Below, piece after piece: positions 1 through 64,000 of a stretch of 64,000 nucleotides of DNA. Position numbers and translations under genes: made by a program. This DNA is from Thermocrinis jamiesonii (lineage in GTDB: Bacteria; Aquificota; Aquificia; Aquificales; Aquificaceae): assembly GCF_000702425.1 (NCBI RefSeq), contig NZ_JNIE01000007.1, forward strand, positions 1-64,000, in the 5' to 3' direction. The notes below the pieces were generated by a model. The model was not told the DNA's origin and made no database searches. It worked only from the letters and a program-made list of their open reading frames with translations. The stretch's first letter is position 1; each line of letters opens with the position of its first letter.

Positions 1-1250
1 TTTAGCTCAGAGTTTATGGCATTTCTTTTGTATTGGTTTGTCTCTTTCTTGAGTTTTTCTTTTAGCTCTTTTTCTTTCTTTTCGTAAGTGCAGATTGCAT
101 ACTCCAAGTATTCCTTGTCTGAAAGAAGTTTTAGATAGTTCTCTGGGATTTCTTCCTTAAAACCTAAAGCCCTTCTTCCTATCACGTATGCGCCCGCTAT
201 GTCTTTGTCTATCCCAAGCTGTGGTGCATATTTTAGTGCTCCTATAACAGAAGTGAAAGCGGGATCTACCTTGATAACCTCTATCCCATTTAGCTTTGCA
301 GTTCTTTCAATCTTTGAAAGCAAGCTCTTAAAGTTCCAATGATGTAGTCTCTTCCTTAGCTTAGCCTTCCCATCCCCACGATAACCACGATTGACTTTCT
401 TTAAGTTTTCTATAGCTATAGCTTTTCCTTTCTCTTTTGCTATTTCTACTATTCTGTGTGCCAAAAGCCACTCTTCGTAGTCCCTTCTGTTTTTTGGATA
501 GCCCATAAACTCGTGTAAGCTAATACTTTGATAGCTCAAAAGATTTCCATCAGGGCTTACTTCTGCTAAAGCTAAATGCAAAGGACTTGCGTTTGTGTCT
601 ATGGCTATCACTCCATACTCTTTGGTTAGCCATACCTCAGGTGTAGGAACTTCAAAAGAAACATTCCCATAAATCTCTCCATCCCTTAGCTTTAGCTCTA
701 CTGTGTAAGGGAAATAAACTTTACTTTGCCAACTCGTGTGAAGCATAGTCAAAAACGTGTTCCACTTGTCTTTTTCATTGCTTGGTTTTCTTAATACCTT
801 TGCATAAATAAGTTCCCTATTCCCTGTTGTAATTCTTAAGTGAAGCTTTCCGTTTATGCTTTCAAACCTCAAAAGTCTGTTGCCTTTATCTGCCTTTGAT
901 CCTACGCTTATTAAAGTTCCCTGTCTTTGTTCTTTCCACTTTCTTTTTAACTTTTCCCTACTTTTCTCGTCTCTGTTTTTACAGAGCCTTTCAAAAAGGG
1001 CTTTACCGCCAAACACGACTTTTTTATCTGTTGGATACTGTTTTGCTTTGTAGATAGCAGAGTCTATGTATTTGGTAGGTAAGTCAGGAAACAGTTGTCT
1101 TAGCTTTTGGTATATTTGGTTATGGGAGTTTTTGTCTCTCAGCAGTTTATAAGCTGACCTTATAGCGGATGATTGCTTACGCATTAGCTGGAAGAGCTTT
1201 TTTCTGTCGGAACTGTTTAGCTGGAGTTTAAACTGCACGCTTACATACAT
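1..1250 (-). CDS. TnpB-like (IS200/IS605 OrfB-type) RuvC nuclease, 3' end beyond left edge
   Basis: I translated this from the minus strand: 416 codons from the ATG at 1250 run open to the window edge, so the C-terminus is missing. The protein starts MYVSVQFKLQLNSSD and carries a RuvC-like triad pattern: D in AIDTNASPLHLALAEV, E in KAIAIENL, and a last D in GIDKDIAGAYVIGRRALG. The usual Cys4 zinc ribbon between the second and third acidic motifs of TnpB is absent; the stretch VDPAFTSVIGALKYAPQLG leads straight to the last D. No tnpA transposase lies upstream, so this is either a tnpB-only element or tnpA lies past the left edge. A TATAAT box on its strand (1267-1262) could drive it. The family call is firm; whether it is still active is unknown. 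Confidence 0.85.
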   Translation of the reverse strand, partial: MYVSVQFKLQLNSSDRKKLFQLMRKQSSAIRSAYKLLRDKNSHNQIYQKLRQLFPDLPTKYIDSAIYKAKQYPTDKKVVFGGKALFERLCKNRDEKSREKLKRKWKEQRQGTLISVGSKADKGNRLLRFESINGKLHLRITTGNRELIYAKVLRKPSNEKDKWNTFLTMLHTSWQSKVYFPYTVELKLRDGEIYGNVSFEVPTPEVWLTKEYGVIAIDTNASPLHLALAEVSPDGNLLSYQSISLHEFMGYPKNRRDYEEWLLAHRIVEIAKEKGKAIAIENLKKVNRGYRGDGKAKLRKRLHHWNFKSLLSKIERTAKLNGIEVIKVDPAFTSVIGALKYAPQLGIDKDIAGAYVIGRRALGFKEEIPENYLKLLSDKEYLEYAICTYEKKEKELKEKLKKETNQYKRNAINSEL

Positions 1251-1295
1251 CTTAGGCTTTTATTATAACTACCTTGAAGGATTTTTAGAACAACC
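1222..1295 (-). mobile_element. Terminal end of the tnpB-bearing insertion element
   Basis: The stretch from the first codons of tnpB out to about 1295 is repeated at 33489-33556. Both copies share GTTTAAACTGC, TACATACATCTTA, ATTATAACTA and GGATTTTT(T)AGAACA in the same order. Since the similarity runs from inside the coding start through the upstream DNA, I infer this is the left end of the IS, with its outer limit near 1295. The exact boundary cannot be fixed from two copies. Confidence 0.55.
1272..1295 (+). repeat. Intergenic motif copy 1 (GGATTTTTAGAACAACC)
   Basis: First of five related intergenic copies in the window. It lies between tnpB and the DsrE-like gene, 8 nt before a TTGACA hexamer. 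The core on the plus strand is GAAGGATTTTTAGAACAACC. Confidence 0.5.
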
Positions 1296-1303
1296 TTTAC
1301 CAC

Positions 1304-1332
1304 TTGACAATATCTTCTAATAGAGATTAATT
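1304..1332 (+). promoter_or_regulatory. Candidate promoter of the DsrE-like gene
   Basis: A perfect -35 hexamer TTGACA lies at 1304-1309. The -10 is poor: TTAATT at 1327-1332 with a 17-nt spacer is the best match. A strong AAGGAGG at 1341-1347 precedes the ATG at 1355. Confidence 0.45.
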
Positions 1333-1354
1333 AAAACTAAAAGGAGGTTCTACC

Positions 1355-1861
1355 ATGGATAGAAGAGGGTTTTTTGCATTTCTAGGCCTATTAGGCTCTA
1401 TGCCAATTTTAAGTAAATTCGCTTACGGACGTTCTAAAAAGCTGGGCTTTAGTGATTTAAAAAGAGAGGCAGAAATTAACGTGGTCTATCATGCGGATTT
1501 TGGAGAAGAGAAGAGGTTTAAAACAATGTTGCGTAATATAAGAAACCATTTATCGGTTTATGATAATGATCCTACAAAGGTTAAGATAGTTATAGTTGCT
1601 CATGGTGCAGGTGTGAAATTCTTTATGAAAGATTTAACTGGAAGCCCTTGGGAGAAAGAGAATATAGATACTAAAGCCATAGAACAAGAACTTAGAGATC
1701 TAAACATCTATGGTGTGGAACCACTTATATGCGAAATAACTATCAAAAGATTAAAGCTGGACGCTGAAAAGTTGTATGATTTTTGTAAGCTAGTGCCTTC
1801 TGGAGTAGGGGCAATTGGAGAGTTGCAAGCTAAGGGATATGCTTACATAAAGGTTCAGTAA
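1355..1861 (+). CDS. DsrE-family protein with Tat-type signal
   Basis: This 168-residue protein begins MDRRGFFAFLGLLGSMP, a short twin-arginine-like signal (RRGFF followed by a hydrophobic stretch), so export through the Tat pathway is likely. The rest resembles the DsrE/DsrF-like fold: NVVYHADFGEEKRF, then KIVIVAHGAGVKFF with the alternating strand/helix pattern, and a C-terminal GVGAIGELQAKGYAYIKV strand. DsrE-fold proteins often act in sulfur transfer, but the active Cys of DsrE is not obvious here; the visible Cys residues are in LICEITIK and YDFCKLV. The start follows AAGGAGG. It stands alone between the IS and the TPR gene. Family call moderate; substrate unknown. Confidence 0.7.
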   Translation: MDRRGFFAFLGLLGSMPILSKFAYGRSKKLGFSDLKREAEINVVYHADFGEEKRFKTMLRNIRNHLSVYDNDPTKVKIVIVAHGAGVKFFMKDLTGSPWEKENIDTKAIEQELRDLNIYGVEPLICEITIKRLKLDAEKLYDFCKLVPSGVGAIGELQAKGYAYIKVQ

Positions 1862-1917
1862 GCCTTAGATAGCAAGATTTAAAAAGGAAAAACTATAGGG
1901 TAAATATTAGTAAAACA

Positions 1918-1946
1918 TTGTCAAATTTTATTAGCTTACTTATATT
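1918..1946 (+). promoter_or_regulatory. Promoter of the TPR gene, implying a leaderless mRNA
   Basis: TTGTCA (1918-1923), a 17-nt spacer and TATATT (1941-1946) end only 8 nt before the ATG at 1955. There is no Shine-Dalgarno sequence in between, so transcription should begin at or within a few bases of the start codon. Confidence 0.6.
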
Positions 1947-1954
1947 TAATAACT

Positions 1955-2434
1955 ATGGAAGATCTAAAGAGGTCTGCGGAAGAACTTTTTCAAGAAGCTT
2001 ACAAATATCACATGCTTGGGGAGCTTGATAGGGCAATAGAGCTTTACGAAAAATCAGCTGAAATTTACCCTACCGCCATTACCTACACCTTTATGGGTTG
2101 GGCATACAGCATGAAGGGAGACTACGAAAAAGCTATAGAACTGTGTTTGAAGGCCATTGAACTAGACCCAGATTTTGGAAACCCATACAACGATATCGGC
2201 TCTTATCTTATAGCTCTTGGAAGGTATGATGAAGCTATTCCTTGGTTGAAAAAAGCAATAGTTGCAAAAAACTACGAACCAAGGCACTATCCTCATATGA
2301 ACCTTGCCCGTGTGTATTTGGCAAAGGGTATGTTTAAAGAAGCATTGTGGGAACTGGAAAACGCTATAAGAATAGCCCCAAATTACAAACCAGCCCACAT
2401 CCTAAGGCATCAGATACTTGCTATGTTAAATTGA
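1955..2434 (+). CDS. Tetratricopeptide-repeat protein
   Basis: This 159-residue soluble protein is built of about four TPR units. Recognisable repeats include ELYEKSAEIYPTAITYTFMG, ELCLKAIELDPDFGNPYNDI, PWLKKAIVAKNYEPRHYPHM and ELENAIRIAPNYKPAHI, each with the small and aromatic residues at the canonical 34-residue spacing. TPR proteins are protein-binding scaffolds; no partner can be read from the sequence. It lies just ahead of murE on the same strand. The ATG at 1955 is chosen because the TPR pattern begins soon after it and a promoter sits directly upstream. Confidence 0.8.
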   Translation: MEDLKRSAEELFQEAYKYHMLGELDRAIELYEKSAEIYPTAITYTFMGWAYSMKGDYEKAIELCLKAIELDPDFGNPYNDIGSYLIALGRYDEAIPWLKKAIVAKNYEPRHYPHMNLARVYLAKGMFKEALWELENAIRIAPNYKPAHILRHQILAMLN

Positions 2435-2451
2435 TTTAAAATATTTTTCCG

Positions 2452-3834
2452 GTGAGCCCTTTTCCAAGCAAGGGAATAACTCAAAATTCAAAAGAAGTCC
2501 AGGAAGGATGGATCTTTGTTGCCATTGAGGGCACATCCGTAGATGGTCATCAGTTTGTAAAGGAAGCTTTAGAAAAAGGAGCCTCTTTGGTTTATGTAGA
2601 GAAGGACATAGGCATTCAGGATCCAAGAATAGTCAAGGTGGAGGATACACGCAAGGTTTTGGGAGAGCTTGCAAACGAATTTTTTGGAAAGCCTTCTCAA
2701 AACCTTAAGGTCGTAGGTGTTACAGGCACCAACGGAAAGACTACCACAACCCATTTAATAGAGTCCATACTAAACAAAGGGGGGATACCTACAGGTTTGA
2801 TGGGCACAATATATTACAGATTTAGGGAAAAGGTGTATGAATACGAAGGAAGAACCACGCCGGACCCTGTAAAGTGGCACCAAACCCTCAGACAGATGCT
2901 AAATGACGGGGCAAAGGCTGTAGTTTCGGAAATATCTTCCCACGCACTGGATCAAAAAAGAACATGGAGCACAAAGTTTTTTATTACTCTCTTTACTAAC
3001 CTGTCTCAGGACCATCTTGATTACCACGGCACCATGGAAAACTACTTTAGAGCTAAGCTTAGGCTTTTTAAGGAATACGAGTGGGATTATGCCATAATTA
3101 ATGCGGATGATCCTTACGGTCAAAGGATCCTTGAAGAACTGCGGGGAAAAGCTTTGACTTACGGAAAAAGGGGAGATCTGAAAATTTTAGATTTCCAAAC
3201 TTCCTTGGAAGGCAGTAGGCTAAAATTGGAGTGGCAGGGAAAAACCTTTGAGTTTTCTTCAAATTTGAGGGGAGACTTTCAAGCTTACAACTTAAGTGCC
3301 AGCATTCTTGTAGGCTTTCTCTTTGGTTTGGAAAGGGATGCTATACAGGAGGGTGTTAAGCATGTTTTGGTGCCCGGTAGGTTTGAAACTTTCTCCAAGG
3401 ACGGAAAGTTGGCAATCGTGGATTACGCCCACACACCAGACGCCTTAGAAAAAGTGCTAATCACAGCCAAAAAGCTCACCAAAAAAAAGTTATGGGTAGT
3501 CTTTGGTGCAGGTGGAAACAGGGACAAGACTAAAAGACCGCTTATGGGCTCGGTAGCGGAAAAGTGGGCAGATGTGGTTGTTGTTACTTCCGATAACCCA
3601 AGGTGGGAGGAACCAGAAGAGATAATAGGTGATATACTAAAAGGAATAAAGAATTTGAACAAGGTTATCGTTCAAAAGGACAGGAGGGAAGCAATAAAGC
3701 TTGCACTGCAGAATGCAAAGGAAGGGGACGTAATCTTAATCGCAGGAAAGGGCCATGAAGATTATCAGGAGATAAAAGGTATAAAGTATCCTTTTAGAGA
3801 TCAGGATGTGGTAAAGGAGGTTTTTAATGTGTGA
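2452..3834 (+). CDS. murE: UDP-N-acetylmuramoyl-tripeptide synthetase MurE
   Basis: This cytoplasmic Mur ligase adds the third residue of the peptidoglycan stem peptide using ATP. The 460-residue protein has the three Mur domains: an N-terminal UDP-binding part with EGWIFVAIEGTSVDGHQF, the ATP-binding P-loop GTNGKTT at residues 92-98, and the C-terminal domain. The motif DNPR near residue 380 is the signature of MurE enzymes that use meso-diaminopimelate, so a DAP-type wall is expected. The start is a GTG at 2452; a TAAAAT about 9 nt upstream and no Shine-Dalgarno suggest it may be read from a leaderless message. The 3' end overlaps the next gene by 8 bp. Confidence 0.95.
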   Translation: MSPFPSKGITQNSKEVQEGWIFVAIEGTSVDGHQFVKEALEKGASLVYVEKDIGIQDPRIVKVEDTRKVLGELANEFFGKPSQNLKVVGVTGTNGKTTTTHLIESILNKGGIPTGLMGTIYYRFREKVYEYEGRTTPDPVKWHQTLRQMLNDGAKAVVSEISSHALDQKRTWSTKFFITLFTNLSQDHLDYHGTMENYFRAKLRLFKEYEWDYAIINADDPYGQRILEELRGKALTYGKRGDLKILDFQTSLEGSRLKLEWQGKTFEFSSNLRGDFQAYNLSASILVGFLFGLERDAIQEGVKHVLVPGRFETFSKDGKLAIVDYAHTPDALEKVLITAKKLTKKKLWVVFGAGGNRDKTKRPLMGSVAEKWADVVVVTSDNPRWEEPEEIIGDILKGIKNLNKVIVQKDRREAIKLALQNAKEGDVILIAGKGHEDYQEIKGIKYPFRDQDVVKEVFNV

Positions 3835-4084
3835 CCTTGAGAACCTTTATTACCATCTCAGAGATGAACTTTTGAGGATCTACAAGGAGGCAGAAACACC
3901 CTTTCCCAAGGTGAAAATCACTAACCTGCAATCTGCAAGACTCTGCGGTCTTGCCAACCTGGCAAAGATCCTTCTATATTTGGAAAGGGATGGATACGTG
4001 CAGGTAGAAAACAAAGAGCAAAGCCTTCAGGACTGGGAAGTGCAGATAGAAGCTTCTATCCTTGACTTTATGCTCGGCTCGTAA
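3827..4084 (+). CDS. Small hypothetical protein between murE and radC
   Basis: I do not recognise this 85-residue protein. It is probably soluble and helical: an N-terminal amphipathic segment (LENLYYHLRDELLRIYKEAE), a central KITNLQSARLCGLANLAKIL stretch and an acidic C-terminus. It has no signal peptide or membrane segment. It starts with ATG inside the last codons of murE after AAGGAGG and its stop codon shares a base with the ATG of radC, so it is translationally coupled to both. The good ribosome site and coupling make it a real gene; function unknown. Confidence 0.7.
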   Translation: MCDLENLYYHLRDELLRIYKEAETPFPKVKITNLQSARLCGLANLAKILLYLERDGYVQVENKEQSLQDWEVQIEASILDFMLGS

Positions 4085-4764
4085 TGTATGAAGAGAAACC
4101 TATAAAGAAAATTCCAAAAGATCTAAGACCGAGGGAAAAGTTAAGCAAGCTTGGAGCTGAGGTGTTGTCAGACGAAGAGCTAGTTGCCATAATTTTTGGA
4201 TCTGGCAGTAAAGGGGAGGATGTAATGAGTTTAGCTAAAAAGGTGGCAGAGTTAGGTTGGAACAAGATAAGTTCTATGAGCGTAGAACAGCTAACAAAAG
4301 AAATAAAAGGTTTAGGTTTTGCCAAAGCCTGTCAGCTAAAGGCGATTATAGAACTGTCAAAAAGGATAAGTGATCCATACTCAGGGTTTAAAATATCATC
4401 ACCGCAAGAAGTCTACAGGTTTGTAAAAGAAAAAGTCCAACTGGACGAAAGAAGAGAACACCTAATAGCCCTTTATCTTACACCCACAAACAAGGTAATA
4501 AACTTTGAAGTGGTAGCCATTGGTAGGATGAACTCCTTATATGCGGAACCAAAGGATATCCTTTACGGAGCCATACAAAATGGATGTAGTTCAATAATAG
4601 TCCTTCACAACCACCCCAAGGGAGAGGCTAAACCCTCAAAAGAAGACATAGAATTTACCCAAAGGCTAAAGCAGGCGTGCCAGCTTTTGGGTTTTGAACT
4701 GCTCGACCACATTATCCTCACCAAAGACAATTATTACTCCATGAAAGCCAATGGTTACCTTTGA
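4084..4764 (+). CDS. radC: RadC family JAMM-domain protein
   Basis: This 226-residue protein has an N-terminal helix-hairpin-helix-like region (LRPREKLSKLGAEVLSDEEL, then IKGLGFAKACQL) and a C-terminal JAB/JAMM metalloprotease-like domain. The zinc motif HxH(x)7S(x)2D is intact in HNHPKGEAKPSKED, with H175, H177, S185 and D188. The family is historically called DNA repair protein RadC, but its cellular role is not settled. It is coupled to the 85-residue gene upstream and overlaps the start of the potassium transporter by 14 bp. Confidence 0.92.
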   Translation: MYEEKPIKKIPKDLRPREKLSKLGAEVLSDEELVAIIFGSGSKGEDVMSLAKKVAELGWNKISSMSVEQLTKEIKGLGFAKACQLKAIIELSKRISDPYSGFKISSPQEVYRFVKEKVQLDERREHLIALYLTPTNKVINFEVVAIGRMNSLYAEPKDILYGAIQNGCSSIIVLHNHPKGEAKPSKEDIEFTQRLKQACQLLGFELLDHIILTKDNYYSMKANGYL

Positions 4765-6079
4765 ACTTACTCCCCACAGGCTGATCCTTCTCTCCTACAT
4801 ATTGGTCATACTCGTAGGTTCCTTTTTTCTTCTTCTTCCTATCTCCACATACAAAGACATAAGCTTTTTAGATGCCCTTTTTACTGCAACCTCTGCGACC
4901 ACTATAACAGGGTTGGTGGTGGTTGATACTCCTTCCACCTTTACCCCCTTTGGTCAGCTAATAATCCTTGCGCTTATTCAAATAGGTGGTCTCGGATACA
5001 TGGGATTTACCACCTACTTTTTGATATTGCTAAGAAGAAAGCTGAGCTTAAGGGACAGGCTACTTCTGGCTGAGTCTATGAACTATCCCGGTATGCACGG
5101 GCTGGTAAGATTTATAAAAAGAATCGTTCCAGTGGTTTTTTTAATAGAACTTACGGGAGCCTTTTTTCTTTTCATTTTATTCCTTAGGGACTTCTCAAAT
5201 CCGCTGAATGCCCTATGGCAAGGAATCTTTCATTCGGTTTCTGCCTTTAACAACGCAGGCTTTAGCATACTTCCAGATGGTCTTGCGCCTTACAGAGGAA
5301 ACATACCGGTAAACATTATTTTTTCGGTGCTGATCATTTTGGGTGGTCTTGGCTTTTATGTAATTCAAGAGCTGATACTTTATTACAGAGGACAGGTTCT
5401 CAGACTGTCTACTCACACCAAGATAGTGATAACCTTCACTGGGCTTTTGCTTTTTTGGGGATTTGTCCTGCTTTTGACGGAAACCATCCAATGGAAAGAG
5501 CTTAGCCTAAGGGAGAGAATACTGGTAGCTTTTTTCCACAGCGTATCCGCAAGGACTGCAGGCTTTAGCACGGTGGATCTAAAAGATTTTTCCGAAGGTA
5601 GTTTATTCTGGATAATAATTTTAATGTTCATAGGCACTGGTCCAGGTGGCACCGGTGGGGGAATAAAGATAACCACAGCGGTGGTAATCCTTTTGGTAGT
5701 GCACAGTTACCTGAGCGGAAAAAACCAAATTGTTATATTTGAAAGGAGAGTTGCCGAGACTACCGTCCAAAGGGCAATAACTATATTTATTCTCTCCTTT
5801 GCATACACTACCTTTGTCACCCTTCTATTAACCAAGCTGGAGGGAACACCCTTGCTTCCTACGCTGTTTGAAACGGTATCTGCCTTCTCTCCGGTTGGCC
5901 TTTCTGTGGGGAACTCTCAGGGTCTTAGTTTTTGTGCAGACTTTTCTCCAATTGGTAAGATGATAATTATAATTACTATGCTTATGGGAAGGGTGGGAAT
6001 ACTGAGCTTTATGCTTGCCATCTACGGTAAAGGCAAAGAGAGCAGAGTAAAACCCCCTGAAGCGAGAATACTGCTATGA
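4751..6079 (+). CDS. TrkH/KtrB-type potassium uptake channel subunit
   Basis: This 442-residue inner-membrane protein has the fourfold M1-P-M2 architecture of the K+ transporter superfamily. The four pore loops are visible as TSATTITGLVV, AFNNAGFSI, ARTAGFST and AFSPVGLSVG, each with the selectivity-filter glycine. It would import K+ together with the RCK-domain protein encoded immediately downstream, overlapping by 4 bp. The length and compact N-terminus fit KtrB better than E. coli TrkH. Confidence 0.93.
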   Translation: MVTFELTPHRLILLSYILVILVGSFFLLLPISTYKDISFLDALFTATSATTITGLVVVDTPSTFTPFGQLIILALIQIGGLGYMGFTTYFLILLRRKLSLRDRLLLAESMNYPGMHGLVRFIKRIVPVVFLIELTGAFFLFILFLRDFSNPLNALWQGIFHSVSAFNNAGFSILPDGLAPYRGNIPVNIIFSVLIILGGLGFYVIQELILYYRGQVLRLSTHTKIVITFTGLLLFWGFVLLLTETIQWKELSLRERILVAFFHSVSARTAGFSTVDLKDFSEGSLFWIIILMFIGTGPGGTGGGIKITTAVVILLVVHSYLSGKNQIVIFERRVAETTVQRAITIFILSFAYTTFVTLLLTKLEGTPLLPTLFETVSAFSPVGLSVGNSQGLSFCADFSPIGKMIIIITMLMGRVGILSFMLAIYGKGKESRVKPPEARILL

Positions 6080-6738
6080 AAAGGATAAAGGATAAAATCT
6101 TTGGAGTTATAGGGCTTGGAAGGTTTGGTTACCACGTAGCTAAGACCTTAGCTCAAGGTGGAGCAGAAGTCATAGCCTGCGATTCGGATGAGGAAAAGGT
6201 TCGGCAGATAGCAGACCTTGTATCCATGGCCTTTGTCCTTGATGCCACTGACGAAAAGGCTCTAAAAGAATCGGGTATAGTCAATGCAGATACTGTTGTG
6301 GTGAGCATAGGAGAAAACATAGAGGCAAGCATTCTTATAGTAGTTCAACTGAAAGAGTTAGGAGTAAAAGAGGTTATCGCCAAAGCGGCTAATCCTATGC
6401 ACGGCAAGATTTTGGAAAGACTTGGAGTAGATAGGGTAATCTATCCGGAAAGGGACATGGCTATAAGGCTTGCCCACTCTTTGCTTATGGGTCAGTTCAT
6501 AGAAGAAATTCCCATAGGTGACCAATTTAGTATATTTGAAATAAAAGCTTTTGAAGCCCTGTTTGGGAAAACCCTTAGGGAGTTAGATCTAAGAAGACGT
6601 TTTGGGGTAAGTGTGTTGGCGATCAAGCGTCAGGACAGCATGCTGGTAAATCCTTCAGGAGAGGAAAAGATCCTTGAGGGGGACATTTTGGTTGTTCTTG
6701 GGACCACAGAGCAGTTGGCTAAGCTAACCTCTCAATGA
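6076..6738 (+). CDS. KtrA/TrkA-type RCK-domain regulatory subunit of potassium uptake
   Basis: This 220-residue cytoplasmic protein has an N-terminal Rossmann nucleotide-binding domain (GLGRFGYHVAKTLAQGG, with the acidic residue at the end of strand 2 in EVIACDSDEEKV) and a C-terminal RCK_C domain beginning about residue 140 (IPIGDQFSIFEIKAFEALFG, later GEEKILEGDILVVLG). It gates the channel encoded just upstream in response to nucleotides. The single-unit length is typical of KtrA rather than the duplicated TrkA. Confidence 0.93.
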   Translation: MKRIKDKIFGVIGLGRFGYHVAKTLAQGGAEVIACDSDEEKVRQIADLVSMAFVLDATDEKALKESGIVNADTVVVSIGENIEASILIVVQLKELGVKEVIAKAANPMHGKILERLGVDRVIYPERDMAIRLAHSLLMGQFIEEIPIGDQFSIFEIKAFEALFGKTLRELDLRRRFGVSVLAIKRQDSMLVNPSGEEKILEGDILVVLGTTEQLAKLTSQ

Positions 6739-7370
6739 GAAATCTGCTCAGACTTTTGTCCCTTTCCCTAAGTCAGTGTATTCACTGCGAAAAGGAAGCG
6801 TTTAAAGATCACTTTCTTTGTTTAGACTGTCTTGAGCGTATAAAGCCTGCGTATTCAATGGAATATAAGGCCATACCTTATCTTTTTTCCTACAGAGTCT
6901 TTTCTACTTACGATGGTCCCCTAAGGAGTGCCATACTTCACATAAAGTTTTACAATAATCCCTTTCTTGCCAGAAAGTTGGGAGCCCTCATAAGCCAATC
7001 TTTGTGGGAATACATACATGAGGTCAAACCGGACCTAATAACCTTTCCTGAGCTAAACTTAAGAAGGTTTTGGGTCAGGGGCTTTAATCATGTGGAGGAG
7101 ATCCTAAAAGGTGCAGAGGTTCCCTATCAGAGAATATTTAAAAGGAAGGGCTTTGACCCACCTATGGCTAATATGGAAAGGGAACAGAGAAAGAAAGCGG
7201 TTCTGTCGCACACCTTAAGGAAAGAGTGGGCAGATCTGTTGGAGGGTGCAAAGGTTTTAGTGGTGGATGATATACTGACTACAGGAGAGACCATCTCAAG
7301 ACTTTGTGAGCTTTTAGTTTCAGTAGGTGTAAAAGAAACCTATGCGTTCTTTTTGGCACGCTCATTATAG
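6735..7370 (+). CDS. comF: ComF-family phosphoribosyltransferase-like protein
   Basis: This 211-residue protein has the ComF layout: an N-terminal zinc finger with CIHC and CLDC pairs, and a type I phosphoribosyltransferase domain whose PRPP loop reads VLVVDDILTTGETI near residue 175. In competent bacteria ComF assists DNA uptake; elsewhere the role is unclear. The secretin at the right end of the window would be compatible with type IV pili, but linkage is not shown. It overlaps the RCK gene by 4 bp and ends the murE-to-comF run. Confidence 0.88.
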   Translation: MRNLLRLLSLSLSQCIHCEKEAFKDHFLCLDCLERIKPAYSMEYKAIPYLFSYRVFSTYDGPLRSAILHIKFYNNPFLARKLGALISQSLWEYIHEVKPDLITFPELNLRRFWVRGFNHVEEILKGAEVPYQRIFKRKGFDPPMANMEREQRKKAVLSHTLRKEWADLLEGAKVLVVDDILTTGETISRLCELLVSVGVKETYAFFLARSL

Positions 7371-7395
7371 ACTGCCGAAGTTGTTCAAAAACCCT
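7371..7395 (-). repeat. Intergenic motif copy 2 (minus strand GGGTTTTTGAACAAC)
   Basis: The minus strand reads GGGTTTTTGAACAACTTCGG, a diverged copy of the repeated motif, between comF and nfuA. On the plus strand its TTGTTC doubles as the likely -35 of nfuA. Confidence 0.4.
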
Positions 7396-7408
7396 TATGT
7401 ATTATATT
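7381..7408 (+). promoter_or_regulatory. Candidate promoter of the Nfu-type gene
   Basis: TTGTTC (7381-7386), a 16-nt spacer and TATATT (7403-7408) lie in the 61-bp gap after comF. The -35 falls within the repeated motif. Confidence 0.45.
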
Positions 7409-7431
7409 AATACTTAAGGAGGTGATTAAGG

Positions 7432-7695
7432 ATGGCAATGCCCACAAGGGAAGAAATTGAAGCGGTTTTGGATGAAATAAGGCCCGCTCTTAGGTTTGAC
7501 GGTGGAGATGTAGAACTGGTGGATGTTCAAGAGGATGGAGTTGTATTGGTTAGAATGATGGGAGCCTGTGCTGGTTGTGGTATGTCTATGCTTACCCTAA
7601 AGGCTGGTATAGAAAGGGCTTTAAAGAGCAGATTTCCCGAAATAAAGGAAGTAAGGGATGTTAACTTAGATATACCAACTACCTTCGGTTTTTAA
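7432..7695 (+). CDS. NifU C-terminal-domain (Nfu-type) Fe-S cluster carrier
   Basis: This 87-residue protein consists almost entirely of the NifU C-terminal domain. It binds and passes on Fe-S clusters through the CxxC pair in GACAGCGMS (C46, C49), preceded by the conserved RPALRFDGGDVELVDV. It would serve the many Fe-S enzymes of this organism, including complex I, fumarate reductase and 2-oxoacid oxidoreductases. AAGGAGG lies before the ATG, and a promoter and repeat motif are directly upstream. Confidence 0.93.
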   Translation: MAMPTREEIEAVLDEIRPALRFDGGDVELVDVQEDGVVLVRMMGACAGCGMSMLTLKAGIERALKSRFPEIKEVRDVNLDIPTTFGF

Positions 7696-7697
7696 GT

Positions 7698-7961
7698 TTG
7701 TCTGCTTTTTACTTACTGCTGGGAATAGCGGTAGGCATACTTTACGTTGAAGTACTTTACATAGTTCTTAGGCGTGGCACTTTTTTAGCATTGGCTACTT
7801 ATCCCATCAGAGCCTTTGTTTTTGCCCTTTTGATGGCATTTCTTTTGCTAAAAAGCGGAGTTGTGAATGCTATAACCCTTATTGTCGGCTTTTTCGTTGG
7901 ACTTTTGATACACACTATAATTAGGGGGTTTTTAAAAGTTGGCTTTCCTAAACTTTCTTGA
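7698..7961 (+). CDS. Small membrane protein with three predicted helices
   Basis: This 87-residue protein appears to have three transmembrane helices (YLLLGIAVGILYVEVLYIVL, ALATYPIRAFVFALLMAFLL, AITLIVGFFVGLLIHTIIRG). The first two and the R in YPIRAF loosely recall AtpR of N-type ATPases and ATP synthase subunit I, but no ATP synthase genes follow, so I leave it unnamed. The start is a TTG two bases after the nfu stop, with no good Shine-Dalgarno, so it depends on coupling or begins slightly downstream. Confidence 0.55.
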   Translation: MSAFYLLLGIAVGILYVEVLYIVLRRGTFLALATYPIRAFVFALLMAFLLLKSGVVNAITLIVGFFVGLLIHTIIRGFLKVGFPKLS

Positions 7962-8307
7962 ACCTCTGTTTTTAAACTCGGTCTTTCAGTTTTTTGTCTA
8001 TTTAGCATTACTCCAGATATTAGCCCAAGTATTCTTGGAAAGAAGAATAGCCTTTTGGATTGCGTCCATATCTACCACTTACCTATGGACAGTAAATTTT
8101 GAACTTATAACACCTTTGAAGGGTTGGACTATAATCTTGAGCGTGTTGTTTGTTTACTTTTTAATAAAACACCTTTTCCACATAAATCTATTCTTGCTTT
8201 TAAAAGGTAAAAAAAGGTGTAGCATGTGTTACTCTGAGGTTCATAGAAAGGCTATTGTATGTCCATTCTGCCATCATAGATTTTCCGAGAAAGAAGAAAA
8301 TGCTTAG
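7939..8307 (+). CDS. Membrane protein with C-terminal zinc-ribbon-like cysteines
   Basis: I do not recognise this 122-residue protein as a named family. It has about three hydrophobic helices (residues 10-95) and a soluble tail with paired cysteines, CSMC and CPFC 14 residues apart, which looks like a treble-clef or zinc-ribbon metal site. The start is TTG at 7939, overlapping the preceding membrane gene by 23 bp, so the two are probably co-translated. Its 3' end overlaps the convergent NfeD-type gene by 4 bp. Confidence 0.6.
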   Translation: MAFLNFLEPLFLNSVFQFFVYLALLQILAQVFLERRIAFWIASISTTYLWTVNFELITPLKGWTIILSVLFVYFLIKHLFHINLFLLLKGKKRCSMCYSEVHRKAIVCPFCHHRFSEKEENA

Positions 8308-9566
8308 ATTTTCTTTACGTAAAGCGTCAGACCCTTGACTTCTTCTACCAACACTCTTTCACCTTTTTTAATGTCGTCTTTACTTATTGCATTCCATATT
8401 TCACCTTTTATGAAGACCTTTCCTTTCCCACCTTCAAAATCCACCATTGCCTCTCCCTCTTCTCCTATAAGCTCTTCGTATCCAGTCATCTTTTTTCTTT
8501 TCTGCGCTTTTAAACCGAGCCTTCCTGCAACCAAAAAGAAAAAGGCAGTGGCAAAGACCATGGTAACTATAACAGACAGGGGAATGTCTCCGTAGGGAGA
8601 ATCTGGACCGATCAAAACTAAGGAACCTATAGCCAGGGCTATAATACCTGCTATAGCTAATCCACCAAAGGTCGGAGTAATCAGCTCTAACACAAGCAGG
8701 AGCAAACCAGCTAAAATAAGAAGCAAACCAAGCCAGTTTATACCAATAACTCCCAAACCATATAAACCTAAGAGAAGGCTAACCACACCTACCGCACCGG
8801 GGATTATGGATCCTGGATTGTAAAGTTCAAAGAATATACCGTAAAATCCTATCAAGAGAAGCATGTAAGCTACCGTAGGGTTTGTGATGATTTTTAAAAA
8901 GGATTCTCTAAGACTCTCTTGCACATCCACTACCGGCAAGCCAGAGGTTTTTATAATTATTTCTTTCCCGTGTTTCTTTACTTTTCTACCGTCCAGCTTC
9001 TTCAGAAGATCAGTTTTATCTACCGCTATAAGGTCTATCACCCCTTCCCTTAGGGCTTCATCCGGCGTAAGGGAAATGCTCTCTTTAACCATTTTTTCAA
9101 GCACCTCTGGATTTCTACCTTTTTCCTTTGCTATGGACCTAACAAAAGCTAACATATCCTGAAGAGCCTTTTCTTTGACCGCTTCTTCCATTTTTTCTCC
9201 ACTTACTTGAACTGGATGGGCTGCTCCTATGTTTGTCCCTGGAGCCATCGCTGCTATGTCTGCAGAAGCAGTTATTATTGCACCAGCTGAGGCCGCTCTT
9301 CCACCAGGAGGATAAACATACACCACCACCGGTAAAGGTGTTTTCTGAAACTCTTGAATTATTTGCCTCATGGAAGTTTCAAGCCCTCCGGGGGTGTTAA
9401 GTTCAAGGATAAAGAGCGTTCCGTTTTCCTTTTCTGCCTTAGCTATGTTCCTTTTTACATACTCAAGCATTATAGGACTAACCACATCATCCCACTTTGC
9501 GTAAAAGATCTTCCCAAAGGATAAGCTAAAGAGTATGAGGGAAAAAAGTAAAACGATCATAATCAA
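8304..9566 (-). CDS. NfeD-family membrane-bound serine protease (ClpP class)
   Basis: This 420-residue protein starts with a signal peptide (MIMIVLLFSLILFSLSFG) and has three parts. First is a periplasmic ClpP-fold protease domain (roughly 20-210) with the nucleophile in GRAASAGAIITASAD and a catalytic Lys in the following KALQDMLAFV segment. Then come four or five membrane helices (about 230-345) and a C-terminal OB-fold NfeD domain (GEEGEAMVDFEGGKGKVFI). Members cleave stomatin-like partners; none is encoded nearby. The downstream DUF2227 gene is on the same strand. Confidence 0.9.
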   Translation of the reverse strand: MIMIVLLFSLILFSLSFGKIFYAKWDDVVSPIMLEYVKRNIAKAEKENGTLFILELNTPGGLETSMRQIIQEFQKTPLPVVVYVYPPGGRAASAGAIITASADIAAMAPGTNIGAAHPVQVSGEKMEEAVKEKALQDMLAFVRSIAKEKGRNPEVLEKMVKESISLTPDEALREGVIDLIAVDKTDLLKKLDGRKVKKHGKEIIIKTSGLPVVDVQESLRESFLKIITNPTVAYMLLLIGFYGIFFELYNPGSIIPGAVGVVSLLLGLYGLGVIGINWLGLLLILAGLLLLVLELITPTFGGLAIAGIIALAIGSLVLIGPDSPYGDIPLSVIVTMVFATAFFFLVAGRLGLKAQKRKKMTGYEELIGEEGEAMVDFEGGKGKVFIKGEIWNAISKDDIKKGERVLVEEVKGLTLYVKKI

Positions 9567-9584
9567 TTAGTTTAAAATAAATTT

Positions 9585-10076
9585 CTAAGGTCTTATTCTC
9601 ACCCACAAGCTCCACAGCACATCAACCACTATATGCATAAGTTCGGAGGCCAATAGTCCAAGTATTGTATAAAATGCCCATTCTTTGTAAGCTATACTTT
9701 CAATCAAAACCAAGGGGTTTATACTTGACAGTATTTCTGAACCCTCTTTCCAATGGTTTGGAATAAGTAGGTAAAGCATAATGTATATTAAGGTTAGCAC
9801 AAACATTAGGTAAAATAGCCTTAGGAATGTTCCTAAAATGGGGATATGTGAAAGACCACGGTGTTTGAAAACTTTCTGGTATGGATACCAAATAATTTTC
9901 AAAAATTTCCATCTTTTGGTAGGTTTGGAGTGTTTTAGGTCTAAGTCGGGAGACAGGAAAAAGGTTCCAATTGTGTAGCCCAAAATAAAGGGTAGGTATG
10001 TTTCTTTTGGTAAAAAGTAAAGAAAGCCCGGCAGGGCAAAAAGGTTTAAAAACTCGTGGGACTTAGCTAAAGCCAA
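9585..10076 (-). CDS. DUF2227 family putative metal-binding membrane protein
   Basis: This 163-residue protein has three hydrophobic helices and the conserved polar motifs of the DUF2227/YdjM-like group: the N-terminal H in KSHEFLN, LSPDLDLKHSKP and KHRGLSHIP, then a final H..D in ELMHIVVDVLW. These His/Asp residues probably form a metal site at the membrane face. The biochemical role of the family is not established. It lies 3 bp downstream of the copper chaperone gene on the same strand, so the two are likely co-transcribed. Confidence 0.75.
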   Translation of the reverse strand: MALAKSHEFLNLFALPGFLYFLPKETYLPFILGYTIGTFFLSPDLDLKHSKPTKRWKFLKIIWYPYQKVFKHRGLSHIPILGTFLRLFYLMFVLTLIYIMLYLLIPNHWKEGSEILSSINPLVLIESIAYKEWAFYTILGLLASELMHIVVDVLWSLWVRIRP

Positions 10077-10079
10077 GGC

Positions 10080-10523
10080 TTAGTGTCCGTGCTTGTGCAT
10101 ACTATGTTCCATTTTCCCCATGCCTTTTTTTACCGGAGCTTGAACTTTTATCTCACCAGATTTTTCAAATTTTAAGGTGATCTCTACAGTTTGTCCTTCT
10201 TTGAGAGGTTCCTTTAGGTCTATTATCATTACATGCAAACCACCGGGCTTTAGTTCAACTGTTTTCCCTGCCGGCACCTCTATTGCATCAACTCTGCGCA
10301 TCTTTCCGCCTACCGTTTCGTGCAATTCTGTTATCCTGGATACGTTGTTGGAGGCATCCACGAGCCTGTCTGCTTCTGTGCCTTTGTTTTCAATCTTCAT
10401 ATAGGCTGCGGTATTTTTAGCATTTGGAGGCACAAGCCTTACCCATGGGTCCTTGATTTCAATCTTTGGTTGGGCTAAAGCAAAACCTAAGGCAGATAAC
10501 CCTAAAATTAAAGCCTTTACCAT
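10080..10523 (-). CDS. PCu(A)C-type periplasmic copper chaperone
   Basis: This 147-residue exported protein starts MVKALILGLSALGFALA, a signal peptide cut after ALA. The mature part has the cupredoxin-like PCu(A)C domain with the Cu(I) ligand pattern H(M)x10Mx21HxM: H in ELHETVGGKM, M in KMRRVDAI and H/M in GGLHVMII. The tail KKGMGKMEHSMHKHGH adds extra Met/His ligands. The family delivers copper to the CuA or CuB site of cytochrome oxidases. It has its own promoter and an AGGAGG ribosome site. Confidence 0.93.
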   Translation of the reverse strand: MVKALILGLSALGFALAQPKIEIKDPWVRLVPPNAKNTAAYMKIENKGTEADRLVDASNNVSRITELHETVGGKMRRVDAIEVPAGKTVELKPGGLHVMIIDLKEPLKEGQTVEITLKFEKSGEIKVQAPVKKGMGKMEHSMHKHGH

Positions 10524-10553
10524 TATGGCACCTCCTGTGTTATAGTTAATTTA

Positions 10554-10582
10554 AATTTATCACAAAATTTAACCTGTGTCAA
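10554..10582 (-). promoter_or_regulatory. Promoter of the PCu(A)C gene
   Basis: On the minus strand, TTGACA (10582-10577), a 17-nt spacer and TAAATT (10559-10554) precede AGGAGG and the ATG at 10523. This is one of the clearest sigma-70-type promoters in the window. Confidence 0.65.
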
Positions 10583-10590
10583 ACATAACC

Positions 10591-10626
10591 CAGAGAGGTT
10601 GGGGGAACCCTCTAATTAGGGAGTTT
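10591..10626. terminator. Hairpin region between obgE and the PCu(A)C gene
   Basis: AGAGGTTGGGGGAACCCTCT can fold into an imperfect hairpin with a G-rich loop. It overlaps a second possible stem, CCCTCTAATTAGGGAG. On the minus strand it lies after the obgE stop, but the following T-run is weak. I suggest it as an obgE terminator or an antiterminator-like switch, with low confidence. Confidence 0.3.
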
Positions 10627-10637
10627 TTCGAACTACA
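10617..10637 (+). repeat. Intergenic motif copy 3 (GGGAGTTTTTCGAAC)
   Basis: AGGGAGTTTTTCGAACTAC matches the core of the repeated motif (GGATTTTTnGAACA), lying between obgE and the PCu(A)C promoter. Confidence 0.4.
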
Positions 10638-10649
10638 TAATGAACTTTA

Positions 10650-11654
10650 CTACCTTGAAAAAAACTTCTTAAGTAAAAGTTTCTTTAGGTTTTCCAAACC
10701 TTCACCTGTTATGGAGGATATACTGCAAAATTCATATCCCCTTTCTTTGAAGTAATTTTCCAGATAATTTAAAAAGCTCCTGTCAGAAAGAGAGTCAATC
10801 TTTGTAGCAACCACTATCTGTTCTTTTTCCAGCAATTTTTGACTGTATTGTTCAAGTTCTCTGTTTACTATGTGGAAAGCTTCAATTGGGTCCTTATCCC
10901 TTCCGTCAGATACGTCTATAAGGTGAAGTAAGAGCTTAGTTCTTTCCACATGTCTTAAAAACTCAAATCCTAAGCCTTTACCTTGGCTGGCGCCTTCTAT
11001 AAGCCCCGGAATGTCTGCCAAAATAAGCCTGTGTTCTTCGCTTAACTCCAAAACTCCAAGCACAGGCGAAAGTGTGGTAAAAGGATAATCCGCTATTTTA
11101 GGCTTAGCCTTGGTCAGTTTTGATATAAGGGTTGACTTTCCTGCGTTGGGGAGTCCGATCAGACCTACGTCCGCAATGAGTTTTAGCTCTAAGATCAGCC
11201 ATCTTTCTTCTCCTTTTTGTCCTTTTTCTGCATACTTAGGTGCTTGATTGGTAGGCGAAGCAAACCTTGCATTGCCCCTTCCACCTCTACCACCCTTTGC
11301 TACTACACATCTTTGTCCCTCTTCTACTAAGTCGCATATAACTTCCCCTGTGATGGCATCCTTTACCACTGTTCCCACAGGGACCTCTATGATCAGGTCC
11401 TCTCCATCCTTTCCTGCCTGATTTTTCCCTTTTCCGTGCTCTCCGTTTTGGGCTTTGAATTTTGTTCTGTATTCAAAGTCCAAAAGAGTGTGCTTGCTAT
11501 GAGTAGCAACGAGGATAACATCTCCGCCTTTGCCACCGTCTCCGCCCGCTGGTCCGCCAAAAGGTCTGTATTTTTCCCTCAGAAAAGCTACCGCACCATT
11601 ACCCCCATCTCCCGCTTTAACATAGATCTTAACCAGATCTACAAACATACTCAT
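10650..11654 (-). CDS. obgE: Obg/CgtA GTPase
   Basis: This 334-residue ribosome-associated GTPase has the glycine-rich Obg fold at the N-terminus ([39 protein letters not shown]). A G domain starts near residue 160 with the P-loop [10 protein letters not shown], switch region DYPFTT and DIPG. It acts in large-subunit maturation and stress signalling. There is no long C-terminal OCT domain; the protein stops soon after the [13 protein letters not shown]5 region. It overlaps the end of ribBA by 4 bp. Confidence 0.95.
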
Positions 11655-12862
11655 AACATGTGTCCAAGCTTTTGTTTTTTTGTTTGCAGATACCTTTCAT
11701 TGTGCTCACAAGCTTCTACCTTCAGCGGGACCCTTTCTACCACTTCCAATCCATAACCCTCAAGTGCTACAATCTTCCTTGGGTTGTTTGTAAGAAGTCT
11801 CATCTTTCTGACGCCAAGGTCCAAAAGGATCTGCACACCTATACCGTAGTCCCTCAGGTCCGCAGCGTATCCAAGCTTTTCATTAGCTTCCACCGTATCA
11901 TATCCTTTATCCTGCAGAGCGTAAGCCTTTATCTTATTTACTATCCCAATACCTCTACCTTCGTGTCCCATTATATAAACCAACACGCCCTTTCCTTCCT
12001 CTGCTATTTTCATAAGCGCCGCTTCAAGCTGACCTCTACAGTCACATCTGAGAGACTTAAACACGTCTCCTGTCAAGCACTCAGAATGAACTCTCACAAG
12101 CACAGGCTCATCCTCTTTCCACTCTCCCATTGTAAGGGCTACCTGTTCTTCACCGGTAAGAACATGCTTGTAAGCGTGGATCTTAAAGAATCCATAACGG
12201 GTAGGCAAGTTTGCTGTCGCTTCTCTTACCACAAGTCTTTCTTTTTTAAGCCTATACCGTATGAGGTCCGCTATGGTTATTATCTTGAGGTTAAAACGTT
12301 TGGCAAATTCCACAAGATCAGGAAGCCTTGCCATAGTCCCATCGTCTTTCATTATCTCACATATCACACCTGCGGGATAAAGCCCAGCCAATCTTGCCAA
12401 ATCTACAGAAGCTTCTGTATGTCCAGCCCTTTCCAAAACTCCTCCAGGTTTAGCCTTAAGGGGAAAAACATGTCCTGGTCTTATAAAGTCAGAAGGTTTT
12501 GCGTCTGGACTGACCGCCAACTTTATGGTGATAGCTCTGTCAAAGGCAGATATGCCGGTGGTAGTCCCATACTTCGGATGGGCATCTATAGAAACGCAAA
12601 AGTAGGTTCCCTTAGGATCTGTGTTTCTAATCGCCATAGGGTATAAGTCAAGCTCCTCGCACCTTTCAGGAGTAAGAGTAAGGCATATAAGCCCCCTTGC
12701 ATACTTTGCCATAAAGTTTATAGCTTCTGGGGTGACTTTTTCTGCAGCCATAACCAAATCCCCCTCGTTCTCCCTATCTGGATCATCCACCACTATAACC
12801 ATTTTGCCTTCCCTTATATCTTCAATAGCCTCTTCTATTGATGCAAAAACAAATTCACTCAT
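11651..12862 (-). CDS. ribBA: Bifunctional DHBP synthase / GTP cyclohydrolase II (RibBA)
   Basis: This 403-residue fusion supplies both precursors of riboflavin. Residues 1-200 form the RibB domain ([30 protein letters not shown]), which makes dihydroxybutanone phosphate from ribulose 5-phosphate. Residues 205-400 form RibA with the zinc ligands in [19 protein letters not shown], plus [10 protein letters not shown], which opens the GTP ring. No FMN riboswitch fold is visible in the short upstream region. The start overlaps the small upstream gene by 8 bp. Confidence 0.96.
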
Positions 12863-13097
12863 CCTTTTCTCCTCCTTGGTCTTTTTTAGCTAAACTTCTT
12901 ATACTTTCCCAAATTTTATCCAAAATGCTTTGCTTGTATGCTTTTTGCACTTCTATCGCCTGCTCATCAGAAACAGCTTTTTTTAACTCCTCTCTGTATT
13001 CACCTCTCAATTTTTCTATAAATGGCCCGCCGTAGTGAATCCAAAGATGGTCTATTATGAGAAAGGCTACCAAAAGATAGAGAATCCATTTGATCAT
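12855..13097 (-). CDS. Small hypothetical protein with one membrane anchor
   Basis: I do not recognise this 80-residue protein. An N-terminal membrane helix ([20 protein letters not shown]) is followed by a charged helical tail. It has no Shine-Dalgarno; TATATT on the minus strand (13110-13105) ends 7 nt before the ATG, so its message may be leaderless. It overlaps the start of ribBA by 8 bp and is divergent from folK. Confidence 0.6.
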
Positions 13098-13133
13098 AAA
13101 AAATAATATATTCTCACAAGGAGGAGTTGAAAT

Positions 13134-13634
13134 TTGGCTTTGTGTTTTTTGGGCTTGGGAAGTAATGTAGGGGACCGCTTAAACTACATCCTAAAGGCCT
13201 TAGACCATATAGAAAATTACGGAAAAATTCTAAAGTGTTCCACGGTGTATGAGAGCCAGCCTTGGGGTGTTAAAGATCAGCCGAGCTTTCTAAACAGCGT
13301 GGTAATGGTAGAAACCAACCTAAGGCCCGTAGAACTGCTTCACCGGGTAAAGAAGTCGGAAATTCTTCTTGGAAGAAAGGACAGGGGTAGATGGGGACCT
13401 CGGGAAATAGACATAGACATCCTGCTTTACGAAGACCACATAATAATGCTTAGCTTTTTGAAAATTCCCCATCCCCATCTCTTAGAAAGGGATTTTGTTT
13501 TGATCCCCCTTTTGGAGATAGCTCCCCACCTTATACATCCCCTTTACAAAACACCGCTTTCGCAATATGTCAATAAAATTGAGATTTCTCTAAAGCCCTT
13601 TGCGTGTCTTTACGGTATAGATAGCAAAGGATAA
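13134..13634 (+). CDS. folK: 2-amino-4-hydroxy-6-hydroxymethyldihydropteridine pyrophosphokinase
   Basis: This 166-residue enzyme transfers pyrophosphate from ATP to the pterin in folate synthesis. Signature motifs are LGLGSNVGDR-like FLGLGSNVGDRLNYI at the N-terminus, ESQPWGVKDQPSFLNSV, GRWGPREIDIDILLY and IPHPHLLERDFVLIPL. The start is a TTG at 13134, placed well behind AAGGAGGAG; the next codons give the expected family N-terminus. The last 45 bp overlap the 3' end of the convergent znuB gene, an unusually long overlap. Confidence 0.93.
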   Translation: MALCFLGLGSNVGDRLNYILKALDHIENYGKILKCSTVYESQPWGVKDQPSFLNSVVMVETNLRPVELLHRVKKSEILLGRKDRGRWGPREIDIDILLYEDHIIMLSFLKIPHPHLLERDFVLIPLLEIAPHLIHPLYKTPLSQYVNKIEISLKPFACLYGIDSKG

Positions 13635-14405
13635 TAGGAAAAGAAGAACCATGATCATAACTATGGACCCACTGGGAGGTATGTTGTAGATCAGAGAAAC
13701 AAAAATACCAAAGATTACGGATAAGAATGCAAACATAGCAGAAAGCAAAAAAGTTTGAAAGAAGGAGTTCGCTATCAGCAGTGCGGTCATAGAGGGAAGA
13801 GCTACAAAAGATGCAGAAAGCAAAAGCCCAGCCACCTTTATTGAAAGAACTATGTTTATACCCGCTAACAATACAAACATATAGTTCAAAAAGCTGGTGT
13901 TTATACCCCTTAACCTTGCTATCTCCTCATTAAACAGAACCAAAAATAGGTCATCGTACTTTAGTTTAAAGATAAGTAAAGATAGAATAAAAATCGCAAA
14001 GCTTAAGTATAACTCCATTTCTGAAACTGTTAGGATACTTCCAAAAAGGTAAGAGTATATTTCCTGACCCAAACTACCGCTTAAGGAGAGGATTATTACC
14101 GCAAGGGCTGTGCCAAAGGAAAAGAAGAGGGACAAAATAGTGTCTGAGGGCAGATTTTTCCTCTCCATCATGAACTGAATAAAAAAAGATACCAGAGCGG
14201 TGTAAATCAGAGTAAAGATAGTGGGTTCTACTCCGAATAGAAAAGACAGTGCTATACCACCAAAAGCTGAATGGGATATACCAGCGCCAAGCATAGAAAG
14301 TCTTCTCATAAGAAGATACACTCCCACCATAGAGCAAGATAGCGCTATAAAGATACCTGCTAAGATGCCTTGATAGATAAGCCCGAGGTTCTCAATGAAG
14401 TCCAT
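13590..14405 (-). CDS. znuB: ZnuB-type metal ABC transporter permease
   Basis: This 271-residue inner-membrane protein has about eight hydrophobic helices and the ABC-3 (zinc/manganese) permease pattern, including MRRLSMLGAGISHSAFGGIA, which contacts the ATPase, and LLLSASFVALPSMTALLIA. It forms the channel of the importer encoded with the two upstream genes and overlaps the ATPase gene by 14 bp. Whether the metal is zinc or manganese cannot be told from this subunit. Confidence 0.9.
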   Translation of the reverse strand: MDFIENLGLIYQGILAGIFIALSCSMVGVYLLMRRLSMLGAGISHSAFGGIALSFLFGVEPTIFTLIYTALVSFFIQFMMERKNLPSDTILSLFFSFGTALAVIILSLSGSLGQEIYSYLFGSILTVSEMELYLSFAIFILSLLIFKLKYDDLFLVLFNEEIARLRGINTSFLNYMFVLLAGINIVLSIKVAGLLLSASFVALPSMTALLIANSFFQTFLLSAMFAFLSVIFGIFVSLIYNIPPSGSIVMIMVLLFLLSFAIYTVKTRKGL

Positions 14406-15063
14406 AAAGTTCCCTTATGAGCTTGGTAAATTGCTCAGGATAGGTTATTTTATACTCTTGCATACCAAGGCAGAGCATCCTGTTGGCATTTCGCAAAACA
14501 AAGCCAATATCGTGAGAAACCACTACCACCGTCCTATCCTTGGCAATCTCCCTGAGGGTGTTTTCTATGTGTTCCTGAGCGTGTATGTCCAAACCTGTTA
14601 GAGGCTCATCCAAAATTAGAAGGTCTGGGTTTTTTGTAAGAGCCAAAGCCAAAAGCACCTTCTGCTGTTCTCCACCAGAAAGCTTAGCAAACTGCTTCTT
14701 TAACAGGCCCTCAAGGTGCAAAAAAGCTATAATCCAACCAACCTTTTCCTTCTTTGCGACCTTTCTAAAAAGCTCCTCCACCGTCCCAGTCCAAAACCTC
14801 TCCACGCTAAACCTCTGAGGCACATAACCTACCTTCTCCCAACGATTAAAGCTTTTGAGGTCTTCTCCAAAGATGTAGATCTTTCCACTGTGGGGCTTTA
14901 GGAAACCCAAAAGGAGCTTAAGGAGGGTGGTCTTACCACAACCGTTTGGACCCACTACGCAAAAGAACTCCCCTTTGTAAACAGAAAAGCTGAGGTCTTC
15001 TATAAGAGGCTCTTCCTTTTTGTATCTAAACCTTAAGTTCTCTACCCTTATTACCTCCTGCAA
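14392..15063 (-). CDS. znuC: ZnuC-type metal ABC transporter ATPase
   Basis: This 223-residue ATP-binding subunit has Walker A GPNGCGKTTLLK, signature LSGGEQQKVLLALAL, Walker B LLILDEPLTGLD and switch His in VVVVSHDIGFVL. It energises uptake of zinc or manganese with the flanking permease and binding protein. It overlaps the binding-protein gene upstream by 13 bp, consistent with one polycistronic message. Confidence 0.93.
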   Translation of the reverse strand: MQEVIRVENLRFRYKKEEPLIEDLSFSVYKGEFFCVVGPNGCGKTTLLKLLLGFLKPHSGKIYIFGEDLKSFNRWEKVGYVPQRFSVERFWTGTVEELFRKVAKKEKVGWIIAFLHLEGLLKKQFAKLSGGEQQKVLLALALTKNPDLLILDEPLTGLDIHAQEHIENTLREIAKDRTVVVVSHDIGFVLRNANRMLCLGMQEYKITYPEQFTKLIRELYGLH

Positions 15064-15878
15064 TCTAAACCCTCTGCCAAAGATTGTAGGTTTCTATACA
15101 TTATGGAAAAGTAATCGTCCTTTGGGTTGGTAGGATACAGGGATGTGTTTATCCTGTATATGCTTGCCCCCGTGTCTTGGGAAAGTTTTTTGGCAACATT
15201 GTCGCTGTAGCCCTCTTCCACAAAAATCGCTTTTATAGATTCTCTTTTCATCAGTTTGATGAGATTGAGTATTTCGGAAGGTTTGGGTTCCTCTTCCGCG
15301 TGGATTCCTTTGATACCAACCGCCTTAAGGCCGTAATCCTTTGCAAGGTAGCTTAAAGAATGGTGCGTGGAAACAAGCCATCTGCTCTTGCATTCAGACA
15401 GCACTTTACCAAATTCCCCATCCAGCTCTTTAAGTTTCTTGGAAAACTCTTCATACCTTTTTTGATAAAGTTCTCTGTTGTTGGGATCCATATCCACCAG
15501 TGCCTTGAAGATATTATCCACCAGTTTCTGATAGGACCTTGGAGACATCCAAAGGTGGGGATCCTTGTGCTTACCTTCGGTTATTAGTTCAATACCTTGG
15601 TGTAAAAAATAGAGTTTGCTTTTTTCCACTGGTAGCCTTTTTTCCCAACTTTCCAGTCCAAGAGTAAATACCGCTTTTGCATCCTTCAAAGCCTTACGAT
15701 CCTTTGGTTTAAGCTCGTAATGATGAACATCTGCTTTTGCAGTTATCAGCACCTGCACTTTATAAATCTCTCCCGCTAAATACACCAAAGGATAGTAAAT
15801 TGGATAAGTGGTGGCTACCAGAGATTCTTTGGAAAAACTCAAGCTTATCAAAATAAAGAAAGCCAAAACAAACCTCAT
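15051..15878 (-). CDS. znuA: ZnuA-type periplasmic metal-binding protein
   Basis: This 275-residue cluster A-I solute-binding protein starts with a signal peptide (MRFVLAFFILISLSFS). Metal ligands can be placed at the His in DVHHYELKP, the His in HKDPHLWMSP, the His in VSTHHSLSYL and an acidic residue in FVEEGYSDN. The His-rich loop typical of many zinc ZnuA proteins is absent; only GKHKDPH is present, so manganese cannot be excluded. It is the first gene of the znuACB-type operon. Confidence 0.88.
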   Translation of the reverse strand: MRFVLAFFILISLSFSKESLVATTYPIYYPLVYLAGEIYKVQVLITAKADVHHYELKPKDRKALKDAKAVFTLGLESWEKRLPVEKSKLYFLHQGIELITEGKHKDPHLWMSPRSYQKLVDNIFKALVDMDPNNRELYQKRYEEFSKKLKELDGEFGKVLSECKSRWLVSTHHSLSYLAKDYGLKAVGIKGIHAEEEPKPSEILNLIKLMKRESIKAIFVEEGYSDNVAKKLSQDTGASIYRINTSLYPTNPKDDYFSIMYRNLQSLAEGLDCRR

Positions 15879-15890
15879 GGTTTATACATT

Positions 15891-18509
15891 TTAAGCTTTA
15901 GGCTTGAGAAATTTTTCAACTAATTCTTCTTCCTTCAAAGGTGGAGAGTAGAAATACCCTTGGAGTTTGTTACAACCGAGTTTTTTAAGCAAATTATACT
16001 GTTCCTCTGTCTCCACGCCCTCTGCCACGCTTTCTATACCAAAGGTCTTAGAAATTTCTATTATAGCTTCAACAATTTTTTTGGCCTTTTCATCTTCAAG
16101 CATCTTCTTTACAAAAGAAATGTCAATCTTAACGCACCGAACTGGTAGCTCTGAAAGATAAGAGAGGGATGAATAACCAGTGCCAAAGTCATCTATGGAT
16201 AAGCTACCACCCAATTTCAAAAAGTCACTTAGCACTTTTTCGTACTTAAGAACTTCAAACACTTCCCTCTCCGTTATTTCTATGTTTATACATCTTATAA
16301 AAAACTTGTCTTCAAAAAATTCTTCTAGAAGGTCAAAATTGGAAGGAGTTAGGTTTATACTGATACTTGGTATGCTATAGCCTGAATTCTTTAGCCTATG
16401 CAAAAAATTTTGCACACTCTTCAAAACAAATTTATCTATATCTCTCATTAGGTTCATGGATTCAGCTATAGGGATAAAGGTGGCAGGAGAGACAAAACCT
16501 CTTTTTGGAGAAAACCAACGGATAAGCGCCTCAACGCCAGATAGTTTTAAACTCTTGATATCTGCAATGGGTTGGTAATAAAGTAAAAACTCTCCCCTTT
16601 CCAAGGCTAAGGAAATTTCATCCTCAAAACTTAACCTTGTTCTAAACTCCGTTTCCAGACTAACATCGTACATACAATAACAACCCCTTCCCTGCTCCTT
16701 ACACTTTTTTAGCGCCACAATCGCTTTATCAAATAGAGATCTACCATCTTCCGCATCCTTTGGATAGACTGCAACCCCTATGTTAGTGAACAATTTAACT
16801 TTTAGATCATCCACTTTTACATCCACTTCTCTTAAAGCTTCTATTCTATGAAGAATATCTTTAACGTCTTTATCTAAAAATATGGCTATTGCAAATTCAT
16901 CCGAACCAGTCCTTGCAATAAGATGAGCTTCCGGGCATAAGCTTTTAAGCTTTTCTACAAAGGCCAATAGGATTCTATCTCCCAAATTAACGCCATAGTT
17001 TGCATTTATTAAGCTGAAATTGAAAATATCTACGACTAACAAGAGTAGTTTTTTTTGAAAACTCCTTGCTAAATCTATATTGTATTTCATATTTTCCAAA
17101 AATAACTTCCTATTTGGCAAGCCAGTTAATCCGTCGTAAAATTCTTTCTTGAACATATCTCTCTTCATAACCATTTTCTCAAGGGCCACTCCAAGGTTTG
17201 TAGCTAATTCTTCTAAAATCCTAAGCACATCATCGGTAAAGATTTCTTTCTCTGAAGAATAGAGGTTAATTACATACTTAACGCTATCTCCTACCTTTAT
17301 TGGTATAGAGATTGCTGATTTAAAACCAAAACTGATTGCCTTATCTTTCCAACTGGCTTGCGGTATTTCATCAAGATTGTTAATTTTCGATATCCTGCCT
17401 GTTAAAAAGGCCCTTTTGATAGGATTGTCTGGAGAAGAGCCTTGATCTTCAAGGTTTATTTCCAAATCCTTTAAATACTCCACAACTCCATAGGCATAAA
17501 CTACACCTACGGAACTGTTTAGTCTTTTTGCGATCCACACAAGTTCGTAATCTTCAGTTTTGTATATAGCCTCGCACGTTTTCTGGAGAAGTTCATACTC
17601 ATCTTCACAAGTGCTTATTATTCTGACCATCTCTCCAAAGAGGAATCTAATCTTTTGCAGTTTGATTTCTTTCGTTACTTCATATCCTATGGATAAAAAT
17701 CCTAGTGTTTCTCCTTTTTTAATTATAGGAATTATAGTCTTTCTTTCATAATAAATCTTTCCATTCTTTTTCCTGTTTATGAAAGTCCCATTCCAAACCT
17801 TTCCTGCCAAAATCGTATCCCAAAGCTCTTTGTAAAATTCTTTGGAATGGCGGCCAGATTTTAAAATAGATACCTTTCTGTTTATAGCTTCAAATGCACT
17901 GAATCCGGTGATCTTCTCAAAGGTCTCGTTCACAAACCTAATGATACCGCTTTTGTCTGTTAGCACTATAGAAACATTTGGAGAATTTAACACTAGTTCA
18001 AAAAGTTTTTTAAAACCAATCTTTTCCAACCTTAGGGTTTTCCCGTAGCTTTTTTCCAAAAGATTTTTTATTCTCTTTAACCTTGTTCTATCCTCATTTG
18101 AAAAGCTTTTTTTGTATTTAAATTCTAAGCATAAAACACCTACTACTTTTTTATTGTATCTTAGTATAAGATCCACAGTTGACTGTACGCCGAATGGTTT
18201 CCAGTAATTCTCAGAAAGCTCAGACGTTGAAGGGTCTTTATTTACATCTTCAGCAAAGATTATGCTACTTTTTAGCAGAGTTTTGTAATACTTCGGAAAG
18301 TATTTTAAGTTCAAGCTTTCTAAGCCTTCTAAAATATAATCATCTTTTCCAGCTTCGTAGTTATATACTGGAACTAAAAATTCATTCTCCACACGCCAGA
18401 AGTTACATCTGCTGGCTGACACTTCAACACATAGCAGTTTTAAAACCTTAGGAAGCGCAGAGTAAAACTCCCATTCCTTTACCAGATTCTCAATTTTATC
18501 CCAGCTCAT
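15891..18509 (-). CDS. GAF-PAS-GAF-GGDEF-EAL cyclic-di-GMP signalling protein
   Basis: This protein is 872 residues from the preferred start, which forms an ATGA overlap with the era stop; the longer in-frame start at 18557 would lie inside era. In order it has a GAF-like domain (about 20-160), PAS (175-290, LTDKSGIIRFVNETFEKITG), a second GAF (300-450), GGDEF (460-620) and EAL (630-870). The cyclase signature is GSDEF rather than GGDEF, and the VDIFNFSLINANYG substrate loop lacks the usual Lys and second Asp. EAL residues are intact: EALIRW, NIEITERE, SIDDFGTGYSSL, VAEGVETEEQ. It is probably a phosphodiesterase with a weakened or regulatory GGDEF. Confidence 0.92.
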   Translation of the reverse strand: MSWDKIENLVKEWEFYSALPKVLKLLCVEVSASRCNFWRVENEFLVPVYNYEAGKDDYILEGLESLNLKYFPKYYKTLLKSSIIFAEDVNKDPSTSELSENYWKPFGVQSTVDLILRYNKKVVGVLCLEFKYKKSFSNEDRTRLKRIKNLLEKSYGKTLRLEKIGFKKLFELVLNSPNVSIVLTDKSGIIRFVNETFEKITGFSAFEAINRKVSILKSGRHSKEFYKELWDTILAGKVWNGTFINRKKNGKIYYERKTIIPIIKKGETLGFLSIGYEVTKEIKLQKIRFLFGEMVRIISTCEDEYELLQKTCEAIYKTEDYELVWIAKRLNSSVGVVYAYGVVEYLKDLEINLEDQGSSPDNPIKRAFLTGRISKINNLDEIPQASWKDKAISFGFKSAISIPIKVGDSVKYVINLYSSEKEIFTDDVLRILEELATNLGVALEKMVMKRDMFKKEFYDGLTGLPNRKLFLENMKYNIDLARSFQKKLLLLVVDIFNFSLINANYGVNLGDRILLAFVEKLKSLCPEAHLIARTGSDEFAIAIFLDKDVKDILHRIEALREVDVKVDDLKVKLFTNIGVAVYPKDAEDGRSLFDKAIVALKKCKEQGRGCYCMYDVSLETEFRTRLSFEDEISLALERGEFLLYYQPIADIKSLKLSGVEALIRWFSPKRGFVSPATFIPIAESMNLMRDIDKFVLKSVQNFLHRLKNSGYSIPSISINLTPSNFDLLEEFFEDKFFIRCINIEITEREVFEVLKYEKVLSDFLKLGGSLSIDDFGTGYSSLSYLSELPVRCVKIDISFVKKMLEDEKAKKIVEAIIEISKTFGIESVAEGVETEEQYNLLKKLGCNKLQGYFYSPPLKEEELVEKFLKPKA

Positions 18510-19414
18510 TCTATCCTGTATCCAAAGCTCTTTACAAGTTCTGGCCTTTTTCTCCAATCGGGCTTTACTCTGACGAATAATTCTAAATAGACCTTCCTAC
18601 CGGTTATAATTTCCAACTCTTCCCTTGCCATCTTGCCTATGGACTTTAGCCTCTGACCGTCTTTGCCTATGATTATAGGTTTGTAATTTTCTCTATCGAC
18701 TATTATGTCTGCCTTTATAACCAGCACCCTTGGATCGTGGCTTCCGTCTGAGACCTCATTTACTACCACAGCCACTCCCTGTGGTATTTCTTGATGAACC
18801 TTCAGCAGAACCTTTTCCCTTATGATCTCCGCTGCTAAAAGTCTAAAGGGAATGTCTGTGGTCATCTCTTCGGGGAAAAGGGGCTCCCCTTCTGGAAGGT
18901 AATCAACTATAACCTTTAATAGTCTGTCTATGTTAAAGCCCTTTAGGGCGCTTATGGGAATTATTTCTTTAAACTCAGGATGCTTTTTGGAGATGTCTTC
19001 CACAAAAGGTAACAGATTTTCCAAAGGACCTATCCTATCTACCTTGTTTATCACCAAAAAAGTGTGCTTTTCCTTTGAATAGGGCTTTATGTAGGTTTCA
19101 AAAACCATTTCATCATCATCTCTCCAACCGTCCTCTGCGTCTATCATAAACAGTATTACGTCTGCATCCTGCAAAGAAGCTCCAGCTATGCCTATCATAG
19201 CCTCACCTAAGGCATCCCTTGGCTTGTATATACCTGGAGTATCCAAGAATATTATTTGGGCTTTATCGGGTATATTCTTAACGCCAAGAACCCTTATCCT
19301 CGTAGTTCCCGGCTTTGGAGATACTATGGATACCTTAGTACCTATCAAACTGTTTAAAAGTGTGGATTTTCCTACGTTTGGCTTGCCGACTATGGCAACA
19401 TAACCAACCTTCAT
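18506..19414 (-). CDS. era: Era GTPase
   Basis: This 302-residue GTPase assists maturation of the 30S subunit by binding the 3' end of 16S rRNA. It has the Era G domain (P-loop GKPNVGKSTLLN, switch GTTRIRVLG, DTPG, NKVD) and a C-terminal KH domain with YKPIIIGKDGQRLKSIG and ELFVRVKPDWRKRPEL. It overlaps icd upstream by 4 bp and runs into the GGDEF-EAL gene via ATGA, so the signalling protein is translationally coupled to era. Confidence 0.96.
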   Translation of the reverse strand: MKVGYVAIVGKPNVGKSTLLNSLIGTKVSIVSPKPGTTRIRVLGVKNIPDKAQIIFLDTPGIYKPRDALGEAMIGIAGASLQDADVILFMIDAEDGWRDDDEMVFETYIKPYSKEKHTFLVINKVDRIGPLENLLPFVEDISKKHPEFKEIIPISALKGFNIDRLLKVIVDYLPEGEPLFPEEMTTDIPFRLLAAEIIREKVLLKVHQEIPQGVAVVVNEVSDGSHDPRVLVIKADIIVDRENYKPIIIGKDGQRLKSIGKMAREELEIITGRKVYLELFVRVKPDWRKRPELVKSFGYRIE

Positions 19415-20667
19415 ATCCTTTCCACTATAGCCTTTGCAAATTCTTCTGTAGATAAAGCTTTGGCATCTATGCCCATTTTCTTAAAGCCATTGGCTATGTC
19501 TGGGGTTCCTAACCTATCCTTTATAGTTTCCTTCACAGCGGTGTATATAAGTTCAGAAGCTTCTTTCCAACCTAAGTATTCAAGCATCATAGCGCCCGAA
19601 AGTGTTAAAGAAAGGGGATTGGCTATGCCCTTTCCTGCTATGTCATAAGCGGTTCCGTGGGTGCTTTCAAACAACGCATACCCATCTCCTATGTTTCCGC
19701 TTGGCACAAAACCAGGTCCTCCCACCAAGGCAGAAGCCAAATCGGATATGTAATCGCCGTTTAGGTTTTGAGTGATTATCACATCATAAGCCTCTGGCTT
19801 TAAAACCAACTGCATGAGCATCTGGTCTGTGATCACCTTTACCATAAGCACCTGTCCTTCCTTTGGCTCTCCTTCTGTTATAACTTTTCCTTCAAACTCT
19901 GGCTCCTTTGCCACCTCAAAGGCCCAGTTCATAAATGCACCTTCTGTTGCCTTCATGATGTTTCCTTTTCCTACAACCGCCACCACTCTTTTGTTGTTCT
20001 GCAGTGCATACCTTAGAGCTTTTCTTACGTGCCTTTTGGTCTTCCACTCGCTCATGGGCTTTACAGTTATTCCACAGTCTTCCGGCAGTGCATACTCAGA
20101 AACCCCCATCTCTTCTATGAAAAACTTCCTTACCTTCTGAGTTTTTTCATCCTTTGGCATGAATTCTATGGACATATAAACATCGTCGGAGTTTTCCCTA
20201 AAGATAGCTAAATTTACCCTCTCTGGGTTTGGTATGGGTGAAGGTTGTCCGAGCCAATAAACGGGTCTTATGGCGGAGTAGAAGTCCATAGACTGCCTTA
20301 GTATGGCGTTTAAGGACTTTCCTCCTTTTCCTACGGGTGTTCCCAATGGTCCTTTTATAGACACTATGGCGGACTTTAAAACCTCAAGGGTTTCTTGGGG
20401 CATTCTTTCACCGGTTTTTTCCTCTGCCTTGTCCCCAGCTAAAAGTTCCACCCAGTATATAGCCCTTGAGCCACCGTAAGCCTTCTCAACTGCCCTATTT
20501 ACAACCATTATCATCGCCGGAGCAATTTCTGGACCTATCCCATCTCCTTCTATGAAGGGGATGATAGGATTGTTTGGGACCTCCAAGCTTTTGTCTTCTT
20601 TAAGCTTTATAAACTGCCCCTCTTGGGGTATAACCGCCTTACCAGACCAATAATAAACTCTTTCCAT
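19411..20667 (-). CDS. icd: Isocitrate dehydrogenase (NADP type)
   Basis: This 418-residue enzyme interconverts isocitrate and 2-oxoglutarate; in Aquificaceae it is expected to run in the carboxylating direction within the reductive TCA route. Motifs are IPFIEGDGIGPEI, the substrate-binding GGKSLNAILRQSMDFYSAIRP and the cofactor region FESTHGTAYDIAGKGIANP. The N-terminus MERVYYWSGKAVIPQEG fixes the start at 20667. A palindromic ATTATAAT ends 8 nt upstream and there is no Shine-Dalgarno, so the message may be leaderless. Confidence 0.95.
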   Translation of the reverse strand: MERVYYWSGKAVIPQEGQFIKLKEDKSLEVPNNPIIPFIEGDGIGPEIAPAMIMVVNRAVEKAYGGSRAIYWVELLAGDKAEEKTGERMPQETLEVLKSAIVSIKGPLGTPVGKGGKSLNAILRQSMDFYSAIRPVYWLGQPSPIPNPERVNLAIFRENSDDVYMSIEFMPKDEKTQKVRKFFIEEMGVSEYALPEDCGITVKPMSEWKTKRHVRKALRYALQNNKRVVAVVGKGNIMKATEGAFMNWAFEVAKEPEFEGKVITEGEPKEGQVLMVKVITDQMLMQLVLKPEAYDVIITQNLNGDYISDLASALVGGPGFVPSGNIGDGYALFESTHGTAYDIAGKGIANPLSLTLSGAMMLEYLGWKEASELIYTAVKETIKDRLGTPDIANGFKKMGIDAKALSTEEFAKAIVERI

Positions 20668-20675
20668 GAAAGTTT

Positions 20676-20683
20676 ATTATAAT
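20676..20683. promoter_or_regulatory. Palindromic ATTATAAT shared by icd and a lipoprotein gene
   Basis: ATTATAAT is its own reverse complement and so offers a TATAAT -10 on both strands. It sits 8 nt before the icd ATG (leftward) and 12 nt before the ATG at 20696 (rightward). No convincing -35 is seen on either strand. Confidence 0.5.
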
Positions 20684-20695
20684 GGTTTTATAGCT

Positions 20696-21058
20696 ATGAA
20701 GAGAATAGCACTCATAGCTATCTTCTTTTCTTTTTCCTGTGGAGTGGTCAGAACAGGAGAGGAAGGCCTACAAAGATTTACCTTGAAGACTACGATAATA
20801 GAGAATGTAGAAAACTGCGAAAGTCTTATAAAAAGGGAATCATTGCGACCTCAGGTATGCGGAAGATGTAAAATTACTTTTGACAGTCAAAAAAAACGCT
20901 TGATAGTCGCAGAAACCGACGAGTGTGTTCCCTACGACTCATACGGCTGTGTCACATCCTTTGGGGAAACATTTTTGATAAATACTCTGTCTTGCAAAGC
21001 TTTATCTGAAAGATTGCCCAAGGTTCAAGAACAGCCTGTTATAGAACAAAAGAGGTAA
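20696..21058 (+). CDS. Putative small lipoprotein, cysteine-rich
   Basis: I do not recognise this 120-residue protein. I start it at the ATG at 20696 (MKRIALIAIFFSFSCGVV), a lipoprotein-like signal with a candidate lipidated Cys at residue 15; the earlier in-frame ATG at 20666 would overlap icd and add a polar stretch. The mature part has six or more Cys (NCESL, VCGRCK, DECVPYDSYGCV, LSCKAL), suggesting disulfides or metal binding in the periplasm. It is followed 4 bp later by gcvPB. Confidence 0.65.
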   Translation: MKRIALIAIFFSFSCGVVRTGEEGLQRFTLKTTIIENVENCESLIKRESLRPQVCGRCKITFDSQKKRLIVAETDECVPYDSYGCVTSFGETFLINTLSCKALSERLPKVQEQPVIEQKR

Positions 21059-21062
21059 TAGG

Positions 21063-22493
21063 ATGGCTTTGATCTTTGAGTTTTCAAAAGATAACACAAA
21101 GGGTTATAGACTGCCCAAACTGGACGTGCAAGAGGTAGATATTTCCCAATACTTAGATGAATACTACAGAGAGGATCTAAAATTTCCAGAGGTTTCTGAG
21201 CTCGAGGTAATTAGGCATTACACCAAACTCTCTCAAAAAAACTACGCCATAGACACAACTATGGTTCCCCTTGGCTCCTGCACTATGAAGTATAATCCAA
21301 GGATAAACGAGGAGCTGGCAAATAAAGAGGAATTTCTAAGCTTACATCCTTTTTTGCCTGAAGATTATGCGCAGGGAATACTGAGGATTATGTTTGAGCT
21401 TAAAGAATTTTTAAAAGAGTTGGGAGGATTTGCGGATGTGAGCCTTCAGCCTGCCGCAGGAGCCCACGGAGAGTTCTTGGGACTACTGATGATAGCAGCC
21501 TATCACAGAGACAAAGGAAACGATCATAAGACCAAAATACTTGTTCCAGATTCGGCCCACGGCACAAACCCAGCTTCCGCAAGCATATGTGGGTTTGAAG
21601 TAATAACAATAAAAAGTGATAAAAACGGACAGCTGGATTGGGAGGACTTTACGAGAAAACTTGATGACAGAGTAGCGGGGCTTATGATTACAAACCCAAA
21701 CACCCTTGGCATTTTTGAAAAAAGGATCAAAGAGATAGCACAGCTTTTGCACCAAAGGGATGCCTTGCTTTACATGGACGGAGCTAACTTCAATGCTATA
21801 GTGGGTATGGCAAAGCCAGGTAAGTGGGGAGTAGATGTGATGCATTTTAACCTTCACAAAACTTTTTCCACACCCCACGGTGGTGGAGGTCCAGGCAGTG
21901 GGCCTGTAGGTGTGTCCGAAAGGCTTAAGCCTTATATACCGGTGCCTCAGGTTGAGTTTGACGGAAAGAAGTATTACCTAAATTGGAACATTCCAAAAAG
22001 TGTGGGCAAGCTTTTAAGCTTTTACGGGCACGTGGGTGTAATGATTAGAGCTTTGGCATACATCCTTTCTTACGGTAAAGAAATAGACAAAATTGCCAAA
22101 TACGCAGTTCTAAACGCTAGGTATTTGTATCATCTACTAAAAGACGTTCTGCATGATCCTTATCCAAACTCACCTAAGATGCACGAAGTGGTCTTTTCTG
22201 GCTTGCCTTTGCAAAAAATGGGTATCAGCGTCCTTGATTTAGCTAAGGCTTTACTTGACGAAGGTTTCTATGCTCCAACCATATACTTCCCTCTTGTTGT
22301 CAAAGAAGCCATCATGATAGAGCCAACAGAAACAGAAAGCCCACAGACAATTGAACATTTTGCAAATACCATAAAGTCCATACTGAAAGAATCGCCGGAA
22401 ACTATAAAGTCTAAGCCAGAAAAGACCGCAGTTGGAAGGATAAAAGAAGCCCAAGCAAACAGAAATCCTATTTTTAAAGTCTCATTGGCATAA
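21063..22493 (+). CDS. gcvPB: Glycine dehydrogenase (decarboxylating) subunit 2, GcvPB
   Basis: This 476-residue PLP enzyme is the second half of the split P protein of the glycine cleavage system. The cofactor Lys lies in HFNLHKTFSTPHGGGGPG, with MDGANFNAIVG before it. It works with GcvPA, GcvH and GcvT; only gcvT (42822-43841) is also in this window, so the system is dispersed. The 3' end overlaps the convergent dnaN by 20 bp. Confidence 0.95.
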   Translation: MALIFEFSKDNTKGYRLPKLDVQEVDISQYLDEYYREDLKFPEVSELEVIRHYTKLSQKNYAIDTTMVPLGSCTMKYNPRINEELANKEEFLSLHPFLPEDYAQGILRIMFELKEFLKELGGFADVSLQPAAGAHGEFLGLLMIAAYHRDKGNDHKTKILVPDSAHGTNPASASICGFEVITIKSDKNGQLDWEDFTRKLDDRVAGLMITNPNTLGIFEKRIKEIAQLLHQRDALLYMDGANFNAIVGMAKPGKWGVDVMHFNLHKTFSTPHGGGGPGSGPVGVSERLKPYIPVPQVEFDGKKYYLNWNIPKSVGKLLSFYGHVGVMIRALAYILSYGKEIDKIAKYAVLNARYLYHLLKDVLHDPYPNSPKMHEVVFSGLPLQKMGISVLDLAKALLDEGFYAPTIYFPLVVKEAIMIEPTETESPQTIEHFANTIKSILKESPETIKSKPEKTAVGRIKEAQANRNPIFKVSLA

Positions 22494-23559
22494 TCAAACA
22501 AAGATAGGGGTCTTTGTTAAAATCTACGCTTTCAAAAATTACCGGACTATCCGCATCAAAGGCTTTTATGTAAATTCTATCAGAATCAAAGCTATCCAAA
22601 GCTTCTAAGATATACTTTCCGTTAAAACCTATTTCAATAGGCTCTCCGCTGTAATCTATATCCACCTCGTCTTTTCCTTCACCAAACTCCGGCTCAGATA
22701 TCTCAAGTAAAAGCAAGTCTTTTGTAAAGGAAAGTTTTACAGGAAAGGCAGATGCGGACGCAATGGCAGAAAGTCGCTTTAGAGACTTCTCTAAATCTTC
22801 CCTATCCACTACCGCAATAACCCGAAAGTCGGAGGGAATAACCGCAAGATAATCGGGATATTCACCCTCCAAAAGCCTAACCGAAAGGGTCCAATTTTCT
22901 CCCTTCACGTGGGCAAAGTTTTCGTCTTTGCCCACAGAAACCGCTCCTATTGTGTCTTTAAGCAGTTTTTCCAAAACTTTTAAGCTTTTACGTGACAGCA
23001 AAAGCTCATCCTCAAAGGTCTGCTCAGGCATAAAAAGGGCAAGACGGTGTCCATCAGAACCGACAAAGTGAAGCCTACCGTCATGATTGCGAACATACAT
23101 TCCCTGCAAAGCATACCTTGTTTCTTCCTTTGATACCGCATATTCCACCTTTGATATAGCCCTTGAAAGAATAGAGCTTGGAATTTGGTCTTTTACGATC
23201 ACCTGTGGAAATTCAGGAAATTCAAAAGGATCCGCACAGACCAACTTAAATTGACTTCTCCCGCCTTTTACTATCAGCTTATCCTCCACAAGTTCCATAT
23301 AAACTTCTGCGGAGGACAAATTCTTCACTATAGACTGTATTTTGTTTGCATTTACAGAAGTTTCTCCTTTGATCTCAACCCTTGCGGGAAGGTCAAATAC
23401 TAAAAAGTTCTCCAAATCTGTAGCGTAAATATAGAGTCTGTCCTCGTCCGCAGTCAGTTTGAAGTTGTTGAGCACAGGAAGGGCAGATTTTCTTTCGGTA
23501 GCGGACTTTGCCTTTGAAAGTGCCTCCTCAAACTCTATTCTATCTACAAAGACTTGCAT
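22474..23559 (-). CDS. dnaN: DNA polymerase III beta subunit (sliding clamp)
   Basis: This 361-residue three-domain clamp begins MQVFVDRIEFEEALSKAK, as the family should. It contains FVGSDGHRLALF in the second domain and ends YLCLIMPMRL, the usual PMRL C-terminus. It tethers polymerase III to DNA. It is not next to dnaA or gyrB as in many bacteria. No Shine-Dalgarno precedes the ATG; a palindromic ATTATAAT ends 9 nt upstream, suggesting leaderless translation. Confidence 0.97.
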   Translation of the reverse strand: MQVFVDRIEFEEALSKAKSATERKSALPVLNNFKLTADEDRLYIYATDLENFLVFDLPARVEIKGETSVNANKIQSIVKNLSSAEVYMELVEDKLIVKGGRSQFKLVCADPFEFPEFPQVIVKDQIPSSILSRAISKVEYAVSKEETRYALQGMYVRNHDGRLHFVGSDGHRLALFMPEQTFEDELLLSRKSLKVLEKLLKDTIGAVSVGKDENFAHVKGENWTLSVRLLEGEYPDYLAVIPSDFRVIAVVDREDLEKSLKRLSAIASASAFPVKLSFTKDLLLLEISEPEFGEGKDEVDIDYSGEPIEIGFNGKYILEALDSFDSDRIYIKAFDADSPVIFESVDFNKDPYLCLIMPMRL

Positions 23560-23568
23560 GGATTATGT

Positions 23569-25691
<2,123 letters not shown>

Positions 25692-25717
25692 GAAGATTGA
25701 TTTTAAAATAAGAACCG

Positions 25718-26443
25718 ATGTTTTTCCTTTTATTGTTTTTACCTTTCAGCATACTTGCCAGCGAGCTTACCCTTTGCTATAAGGCTTACTATTTGTTTTT
25801 CCCTGTAGCCCGCACCTGCATAACCTACAAGCAGGAAGGAGAAAATCTAAAGGTTTCAAGTTGGGTCAGAACCATCAACGTAGGTAGCCTTGTAAAAAGG
25901 GTATATAACCACGGCTATGCGGTAATTTACATAAAAAGTTTAACTCCAATTGAGTTTTTCTACCACCAAGAAGAAGGAAGCTTTAAGAGAAGACAGCACT
26001 ATACCTTTAAAGACTCAAAGATTTACGTAAAAGAGATACACTACGTAGAGCTAACAGAAGAACAAGAAAGGATAGAGGAAAGAGTTTATGATTATACGGA
26101 TTATGTGGATCCCTATACCGCAAGTTTGATGCTATACAAGAGCGCTCTAAAAGAACAAAGCGGAAACTTGAAGATGTTTTACGATGGCAAAACTTACAGC
26201 ATACCATACTCCGTGGTGGGTGAAGAGTGGGTATTGGAAAAATACAGGGCTTTGGTTTTAAACGTGCAACCCAATATAAAAACAAAAGGACTTTTGAAGC
26301 CAAAAGGTATGTGGAGACTGTGGATAGATAGGGAAAATTTGTTTCCTGTAAAGATGCAGTTGCTTTTTGTTTTAGGAAGTGTAAAGGCGGTTCTGGAAGA
26401 GGTAAAGGGAGATATAGAGCTTTTAAAGAGGATACTTTTATGA
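25718..26443 (+). CDS. DUF3108-domain exported protein
   Basis: This 241-residue protein has an N-terminal signal peptide (MFFLLLFLPFSILA) and an all-beta DUF3108-like domain: LTLCYKAYYLFFPVARTCI, VYDYTDYVDPYTASLMLYKS and KPKGMWRLWIDRENLFPVKM. It is probably periplasmic or outer-membrane associated; the family role is unknown. It overlaps uppP by 4 bp, hinting at an envelope function. Confidence 0.75.
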   Translation: MFFLLLFLPFSILASELTLCYKAYYLFFPVARTCITYKQEGENLKVSSWVRTINVGSLVKRVYNHGYAVIYIKSLTPIEFFYHQEEGSFKRRQHYTFKDSKIYVKEIHYVELTEEQERIEERVYDYTDYVDPYTASLMLYKSALKEQSGNLKMFYDGKTYSIPYSVVGEEWVLEKYRALVLNVQPNIKTKGLLKPKGMWRLWIDRENLFPVKMQLLFVLGSVKAVLEEVKGDIELLKRILL

Positions 26444-27210
26444 GTCCAAAGGATGCGATTATCTTAGGCTTTGTTGAAGGATTGACAGAATTTTTGCCAG
26501 TATCTTCCACTGGCCATCTTATACTCACAGCCCATATATTAGGCTTAACTCACAATGAATTTACCAAAAGCTTTGAGATTTCTATCCAGCTTGGTGCCAT
26601 ACTGGCGGTTTTTTCCCTTTACCTAAAAAGATTCTTAACAGACTTTGAAACATGGAAGAGAATAATATTGGCTTTCCTTCCTACTGGCATACTTGGCTTT
26701 ATCCTTTATAGGTTCATCAAAGGCTACTTGATCGGAAATGATTTGGTGGTAGTAGTTAGCCTTCTCTTAGGTGGCGTTTTTTTGATTTTTGCGGACAGGT
26801 GGTGTGAAAGATTTTGCCATATAGATCAAGTTCAAAAGTTAGCCCTTAGCAAAGCTTTTGTGATTGGTCTTTTTCAGTCTTTGGCTATGGTGCCGGGCGT
26901 ATCCCGAAGCGGAGCAACAATAATAGGCGGTATGCTTATGGGACTAAACAGAAAACAAGCAGCAGAATTTTCCTTTTTGCTGGCAGTGCCCACCATGCTA
27001 TCCGCCACAGGCTATGACCTTTACAAGTCCTACTCTCAGTTTAGCTTTCAGGAGTTTCATCTTTTGGCAATAGGCTTTGCAGTTTCCTTCTTAACAGCCA
27101 TCCTATCAGTAAAGCTTTTCCTAAGATTTGTATCTTCATACAGTTTTCTACCCTTTGGTATCTACAGAATGTTAGTTAGTCTCTTGTATTCATACTTCTT
27201 CTTGTTTTAG
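26440..27210 (+). CDS. uppP: Undecaprenyl-diphosphatase UppP/BacA
   Basis: This 256-residue polytopic protein dephosphorylates undecaprenyl diphosphate, recycling the lipid carrier for peptidoglycan and O-antigen. Both catalytic motifs are intact: EGLTEFLPVSSTGHL near residue 14 and VPGVSRSGATIIGG near 155. It belongs with uppS at 61529. The last 21 bp overlap the convergent gene at 27190. Confidence 0.95.
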   Translation: MSPKDAIILGFVEGLTEFLPVSSTGHLILTAHILGLTHNEFTKSFEISIQLGAILAVFSLYLKRFLTDFETWKRIILAFLPTGILGFILYRFIKGYLIGNDLVVVVSLLLGGVFLIFADRWCERFCHIDQVQKLALSKAFVIGLFQSLAMVPGVSRSGATIIGGMLMGLNRKQAAEFSFLLAVPTMLSATGYDLYKSYSQFSFQEFHLLAIGFAVSFLTAILSVKLFLRFVSSYSFLPFGIYRMLVSLLYSYFFLF

Positions 27211-27711
27211 CTGGATCCATCGTCCGTTGGTTTTAGAATAATAACACTCTGGTTTGCCGATGTTTAGTTTTTTGAACTTTTTGTATTCTTCAATATTTTT
27301 TAAAAATTCCTTCATGTGTTCTTCCGAATCAAAGAAAAGATATTGATCTGCACACTTTAACACGACGTAATCTTTGTTTTCCCTTATTACTGCCGAACAC
27401 AAGGCACAACGCGTATTTTCCGAAGGCTTAGGTGGTGGAGCGTTCTTTTTGTCTTTGTAAGCCCAATAGAGCATTGCTAAAATAGAACCAATGGCAAAAA
27501 ACTCATACACCACAGCGTGGAAAAAAGACAGCACTCCCAACAAAAAGCTCAACGCGGTGGTAAATATCCCACCTACTGTAAGAATGGCGGTTATGAATAT
27601 ATACCTTACTCTTGCACCCAAGAATATTAAAGCTATTATGGAAGCTATGCCAATGGCTCTAAGAAGACCTACGAGGATTATAAGAATGTGTGCAAGCTCA
27701 TGCATTTCCAT
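27190..27711 (-). CDS. Membrane protein with TRASH-like cysteine domain
   Basis: This 173-residue protein has three N-terminal membrane helices (roughly residues 5-90) followed by a soluble domain with CALCSAVIRE, then KCADQYLFFDSEEHMKEFL. The spacing of Cys residues before an aromatic F and an amphipathic helix recalls TRASH/YHS-type metal-binding domains, so I infer a metal-sensing or metal-handling role. I do not recognise the full protein. It lies directly downstream of tRNA-Lys. Confidence 0.55.
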   Translation of the reverse strand: MEMHELAHILIILVGLLRAIGIASIIALIFLGARVRYIFITAILTVGGIFTTALSFLLGVLSFFHAVVYEFFAIGSILAMLYWAYKDKKNAPPPKPSENTRCALCSAVIRENKDYVVLKCADQYLFFDSEEHMKEFLKNIEEYKKFKKLNIGKPECYYSKTNGRWIQLKQEEV

Positions 27712-27720
27712 GACTAAAAG

Positions 27721-27793
27721 TGGGCTGGGCGGGAGTCGAACCCGCGACCCACGGATTAAGAGTCCGTTGCTCTGCCAGCTGAGCTACCAGCCC
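27721..27793 (-). tRNA. tRNA-Lys (anticodon CUU)
   Basis: The minus strand folds as a 73-nt tRNA: acceptor GGGCTGG pairs with CCAGCCC followed by discriminator A, D-arm GCTCAGCTGGCAGAGC, anticodon loop CTCTTAA with anticodon CUU, and T-arm GCGGGTTCGACTCCCGC. The 3' CCA is not encoded. The 5' 38 nt overlap the end of the lpxK reading frame. Confidence 0.97.
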
Positions 27794-28703
27794 TTATATT
27801 GTTAATTATAAACCCTAAAAGACCATCCACCCTAAGGTCAAAGTCAAGGTAGAATAAATTTTCTGAAGGTTTAAGTTTAAAAAAGTCTTTTAAAGTGGTT
27901 AGGTAAAGCTTTTCCTTTTTTAGCACGAAGTTTTTGTAGTGATAGTGGTCTGGAAAGCTCAAAAACTTTTCAACTTTTATCCCAAGCTTTACCAAGGTCT
28001 GAAAAAACTGCCCGTTGTCTCCCAAAGCGGAAAAAGCAACAAAGGTTTTGTCTTTGTGATCCACAATCTTTCCATCAGCGGAAACTATCCTCCAGTTGGT
28101 CCTGTAAAGTTTAAAGACAGGCTTTTCTAAGGTAAGATCCCATTCCTTTACATCTTGGTAAGAAAGCACCACAGCATCAGCCCTTTTGAGCGCACTTAAT
28201 GGTTCTCTTAAACGTCCAAAGGGCAAAAGCCTGTCTTTTAAATCCCCTTCCTTTAGAAGCACTATGCTTAGGTCAGGTTTTAACCTTCTGTGTTGAAACC
28301 CATCGTCAAGGATTATAACTTCCGCTTCAAGCTCCTTTATCGCAAAGTTTCCTCCTAAGACCCTGTCTTCGCACACCAACACGCTTGAGTTTTTCAAGAC
28401 CTTTGAGAGCATGTAAGCTTCGTCTCCTACCTCTTCCCAACCTGCTTTAACTTCCCCTCTGTAGGATGCCACCAAAAGGCCCTTAGTTTTCCTTTTGTAT
28501 CCCCTCAAAAGCACCGCGACATGAAATTTTTCAGAAAGAGCATTTGAGATAAACCTTACCAAGCTTGTCTTTCCACTGCCACCTACCGAAAGATTCCCTA
28601 CGCATACAACAGGCACATCCAAGGCATAAGACTTCAAAATCCCCCTATCGTATAGCCAATTTCTGAGCTTTACAGCGTAGTAGTAAGGATTAAAAAGGTT
28701 CAT
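27756..28703 (-). CDS. lpxK: Tetraacyldisaccharide 4'-kinase LpxK, 3' end inside tRNA-Lys
   Basis: This 315-residue inner-membrane-associated kinase phosphorylates the lipid A disaccharide. It has an N-terminal hydrophobic segment and the P-loop VGNLSVGGSGKTSLVRF, then VIILDDGFQHRRL, the LpxK signature. The last 12 or so residues (AGSSAGRATDS) are translated from tRNA-Lys sequence, and the stop codon lies in the anticodon arm, so the true family C-terminus ends about FIINNI. It shows a lipid A outer membrane. Coupled to the flippase-like gene by a 4-bp overlap. Confidence 0.93.
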   Translation of the reverse strand: MNLFNPYYYAVKLRNWLYDRGILKSYALDVPVVCVGNLSVGGSGKTSLVRFISNALSEKFHVAVLLRGYKRKTKGLLVASYRGEVKAGWEEVGDEAYMLSKVLKNSSVLVCEDRVLGGNFAIKELEAEVIILDDGFQHRRLKPDLSIVLLKEGDLKDRLLPFGRLREPLSALKRADAVVLSYQDVKEWDLTLEKPVFKLYRTNWRIVSADGKIVDHKDKTFVAFSALGDNGQFFQTLVKLGIKVEKFLSFPDHYHYKNFVLKKEKLYLTTLKDFFKLKPSENLFYLDFDLRVDGLLGFIINNIRAGSSAGRATDS

Positions 28704-29662
28704 TTCAAAAGATAGCCTTTTGAGTCTTTAACAAATAAAAAGAAAAACAGCACACCACCCACTATAGCGCTTATATACTGAGTTATAAAACGCCAAAGTA
28801 TAACGAACCCACCCACAGCTGAAAGTGAAAGAAAGCTGGAGAAAACCTCTATCCCACCCAGCTCACCCACCCCACTACCACCCGGTGTAGGACTCAAAAA
28901 TATAGCGTAAAGCAATATTATTTGAGCATAAGTGGCTTCATAGAAACTTACAGACTGCTCAAAAGCCTTTATCAAAAATGCACCAGAGAGCAAAAAGGAT
29001 ACATAAAGCAGCACACTATAAAGTGTAGCAAAGGCTAAGTGTAGTTTCTTGTTTTTCAAAAATAGCTTAGTCACTACCAAAAATCTGCTAAAGGTATATT
29101 TTACTTTCGCTATCAAACTTGATTTTTGCGCAGACCTATTGAAGAGTATCCTTCCTATTCTGTAAAATGCAAGGCTAAACAAACTGATAACCAACAAAAT
29201 AACCAAAAGCCTTAGAACAACCTGAGGATTTCTGTAGAAGTAATGCACCACAATGGGAATGAACAGAAGAAAAAAGACTGCCCCCGTTATAGTCTTCATA
29301 GTAACAATGCTCATCACTTTGTGCAATCTAGCACCTTTTCTGGAAAGAGTATAAAGAGACATCATCTCTCCCCCCACGTGGGCGGGAGTTATAGTAGCTC
29401 CAAAGGTGTTTATGAAAGAAATAACGTAACCATACAGAAAAGGATAGTGCAGATTCATTGCCCTTGATAGGATAAAAAGTCTAAGGTTGTCAAAAGTGTG
29501 GTACAAAAACATACTAAAAAGGGAAAGCAAAACAAATCGCTTATCCAAGGATAAAAAAACCTCAACTAAATCTTTACTTAACGTTCTTTTTATCACATAA
29601 ACAAAGGAAAGAAACAGGATAATAACAGTTATAAAAATTCCGTAAAGAAAGGACCTCAGCAC
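28700..29662 (-). CDS. Flippase-like (lysylphosphatidylglycerol synthase TM-type) membrane protein
   Basis: This protein of about 320 residues has seven or eight membrane helices and the UPF0104/LPG_synthase_TM pattern: a conserved TPAHVGGEMMSLYTL and a C-terminal LSPTPGGSGVGELGGIEVFS. The family is proposed to move or modify lipids. I start it at the GTG at 29662 (residues LRSFLYGIF follow), because the longer reading frame from 29731 overlaps the divergent thyX start. It lies upstream of lpxK, consistent with an envelope-lipid role. Confidence 0.75.
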   Translation of the reverse strand: MLRSFLYGIFITVIILFLSFVYVIKRTLSKDLVEVFLSLDKRFVLLSLFSMFLYHTFDNLRLFILSRAMNLHYPFLYGYVISFINTFGATITPAHVGGEMMSLYTLSRKGARLHKVMSIVTMKTITGAVFFLLFIPIVVHYFYRNPQVVLRLLVILLVISLFSLAFYRIGRILFNRSAQKSSLIAKVKYTFSRFLVVTKLFLKNKKLHLAFATLYSVLLYVSFLLSGAFLIKAFEQSVSFYEATYAQIILLYAIFLSPTPGGSGVGELGGIEVFSSFLSLSAVGGFVILWRFITQYISAIVGGVLFFFLFVKDSKGYLLK

Positions 29663-29664
29663 TG

Positions 29665-29675
29665 TATAATATAGT
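29665..29675. promoter_or_regulatory. Overlapping divergent -10 boxes for thyX and the flippase-like gene
   Basis: TATAATATA gives TATAAT (29665-29670) rightward, 12 nt before the thyX ATG, and TATATT (29675-29670) leftward, just before the GTG at 29662. No Shine-Dalgarno is seen on either side. Confidence 0.45.
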
Positions 29676-29682
29676 TTAATCC

Positions 29683-30612
29683 ATGAACATCTTTTTGCTC
29701 GGTTCTGACCAAAGAATAGTGCGTGCTGCAAGGGTTTCTTTCGCCAAAGACGAACAGGTGCAAATAGAAAGGGACATAAAGCTCATAAAATATCTATTAG
29801 AAAACAGGCACTCTTCTCCCTTTGAACACGTAGTAGTTGCCTTTGAATCTTCGGAAGATTTTTGGCTTGATCTTTTGAGAAGAGTAAAAAATCCTACCTT
29901 TCAAGCTTACTTTGACGGAAAGTTCATCTGGCTAAACCTTAGAAACATTATCAATGCGTTGGATTACATACCTCAAAAGGTTATGCATACGCTCAAAGAA
30001 AGGCTCCCAGCGACATATGCTGTGATAAAAGGAGAGGAGGTAAATGGCTATTCTACCGATAAGGCTTACATAAGGGAGAAAAGGGAAACCTCTTCGGGAT
30101 TTATTGCTTTAGTAGATAGTTTAGAGCTGGACAGCCCTATGGACTATTACACTTTTGTGGTGGAGTGTCCCATATTTGTTGCAAGGCAATGGTTCAGGCA
30201 TAGGTTTGGTTCTTACAATGAAGTAAGCAGAAGGTATGTAAGTTACGAGCCAAGCTTTTATATACCCACTTACCTTAGAAAGCAAGCAAAACGTAACAAG
30301 CAGGCAAGCTTAGACCAACCAGTGGAAGAACCCTGGAACTCCCAATTTTTAGAAAAGATTGGCTTTTACATCAAAGAGTTAAACAAATTGTATCTTCAGA
30401 TGGTAGAAAAAGAGGTAGCAAAGGAAATAGCGAGGGGCATATTACCTCAGTTTATGAAAACGCGCTTTTATTGGACAGTGCCAAGGATTTCATTGGATAA
30501 CTTTATAAGCCTTCGCATCCATGAGTCAGCCCAAAAGGAGATAAGAGAGTTTGCCTTAGCTATAAAGGAAATGGTAGGATATAAAGAATGGGACAAAACT
30601 ATGCGACTTTGA
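29683..30612 (+). CDS. thyX: Flavin-dependent thymidylate synthase with a large insertion
   Basis: This enzyme methylates dUMP using FAD and methylenetetrahydrofolate. The ThyX motif RHRFGSYNEVSRR (residues 172-184) is intact, as are RHSSPFEHV (43-50), CPIFVARQWF and the C-terminal RFYWTVPRISLDNFISLR. At 309 residues it is longer than the usual 220-250: between HVVVAFE and YYTFVVE, which are adjacent in typical ThyX, lie about 100 extra residues (54-155), including KFIWLNLRNIINALDYIPQK. It overlaps thrB by 25 bp. Confidence 0.93.
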   Translation: MNIFLLGSDQRIVRAARVSFAKDEQVQIERDIKLIKYLLENRHSSPFEHVVVAFESSEDFWLDLLRRVKNPTFQAYFDGKFIWLNLRNIINALDYIPQKVMHTLKERLPATYAVIKGEEVNGYSTDKAYIREKRETSSGFIALVDSLELDSPMDYYTFVVECPIFVARQWFRHRFGSYNEVSRRYVSYEPSFYIPTYLRKQAKRNKQASLDQPVEEPWNSQFLEKIGFYIKELNKLYLQMVEKEVAKEIARGILPQFMKTRFYWTVPRISLDNFISLRIHESAQKEIREFALAIKEMVGYKEWDKTMRL

Positions 30613-31496
30613 GGGTGCCCGCAAGCACGAGCAACTTAGGTTCTGGCTTTGACACCTTGGGCCTTGCCCTAAGTCTTTACAACTACTTTACCGCCGAGCC
30701 TTCAGACAGATGGTCCTTTGAGATAGAAGGAGAAGGAAAAGATCTACCTAAGGATGATGAAAATTTGTTCGCAAGGGTGTATATTAGAGCTTGCGAAGTT
30801 TTTGGGGGAAGGCCTTTTCCCCTGAAAGTTAAAATGATAAACCACATACCTACAGCCAGAGGTTTAGGTTCTTCTGCTACAGCCATAGTCTCTGCGTTAA
30901 AATTTTGGGAACTCTTTCAGAGTAAAGAGTTAAGCGTTGAAGAAAAGCTAAGGGTAGCCTTTGAGTTTGAACCTCATCCAGACAATCTGCTACCTGCCCT
31001 TTTGGGAGGCTTTCTGATTTGCGCCGTGGATGAAGGTGTTTATTACCAAAGGCTTGACTTTCCAGAGGACATAAAGATTGTGGTTTGCATACCAGATTTT
31101 GAGCTTTCAACCAAGAAAGCAAGGGAAGTTCTAAGGAAGGAAATCTCTCTAAAAGATGCGATTTACAACCTTCAGAGGGCAAGTCTTCTGATTGGCAGTC
31201 TCTGTAAGAGAAACTATGGGCTTTTGAAGGAAGCGGTAAAGGATAGACTGCATCAGCCATACAGAAAGGAGCTAATTCTGGGTTTTAACGATGTATTAGA
31301 GAGTGCCTACTCTTCTGGAGCTTTGGCGGTGTTTTTAAGTGGTGCAGGTCCCACAGTAGCTTCTTTCTGCTTGGAAGAAGAAGACAAAGTAGGAAAGGCT
31401 ATGGTATCTGCCTTTGAAAGACATGGCGTGCGCGCAAGATATTTGTCCCTTTCTGTGGATAAAGAAGGTGCGGTCTTTACCAAACCTCCAGCTTGA
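30588..31496 (+). CDS. thrB: Homoserine kinase
   Basis: This 302-residue GHMP kinase phosphorylates homoserine on the way to threonine. It has the N-terminal VPASTSNLGSGFDTLGLAL, the GHMP ATP loop PTARGLGSSATAIVSAL and the C-terminal LSGAGPTVASF. The start lies inside the 3' end of thyX (25-bp overlap). The 3' end overlaps the convergent priA by 20 bp. Confidence 0.95.
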   Translation: MGQNYATLRVPASTSNLGSGFDTLGLALSLYNYFTAEPSDRWSFEIEGEGKDLPKDDENLFARVYIRACEVFGGRPFPLKVKMINHIPTARGLGSSATAIVSALKFWELFQSKELSVEEKLRVAFEFEPHPDNLLPALLGGFLICAVDEGVYYQRLDFPEDIKIVVCIPDFELSTKKAREVLRKEISLKDAIYNLQRASLLIGSLCKRNYGLLKEAVKDRLHQPYRKELILGFNDVLESAYSSGALAVFLSGAGPTVASFCLEEEDKVGKAMVSAFERHGVRARYLSLSVDKEGAVFTKPPA

Positions 31497-33477
31497 TTGG
31501 TTTTAGATTGATAACCTTTGGCAGGACTTCTCTAAGCTGTTTGTGATTAACCTTTATAAAAACTTCCATCAAGCTTCCGTAAGCCCTTGTTATCACATTT
31601 GGGATAGACTCTAAGGCTTTTGTTTTTTCCTTTGTAAATACCGCAAGTATAATCTTTGAGAAGGGCGGTAGGTTTTCTTCTCTTCTTCTTTCCAGTTCTG
31701 CTTCCAAAAAATCCTCTCTTAGGTAATTTTCTATGATCTCCTTGTCCAAAAAGCTCTGAATGTAAAATCTCTCCTTTGCTATAGCCCTTGCTCTGTGGAT
31801 GTATTTCCAAAACTCTTCCTCTGCGTTTAGGCTTGGAACAGAAAGAATGTTGTCTCCATGGACCAAGAAGACCTTCTTATATACTCCCGCCACAGAAGGT
31901 TTTGTATCAAAGTGTATGTTTTCCCTTAGAAGACCATGCCTTTCTACTTCTTCCATAACCCTTTCTATACCAAACCCGTATTGCTCTATTTTCCCTCCAC
32001 AGTGGGTGCATTCAGCAGGACCTTTCCACTTACACCTTGTGCAATACAGGTTGTTTGCTTTACTCAAAGTCAAAAAGGTTCCACACCTTGGGCAATCCAC
32101 CAAAAAACCACACTTTGGACAGTATGCGTAAGAGTATCCCGTTTTTCTCACCAAAAGTAAAGAATTATCCTCAAGTTCAGAGAGAAGTTCCTGAGTAAGG
32201 ATCTCCTCCGGTTTTCGCTTCAATAGCCTAACCTCCGCAGAATAGCCCAAAAACTCCATCTCCCACTGACCACTTTTAACCCTTTGATACGTATCCACCC
32301 CAAGGGCACAGGTATAATAGAAAAACTGACAGCCGTAGTATTTATAAAGCTGAGAGACAAAGTTCCTAAGGTCTATGTATCTATTAAGTTTGGTGTAGTA
32401 GTCGTCAAAAAGCACTACTGCGTAAAGATCTTTAAACGGAACTAAAAGTCCCATCCTTCCAGTTAGAACTATCCTACCCTTTTCCTGAGCCAAAAACCAG
32501 TTCTTGATAAACTGTTTTGGACTTTCAAAGGACGATAAAGAAACTACCCTATCTCCAAAGATAGGCTTTAGCTCTCTCAAAAGCCAGCTAAGGGTAGGAT
32601 TGTAAAAGGAAAATATGGCTAAGCTTTTTCCTTCTCCCAGAGCGTCTTCTATCAGCGCAAAAAGGCTTTCTGCAAGCCTTGAAAGGCTTCCAACCACCAC
32701 CGTAGGCTTTTCCAGTTTTTTTACCAAAAAACCTCCACCCATCCTAAGCTCGGACCTTGGATTTATCGCAAAGTTCTGCATAAGCTCCCTTTCAACTTTC
32801 ACAATACCACGAGAAATAAGTGCTTTTAGATCTTCAGAGGAAAAACCTTCCTCCCTTAACTCTTCCCTTGAAGCGTAAAGCCTTTCTCTCAAATAAGCCA
32901 AAAGCCTTACCCTTTCTGCGTATCTTTTTGTCCTTCTCAACTTAGATAGGGCTACCTCAAAGGGAACGTTTAACTTAAACAGCTCCACCTCCACATCGGG
33001 AGCAGACCAGTCTTTTTTTACCCTTAGCAGTCCCTTCTTTACAAGCATATTTATCAACTCACTTCCAAACCTTTTCTTTGCTAATTCCTCTTTTACCAAC
33101 TTCCTATCCGCTATCCAACTAAGAATTTGCCTTGTTTTTGGGTCCAAAGCCTGAAAAGAAGATAAAGAAACTTCAAGAAAGCTTTCTTCCGTCCAATTCC
33201 AATGAGAGGGAATAAGCTCCCACATCAACTGCCAAGTGGGTAATCCATAGATTAGGGCTAAGTCCTTTACCGCCTCCAAGTTTTTAAGGTCTGTAAAAGG
33301 TAGCTTGTCCGGAAAGACCAAAGACTCCTCTTTTCCCTCCTCCGCAAAACCAACCACTACGCCTGTTCTTCCGTTTATCAATACCCTATAGCCTATGGGG
33401 GAGCCTTTGTAGGGAAAGGAAGTCCTTACCTTCAATATCCTCCCACCAGGTATAGCTATTTTCAAACACGAGAGCAT
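31477..33477 (-). CDS. priA: PriA-type primosomal protein with degenerate helicase motifs
   Basis: This 666-residue protein has PriA layout: a 3'BD/winged-helix N-terminal half, helicase lobe 1, a zinc insert with paired cysteines (YCPKCG, CPRCG, CTRCKWKGPAECTHCGG) and a C-terminal domain. The ATPase motifs are eroded: where GxTGSGKTE is expected there is VVGSLSRLAESL, and DEEHD is replaced by LFDDYYTKLNRY. It therefore probably loads replication-restart partners without helicase activity, as proposed for actinobacterial PriA-like proteins. A relic of the IS end lies directly upstream and supplies a TATAAT. Confidence 0.88.
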   Translation of the reverse strand: MLSCLKIAIPGGRILKVRTSFPYKGSPIGYRVLINGRTGVVVGFAEEGKEESLVFPDKLPFTDLKNLEAVKDLALIYGLPTWQLMWELIPSHWNWTEESFLEVSLSSFQALDPKTRQILSWIADRKLVKEELAKKRFGSELINMLVKKGLLRVKKDWSAPDVEVELFKLNVPFEVALSKLRRTKRYAERVRLLAYLRERLYASREELREEGFSSEDLKALISRGIVKVERELMQNFAINPRSELRMGGGFLVKKLEKPTVVVGSLSRLAESLFALIEDALGEGKSLAIFSFYNPTLSWLLRELKPIFGDRVVSLSSFESPKQFIKNWFLAQEKGRIVLTGRMGLLVPFKDLYAVVLFDDYYTKLNRYIDLRNFVSQLYKYYGCQFFYYTCALGVDTYQRVKSGQWEMEFLGYSAEVRLLKRKPEEILTQELLSELEDNSLLLVRKTGYSYAYCPKCGFLVDCPRCGTFLTLSKANNLYCTRCKWKGPAECTHCGGKIEQYGFGIERVMEEVERHGLLRENIHFDTKPSVAGVYKKVFLVHGDNILSVPSLNAEEEFWKYIHRARAIAKERFYIQSFLDKEIIENYLREDFLEAELERRREENLPPFSKIILAVFTKEKTKALESIPNVITRAYGSLMEVFIKVNHKQLREVLPKVINLKPIKLEVW

Positions 33478-33481
33478 ACTC

Positions 33482-33556
33482 TTAGAGAAGTTTAAACTGC
33501 AAACCTACATACATCTTAAGCATTATAACTATCTTGGGGGATTTTTTAGAACAGCC
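33482..33556 (-). mobile_element. Relic of the tnpB element end upstream of priA
   Basis: This minus-strand segment matches the start of tnpB and its upstream DNA (1222-1295). It reads MYVGLQFKLL followed by TAA, versus MYVSVQFKLQ in the intact gene, then the shared TATAAT and GGATTTTTTAGAACAGCC on the plus strand. The similarity stops 4 bp before the priA ATG. It is a truncated copy or a solo end. Confidence 0.65.
33531..33556 (+). repeat. Intergenic motif copy 4 (GGATTTTTTAGAACAGCC)
   Basis: GGGGGATTTTTTAGAACAGCC lies between ppa and priA as the outer part of the IS-end relic. Copies 4 and 5 flank ppa in the same orientation. Confidence 0.5.
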
Positions 33557-33565
33557 TCGTTTTTT

Positions 33566-34102
33566 TCACTTTTCATTAAGATTTTTGTAGTTTTCTATGC
33601 CCTTTTTGATCTCCTCTATTGCAAACTGAATACCTTTGAACTCTTCCACCTTTACCCACTTACCCGGTTCCAACTCTTTGTAATGCTCAAAAAAGTGTTT
33701 TATCCTATCCAGAAGAGCCTTAGGAAGGTCATCCACGCTTTTGATGTTATCAAAGGTTGGATCTATCTTTGAGTGGGGCACCGCTATAAGCTTTGTGTCT
33801 ATACCTTCTTCGTCCCTCATCTCCAAAGCGCCTATGGGTCTGCACCTTAACACACTTCCAGGAACCACCGGATACCTTGATACAACAAGCACATCCACCG
33901 GATCTCCATCATCAGCCAAAGTTTGAGGTATAAAGCCGTAGTTAAAAGGATAATGCATAGCTGTAAATAAGAACCTATCTACAAAGATCGCCCCACTTTC
34001 TTTGTCCAGCTCATACTTTATGGGGCTGTCTTGGGGTATTTCAACTACCACGTATATGTCTTCAGGAGGGTTTTTCCCAGCGGGTATTTTTTTCAGATCC
34101 AT
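33566..34102 (-). CDS. ppa: Inorganic pyrophosphatase (family I)
   Basis: This 178-residue soluble enzyme hydrolyses pyrophosphate. Active-site motifs are intact: [17 protein letters not shown], the Asp-rich [11 protein letters not shown] and [24 protein letters not shown] lies at 34127-34122 and GAGGAGGT precedes the ATG. The gene is flanked by two copies of the repeated motif in the same orientation. Confidence 0.96.
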
Positions 34103-34161
34103 TTTCTTACCTCCTCAAAAAATTATAACAGGTTAGGTAATTCTGTAGTTTATCAGCACTG

Positions 34162-34185
34162 CCTGAAGGATTTTTTCGAACAGCC
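34162..34185 (+). repeat. Intergenic motif copy 5 (GGATTTTTTCGAACAGCC)
   Basis: GAAGGATTTTTTCGAACAGCC lies 11 nt before the TTGACA of the porDE operon, the same arrangement as copy 1 ahead of the DsrE-like gene (8 nt). Confidence 0.5.
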
Positions 34186-34196
34186 TCCATAACAGC

Positions 34197-34228
34197 TTGA
34201 CATTTTAGCACTATAAAATAACTTATAA
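34197..34228 (+). promoter_or_regulatory. Candidate promoter of porDE
   Basis: TTGACA at 34197-34202 is perfect. Downstream AT-rich hexamers (TAACTT at 34219, TTATAA at 34223) could serve as the -10; neither is ideal. AGGAGG at 34247-34252 precedes the ATG at 34259. Confidence 0.45.
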
Positions 34229-34258
34229 ACAACTTACTAAGTAAAAGGAGGAAAGTGA

Positions 34259-34489
34259 ATGTACTATGTGGCAGAAGTGATAAACGAGGAGTGTTCCAAG
34301 TATAACTGTAAGCAATGCACTCTTTTCTGCCCGGAGCCAAACACACTGATGTATTCGGATGAAGAACACCACGCTTACGTAATTTCTGAAAGGTGTAAAG
34401 GTTGTGGCCTTTGTGTTTATGTTTGCAGTAACCTTTTAAAGCGTAATGCTATTCGTATGGTAATGCCAGAGGTCCATGCGAGAAAATAA
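34259..34489 (+). CDS. porD: PorD-type ferredoxin subunit of a 2-oxoacid:ferredoxin oxidoreductase
   Basis: This 76-residue 2[4Fe-4S] ferredoxin-like protein has cluster motifs CSKYNCKQCTLFCPEP and CKGCGLCVYVC. The sequence matches the delta subunit of pyruvate or 2-oxoglutarate:ferredoxin oxidoreductases of Aquificales, carrying electrons between ferredoxin and the TPP-binding catalytic core. The epsilon-type subunit follows after 16 bp, but the alpha, beta and gamma genes are not here, so whether the complex acts on pyruvate or 2-oxoglutarate is open. Confidence 0.8.
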   Translation: MYYVAEVINEECSKYNCKQCTLFCPEPNTLMYSDEEHHAYVISERCKGCGLCVYVCSNLLKRNAIRMVMPEVHARK

Positions 34490-34505
34490 ATTAAGGAGGT
34501 AAATT

Positions 34506-35075
34506 ATGGCGCTTTTAGGTCCGTCAGGTTATTCACCCTACCCAGTTGCGGTTTATGAAGGGCTCTTAAACCCGCCACCAGGAAAGGCTCTTATGTTTAA
34601 CGAAATAGTGGATGAAGAGATAGCTATGAGGGAAGCAGCAAAAGCTATGCTAACACTTCCTAACGCAACTATATTCCCAGGTCCCCAAGTGCTTTACGCT
34701 TGGAACGAAGAAGCAAAGGAAAAGGCAAAGCTCGTCAGAAAGATGGCTGAAGTTTTGAACGCAAGGATAATACCCATGTATGACTATAGACCAAAATATC
34801 CAAAGATAAATCCTGAGGTTGAAATAAACCCAAACCATCCAAACCTTACCATATGGCACAACAAGATAAAGGCCTGCATATTCGTTGGGGTTCATTGTCA
34901 CTACGCCAACGTAGCCCTAAAGATCATAAGGGCTGAGACGGATTGCTTTACCATAGCTATGTGTGGTATGGCTGGACACGAGGATGCTATGATAACCCTC
35001 AGGGATCAGCAAATAGAGGAGATGGAAAAGTTCATAAAAATAGCCGAGGAAGTTAAAAGAGAATTAGGAAAGTGA
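34506..35075 (+). CDS. porE: PorE/ForE-type fifth subunit of a 2-oxoacid:ferredoxin oxidoreductase
   Basis: This 189-residue protein resembles the extra (epsilon) subunit found with the five-subunit oxidoreductases of Hydrogenobacter, which databases liken to the CO dehydrogenase/acetyl-CoA synthase epsilon-type fold. Visible features: MALLGPSGYSPYPVAVYEG, an interior KACIFVGVHCHYANVALKII strand and TIAMCGMAGHEDAMITL. It contains no Fe-S motif. The ATG follows AAGGAGG. Its function in the complex is unproven, perhaps assembly or partner docking. Confidence 0.72.
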   Translation: MALLGPSGYSPYPVAVYEGLLNPPPGKALMFNEIVDEEIAMREAAKAMLTLPNATIFPGPQVLYAWNEEAKEKAKLVRKMAEVLNARIIPMYDYRPKYPKINPEVEINPNHPNLTIWHNKIKACIFVGVHCHYANVALKIIRAETDCFTIAMCGMAGHEDAMITLRDQQIEEMEKFIKIAEEVKRELGK

Positions 35076-35151
35076 ATAGAAACATTTGAAAAGTTAAGCG
35101 CCTTAAAAAAATACCACCAAAATTTAAGTAATGCTAAAGCGGTCAAAGGAC

Positions 35152-35180
35152 TTGAACTATTTTCAGAAAAAATGTTAAAT
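35152..35180 (+). promoter_or_regulatory. Candidate promoter of the HTH-NosL gene
   Basis: TTGAAC (35152-35157), a 17-nt spacer and TTAAAT (35175-35180) end 13 nt before the ATG at 35194. There is no Shine-Dalgarno in the gap. Confidence 0.5.
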
Positions 35181-35193
35181 TTTTAATGCAAAA

Positions 35194-35766
35194 ATGAACA
35201 GGAAAGAGCAGATCTTAAACCTCATAGCCAAGGGCTACACCACTGTAAAATCCTTAGCGGAATATTTTAATGTCTCTTTAATGACCATATACAGAGATGT
35301 TAGGGAGTTGGAAAAGGAGGGAAAGATAATCAGAAGACATGGAGAACTCCTTTTAAAATCTGAGGAAGAGCAATCTCAGGAAACTGGAGCATGCGCTTAT
35401 TGTGGAAAGATCTTGGATAGACGTTTGGAATTTGTGTATAGACTTAAAAGTAAAGCTGTTTGTGCTTGTTGTGCCCACTGTGGGCTGTTGCTTTATAATG
35501 ACGTTCAGGATAAAGAGATTCAATCTTGTATGACACGGGATTTTATATCGGGAAACCCTATCAATTGCTTTTCCGCTTGGTATGTGGTAGGATCCTCCGC
35601 CAAGCCTTGTTGCATTCCCTCCGTTATAGCTTTTGCCGATAAAGAGGATGCAGAAAAATTCGCCAAAGGGTTTGGCGGAAAGGTTTTTGATTTTGAAACC
35701 GCTCTCCGTGCTGTAGAAGAGCTTATGAAAAGAGGACATCAAGTAGTTTGGGAGCAGATGTTATAG
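35194..35766 (+). CDS. DeoR-type HTH fused to a NosL-like metal-binding domain
   Basis: Residues 1-55 of this 190-residue protein form a DeoR-type winged helix (KEQILNLIAKGYTTVKSLAE, SLMTIYRDVRELEKEGKII). Residues 65-180 resemble the copper lipoprotein NosL but without a signal peptide: CAYCGKILDRRLEFV, CACCAHCGLLLY, MTRDFISGNPINCFSAWYVV, then AFADKEDAEKFAKGFGGKV. I infer a cytoplasmic sensor that binds copper or another thiophilic metal through its cysteines. It lies 24 bp before nuoG on the same strand, so it may regulate that transcript. Confidence 0.75.
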   Translation: MNRKEQILNLIAKGYTTVKSLAEYFNVSLMTIYRDVRELEKEGKIIRRHGELLLKSEEEQSQETGACAYCGKILDRRLEFVYRLKSKAVCACCAHCGLLLYNDVQDKEIQSCMTRDFISGNPINCFSAWYVVGSSAKPCCIPSVIAFADKEDAEKFAKGFGGKVFDFETALRAVEELMKRGHQVVWEQML

Positions 35767-35790
35767 TATTTTTTGATAAGGAGGCAAACT

Positions 35791-37686
35791 ATGACATCCA
35801 TAGTTAGCATAACTGTAGATGGAAAGAAGATAGAAGCTGAAAAGGGTAAGCCCCTTCTTCAAGCTTTGCTGGACGCAGGCATTCAAGTTCCCTACTTTTG
35901 CTACCATCCAAAGCTAAGGATAATAGGTGCCTGTAGGATGTGCATAGTTTATAACGAAAAAACTGGAAGGCTTATTACTTCTTGTAATACGCCCGTAGAA
36001 GAGGATATGGTAATATCCACCAAGCATCCTTTGGTGGTAGAAAACCAAAAGTATTTACTACAAGCCTTCATGACAAGACATCCCTTAGACTGTCCAATAT
36101 GCGACAAGGCTGGAGAATGCGACCTTCAGAACTACGGAGCTCTGTTTGGACCACAAAAGCAGATTGTGCCTGTCTCTGCCCTTGAAAAAGAAAGGCATCA
36201 ACTGGACTGGGAGAGTGATTTTCTGGAGTATTACTCAAACAGGTGCGTGGTTTGTTATAGATGCACCAGAGCGTGCGATGAGGTAGTTTCTGCAAAAGCC
36301 CTTTATGTGGAAGAGAGAGGTTTTCAGGCAAACATAGCGCCAGCGGTAAGACCTATGGACACATCTACCTGTGAGATGTGTGGGCTATGCGTCTATGTTT
36401 GTCCTGTGGGTGCCATTATCTCAAAGCCTTTTAAGTATTGGACAAGAAGCTGGCTACTCAAAAAGGGTCTAACCGCATGTAATCTTTGTTCGGTCGGCTG
36501 TCAGATCCAAGTGGAATATGGTGTGGGAGATTGGATGTCAGCAGAAAAGGTTTATAGAACAAAGCCAACAGATAGTTTAGATATATGTGCAAAGGCTTTC
36601 TTTGGATATGACGCCCTCAACCAAAACCGTCTGAAAAGTCCAGAACTCTTTGGAAAAGAAGAGTCTTATGGAAACATATCCCAGCTTATAAGCACCTATC
36701 TTAGAACAAATCAAGGAAAAACCGCAATAATTCTGTCCTCTTACCTAAGCAACGAAAGTCTTTTGGCTATCAAAGAAATAGCCCAAAGGTGCGGTGCGAT
36801 CGTAACATCAACCTTAAGCGTAAATCTCTATCCTTTCTTAGAATCCTACGGAACTTACGAACCCTTTGAGTGGGAAAAGATAAAAGAATACGATCAATTC
36901 CTTTTGATAGGAGAGGACCTAACATCCACTGCTACTGTGCTGTCTTACTACATAAAGGGCAAAGTTTATAAGATAGGCAAGGTAGAGAGGGATGTAAAGT
37001 TGAGACCAAAGGAGATTAGTTTGGATGATCTTAGCTCTTTGGAAGGTAGGGGCTTAGTGGTGGTAAATCTGGAAGGGCTTGTGGGGAACGAGGCAAGGCT
37101 TTGGGGTGAGAGGATAAGAAAGTTCAAAGAAGAAAAAGGCTGGGATGTGATGCTGGTGTGTAAGGAGGCAAATTTCTTAGGTGTTCTAAAGACTTTTTCC
37201 TCCGAAGAGATGTCCCCTATGGATCTGGTGATCGAAGAGGTAGAAAGAGGGAATATAACAAACCTTTTCATCTTTGGAGAGGACGTTTTGGACTTTTATC
37301 CCTTGGAAAGGATAGCAGGTCTTAAAGACAAAGTGGAGCACCTTGTGGTCTTTTCTCCTTTCTTTGATGGGCTTGCCTCTTATGCCTCTATTAGGATCCC
37401 GATGTTTCTTATGGGCGAAGAAGAAGGCACCTATCTTAGCCTTATGGGAGAGGTAAAGACTAAAAAGTTCTTGCCTTGGGGTGGAAGTTTAAGCCAATTT
37501 TTGATGAACCTTTCAGAGCTTTTGCCAAAAGAAAAGGTAGGCATAAAGAAATTGGAAGGAAAGACATCCATTGAAAATTCTCTCTTTAAGGCCCATCTTT
37601 ACAAAGGCAGTTGGATAAACACAAGAAGCGAGAACTTGAACAAACTTTATGCTAAGAACATTATAGAGGAGGTGAGCCATGTTTAG
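35791..37686 (+). CDS. nuoG: NADH-quinone oxidoreductase subunit G
   Basis: This 631-residue peripheral-arm subunit of complex I has an N-terminal [2Fe-2S] domain (CYHPKLRIIGACRMC), the His-containing 4Fe site (RHPLDCPICDKAGECDLQ) and two [4Fe-4S] motifs (CVVCYRCTRACDEV, CEMCGLCVYVCPVGA). A shortened molybdopterin-type domain opens with CNLCSVGCQI and carries the extra N7-type cluster. I choose the ATG at 35791, which follows AAGGAGG, over an upstream in-frame start. It is far from nuoA/B/CD/H. nuoE, nuoF and nuoI-N are not in the window. Confidence 0.93.
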   Translation: MTSIVSITVDGKKIEAEKGKPLLQALLDAGIQVPYFCYHPKLRIIGACRMCIVYNEKTGRLITSCNTPVEEDMVISTKHPLVVENQKYLLQAFMTRHPLDCPICDKAGECDLQNYGALFGPQKQIVPVSALEKERHQLDWESDFLEYYSNRCVVCYRCTRACDEVVSAKALYVEERGFQANIAPAVRPMDTSTCEMCGLCVYVCPVGAIISKPFKYWTRSWLLKKGLTACNLCSVGCQIQVEYGVGDWMSAEKVYRTKPTDSLDICAKAFFGYDALNQNRLKSPELFGKEESYGNISQLISTYLRTNQGKTAIILSSYLSNESLLAIKEIAQRCGAIVTSTLSVNLYPFLESYGTYEPFEWEKIKEYDQFLLIGEDLTSTATVLSYYIKGKVYKIGKVERDVKLRPKEISLDDLSSLEGRGLVVVNLEGLVGNEARLWGERIRKFKEEKGWDVMLVCKEANFLGVLKTFSSEEMSPMDLVIEEVERGNITNLFIFGEDVLDFYPLERIAGLKDKVEHLVVFSPFFDGLASYASIRIPMFLMGEEEGTYLSLMGEVKTKKFLPWGGSLSQFLMNLSELLPKEKVGIKKLEGKTSIENSLFKAHLYKGSWINTRSENLNKLYAKNIIEEVSHV

Positions 37687-38599
37687 GATGTTTAAGCTCT
37701 TAGTTTTGTTTTTTGCTTTAGCTTTTGCCTTTTCTCCTGAAATGAAGCTCAAGAGGGTAAAAGAAAACATATACATGGTTAGGGGTGTGGATGGGTTACC
37801 TTCCCTTGAAAACAGGGGTTTTATGTCCAACGCCTTTGCGGTTTTGACAAAAGAAGGATGGGTAGTTATTGATGCCCCTTCCACTCCTTCCCTATCAAAA
37901 GAATTCGTGGATAACTTGTGGAGAGTAAAGAAAGCACCAATTAAATACGCCATAATAACTCACTACCATCCAGATCACTGGTATGGAGCAAAAACGTACA
38001 AACAACTCGGCGCAAAGATCATCGCTCACTACAAACTTTTAGAAGAGTATAATTCTGGAGAGGCTGTCATATCCTTAGAAGGAGCAAAGCAGAGGTTTAA
38101 AGGCTTGTTTGATGATGTAGAACTTATACCACCAGATATAGTGGTAAAGGACTCTATGGAGCTAAAGGTTGGAAGTGAAGTTTTTAAATTGGTAGCCTTA
38201 GAACCGGCCCACACTAACAACGATCTTTTGGTCTACCTTCCCAAAAGCAAGGTTCTGTTCGTTGGAGACTTGGTAAGCAAGAACAGAATAGTGTTTGTGG
38301 GAGACAGGAATGCAAGTATAGGTGGTTGGCTAAGAGCTTTGGAAGTAATAAAAGGCTTTGATGCGGAGGTTATATTGGCAGGTCATAACGAACCACTGAA
38401 GAAAGACAGCATAGAAGATACCTACAGATATCTAAGTTACCTTAGGGAAAATATAAAGAGGATGAAAGAAGAAGGAAAGCCTTTGGATGATATAAAACAA
38501 GCGCTTCAGAACAATCCTTTTTCTAACTACGTCATGTACAGAGAGTTTCACAACGCCAACATTTTTGCAGTGTATAATCAGCTGGACTTAGAGGAATAA
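37679..38599 (+). CDS. Exported metallo-beta-lactamase-fold hydrolase (SoxH-like)
   Basis: This 306-residue protein has a signal peptide (FKLLVLFFALAFAFS) and the metallo-hydrolase fold. The HxHxDH motif is HYHPDHWYG near residue 100, the next ligands are in LEPAHTNNDLLV and FVGDLVSKNR, and the last His is in ILAGHNEP. The subtype resembles SoxH and the quinoprotein-relay zinc hydrolases, periplasmic enzymes of uncertain substrate. The ATG overlaps the end of nuoG by 8 bp, so it is translated with it. Confidence 0.82.
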   Translation: MFRMFKLLVLFFALAFAFSPEMKLKRVKENIYMVRGVDGLPSLENRGFMSNAFAVLTKEGWVVIDAPSTPSLSKEFVDNLWRVKKAPIKYAIITHYHPDHWYGAKTYKQLGAKIIAHYKLLEEYNSGEAVISLEGAKQRFKGLFDDVELIPPDIVVKDSMELKVGSEVFKLVALEPAHTNNDLLVYLPKSKVLFVGDLVSKNRIVFVGDRNASIGGWLRALEVIKGFDAEVILAGHNEPLKKDSIEDTYRYLSYLRENIKRMKEEGKPLDDIKQALQNNPFSNYVMYREFHNANIFAVYNQLDLEE

Positions 38600-38607
38600 A
38601 ATTAACC

Positions 38608-39714
38608 TCACACGTTAAACCTAAAGTAGATTATGTCTCCGTCTTGGACTACGTAGTCTTTACCTTCCAACCTTACAAGTCCAAGCTCCTTAGCCTTTGT
38701 CAAAGAGGGTACCTTTTTATACTCTTCGTAGTTTATGACCTCCGCCGCTATAAAACCTCTTTCCATATCCGAATGGATCTTTCCAGCTGCTTGGGGTGCT
38801 TTTGTGCCTTTTTTAACAGTCCAGGCCCTTGTTTCCTTTTCTCCAGCGGTGAAAAACGTTATCAAACCAAGCAGTTTGTATCCTTCCCTTATAAGTTTGT
38901 TTAGCCCTGGCTCTTCAAGCCCGTAAGCCCTCAAAAGCTCCAACTTATCCTTTTCTTCTAACCCGATTAGCTCTGCCTCTATCTTTGCACACATTACCAC
39001 CACAGGGGCAGATTCTTTTTGGGCATAAGCCTTCACCTGTTCAGACCAACTGTTTCCTTCCGGAAGGTCCTTTTCTCCTACGTTTGCAACATACATAGTA
39101 GGTTTTAAAGAAAGCAGAAAAAGTGTCTTTTTTGCATAATCTACGGTTTCCTCTCCAAGGTCCTTCAGATGCTTCCTTAGAGGTTCCATGCTGTCCAGTA
39201 TGGACTTTATCTTTTCTAAGTGCTCAAGCTCTTCCTTAACCTTTTTGTCCCCTAACCTTGCCATCTTTTGCACCTTTTCCAACCTTCTCTCCACTACCTC
39301 CAAGTCCTTTGCTATTAGCTCCAGGTCTATAATCTGAGCGTCCCTTATAGGATTTACTTCTCCCTCTACATGCACCACATCTGGATCTTCAAAACATCTC
39401 AGAACCTGAACTATGGCATCCACTTCCCTTATGTGTGCTAAAAATTGGTTTCCCAAGCCTTCTCCTTTACTGGCATTTCTTACCAAGCCTGCAATGTCCC
39501 AAAATTCTATGAAGGTAGGCGTGATCTTTTTAGACTTTTCTTTATGGGCTATGTGATAGAGTCTTTCGTCTGGAACCTCTACCACTCCCACGTTAGGTTC
39601 TATGGTGCAAAAGGGATAGTTGGCAGACTGAGCCTTTGCAGACTGCAACAGGGCATTAAAGAGCGTTGATTTTCCCACGTTGGGAAGTCCTACTATACCA
39701 CAGCTGAATCCCAT
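38608..39714 (-). CDS. ychF: YchF/OLA1-type P-loop ATPase
   Basis: This 368-residue protein of the Obg-related family has the P-loop GLPNVGKSTLFNAL, switch NYPFCTIEPNVG, a coiled-coil insertion (about 130-200) and a C-terminal TGS domain ending GLVRLEGKDYVVQDGDIIYF. YchF proteins prefer ATP and associate with ribosomes. It converges on the metallo-hydrolase gene with an 8-bp gap that contains no clear terminator. Confidence 0.95.
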   Translation of the reverse strand: MGFSCGIVGLPNVGKSTLFNALLQSAKAQSANYPFCTIEPNVGVVEVPDERLYHIAHKEKSKKITPTFIEFWDIAGLVRNASKGEGLGNQFLAHIREVDAIVQVLRCFEDPDVVHVEGEVNPIRDAQIIDLELIAKDLEVVERRLEKVQKMARLGDKKVKEELEHLEKIKSILDSMEPLRKHLKDLGEETVDYAKKTLFLLSLKPTMYVANVGEKDLPEGNSWSEQVKAYAQKESAPVVVMCAKIEAELIGLEEKDKLELLRAYGLEEPGLNKLIREGYKLLGLITFFTAGEKETRAWTVKKGTKAPQAAGKIHSDMERGFIAAEVINYEEYKKVPSLTKAKELGLVRLEGKDYVVQDGDIIYFRFNV

Positions 39715-39724
39715 AAGAGTTTAT

Positions 39725-40321
39725 CTATTTTACCAAAAGTCTCTTCAAAACTTCCTCTTCTTGAGGATAGGGAATGCCGAAACTCTTCATCTTCTTTATG
39801 CACTCCAAAGCGGATGGAATATCCCCCTTTCTTTCAAAAAGATACACCAAAAGCTCAAAGGAATATATCTGGGGGATCTGCCCGTTGTTTCTCTTTCTCA
39901 ATTCTTCCACATACTCTGGAAAGAGTTCCACGTCCCTTTTGGCAACTTGCTCCATCTTCTCAAAATCCCTCCGTTTTTGGTAAAGAAGCAAAAGGTCGTT
40001 TAGGATAAGATGCTCTTCGTAGGCGGTGCCTTCTTGATTCAGTGCCTGAAGATACAACCATTCTGCAGTCTCAAAATCCCTCTCTAAAAGCGCAGTCTGA
40101 GCCAAGCTACCCAAGAAAGTCCTCTTTGTATAAGCTGTCTGCACCTCTCCACTGTCAAAGTCCCTTGCCCTGTATGGGAAATTTAGACTTTTTATCGTCT
40201 TGAGAGAAAAGTAATACTTTACTTTTTTTTGCCACTTTGGTTCCAAAGACTCATACCAATCCCAAAGGTTCAAAGCCTTCAAAATTCCACCCCTTTCTCT
40301 GAAAAAACGGAAAAACTTCAT
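39725..40321 (-). CDS. TPR-like hypothetical protein, last gene of hemerythrin operon
   Basis: I do not recognise this 198-residue protein. The middle and C-terminal parts look like TPR/helical repeats (LAQTALLERDFETAEWLYLQ, LLLYQKRRDFEKMEQVAKRD, ELLVYLFERKGDIPSALECI). There is no signal or membrane segment. Its ATG overlaps the TGA of the upstream membrane protein gene (ATGA), so it is translationally coupled to that gene and probably interacts with the same system. Confidence 0.65.
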   Translation of the reverse strand: MKFFRFFRERGGILKALNLWDWYESLEPKWQKKVKYYFSLKTIKSLNFPYRARDFDSGEVQTAYTKRTFLGSLAQTALLERDFETAEWLYLQALNQEGTAYEEHLILNDLLLLYQKRRDFEKMEQVAKRDVELFPEYVEELRKRNNGQIPQIYSFELLVYLFERKGDIPSALECIKKMKSFGIPYPQEEEVLKRLLVK

Positions 40322-41481
40322 CTATTCTTAAGATATATCTTTACTCCGCCTACTATATTAAAAAACAGCACACTGGCAGTTAAAAGGTGGAAAAAGATGG
40401 GAATAAACAAAAGGTCCTTTGAAAGAAAGCCTAAGGGAAGGGAAAGGCACAAAGCTAAAAAGCTGTAAAAGGTTAGTCCTTGCCTAAGGGGTGGAAGTAT
40501 CTCAAACATCAAAGGCGCACTTTTTATACCAAAACCGCTCAGATGAAACCACACCAAGAAAGGAATAATTCTCTGCATCATGCCAACTATTATTGCACTG
40601 AAGAACAAGCCAAAGACAAGCAAAAAGGGAATAAATTTGCCTATCAGAAAGAGAGCGCAAGCCGACAGCAGAAGGATCATACCCAAAAGCCAAAATCTTG
40701 GAGTATATTCCAAAACTTTTCTCTTGCTTTTCAGAAGTAAATAAATCGTTGTTAAAGCGTAGAAGGTGTAAAGAAGAAAAATGGGAAGTCTATATATACT
40801 CCCCTCCCCAAGCTGGAACACAAGTAAAGATAAGAGCAAGAGAGGGTGAAAATACCAAGCTAAGTATTTTGGATAAGGTGGAGTTGTGTAGAAGGTTTCT
40901 ATTACCTGAAAAGAAACGCTAACGATCAAACCGCCTACCCACCCCCAAAGCATAAAGGAATGGTGAAGTTTAAAAAGTGCAGGTTCTCCAAGAAGAAGAA
41001 ATAAGTATCCAAAGAGAGCTCCTGCAAGAAGAAAGCTTAGACTAAACTTAAATCCCCTAACCGCAGGTAAAAAGCTCTTTTTTGGCAAAAGATGATACAT
41101 CATCAAGGATGAAATAAACAGAATACTTATAAGTAAGGCTGTCGCTCCGAAGTTTAAAATGTTTCTGTCTCCCTTTGAAAAACCAACCAAGAATACGAAA
41201 ACAGAAAAAAGCAAAAGTAGGTAAGAAGGGAGAGCCTTTTTTAGTGGTTCCTTTATAACCGCCCCAGCAACCACAGGAAGCATTTGAAATAGTGCGCCAA
41301 ACATCGTAATCAGAGCAAAACCAAGAAGGTGAGTATGGACCAAAAGGGGAAGGTTGAGCTCTTTTTTGAGAAAAAGATAAAGCTCAAGGAAGGATGAAAT
41401 TAGCCAAAAGATGCAAGCAGTTAGGAAATGAAGGGCAACTATTACAAAAGGTGGTGCCTGATGAACGGACAGCCCTCTCAT
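40318..41481 (-). CDS. Polytopic membrane protein resembling heme-copper oxidase subunit I / NnrS
   Basis: This protein is 387 residues with about 12 hydrophobic helices, starting at the ATG that overlaps the hemerythrin stop (ATGA); the reading frame open from 41532 would lie inside that gene. Conserved-looking histidines are in LLVHTHLLGFALITMFGALF and KLHHSFMLWGW, reminiscent of the haem-binding helices of the CcoN/NnrS superfamily. That placement is from motif style only. Its linkage to a hemerythrin suggests a role with oxygen, nitric oxide or haem. Confidence 0.6.
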   Translation of the reverse strand: MRGLSVHQAPPFVIVALHFLTACIFWLISSFLELYLFLKKELNLPLLVHTHLLGFALITMFGALFQMLPVVAGAVIKEPLKKALPSYLLLLFSVFVFLVGFSKGDRNILNFGATALLISILFISSLMMYHLLPKKSFLPAVRGFKFSLSFLLAGALFGYLFLLLGEPALFKLHHSFMLWGWVGGLIVSVSFQVIETFYTTPPYPKYLAWYFHPLLLLSLLVFQLGEGSIYRLPIFLLYTFYALTTIYLLLKSKRKVLEYTPRFWLLGMILLLSACALFLIGKFIPFLLVFGLFFSAIIVGMMQRIIPFLVWFHLSGFGIKSAPLMFEILPPLRQGLTFYSFLALCLSLPLGFLSKDLLFIPIFFHLLTASVLFFNIVGGVKIYLKNR

Positions 41482-41906
41482 ACACTTTCCATCTTCTGGA
41501 TCATTTCCGATGGATCCAAATGTTGGTCGCACATAGGATAGAGTATTTGCTCTTCCTTTAAGTTATGCTGTTGGATCAGGATCATAAAAGTGTCTCCTAC
41601 AGATAAAAACTCCTCTCTGTTTCTGTTTTTTAAAGCTCTTTCCATTCTTTCAATAAGCTCCCTTGCCTGGGCATGTTCCATACGCATTACCTGAGTTGGA
41701 CCCATCACTATGCCTGTTCTACCCTCAAACTCTGGAAAGAGCACTGCCTCTTCCCTTTCAAAGTGTTTCAGCGTTTCACTTTTGAACTCTTCGAAGGCTT
41801 TCTCTCCTTCTTCCCATTTTCCTTCCCTTATTAGCCTTTCCACTTCCGCATAGATGCTATCGCACTCCCTGTGCTCTTCCGTTAAGTATTCGGCTATGCT
41901 CAGCAT
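41478..41906 (-). CDS. Hemerythrin-domain (HHE) protein
   Basis: This 142-residue four-helix protein has likely di-iron ligands H12 (TEEHRECD), H48/E52 (KHFEREEAVLFPEFE), H79 (MRMEHAQARE) and H/E in QQHNLKEEQILYPMCD. Hemerythrins bind oxygen or, in the RIC/YtfE type, serve iron-sulfur repair after nitrosative stress. It is the first gene of a three-gene unit joined by ATGA overlaps. Confidence 0.88.
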   Translation of the reverse strand: MLSIAEYLTEEHRECDSIYAEVERLIREGKWEEGEKAFEEFKSETLKHFEREEAVLFPEFEGRTGIVMGPTQVMRMEHAQARELIERMERALKNRNREEFLSVGDTFMILIQQHNLKEEQILYPMCDQHLDPSEMIQKMESV

Positions 41907-41934
41907 GGCAAACCTCCTAAAAGTGATTACTTAC

Positions 41935-42825
41935 TTATAATTTATCACCTTTTTTTATCCTGTTTATGACTTTCTTCACTTCTTTGAAATTTTTAATACC
42001 GAACAACTCAACCACCACACGCCTCTGAAGTGCAGGGTCAAGCTCCAAAAAGGCTCTTCTTCCCTCCTTTTTAACTCTTTCAATGGCATCCATTGTTAGC
42101 TGGCATAAAAGTCTATGCTCCTCCCTTAGAATTTCCCTCATCCTAAGGAGTGTTTCTTCTAAGTTTCTATTTATCTTTTTAAGCTCTGGTATAACTCTGT
42201 GTCTTATGCGATTTCTGGCATAAGATAGATCATAGTTTGTCCTGTCTTCAACCCATTCAATACCTTCTCTTTTTGCAAAGTCTTCTATGTCTTCCTTTTT
42301 GGCAAGGTAAAGTGGTCTTACTATATAGCCTTCCTTTGGTTCAAAGCCCAAAAGACCTTCAAGGCCTGTGCCCCTTGTTAGCCAAAGAAGTATAGTTTCT
42401 GCCAGATCTCCCAGATGATGAGCGGTAGCTACAAAATCAAAGTTTTCTTCTCTTCTTATCTCTTCAAACGCCTTATATCTTTCTTCTCTTGCGCAAGCCT
42501 CAATGTTTTCTCCTTTCTCCTTAGCTATCTTTGGAACATCCACTCGTTTTATAAAAATCTCAAGGGAGAGCTTTTGAGCAAAGCTTTTAGCAAACTCTTC
42601 ATCTCTGTATGATTCCTCACCTCTTATCATATGATTTACGTGCAAAAGAGCTATCCTTTTGAGTTTAAAAAATTCTCTTAGTTTGAGCATAGCTACAGCC
42701 AAGCAGGAGGAGTCTATACCTCCGGAAAAGCCTATAAGGATTGAGCTATTCGGTGGGATAAGATTTTCTCTCCTTTGGAGTGTGATTATCTTTCTTAGGA
42801 GCTTAGAATAGCTTGTGTTCATCAT
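41935..42825 (-). CDS. tilS: tRNA(Ile)-lysidine synthase (short form)
   Basis: This enzyme attaches lysine to C34 of the CAU-anticodon tRNA-Ile using ATP. The PP-loop SGGIDSS is at residues 30-36, with the family motifs LLHVNHMIRGEES and ATAHHLGDLAETILL, and RNRIRHRVIPELKKIN. At 296 residues it lacks the long C-terminal domains of the E. coli enzyme, which matches the compact TilS known from Aquifex. It overlaps gcvT by 4 bp. Confidence 0.95.
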   Translation of the reverse strand: MMNTSYSKLLRKIITLQRRENLIPPNSSILIGFSGGIDSSCLAVAMLKLREFFKLKRIALLHVNHMIRGEESYRDEEFAKSFAQKLSLEIFIKRVDVPKIAKEKGENIEACAREERYKAFEEIRREENFDFVATAHHLGDLAETILLWLTRGTGLEGLLGFEPKEGYIVRPLYLAKKEDIEDFAKREGIEWVEDRTNYDLSYARNRIRHRVIPELKKINRNLEETLLRMREILREEHRLLCQLTMDAIERVKKEGRRAFLELDPALQRRVVVELFGIKNFKEVKKVINRIKKGDKL

Positions 42826-43841
42826 ACAAAAGGGTAACTCCTCAGTTTTGCTCTATGGAATTTCCCTCTGATTGAAATATATACTTCTTTTCCCTCCAAC
42901 CTATGCTCTATATCCACAAAGCACAGAGCTATTCCTTTTTTATTCGTAGGAGAAAAGGTTCCACTGGAGACCACCCCTATAGCCTTTCCATTGCAGTATA
43001 TTTCGTACCCCTCCCTTGGCACTCCTTTTTCCAACATCTCCAAACCAAAGAGCTTTCTTTTTACTTCCTTTTCAAGCATAGCCTTTTTTCCTATAAATTC
43101 TTTATCTTTACTTACAAACCGGTCCAAGTTTGCAGAAAACGGGGATATATCCTCAGATATTTCGTGTCCGTAAAGGGGCAATCCCGCTTCTATCCTAAGC
43201 ACATCCCTTGCACCAAGACCACAGGGCATTACCTCTTTGATAAGCTCTGCAAATATCTCCTTGCCAACATCTGTGGGAGCGTAGATCTCAAAACCATCCT
43301 CCCCGGTGTATCCTGTGCGAGACACTATCACATCCCCCAATCTAACAAAGTTGTATCTTTTTAGACCATTGACCTCAAAGAACTTTTTTATCTTAGCTTC
43401 TGCTTCCTTACCCTGAAGGGCTATTTGAACACTTTGAAAAGTCCAATCCTCCACTGGTGTATCCCAAGACGAAAGCCAATCTACGACCTTTTGCCTGTTG
43501 GCAGAATTAACGCACAAAAAATACTCATCTTCTTCAATCATGTATATAGTTACATCATCTTTTACCCCACCTTTTTCATTGATAAGCAAGTTATACTGAA
43601 CCTTTCCACTGCGGAGCTTGTCCAAGGAATTTGATGTAAGAAAGTCTAACTTTTGCTTAACTCCCTTACCCCTTACCCATATTCTTCCCATATGGGAAAC
43701 GTCAAAAACACCTGCAGAATTTCTTACCGCTAAGGATTCTTCAACTATGGAGGAGTAGTATAAGGGCATATGATAACCTGCAAATTCCGTAAATTTGGCG
43801 TTAATGCTCTTATGTATGCCATAGAACGGTGTGGTGTGCAT
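42822..43841 (-). CDS. gcvT: Aminomethyltransferase of the glycine cleavage system
   Basis: This 339-residue tetrahydrofolate-dependent T protein starts MHTTPFYGIHKSINAKFTEF and contains GVFDVSHMGRI, GYTGEDGFEIY, the folate-binding LRIEAGLPLYGHEI and a C-terminal barrel. The partner gcvPB is 20 kb away. The start has no Shine-Dalgarno, and a TATAAT (43857-43852) ends 10 nt upstream, so it is another candidate leaderless message. Confidence 0.95.
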   Translation of the reverse strand: MHTTPFYGIHKSINAKFTEFAGYHMPLYYSSIVEESLAVRNSAGVFDVSHMGRIWVRGKGVKQKLDFLTSNSLDKLRSGKVQYNLLINEKGGVKDDVTIYMIEEDEYFLCVNSANRQKVVDWLSSWDTPVEDWTFQSVQIALQGKEAEAKIKKFFEVNGLKRYNFVRLGDVIVSRTGYTGEDGFEIYAPTDVGKEIFAELIKEVMPCGLGARDVLRIEAGLPLYGHEISEDISPFSANLDRFVSKDKEFIGKKAMLEKEVKRKLFGLEMLEKGVPREGYEIYCNGKAIGVVSSGTFSPTNKKGIALCFVDIEHRLEGKEVYISIRGKFHRAKLRSYPFV

Positions 43842-43851
43842 TAAGTTATTA

Positions 43852-43857
43852 ATTATA
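43852..43857 (-). promoter_or_regulatory. -10 box of gcvT close to the start codon
   Basis: The minus strand reads TATAAT then TAATAACTTA and ATG. No glycine-riboswitch-sized leader can fit in the available space. Confidence 0.45.
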
Positions 43858-43937
43858 CCGAATACCTTAAAAATAGGTTAAAGCACAAGGCATTGAATAA
43901 GGCAAACAATAAATAATATGCTTTTAGTATCAACTTT

Positions 43938-44879
43938 TTATAGCCATCCTTTCCTTCTTACCCAAAAGATAAGAGAAAGGGTGGTTATTACCATAAGAGC
44001 TAAGGAATAGACGTATCCATACTTCCAGTGCAACTCAGGCATATGCTCAAAGTTCATACCGTATATACTGGCTATAAGGGTGGCAGGTAAAAAGATGGTA
44101 GCTAAAACCGTAAAAACCTTTACCGCTTCGTTTTGCCTTATGTTAATAAGTCCAATTAGGGTGTTCTGAATGCTGTCTATCTTGTCCATGTAAAAGGTAG
44201 TGTAGTCCAAGAGCGTGTATAGGTCTTCAAGGATGACTTTTATTTCCCTCTTGGTCTGCGCATTTATTCTTGGGCTTTTTACAAAGTGAGATAAGATCCT
44301 CAGCTTTTCGTTTATAGTTTCCCTAAGGGTTATGTTTAGTTCATCGTAGTAAGAGATGTCCTTTATGATCTCTTCAGTTTGCTCTTCAAAGACCTCTTTT
44401 CTGAGGTTTCTTATACGCCTTCCCAGTATCTCAAGCCTATCTCCTATTCTATCAACCTCTATGCTAACTATATGAGAAAACATCTCCTCTGCGAACTGAA
44501 AGACTAAGCTTTGAGACTCTACTCTCTTTTGAAAGATCATGAGGGTGGGTATGTCCCTATACCTTATTGTTACCATAAACCTGCCCTTTAAAAAAAAGAA
44601 TACGGGCTCTACGAGTATATCTTCCTTTTGCTGTATTACAAAAGAAAAACTCATAAATATTTTGTCTCCTTCTTCTTTATACTTACTGCTTATTTCTATG
44701 TCTCCAAAAACCTCCCTTGGTGGCATTTCAAAACCTACTGCACTTTTTAGCCAAAAGATCTCTTCTTCTGTAGGTTTTTCTACATCAATCCACAGAATTT
44801 TATCCTTAAGAGTGGTGCCAAACTCATCTATGGAGTGCTCTGTAAATCCAAAGGTAGAGCTTGCGTATATTTTTATCAT
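43938..44879 (-). CDS. corA: CorA-family divalent cation channel
   Basis: This 313-residue magnesium/cobalt channel has a large cytoplasmic N-terminal domain with the long helical bundle, and two C-terminal membrane helices. The signature IYGMNFEHMPEL sits at the end of the first helix (ATLIASIYGMN), followed by the second helix and the basic tail WVRRKGWL. It is divergent from argG across a 41-bp gap. Confidence 0.95.
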   Translation of the reverse strand: MIKIYASSTFGFTEHSIDEFGTTLKDKILWIDVEKPTEEEIFWLKSAVGFEMPPREVFGDIEISSKYKEEGDKIFMSFSFVIQQKEDILVEPVFFFLKGRFMVTIRYRDIPTLMIFQKRVESQSLVFQFAEEMFSHIVSIEVDRIGDRLEILGRRIRNLRKEVFEEQTEEIIKDISYYDELNITLRETINEKLRILSHFVKSPRINAQTKREIKVILEDLYTLLDYTTFYMDKIDSIQNTLIGLINIRQNEAVKVFTVLATIFLPATLIASIYGMNFEHMPELHWKYGYVYSLALMVITTLSLIFWVRRKGWL

Positions 44880-44905
44880 TCTGCATAATATTTTAACAAC
44901 TCTGA

Positions 44906-44911
44906 TAAAAT
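44906..44911 (+). promoter_or_regulatory. -10 box of argG close to the start codon
   Basis: TAAAAT at 44906-44911 ends 9 nt before the ATG at 44921. There is no Shine-Dalgarno between them. Confidence 0.4.
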
Positions 44912-44920
44912 ATTGTGTTT

Positions 44921-46120
44921 ATGAGCAAAAAAGTTATTCTTGCATACTCTGGCGGTTTGGACACATCGGTTATAGTAAGGTGGTTGGCAGAAAAGGGCTA
45001 TGAGGTAATTACCTACACTGCGGACGTGGGGCAAGGGGAGGAGTTGGAAGAAATCCCTCAAAAGGCAAAGGCTTCTGGTGCGGTGGAGGCAATAGTGGAG
45101 GATCTAAGGGAAGAGTTTGCAAGGGAATACTGCCTACCAACGCTTAGAGCTTTGGCGCTTTATGAAGGAAAGTATCCTTTGACCGCATCCCTTTCCAGAC
45201 CACTTATAGCAAAAAAGCTTGTGGAGTATGCCCAAAAGTTTGGTGCAGATTTTGTAGCCCATGGATCCACCGGCAAAGGCAACGACCAAGTTAGGTTTGA
45301 GCTTTCCGTATGGGCTTTAAACCCAGACTTGGAAGTTTTGGCTCCTGTCAGGGAATGGGAGTTTAGGTCCAGAGAGGAAGAGGTAGAGTATGCTCTAAGG
45401 TTTAACATTCCCGTAAAGGCTACAAAGGAAAAACCTTACTCCATAGACAAAAACCTTTGGGGTATCTCCATAGAATGCGGTCCCTTGGAGGACCCTTGGA
45501 CAGAACCGCCGGAGGACGCCTTTGAATGGACTGTGTCTCCTGAAAAGGCACCCGAAGAGGCGGAATATGTGGAGATCTCTTTCAAAGAAGGAACGCCTGT
45601 TGCTATAAACGGAAAGGAATACCCTAAGCTGTACGAACTCATTCTTGACCTTAACAAAATAGCGGGTAGGCACGGAGTAGGAAGAATAGACATGGTGGAA
45701 AACCGCCTTGTGGGAATAAAAAGCAGGGAAGTTTATGAAGCACCCGCAGCCACATTGCTATACGAAGCTTACAGGGACCTTCTCTCTTTAACCTTAGACA
45801 GGTTTACTTTCCATTACTTTTTGAGCCACATACCTTATGAGTATGCCAAGCTTGTTTACGAAGGACTATGGTTTTCTCCTTTAAGGGAAGCCTTAGATGG
45901 TTTTACAGAAAGGATCGCAAGGTTTGTGGATGGAACAGTAAGGTTAAAGCTTTACAAAGGTAGGGCTTGGGTGGTGGGTAGAAAATCTGAAAGATCCCTG
46001 TATGTGGAGGACTTGGCAACTTACTCCGAAAAAGACGCCTTTGATCATAAAGCGGGAGCCCAATTTACAAAGGTCTTTGGTTTGCCTTTGAAGATCCTTG
46101 GAAGGATCAGGAGGAGGTAA
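44921..46120 (+). CDS. argG: Argininosuccinate synthase
   Basis: This 399-residue enzyme joins citrulline and aspartate with ATP. The PP-loop AYSGGLDTSV follows directly on the start MSKKVIL, which fixes the ATG at 44921 rather than the one 6 bp earlier. Other motifs are FVAHGSTGKGNDQVRFEL and the C-terminal GGxD-type SEKDAFDHKAGAQF. It runs straight into aroD, whose ATG begins at the base after the argG stop. Confidence 0.96.
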   Translation: MSKKVILAYSGGLDTSVIVRWLAEKGYEVITYTADVGQGEELEEIPQKAKASGAVEAIVEDLREEFAREYCLPTLRALALYEGKYPLTASLSRPLIAKKLVEYAQKFGADFVAHGSTGKGNDQVRFELSVWALNPDLEVLAPVREWEFRSREEEVEYALRFNIPVKATKEKPYSIDKNLWGISIECGPLEDPWTEPPEDAFEWTVSPEKAPEEAEYVEISFKEGTPVAINGKEYPKLYELILDLNKIAGRHGVGRIDMVENRLVGIKSREVYEAPAATLLYEAYRDLLSLTLDRFTFHYFLSHIPYEYAKLVYEGLWFSPLREALDGFTERIARFVDGTVRLKLYKGRAWVVGRKSERSLYVEDLATYSEKDAFDHKAGAQFTKVFGLPLKILGRIRRR

Positions 46121-46780
46121 ATGCTTATAGCGGTGCCCCTTTCGGACCAAAACCTTGAAGAGGACCTAAGGGCAGTCAAAGAGTTGGGAGCGGACATTGT
46201 AGAGCTTAGAATTGATATGTTTGAAAGGACAGAGCCGGACTATGTGCTGAGCTGGGTAAAAAGAGCAAAGGAATTAGGGCTTTCCACTATCTTAACCATA
46301 AGAAGTTCCCAAGAAGGTGGAAAAGATGTGCCAAACAGAGAAAGGATCTTTGAACTTGTATCCCCTTATGCGGACTATACAGACATAGAGCTATCCTCAC
46401 GGGCTTTGATTCCCTACGTTAGAAACATTACAAAAGCTTCGGGTAAGAAGCTCATAATCTCTTACCACAACTTTGAGCTAACTCCTGCCAACTGGATACT
46501 TAGGGAGGTTTTCAGGGAGGGTATGAGATGGGGAGCGGATATAGTAAAGGTAGCGGTGAAAGCCAATTCTTACGAAGATACCGCCAGGCTTCTTTGCGTG
46601 GCAAGACAGGAGGAAGGACAAAAGATAATCATATCCATGGGAAAGTATGGCAAAATCTCAAGAGTTTCTGGTTTTATTTTTGGAAGCGTGATAAGCTATG
46701 CTTATTACAGACAAGCTACCGCTGAAGGTCAGCTCTCCTTAGAGGAGATGGTAAAACTGAGGGAGATACTCTATTCATGA
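46121..46780 (+). CDS. aroD: 3-dehydroquinate dehydratase, type I
   Basis: This 219-residue TIM-barrel enzyme of the shikimate pathway has family motifs ELRIDMFE, ISYHNFELTP with the catalytic His, DIVKVAVKANS with the Schiff-base Lys, and SMGKYGKISRVSGF. It is coupled to argG upstream and overlaps secD by 4 bp. The grouping is not metabolic and looks like simple packing. Confidence 0.94.
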   Translation: MLIAVPLSDQNLEEDLRAVKELGADIVELRIDMFERTEPDYVLSWVKRAKELGLSTILTIRSSQEGGKDVPNRERIFELVSPYADYTDIELSSRALIPYVRNITKASGKKLIISYHNFELTPANWILREVFREGMRWGADIVKVAVKANSYEDTARLLCVARQEEGQKIIISMGKYGKISRVSGFIFGSVISYAYYRQATAEGQLSLEEMVKLREILYS

Positions 46781-48261
46781 AAAACTTTTACACCAACTTA
46801 GGGCTTTTGCTGTTTTTGGTCGCTCTATCCGTAGCCATAGTCCTTTACAAGCCTATGAACCTTGGACTGGACCTAAGGGGTGGTATATCTATGGTAATCC
46901 AGCCTGATGTGTCCTATGCCATTGAACAGGAATACCAAAGGCTCAGCAGAGATTTATACCAAAAGCTGAGGGAAGAGGGGCTAAAGGTTTTGGACGTGGT
47001 GGTGGAAGAAAACTACATAAAGGTGGAGCTTTTAGAAGAAGGTGCAGTGCCAAAGGTTTTGGAGAAACACTTTCCGCGCTTTGAGGTGAAGAAAAAAGAA
47101 GCGAACACTTACTTTTTGGCATTAAAAGACCAAGAGCTTTTCCAGTTAAAGGAAGGTGTGATAAGTCAGACGGTGGAGGTTTTGAGAAAAAGGATAGATG
47201 AGCTGGGCGTGGTCCAACCAGTGATCACAAAAATAGGTCAGGACAGGATCTTGGTGGAACTGCCGGGAGTTTTGGACTTAGAAAGGGCAAAGTCCATCAT
47301 AGGCAGAACTGCCCTTTTGGAGCTAAAGTTGGTGGTAGAAAGTGGTAGAAAAGAAGATCTGGAAAGTAAGCTAACTCCAGAGCTTGAGCTTTTGCCTTCA
47401 GAAGATGGTTCCGAGTGGTTTTTGGTTGAAAAGGTGGCGGTTATTACCGGAGGAGACCTAAAAACCGCCTATACTTCTCAGGATGAGTTTGGGAGACCAG
47501 CAGTGAGCTTTGAGCTAACAGACAGCGGAGCAAACAAGTTTGCTCAGGCCACAGAAAAGAACATAGGAAGAAGGCTTGCCATAGTCTTGGACAAAAAGGT
47601 AATCTCTGCACCGGTAATAAGAAGTAGAATAACCAACATGGGACAGATAACCGGTCAATTTACGCCGGATGAGGCAAAGGAGCTTGCCATAGTTCTAAGG
47701 GCTGGAGCTTTACCCACAAAAATAGACTTTCTTCAGGAGAGCGTCATCGGTCCCACCTTGGGAAGGGATGCTATAGAGCAGGGTATTAAGGCAGGTGTGC
47801 TGGGCTATTTGCTTTTGGCTTTAATACTTGTTTTAAGGTATAAATCTTCTGGTGTTACTGCAAACCTTTCTATAATATTAAATGCTCTAATGCTTTGGGC
47901 TGGCATGGTATTGTTGGGGGCAACCCTTACCTTGCCGGGCATTGCGGGCATAATCCTAAACATGGGCATAGCGGTAGATTCCAACGTGCTGATCTTTGAG
48001 AGGGTCAAAGAAGAGCTAAGGCTTGGAAACAGCCCAAGGAAGGCAATAGACTTAGGCTACAAAAGAAGCCTAAATGCGGTGTTTGACACCCACATAACCC
48101 TTTTGGTAGCAGCTCTGATACTCTTTCAGTTTGGCAGTGGTCCAGTAAAGGGCTTTGCAACCACCTTAACCTTAGGCACCATAGCGTCTTTTATATCCAA
48201 CGTCTATTTTGCCAAGTTCTTCTTGGAAATGCTTTATAAACTAAGACTTTTTAGGATCTAA
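46777..48261 (+). CDS. secD: Protein translocase subunit SecD
   Basis: This 494-residue RND-family membrane protein uses the proton gradient to help protein export. It has an N-terminal helix, the [11 protein letters not shown] motif, a large periplasmic P1 domain (to about residue 320) and five more helices in the C-terminal third ([20 protein letters not shown]). secF, usually next in line, is not here; uvrA starts 2 bp later. Confidence 0.95.
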
Positions 48262-48262
48262 T

Positions 48263-52701
<4,439 letters not shown>

Positions 52702-52705
<4 letters not shown>

Positions 52706-53361
52706 GACCGTATGTAATAATCGTCTCCGAAGTTAGCGTAGATGGAAAGCTCACACTTTATAGAGGAGCATCAAGCAAAGAGCTTATGAGTTTGATGGAC
52801 ATGGAAGCCTACAGATACTTGCATGAGATAAGGGCTAAGGTGGATGGGATCATGGTGGGATGTGAGACCGTGCGCACGGACAACCCAAGCCTTACGGTAA
52901 GATATGCGGAAGGTAAAAATCCTGTGCGTATTATTCCGTGCTCAACCGCCAATGTGCCATTGGATGCAAACATATTTTCAAAGGATGCACCTACCATAAT
53001 AGTCTCAACCCTCAGAGCACCAAAGGAAAGGATAGATAAGATAAGAAAGCTTGGTGCGGAGGTTTGGATTGTAGGAGAGGACCTTGTGGATTTTGAAAGA
53101 CTTCTTCCAATGCTTTACGAGAGGGGTATAAAAAGCCTGATGGTAGAAGGAGGCTCTTCCATAAATTGGGAGTTTGTAAAAAGGGGTTTTGTGGATGAGA
53201 TAAGACTCATACATCTTCCTGTGATTGTAGGTGGTGAGAATGTGCCCACCTTGGTAGGGGGTGAAGGCTTTAAAAGTCTAAAAAATCTACTTCCTCTCAG
53301 ACTCAGAGCACACTTTAAAAGGGGACATCATCTGATAACTGAATGGGAGGTGGTTAGATGA
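52702..53361 (+). CDS. Stand-alone RibD-type diaminopyrimidine reductase
   Basis: This 219-residue dihydrofolate-reductase-fold protein resembles the reductase half of RibD and the archaeal-style single-domain enzyme: SEVSVDGKLTL, RAKVDGIMVGCETVRTDNPS, SLMVEGGSSINWEFVK and HLPVIVGGENVPTLV. No deaminase domain is attached. It should reduce the ribose side chain of the riboflavin intermediate. ribBA is in the window but not nearby. It overlaps nuoA by 4 bp. Confidence 0.85.
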
Positions 53362-53717
53362 GCGAATACTTGGGCATTCTGATATTCTTCTTTGTTGCCT
53401 TGACTGTGGGTTTTGTTTTCACCTTTATAAACAGCATCCTTGGACCAAGGACTAAAGAAAAAATGGAAGACTATCCTTATGAGTGTGGAGTCCCTCTTTA
53501 CGACCCAGAGGCGAGGGGAACCTTCAAGCAGGGATATTACATTCTTGGATTACTCCTTATCCTTTTTGACATAGAAGTTGCCTTTCTTTTCCCATGGGCG
53601 GTAGTCTTTAAACAGATAGGCATCTACGGACTTATAGAGGCTGTTCTGTTTATTGCCATACTGTTTTTGGGCTTTGTTTACGCTTGGAAAAAGGGTGCTC
53701 TGAAGTGGCAGATGTAG
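53358..53717 (+). CDS. nuoA: NADH-quinone oxidoreductase subunit A
   Basis: This 119-residue membrane subunit of complex I has three helices. The typical region RTKEKMEDYPYECGVPLYDP carries the conserved Cys loop between helices one and two, and LLLILFDIEVAFLFPWAV is the diagnostic second helix. nuoB should follow, but a 3.6-kb iron transporter operon lies between them on the same strand. Confidence 0.95.
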   Translation: MSEYLGILIFFFVALTVGFVFTFINSILGPRTKEKMEDYPYECGVPLYDPEARGTFKQGYYILGLLLILFDIEVAFLFPWAVVFKQIGIYGLIEAVLFIAILFLGFVYAWKKGALKWQM

Positions 53718-53821
53718 TAAAATTGCCTGAGCGGTCCCATAAATAAACATAACACGGTTTGAGCAAAAAATCAAAGAACAGCTGTTAGCCCACATTCATA
53801 GCAAGGATCAGTTTTCCATTC

Positions 53822-53850
53822 TTGACAGAGACTGTTTTTAATATTAAAAT
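53822..53850 (+). promoter_or_regulatory. Promoter of the Fe(III) ABC transporter operon
   Basis: TTGACA (53822-53827), a 17-nt spacer and TAAAAT (53845-53850) form a near-consensus promoter. TAGGAGG follows just ahead of the ATG at 53883. The preceding 100 bp after nuoA show no terminator I can defend. Confidence 0.7.
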
Positions 53851-53882
53851 CTAATCTCAAAATTATTTTTAGGAGGTCTGCT

Positions 53883-54863
53883 ATGAGGTTGTTCCTCTTC
53901 CTACTTTCCGTGCTGTTCTTTGGGCTTTCTTATGCTCAGGAGCTTGTGATCTACTCCGGACGCGGAGAAAGGCTCATAAAGCCCGTGTTGGATGAATTTA
54001 CCAGACGAACAGGTATCAAAGTAGTGCTTCACTCCGGGGGCACGGTAGAACTCTTTAACAAGCTGATAGCAGAAGGAGACAGAACGCCTGCGGATGTGTT
54101 TATTACCGTAGATGCGGGGACCTTAGAAAGGGCAAGGATTGCGGGAATTTTGGAGCCTATAAAGTCGGACGTAATAGAGAGGAATATACCTAAGGAGTTT
54201 AGAGCACCTGACAACTCTTGGGTAGGCCTTTCCTTAAGGCTTAGAGTGATTGCCTACAATCCTCAAAGAGTAAAGCCAAGTGAAATAAAAACCTTTGATG
54301 ACCTTACTAATCCCAAGTGGAAAGGAAGGTTGGGCATACGCACAGGAAGCAATGTATATCCGCAGTCTCAAATAGCTATGATGATTGCGGAAAGGGGTGA
54401 GAGAGAAACGGAGAAGTTCCTCAGAGCCATTCTTGCCAACGCGGGAGATAAAATATACCCTTCCGATTCAAGGATCGTGGAAGCTATAGCCAAAGGTGAG
54501 ATAGATATAGGTATAGTTAATCACTACTACGTGTATAAACACTTGGAAGCCAACCCACAGGACAGGAAGACACTTAGCTTTGTGGTGCCACCCAACACAC
54601 ACTACAACGTCTCTGGGGCAGGTATCCTAAAAACAAGCAAAAAGAAGGATTTAGCGTTGAAGTTAGTAGAATTCTTAGCCTCTGAAGAAGGCCAAAGGCT
54701 CTTTGTGGAGACCAACTGGGAGTATCCTGTAAATCCTAAAATTCCTGTGCGTCAGGGTATGCTCCCAAGGGAGAAATTTACCATAAGCAAAGTGCCCTTG
54801 TCAGTGATGGGAAGATACATGGTTCCAGCCTTGGACTTAATTGACAAAGTGGGATACAGATGA
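53883..54863 (+). CDS. Fe(III)-type periplasmic binding protein
   Basis: This 326-residue FbpA/FutA-like ferric binding protein begins with a signal peptide (LFLFLLSVLFFGLSYA). It starts the mature domain with ELVIYSGRGERLIKPVLDEF and has the paired metal-binding tyrosines in IGIVNHYYVYKHL. It captures iron for the permease and ATPase that follow (4-bp overlap). High iron demand fits the many Fe-S and haem enzymes. Confidence 0.92.
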   Translation: MRLFLFLLSVLFFGLSYAQELVIYSGRGERLIKPVLDEFTRRTGIKVVLHSGGTVELFNKLIAEGDRTPADVFITVDAGTLERARIAGILEPIKSDVIERNIPKEFRAPDNSWVGLSLRLRVIAYNPQRVKPSEIKTFDDLTNPKWKGRLGIRTGSNVYPQSQIAMMIAERGERETEKFLRAILANAGDKIYPSDSRIVEAIAKGEIDIGIVNHYYVYKHLEANPQDRKTLSFVVPPNTHYNVSGAGILKTSKKKDLALKLVEFLASEEGQRLFVETNWEYPVNPKIPVRQGMLPREKFTISKVPLSVMGRYMVPALDLIDKVGYR

Positions 54864-56422
54864 TCTACGCCTTAGCCTTTGGGGTGGCGGTCATCCCTGC
54901 CATCCCTATACTTTTCACTATTTACAGTGCCCTCAGCGCAGATCCAGAGCTTTGGATAAGACTTTATCAAACCAGGCTCAGCGTGATCTTGCCCAATACT
55001 CTAAAGCTCGCATTATCTGTGGGGTTCCTTTGCCTTCTCTTTGGTGTATCTTCCGCTTGGTTGGTGAGCAGATACGAGTTTTTTGGAAAACGGTTCTGGC
55101 AAGTGCTTTTGATACTGCCCTTTGCCATACCAGGTTATATCATGGCTTATGCTTATGCGAGCTTTTTTGCACCTGGCGGACCAGCCCAAAGCCTTTGGGG
55201 CAAATTCTTTGACTTTCCTATGCCTTCCCTGTATTCCTTTTGGGGTGTATCTTTGGTGCTGAGCCTTGTAAATTACCCTTACGTTTATCTTTTGGCAAGG
55301 GCAAGTTTTCTTAGCAGTAGTCAAACCTATCACGATGTAGCCAAGTCTTTGGGAGCTTCCGCCTTGAGAAGGTTTTTCAGCATAGACCTTAAACTTGCCT
55401 ATCCGGGCATTATGGCTGGGCTTTTGTTGGCTTTGATGGAGGTTATGGCAGACTTTGGAACAGTCGCCCTTTTGAGATATCCCACCTTTACCGAAGCCAT
55501 ATACAGACAAATAACAGGCAGGTTTGACCCTATTGGTGGTGCAGCCCTTGCCTCTGTCCTTTTGCTTCTTAGCTTTTTTCTTTTTAACCTTGAAAAGCAC
55601 TTTAGGGGTAAAAAGTCCTTTGAACAGGTAAGTGGAAGTTTTAGACCTTTGGAGGCCAAACCTCTTGGTTTTGTGGGAAACATTTTGGTCAATGTAGGAC
55701 TTTTAGCCTTCATGCTAATAGCTTTCTTTGTGCCCGTTGGGATCCTACTTAGTATGGCGCTAAAGGCTATTCTAAGCAAAGGTTGGGACGAAAGACTTTT
55801 GAGGTTTGCCTTCAATAGCCTTCTGGTTTCAGCTTTGGGTGCCTCTCTTGCAACTTTGCTTGTTTTTGCTCCCGCTTATCTTAGCGCAAGACATCCAAAT
55901 TTAGCAAGCAAGCTGATATATTATCTTTCCTCTTTGGGTTACAGCTTGCCTGGACCGGTAGTAGCTGTGGGCCTTCTTCTTGTTTCTACCGCATACTTAA
56001 ATTGGCTCTACGGTAGTTTAATACTTCTCATATTAGCCTATGTGATAAGGTTCATGCCTGTTTCCTTGCAGTCCCAACACTCTGCTATAGTTAGTCTTTC
56101 TCCGTCTTTGGAGCAGGCTTCAAGGACTTTGGGAAAAGGCCTTTGGGCTACCTTCAGGAATATAACCATCCCAAACATAAAGGGTGGCATAATAGTGGGA
56201 TGGGTCATAGTCTTTGTGGATTGTATGAAGGAACTGCCTGCTACTATGATGCTAAGGCCTTTGGGCTTTGACACTTTGGCGATAAGAGTTTGGGTGGAAG
56301 CCTCCGAGTCCCTTTGGGAAATGGCTTCCATTCCCGCTCTGATGATCGTAATTACTGGATTGATCCCTCTTGTGATTGTGATGAGAGAGTTTGATAGGAG
56401 CAAAGATGTGGAAGTGGGATAG
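54860..56422 (+). CDS. Fe(III) ABC transporter permease (fused two-half form)
   Basis: This 520-residue inner-membrane protein has about twelve helices in two homologous halves, as in FbpB. Each half carries an EAA-like loop that docks the ATPase: SLGASALRRFFSIDLKLAYP near residue 160 and TLGKGLWATFRNITIPNIKG near 440. It is translated from an ATG inside the end of the binding-protein gene. Confidence 0.93.
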   Translation: MIYALAFGVAVIPAIPILFTIYSALSADPELWIRLYQTRLSVILPNTLKLALSVGFLCLLFGVSSAWLVSRYEFFGKRFWQVLLILPFAIPGYIMAYAYASFFAPGGPAQSLWGKFFDFPMPSLYSFWGVSLVLSLVNYPYVYLLARASFLSSSQTYHDVAKSLGASALRRFFSIDLKLAYPGIMAGLLLALMEVMADFGTVALLRYPTFTEAIYRQITGRFDPIGGAALASVLLLLSFFLFNLEKHFRGKKSFEQVSGSFRPLEAKPLGFVGNILVNVGLLAFMLIAFFVPVGILLSMALKAILSKGWDERLLRFAFNSLLVSALGASLATLLVFAPAYLSARHPNLASKLIYYLSSLGYSLPGPVVAVGLLLVSTAYLNWLYGSLILLILAYVIRFMPVSLQSQHSAIVSLSPSLEQASRTLGKGLWATFRNITIPNIKGGIIVGWVIVFVDCMKELPATMMLRPLGFDTLAIRVWVEASESLWEMASIPALMIVITGLIPLVIVMREFDRSKDVEVG

Positions 56423-57455
56423 TTCTGAAGTTCATTTAGAGTTGGAAAATGTAAGCAAGATGTATGGGAGTGTATCTGCGGTTAAGGGGGTAAGCCTTAG
56501 CATATACAGAGGGGAGTTTTTCTCTCTCCTTGGACCCTCTGGCTCTGGTAAATCTACCATTCTAAGGCTTATAGCAGGTTTGGAAAGACCTGACGAGGGA
56601 ATTATAAGTATAGAAGGAAAAGTGGTTGCGGACAAAAAGGTTTGGGTGCCACCAGAAAAAAGGGGTGTGGGACTTGTCTTTCAAAACTACGCCCTTTTTC
56701 CCCACATGACGGTGTTTGAAAACGTAGCCTATGGTATTTCTTACCTTCCAAAGCAGGAGGTGAAAAAAAGGGTTAGGGAGCTTTTGGAGATGGTGGGCCT
56801 TGCCCACAAGGAAAAGTACTATCCCCATCAACTATCGGGTGGAGAACAGCAGAGGGTTGCCTTAGCAAGAGCTTTGGCAGTGGCCCCTAAGGTGATGCTC
56901 TTGGACGAGCCCTTTTCTAACCTTGATGCGGACCTAAGGAGGGACCTAAGAAAACAGACAAAGAAAATACTCAAGGAACTGGGAACCACAACCATTTTGG
57001 TAACCCACGACCAAGAGGAAGCCTTTTCTCTATCGGACAGGGTGGGAGTGATCAACGGGGGAGTTTTAGAGCAGGTGGGCACCCCCTTTGAAATCTATCA
57101 CAGACCAGCCACGCGCTTTGTGGCAGACTTTGTAGGTATGGCAGACTTTTACAAAGGAAAGATAGAAGGCGAGGTTTTAATATCGGAGATTGGCAACTTC
57201 CCTATTAACGGTCAATGGAAGGGTAAATCTGAAGAGGTGGAGATAATGATAAGGCCAGACGATGTGGATTTTGAACCAGATCCACAGGGAAAAGCGGTTA
57301 TATCGGAAGTGGAGTTTTTGGGCGCAGACATCATCTACACCATTTCCCTGCCCAACGGTAAGATCATCCACTCAGTAAAGACCTCAAGGGAACTTTACCC
57401 TGTAGGCACGAAGGTTAAGATAAAAATTGAACCTAATCACCTTGTGATCTTTTAA
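56406..57455 (+). CDS. Fe(III) ABC transporter ATPase
   Basis: This 349-residue FbpC-like subunit has Walker [20 protein letters not shown]-loop VFQNYALFPHMTV, signature LSGGEQQRVALARALA and Walker B VMLLDEPFSNLD. A C-terminal TOBE domain (EVEIMIRPDDVDFEP) is present. I choose the ATG at 56406, behind a GGAG, over the TTG 15 bp earlier; it overlaps the permease gene by 17 bp. Confidence 0.93.
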   Translation: MWKWDSSEVHLELENVSKMYGSVSAVKGVSLSIYRGEFFSLLGPSGSGKSTILRLIAGLERPDEGIISIEGKVVADKKVWVPPEKRGVGLVFQNYALFPHMTVFENVAYGISYLPKQEVKKRVRELLEMVGLAHKEKYYPHQLSGGEQQRVALARALAVAPKVMLLDEPFSNLDADLRRDLRKQTKKILKELGTTTILVTHDQEEAFSLSDRVGVINGGVLEQVGTPFEIYHRPATRFVADFVGMADFYKGKIEGEVLISEIGNFPINGQWKGKSEEVEIMIRPDDVDFEPDPQGKAVISEVEFLGADIIYTISLPNGKIIHSVKTSRELYPVGTKVKIKIEPNHLVIF

Positions 57456-57461
57456 ATAGGG

Positions 57462-57467
57462 TATAAT
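57462..57467 (+). promoter_or_regulatory. -10 box ahead of nuoB
   Basis: TATAAT at 57462-57467 lies between the transporter ATPase and nuoB, followed by GAGGAGGT and the ATG at 57492. The -35 region is weak. It would let nuoB-CD-H be made independently of the iron transporter. Confidence 0.4.
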
Positions 57468-57491
57468 TTTTAAGCCCGAGGAGGTCTTAGG

Positions 57492-58028
57492 ATGGCAGCT
57501 TTAAACTCAAATGGTTTTGTTTTGACCACAGTGGATGAGCTTTTGAGTTGGGGTAGAAGAAACGCTTTATGGCCAGTAACCATAGGGCTTGCCTGCTGTG
57601 CTATAGAGATGATGCACACCGCCGCTTCACGCTTTGACTTGGATAGATTGGGTGTTATATTCAGAGCTTCTCCAAGGCAGGCAGACCTACTCATCGTGGC
57701 GGGAACTGTGGTAAATAAAGTAGCACCTATGCTAAAGCTTATTTGGGAGCAGATGCCAGACCCCAAATGGTGCATATCCATGGGCGGATGCGCCTCCGCT
57801 GGTGGTCCTTTCCCAACTTACTCTACTCTTCAAGGCGTAGATAGAATAATCCCAGTGGATGTTTATATACCCGGTTGTCCTCCCCATCCTCAGGGACTTA
57901 TCTACGGCATACTCCAGCTTCAGAAAAAGATAAAGCAGATGGGTGTTAGAAAATACGATAAAGCCTTTGAAGAGTTCAAAAAGGACATACAAAAACAGGG
58001 GCTTATTCCAAGAGAGGTGGAAGTCTAA
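57492..58028 (+). CDS. nuoB: NADH-quinone oxidoreductase subunit B
   Basis: This 178-residue subunit carries cluster N2, the last Fe-S centre before quinone. The ligands are in [12 protein letters not shown] (the tandem Cys), [10 protein letters not shown] and [13 protein letters not shown]. It has the usual [20 protein letters not shown]. It opens the nuoB-nuoCD-nuoH block. Confidence 0.97.
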
Positions 58029-58030
58029 AT

Positions 58031-59788
58031 ATGCCTTGGATGAACAGAGTTTCTGCAGAAAGGATAAAGTATGAGTTCAAAGACGTAGAGGTAGAATACA
58101 CAGAGCATACCACAAACCTTCACGTTAAAAAGGAAAAGCTCATAGACCTTCTCAATTTCCTTAAGAACAAAGAAGGATATAGACACTTCATAGACTTTTT
58201 TTGCATAGACTTTCCAGATAAAAAAGAGCGCTTCCAGGGGGTTTATATTCTTTACAATCCAGATGAAAACGAAAGGGTTATAGTGAAAACTTGGGCAAAG
58301 GATGGAAAGCTTCCCTCTGTGGAAAAGCTATGGGCTTGTGCCAGATGGGCTGAAAGGGAAGCTTACGATATGTTCGGAGTGGAGTTTGAAGGACACGAAA
58401 ACCTAAGAAGAATGTTTATGTGGGAAGGATACGAATACTTTCCGCTTCGGAAAGATTTTCCCTTGCAAGGTTTTCCGGAGGTAGAGCTACCCTCCTTAAC
58501 CGAGGTGATGCATGGAAGAACAGACCCACCTAGTCATGACTACGAGCTTTTGCACACAAAAATAGCTACCTTGGAAGATCTTGAAAGGACAGAAAAAGCA
58601 AGACTGAGGAAAAAAGCCCAGCTTGTGCTAAACTGGGGACCTTTGCATCCGGGAACCCACGGCACCATATGGTTTTTGTTTGACTTAGATGGAGAAAATA
58701 TAGTCCAGTGTGATGTGATCTTGGGACAGCTTCATAGGGGAATGGAAAAAATCGCAGAAAATCTTCACTACTTTCAGTTTCTTCCTTACACTGACCGGAT
58801 GGATTACATATCCGCCATATGCAACGAGCTGGCTTATGTGAATGCGGTAGAAAAGTTATTGGGTGTGGAGGTTCCAGAAAAAGCAAAATACATAAGGACA
58901 ATGTTTGCAGAGCTTCAGAGGATAAACTCCCACCTTCTTTGGCTTGGCACGGGTGCCTTGGACCTTGGAGCCTTAACCGTCTTTTTGTATGCCTTTAGGG
59001 AAAGGGAAAAGATAATGGACATAATAGAAGGAAACGCTGGCTATAGGCTAACGAGCGCCTTTTTGAGAATAGGAGGGGTGCATTATGACCTGGCGGAAGG
59101 CACTTTGGATGTGGTGAAAGCTTTCATAAAGGACTTTCCAGAAAGATTAAAAGAATACCATCAACTGCTAACAAGAAACAGGATCTGGTTAAGAAGAACA
59201 AAGGACGTTGGAATCATCACAAGGGAAGATGTTTTTAACTACGGACTTACTGGTCCGGTAGCAAGAGGTTCTGGTGTGCCATACGATATTAGAAAGCTTG
59301 AGCCTTACGCTGCTTATGATGAGGTAGATTTTGACGTGCCTGTGGGAGAAGTGGGAGATGTGTATGACAGATACTTAGTGAGGATGGAGGAGATGGTCCA
59401 AAGCCTGAGGATAATAGAGCAGTGCGTTAGCAAGCTTGAAAAGCTTCCAAAGAGTGCGCCTTACATAAACAAAGAACACCCCGCAGTAATGGCTCCAAAG
59501 GAGGAAGTCTTTAAAGACTTAGAGGATATGGTAAAGAACTTCAGAATAGTGGTCCATGGGGAGAACGCACCGCCTGGAGAGGTTTATGCCAGTGGAGAAA
59601 ATCCAAGGGGAGAGCTTGGCTTTTATATATACTCCACTGGAGGTTCCAAGCCTTATCGCCTAAGAATAAGGTCTGGAGCCCTTTACAACCTTTCCATCTT
59701 TCCAAAGCTTATAGAGGGAAGGACGATCGCAGACGCTATAGCTTTGCTTGGTAGTTTAGATCCAGTGGTGGGGGAAACAGACAGATGA
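58031..59788 (+). CDS. nuoCD: Fused NADH-quinone oxidoreductase subunit C/D
   Basis: This 585-residue fusion has NuoC at residues 1 to about 190 (AREAYDMFGVEFEGHENLRR, ending FPLQGFPEVELP) and NuoD from about 195 (LNWGPLHPGTHGTIWF, HRGMEKIAENLHYFQFLPYT). The NuoD part forms the quinone pocket with NuoB. The fusion is shared with some other bacteria. It starts 2 bp after nuoB and overlaps nuoH by 4 bp. Confidence 0.96.
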   Translation: MPWMNRVSAERIKYEFKDVEVEYTEHTTNLHVKKEKLIDLLNFLKNKEGYRHFIDFFCIDFPDKKERFQGVYILYNPDENERVIVKTWAKDGKLPSVEKLWACARWAEREAYDMFGVEFEGHENLRRMFMWEGYEYFPLRKDFPLQGFPEVELPSLTEVMHGRTDPPSHDYELLHTKIATLEDLERTEKARLRKKAQLVLNWGPLHPGTHGTIWFLFDLDGENIVQCDVILGQLHRGMEKIAENLHYFQFLPYTDRMDYISAICNELAYVNAVEKLLGVEVPEKAKYIRTMFAELQRINSHLLWLGTGALDLGALTVFLYAFREREKIMDIIEGNAGYRLTSAFLRIGGVHYDLAEGTLDVVKAFIKDFPERLKEYHQLLTRNRIWLRRTKDVGIITREDVFNYGLTGPVARGSGVPYDIRKLEPYAAYDEVDFDVPVGEVGDVYDRYLVRMEEMVQSLRIIEQCVSKLEKLPKSAPYINKEHPAVMAPKEEVFKDLEDMVKNFRIVVHGENAPPGEVYASGENPRGELGFYIYSTGGSKPYRLRIRSGALYNLSIFPKLIEGRTIADAIALLGSLDPVVGETDR

Positions 59789-60795
59789 GCGAAGTGCTTA
59801 TAAACCTTTTGGTTACCCTGATAAAGGTTTTTGTAGTGTTGGGTGTATTTTTAGGAGTTGGCGCCTATCTTACGTGGTTTGAAAGAAAGCTGGCTGGACA
59901 CATACAGGGAAGACTTGGTCCCAAGCTGGTGGGTCCCTTTGGATTGCTACAACCTTTAGCGGACGGTCTGAAGTTGCTCACCAAAGAGTCCGTCATACCC
60001 GACAGGGCAGACAAGGTAGTGTATTATTTGGCGGTTGTTTTAGCTCTGGCACCAGCTATTATGCTCTTTTCAGTTATTCCTTTTGGTCCAAGTTTTAGCT
60101 TGTTTGGTGTAGAAATAAAGCCCATTGTTGCAGATGTGAATATAGCAGTTCTTTTGGTCTTTGCCTTCGGTTCTTTGTTGGTTTATGGCACCATATTCTC
60201 TGGGTGGGCTTCTAATTCCAAGTATGCTTTTATAGGCTCCCTTAGGAAGGCAGCGGTGATCATAGGATACGAAGTGGTGTTGGGCTTTTCTGTGCTTGGG
60301 GTGATCCTTTTGGCTGGGACTATGAGCACCACAGGTATTGTGCAAGCTCAGATAGAAAGAGGTGTTTGGTTCATAGTTTATCAACCTGTAGCATTCATTC
60401 TTTACCTTTTTTGCATGCTTGCAGAGTCAGGGAGGGTTCCCTTTGACATCCAGGAAGCGGAGGCAGAATTAGTAACAGGTTATCACGTAGAGTATGGCGG
60501 TATGCGTTTTGGCGTGTTTCCTTTAGCTGAGTGGTATCTGAACGTGATGGCTCTGTCTGCCATTGCGGTAGTGCTCTTTTTGGGTGGCTGGTCCGGACCT
60601 AACATCTTTGGTCCCCTTTCCCCCTACCTTTGGTTTTTGATAAAGATGTTCGGTCTTGTGTTTTTTGTCCTTTGGCTTCATTGGACCCTCCCAAGGTTTC
60701 AAGCAAAGGATATAACAGAAATAGGCTGGAAGATCATGCTTCCCCTTGCGATCCTAAACGTTGTGATAACCGCCTTTGTGTATTATTTCATTTAA
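59785..60795 (+). CDS. nuoH: NADH-quinone oxidoreductase subunit H
   Basis: This 336-residue membrane subunit links the quinone pocket to the proton-pumping arm. It has eight helices and the conserved loops YLTWFERKLAGHIQGRLGP and GRVPFDIQEAEAELVTGYH, the acidic E channel. The nuo block ends here; nuoI and the antiporter-like subunits are elsewhere. The 3' end overlaps the convergent frdB/sdhB by 4 bp. Confidence 0.97.
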   Translation: MSEVLINLLVTLIKVFVVLGVFLGVGAYLTWFERKLAGHIQGRLGPKLVGPFGLLQPLADGLKLLTKESVIPDRADKVVYYLAVVLALAPAIMLFSVIPFGPSFSLFGVEIKPIVADVNIAVLLVFAFGSLLVYGTIFSGWASNSKYAFIGSLRKAAVIIGYEVVLGFSVLGVILLAGTMSTTGIVQAQIERGVWFIVYQPVAFILYLFCMLAESGRVPFDIQEAEAELVTGYHVEYGGMRFGVFPLAEWYLNVMALSAIAVVLFLGGWSGPNIFGPLSPYLWFLIKMFGLVFFVLWLHWTLPRFQAKDITEIGWKIMLPLAILNVVITAFVYYFI

Positions 60796-61493
60796 AAGAA
60801 ATCAAAACTGTTGGAAAGATTTTGAGAAATAAGACCTTTTTTTATTAGTTCAGCTTCTTCAAATTTTATGATGCTTTCTGGCATCAGTCCCAGTGGGCAC
60901 ACCATAGAACAGTTTTTGCAATGAGTGCAAAGTTGAAGGTGCCCATCTTTTACACGCAAGAGGCTATCCTCTCTTTTTGAATGTCTCGGATCCTGCGTTA
61001 GTTTGTAAATTCTCAAAAAGCTCATAGGACCGCCAAAGTCTTGGTTGGTTAGAAAGACCGGACAACTCGCATCGCACAGACCACAGGCTATACACTCAAA
61101 GCTTTTATCTACCATAGGGTTTGTTTTGAATGTCTGAAGATTACTACCAAGGGGCTCATACCAAACCCTTAGCTTTTTGAGTCGTTCCATCAACACTGAA
61201 TGATCTACCACTAAGTCTTTTATGATGGGTAAATTGTCAAGAGGTTCAATAGTTATGGGATGCTCTAACTCCCCTACTTTGGTTTTGCATGCAAGCACTG
61301 GTTTTGAATTAACCTTAACCCCGCACGTTCCACATATTCCAGCCCTGCACATACTCCTAAAAGAAAGCGTAGGATCGTAGTTCTCTTTAAGGGTATATAG
61401 GATGTCTAATACTGTGTGGTTTGGCTCAAGGGCAACATCAAACTCTTTAAATAAACTTTCATGATTTCGGTATAGCTTTACACGTATCAACAT
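60792..61493 (-). CDS. Fumarate reductase / succinate dehydrogenase iron-sulfur subunit
   Basis: This 233-residue electron-transfer subunit has an N-terminal [2Fe-2S] domain (CRAGICGTC with a later LACKT), then CIACGLCDASCP and CTHCKNCSMVCPLGL for the [4Fe-4S] and [3Fe-4S] clusters. In this group it most likely belongs to fumarate reductase of the reductive TCA cycle, but sequence alone does not exclude succinate dehydrogenase. No flavoprotein subunit is nearby. Confidence 0.9.
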   Translation of the reverse strand: MLIRVKLYRNHESLFKEFDVALEPNHTVLDILYTLKENYDPTLSFRSMCRAGICGTCGVKVNSKPVLACKTKVGELEHPITIEPLDNLPIIKDLVVDHSVLMERLKKLRVWYEPLGSNLQTFKTNPMVDKSFECIACGLCDASCPVFLTNQDFGGPMSFLRIYKLTQDPRHSKREDSLLRVKDGHLQLCTHCKNCSMVCPLGLMPESIIKFEEAELIKKGLISQNLSNSFDFF

Positions 61494-61516
61494 GAGTTTT
61501 TAAATTAATCCGTGGT

Positions 61517-61522
61517 TATAAT
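61517..61522 (+). promoter_or_regulatory. -10 box of uppS, 6 nt before the start codon
   Basis: TATAAT (61517-61522) is followed by TTTGAT and the ATG at 61529. Transcription would start at the initiation codon itself. No Shine-Dalgarno is present. Confidence 0.5.
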
Positions 61523-61528
61523 TTTGAT

Positions 61529-62215
61529 ATGCTAAAAATACCAAAGCATTTAGCCATAATTATGGATGGAAATGGGAGGTGGGCGCAGGAGAAGGGATTG
61601 CCAAGGATAGCGGGGCACTACGAAGGGACTAAAAGGGCAGAAGAGATAGTGTATGCATGCCAGGATTTAGGGATAAAATTCTTAACTTTATACACCTTTT
61701 CAACGGAAAATTGGAAAAGACCCGCAGAGGAGGTCAAAGCCCTTTTTGAGCTTTTTGAAAACTATCTCGGTAAAAAGATAACTGAGTTAAAAGAGAGGAA
61801 CATAAAACTAAGGTTTATCGGAAGAAAAGACAGAATTCCAAAGACCACTTTAAAGATCATGGAAGAGGCAGAAGAGCAAACAAAAGACTGCAGTTCTTTT
61901 ACGGTGATTTTGGCCGTAGATTACGGAGGAAGGGACGAAATAATAAGGGCCGTGAATAAAATTCTTAGCTCTGGGATAAAGAGCGTAACAGAAGAGGAGT
62001 TTTCCAAGTTTTTAGACCTTGCAGGCATACCAGACCCAGACCTTCTTATAAGAACTGCTGGAGAAGAGAGGATATCCAACTTTCTACTTTGGCATATAGC
62101 TTACACAGAGTTTTACTTTTCCCCCGTTTATTGGCCAGATTTTACAAAGGAAGAGCTACTAAAAGCTCTGGAAGATTTTTCCTACAGAAAGAGGAAATTT
62201 GGTGCAGTTCTATAA
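61529..62215 (+). CDS. uppS: Undecaprenyl diphosphate synthase
   Basis: This 228-residue cis-prenyltransferase makes the lipid carrier for cell wall synthesis. The catalytic MDGNGRWA follows MLKIPKHLAII, which fixes the start; RTAGEERISNFLLW is the pyrophosphate-binding C-terminal motif. It overlaps cdsA by 17 bp, the common uppS-cdsA pairing. Confidence 0.96.
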   Translation: MLKIPKHLAIIMDGNGRWAQEKGLPRIAGHYEGTKRAEEIVYACQDLGIKFLTLYTFSTENWKRPAEEVKALFELFENYLGKKITELKERNIKLRFIGRKDRIPKTTLKIMEEAEEQTKDCSSFTVILAVDYGGRDEIIRAVNKILSSGIKSVTEEEFSKFLDLAGIPDPDLLIRTAGEERISNFLLWHIAYTEFYFSPVYWPDFTKEELLKALEDFSYRKRKFGAVL

Positions 62216-62909
62216 AGGAAGAGAAGCGATAGGAATACTTATAGGAGCCTTAACCTTACTTTCTGCATTCCTTCCGGACCTATTGTTTTTATTTGTGCTT
62301 TCTCTTTTGTCTTTTGGTATTGGAAGAGAGCTGAGTAAAGTCTTAAACATTTTGGAAGTTTCATATTTCGCTCCCTTAGTTCTTCTGCTTAGCTCTTATA
62401 GGCTTGAGCTTGGCATATTTGCGGTTTTAGCCTTTGGTTTTCTGATAGCTTACCTTAGCTGGTCCTTAGATAGTTTGCTAAAAAGCGTGCTTATACTGAC
62501 TTACGCTGGGCTGTTGCCTTCCTTTTTACTTTTGGTAAAATCCCAAAGCGAATGGGAGTTTCTAAAGCTTGTTTTTTTTGCATATACGGTAGATACCGCT
62601 TCTTACTACGCAGGCAAGCTTTTTGGAAAAAGGGCTTTGGCTCCAAGGCTTTCTCCTAAAAAAACCTGGGAAGGCCTTGTAGGAGGCACTTTGGCAGGAG
62701 TGTTATTTTTCTTAATAATCAACAAACCTGTCCTCCTTGCTATTCCATTTGTCTTAGTAGCTCTACTTGGAGACCTTTTTAAGAGTTTCATAAAAAGGCA
62801 GGTTGGTATAAAAGACTTTTCCCAATTGCTAGGAGAACACGGTGGTTTAACAGATAGGTTTGATTCGGTGTTGTTTATTGGTATTTTTTGGACGATTTTT
62901 TTAATATAA
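62199..62909 (+). CDS. cdsA: Phosphatidate cytidylyltransferase
   Basis: This 236-residue membrane enzyme makes CDP-diacylglycerol. The family signature lies near the C-terminus in SFIKRQVGIKDFSQLLGEHG followed by GLTDRFD. Seven or eight helices are visible. The start is TTG at 62199 or GTG at 62202, both inside uppS. The product feeds the phosphatidyltransferase at 52079. Confidence 0.94.
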   Translation: MVQFYKGREAIGILIGALTLLSAFLPDLLFLFVLSLLSFGIGRELSKVLNILEVSYFAPLVLLLSSYRLELGIFAVLAFGFLIAYLSWSLDSLLKSVLILTYAGLLPSFLLLVKSQSEWEFLKLVFFAYTVDTASYYAGKLFGKRALAPRLSPKKTWEGLVGGTLAGVLFFLIINKPVLLAIPFVLVALLGDLFKSFIKRQVGIKDFSQLLGEHGGLTDRFDSVLFIGIFWTIFLI

Positions 62910-62929
62910 AAATAAAAGGGGGTTAAAGC

Positions 62930-64000
62930 GTGAAAAAAACACTCTTACTAATTTTGTGTTTTCTGATATACGTTGGACACTCCCTTACTTTAAGGGAGAT
63001 GAAGTTTGAAAACACAAAACTTGAAACTGTTATTAAAGCTTTATCTCAGGTTTCTGGGCTCAACGTCTTGTTTGACCCAAACATATCTGCAGATTTGCAA
63101 AGACCCGTAAGTATAACCATTTACAAACCTATGCCCGTGGGCGAAGCACTTAATCTAATTCTCAAGGAATACGGTTTAATAGCTGTGCCCGTGGATACTA
63201 AGGTCTATAAGATCACGAAAGCAGGAGAGATTAGTTTTGACGTTGGTGCTGTGGGAGAAGACCAGATAAGAAAGATCGTGGACTTTTTAAAGGCAAGAGT
63301 TAGCCCCTCTGCGGAAATAGTCATAGATAGGACCCTTGGAACTATATACATAAGGGACGAGGAGGCAAGGATAAAAAGGTTAGAACCTGCCTTGAAGGAC
63401 TTTCAGAAGATCGCAGAGAGGATTGCTCCAGAACAGGAGAAGATAACGAGAGTTTTTTACCTAAAAAATATAAGCGTAGATGAAGCGCACAGGCTGATTG
63501 CTCCAAAAACGAGAAAGGAAACCGTTATAACCAAGGTGCCGACCTTTAACGCTTTAGTAATAACAGATTCGCCGTCCCAGATAGAGCTTTACGCACAGAT
63601 CTTAAAGAATTTCCTCACAGACCAACCAAGAGAAAGAAGACCCATAACTAAAATACTTTATCTGAAATACATATCCCCAGAGGAATTTATAAGGATGATA
63701 GAGCCCCTAAGGTCAGAAGCTGGAGTTATACTAAGTGGAGGTGGTTTCAAGGCGGAGGCGCAAGCTCAAGCTACTCAGCAAGCACAAGTTCAGCCTACAC
63801 CAGTCCCAATCCTCAAAGAGTTCAACGCAGTTATGCTAACTGACTACCCCGAAGTTATAGAAAACATCATGGACAGATTCAGAGATTACATAAGCGAAGT
63901 TCCGGTAAAGGTAAGGATAGAAGCAAGAATAGTTGAGGTTAGAGAGGAAGCGCTCAGAGAATTAGGAATAAACTGGAATGCCCTTTTTTCTAACACACGC
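62930..64000 (+). CDS. Secretin (PilQ/GspD type), cut by right edge
   Basis: Translated by me from the GTG at 62930, behind AGGGGG: 357 codons run open to the window end. The start KKTLLLILCFLIYVGHS is a signal peptide. Then come an STN-like N-terminal domain (NVLFDPNISADLQRPVSITI), KITKAGEISFDVG and secretin N-domains (TRVFYLKNISVDEA, FNALVITDSPSQIELY, KILYLKYISPEEFIRM). A Gln/Ala-rich linker near residue 285 (QAQATQQAQVQPTPVP) leads into VKVRIEARIVEVREEALREL, the start of the outer-membrane pore domain. Type IV pilus PilQ is the best guess, but GspD cannot be excluded. Confidence 0.88.
   Translation, partial: MKKTLLLILCFLIYVGHSLTLREMKFENTKLETVIKALSQVSGLNVLFDPNISADLQRPVSITIYKPMPVGEALNLILKEYGLIAVPVDTKVYKITKAGEISFDVGAVGEDQIRKIVDFLKARVSPSAEIVIDRTLGTIYIRDEEARIKRLEPALKDFQKIAERIAPEQEKITRVFYLKNISVDEAHRLIAPKTRKETVITKVPTFNALVITDSPSQIELYAQILKNFLTDQPRERRPITKILYLKYISPEEFIRMIEPLRSEAGVILSGGGFKAEAQAQATQQAQVQPTPVPILKEFNAVMLTDYPEVIENIMDRFRDYISEVPVKVRIEARIVEVREEALRELGINWNALFSNTR

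Follow-up and report, generated by a model that had tools for sequence, protein, structure and literature searches.

A YcnK-family regulator of Thermocrinis jamiesonii as a candidate copper sensor of the Aquificales

We analyzed a stretch of 64,000 nucleotides from Thermocrinis jamiesonii (referred to as the window), in which the gene at 35194..35766 (forward strand) very probably encodes a cytosolic copper-responsive regulator of the YcnK family. In this protein, Cu(I) bound to a thiolate-rich site in a NosL fold would alter the binding of a helix-turn-helix (HTH) domain to TGTTA palindromes, and the regulator is most likely a repressor. The idea of a cytoplasmic copper or other soft-metal sensor, put forward in the preliminary description of this gene, is well supported by homology, by the fold, by invariant cysteine and histidine residues and by the linkage of Bacilli homologues to copper genes.

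Domain architecture, fold and family of the regulator

The coding sequence begins with an ATG at 35194, ends with the stop codon at 35766 and specifies 190 amino acids. A Pfam search assigned residues 3-52 (35200..35349, forward strand) to the DeoR-type winged HTH (HTH_DeoR; E 2.2e-12, 46.9 bits, cut-off 21) and residues 119-168 (35548..35697, forward strand) to NosL (E 7.6e-9, 36.4 bits, cut-off 24). Both matches lie above the curated cut-offs, which bears out the earlier reading of a DeoR-type HTH joined to a NosL domain. A profile comparison with NosL and TRASH had been suggested at that stage; the NosL match is significant and spans only model positions 75-124 of 131, i.e., the second half of the family, and the archaeal TRASH family (PF08394) matched residues 67-96 weakly and below its cut-off (E 0.026, 15 bits, cut-off 27). 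No DeoRC effector domain was matched by Pfam, and the NCBIfam matches covered the HTH alone, far below cut-off. Ten cysteines are present (positions 67, 70, 90, 92, 93, 96, 112, 125, 139, and 140), and since the protein begins with the HTH, there is no N-terminal signal peptide or lipobox, in agreement with the previous account of a signal-less NosL-like domain with at least eight cysteines.

The AlphaFold2 model of the regulator (pLDDT 92.3) contains an HTH part with helices at residues 3-12, 18-25, and 29-41 and a hairpin of strands 45-48 and 51-54, followed by two beta-beta-alpha-beta units. The first, TRASH-like half of the NosL fold (residues 65-115; 35386..35538, forward strand) has strands at 80-84, 88-91, and 109-115 and a helix at 94-104, and it carries the candidate ligands C67, C70, C92, C93, H95, and C96. 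The second half, which coincides with the Pfam NosL match, has strands at 129-132, 144-147, and 163-165 and a helix at 150-160, with the candidate ligands C139 and C140. The best-ranked entries of a Foldseek search against the PDB were NosL (7og7, E 1.3e-6), then NosL in NosDFYL and then MerB, with E values from 1.3e-6 to 3.4e-5 for the NosL crystal and cryo-EM chains. In accordance, three NosL chains ranked first in a phmmer search of the PDB sequences (E 1.7e-5 to 4.4e-5). The NosL/MerB fold, consisting of two TRASH-like treble clefs, is a known one (PMC4999995). No solved YcnK structure was found by either the sequence or the fold search.

In Bacillus subtilis, YcnK is a copper-dependent repressor whose HTH binds upstream of ycnKJI (PMC8424229; PMC12154828, PMC13344008; these articles cite Chillappagari 2009 and Hirooka 2012 for YcnK). 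The combination of a DeoR-type HTH and NosL, previously regarded as a new architecture, is thus that of a published repressor. When 400 Bacilli genomes were searched with the window protein, 36 of them gave matches at E 1e-10 or better, nearly all spanning both domains, with 30-39% identity; the B. subtilis control genome was positive for NosL. We inspected 20 Bacilli loci, 19 of which contained the regulator open reading frame. CopC or CopC-CopD adjoins 7 of these 19 genomic homologues, and several adjoin CopC-CopD (YcnJ-like), DUF1775 (YcnI-like), Sco, or YtkA. In one Bacilli genome (locus L157), the regulator, a CopC-CopD fusion (552 amino acids) and DUF1775 follow each other in the order ycnK-ycnJ-ycnI, and BLASTP aligns this regulator and the window protein along their whole length (29% identity, E 3e-31). 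It is on this gene order that the identification of the family as that of YcnK is based. We take the C-terminal domain of YcnK to be NosL-like. The likeness of the window protein to YcnK comprises the domain order, the length of about 190 amino acids and the cysteine/histidine set of the Bacilli homologues matched by gene order. A further homologue was observed between CopC/CopD and a cupredoxin-domain protein on plasmid CP031730 (L105), which is labelled Stenotrophomonas; it lies in a metal island, low GC content and Bacilli-type relatives give the homologue and its flanks a Bacillus-like appearance, and the record is possibly mislabelled or contaminating.

Conserved residues of the sensor domain

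Among 65 distinct orthologues, C67, C70, C92, C93, H95, C96, C139, D116, and F117 are invariant, as is C140 except in one truncated copy, whereas C90, C112, and C125 vary. Because these 65 sequences preserve the motifs, the open reading frame is not a chance one. It is hard to credit, for the same reason, that the protein is a degenerate or inactive fusion or resembles NosL by chance. That reading could draw on the restriction of the Pfam match to the second half of NosL and on two defective copies, one broken by a stop after residue 140 (L013, genome G006) and one split (G020:C38:13036-13591), each of which is either a pseudogene or an assembly error; it is contradicted by the invariance of the cysteine and histidine residues, the fold-level NosL match and the near-universal conservation of the gene.

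When 24 Aquificales and 16 Bacilli proteins were aligned together (40 sequences), C67, C70, C92, C93, H95, C96, D116, C139, and C140 proved invariant across the two phyla, and the window protein was 27-36% identical to the Bacilli sequences. HTH_DeoR was detected by Pfam in all 40 of these homologues and NosL in 39. This shared cysteine/histidine set is the strongest evidence that the regulator senses what YcnK senses. In the tree of the joint alignment, a fully supported split sets the Bacilli sequences apart from those of the Aquificales, whose families f1 and f3 form separate groups; this topology is consistent with an old divergence.

The sensor domain differs from NosL itself, the exported Cu(I) lipoprotein chaperone (PF05573), which has a signal and a lipobox, in that the fused HTH and the additional cysteine/histidine set belong to the regulator. 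The two have in common the duplicated beta-beta-alpha-beta fold, the DF motif and the C-terminal GG-V-F motif. NosL binds Cu(I) through its CXM motif, perhaps with the help of another conserved methionine (PMC6530538). Exported NosL copies of the relatives read CAYCRM ... DSVEC ... PDF ... SPMG, and the regulator has CAYCGK ... CCAHC ... DF ... PCC-PS at the corresponding places. C70 thus corresponds to the retained cysteine of the CXM motif, which is absent as such (C70-G-K72), with lysine or arginine in place of the methionine in nearly the whole family; in a by-eye alignment, the second conserved methionine is replaced by C140. C67, C92, C93, H95, C96, and C139 join these two cysteines as candidate ligands, and a thiolate-rich cytosolic Cu(I) site is the natural reading. 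Two exported stand-alone NosL-like proteins were noticed in gammaproteobacterial genomes (L161, 1417-1875; L162, 1426-1857) that carry the motifs of the regulator type (CGxCGK, CAGCG, DF, ACC-PS), not the classical CXM/SPMG of NosL, and share 40-41% identity with the sensor domain; they may represent a thiolate-type NosL chaperone.

With the methionine ligands of NosL gone and cysteines prevailing, a YcnK-like regulator might instead sense a different soft metal, for example Hg(II) or Zn(II), or a thiol-reactive signal such as oxidative or sulfide stress. The replacement of the CXM methionine by K72 and of the second methionine by C140, the appearance of MerB in the fold search and the Aquificales gene neighbors, which give no indication of copper, would agree with this alternative. 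We nevertheless consider it improbable, given that the candidate ligand positions are all identical in the Bacilli homologues of copper operons, that the regulator is absent together with copA from family f2, and that copper genes of some genera are preceded by palindromes.

The copper-responsive YcnK-type regulator proposed here also resembles the archaeal copper regulators CopR and CopT, which consist of an HTH and a TRASH domain (PMC7830388), in that an HTH is joined to a cysteine-based copper sensor related to TRASH. However, CopR contains a single TRASH domain (in Thermococcales also a His-rich tail), whereas the regulator has the duplicated NosL fold, and the CopR motif TTNNCAWWWTGNNAA differs from the candidate motif found here. 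The classical DeoR regulators of sugar-phosphate metabolism possess the DeoRC effector domain, which the regulator lacks.

Distribution, gene neighborhoods and copper genes

Orthologues were found in 52 of 61 near-relative genomes, representing 18 of 19 genera, and at the same threshold 98 of the 136 genomes from the phylum gave matches, a few of them solely through proteins of another kind, for example NosL lipoproteins. Almost all members of families f1 and f3 have the gene in a single copy, and it is missing from family f2 and from the genomes outside the order. It is thus old and conserved. Orthologues in sister records named Thermocrinis share 79-80% identity with the window protein, and the members from family f3 mostly have an extra C-terminal CC, which also occurs in some Bacilli. 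The YcnK type occurs in almost every genome of two Aquificales families, compared with about 9% of the Bacilli sampled; the operon linkage to ycnJ and ycnI is absent in the Aquificales and also in part of the Bacilli homologues.

The ATG of a nuoG-like gene (35791..37686, forward strand; the protein is NuoG-like) is located at 35791, 24 nucleotides past the stop codon of the regulator gene, exactly at the distance given before. A local role in the control of nuoG, or of Fe-S or respiratory genes, by a regulator co-transcribed with nuoG would fit this short gap, as well as the presence of nuoG downstream in some other members of the genus and in genome G029. This adjacency is confined to part of the relatives; the neighbors are unrelated in most genera, including a flagellar gene in genera g6, g4, and g9, dnaC-like and hisB genes in family f3 and others elsewhere, and the protein is conserved regardless. 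Such a local role is consequently very unlikely, and nuoG is probably not functionally linked to the regulator.

The gene had also been placed near copper and Fe-S genes. The Fe-S part holds, with a ferredoxin gene at 34259-34489 on one side and nuoG on the other, but the copper part is weak, as the PCu(A)C gene is 24.7 kb away. The proximity of nuoG and PCu(A)C loses its value as evidence, since the former neighborhood is not conserved and the latter gene is this distant. In most of the Aquificales genomes compared, no copper gene is linked to the regulator; three genomes of two genera (G007, G014, and G021) have a short CopD-like gene at a distance of about 3 kb. Because gene order is not conserved, the Aquificales neighborhood was dropped as evidence for a link to copper.

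Several other genes of the window were recorded. In the region just upstream of the regulator (34259-35075, forward strand), the ferredoxin is a small one of the 4Fe-4S type, and the next gene encodes a member of the CO dehydrogenase beta/ACS epsilon family (PF02552). The PCu(A)C copper chaperone gene (10080-10523, reverse strand; PF04314, E 6.8e-40) is preceded by the AT-rich stretch GGTTAAATTTTGTGATAAATTTAAATTAAC; a comparison of its upstream region with that of ycnK revealed an AT-rich GTTAAATTTT stretch as the sole common feature, and it was rejected as evidence. A 173-amino-acid membrane protein with a TRASH/YHS-like C-terminus (CALC...FDSEEHMKEF) and no Pfam match is encoded at 27190-27711 (reverse strand). 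A 404-amino-acid protein with multiple transmembrane segments (40318-41532, reverse strand) is NnrS-like by eye, with no Pfam match at E 0.001, and a hemerythrin-like gene (41478-41906) adjoins it.

Three broader observations do point to copper, two of them from the distribution of copper genes and the third being the palindrome described below. In seven genomes of family f2 (G037, G039, G041, G043, G045, G047, and G049), the regulator, CopA-type ATPases above the cut-off, CopD, and CsoR are all absent together, as if copper handling had been lost. In a search directed at CsoR/FrmR-type repressors, these were detected in 11 of the 61 relatives and in none of the genomes of the genus, including that of T. 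jamiesonii. Copper-ATPase matches at a looser threshold were obtained in all 19 genera; together with the scarcity of CsoR/FrmR, this leads us to expect another copper regulator.

Candidate operator and proposed mechanism

The regulator gene is preceded by an intergenic region of about 115 bp (35079..35193, forward strand) that likely contains its promoter. Within this region, TGTTAAATTTTTAA (35173-35186) is a weak candidate for an operator half-site, not above chance within the window by itself, beside an AT-rich -10-like element that looks similar elsewhere in the genus. The window contains no TGTTANNNTAACA site, even when 1 mismatch is allowed. The palindrome TGTTAA-N1-2-TTAACA, picked by eye and post hoc from related sequences, occurs with at most 2 mismatches in 14 of 44 ycnK upstream regions, compared with 3.2 expected from shuffles; P values computed for the motif are biased by relatedness, AT content and its post hoc selection, and we do not treat them as proof. 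There was no general enrichment of palindromes in the ycnK upstream regions (5.52 matches, compared with 5.48 in shuffles). Some Bacilli ycnK upstream regions contain the same half-sites (TGTTATAAACATAACA, TGTTATATCGTAACA). We put forward this palindrome, as a hypothesis from sequence comparison, as the operator of the regulator.

The T. jamiesonii genome contains six exact palindrome sites, three of which were read, and all readable sites of the genus are at non-copper genes. In a scan of 37 relatives, the palindrome preceded a copper P-type ATPase gene in genus g9 and the Sec-type nosZ in genus g16, and in genus g4 it was situated in the gap that separates a TonB-dependent receptor gene from tonB; it also occurred at unrelated places. 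The g4 receptor matches both the TonB-copper and the TonB-hemin models, below cut-off. TGTTAAATTAACA, with 0-1 mismatch, is present about 100-190 bp before CopB-type ATPases in six genomes of g6 and g9 (L166, L193, L198, L188, L196, and L186), and the CopA promoters of many Aquificaceae have the related element TTGNATTAACA in common. Around position 1500 of L171 and L172, which are the nosZ loci of two genomes of one f3 genus, the perfect palindromes TGTTAAAATTAACA and TGTTAATTTAACA are found directly upstream of the Sec-type nosZ; a copper control of N2O reductase is possible at these sites.

In the mechanism that we propose, the N-terminal DeoR-type winged helix would bind DNA and the C-terminal NosL fold would serve as the sensor, in which the Cys/Met copper site of exported NosL would have given way to a thiolate-rich site made up of C67, C70, C92, C93, H95, C96, C139, and C140. 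Cu(I) would be bound at or between the two lobes and would change the affinity of the HTH for palindromes of TGTTA half-sites; candidate targets are the CopB and CopA ATPases, the TonB-dependent copper receptor, nosZ and the regulator gene itself. We infer that Cu(I) is the physiological ligand in the Aquificales, and we likewise infer the operator, the genes under control and the sign of their response in this order. The ycnKJI operon is upregulated under copper starvation and downregulated under copper excess (PMC12154828), YcnK has been named a Cu-dependent repressor (PMC8424229, PMC13344008), and Cu(I) has been proposed to antagonize it (PMC13344008). If efflux genes are the targets in the Aquificales, the sign of the response may depend on the promoter. 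A further proposal, for which our confidence is low, is that the Aquificales YcnK serves as the principal, order-wide copper regulator in place of CsoR and controls ATPases for copper efflux, copper uptake through TonB-dependent receptors and nitrous-oxide reductase via TGTTAA-N1-2-TTAACA, compared with the single ycnKJI uptake operon in Bacillus.

The YcnK kind of copper sensor extends far beyond the Firmicutes, and a regulator present in a single copy almost throughout a deep-branching thermophilic order gains a testable function. The cysteine/histidine set that is invariant over two phyla indicates which positions of the YcnK metal site mutagenesis should target, and the candidate palindrome defines a testable regulon that may include a direct coupling of N2O reduction to copper status in family f3.
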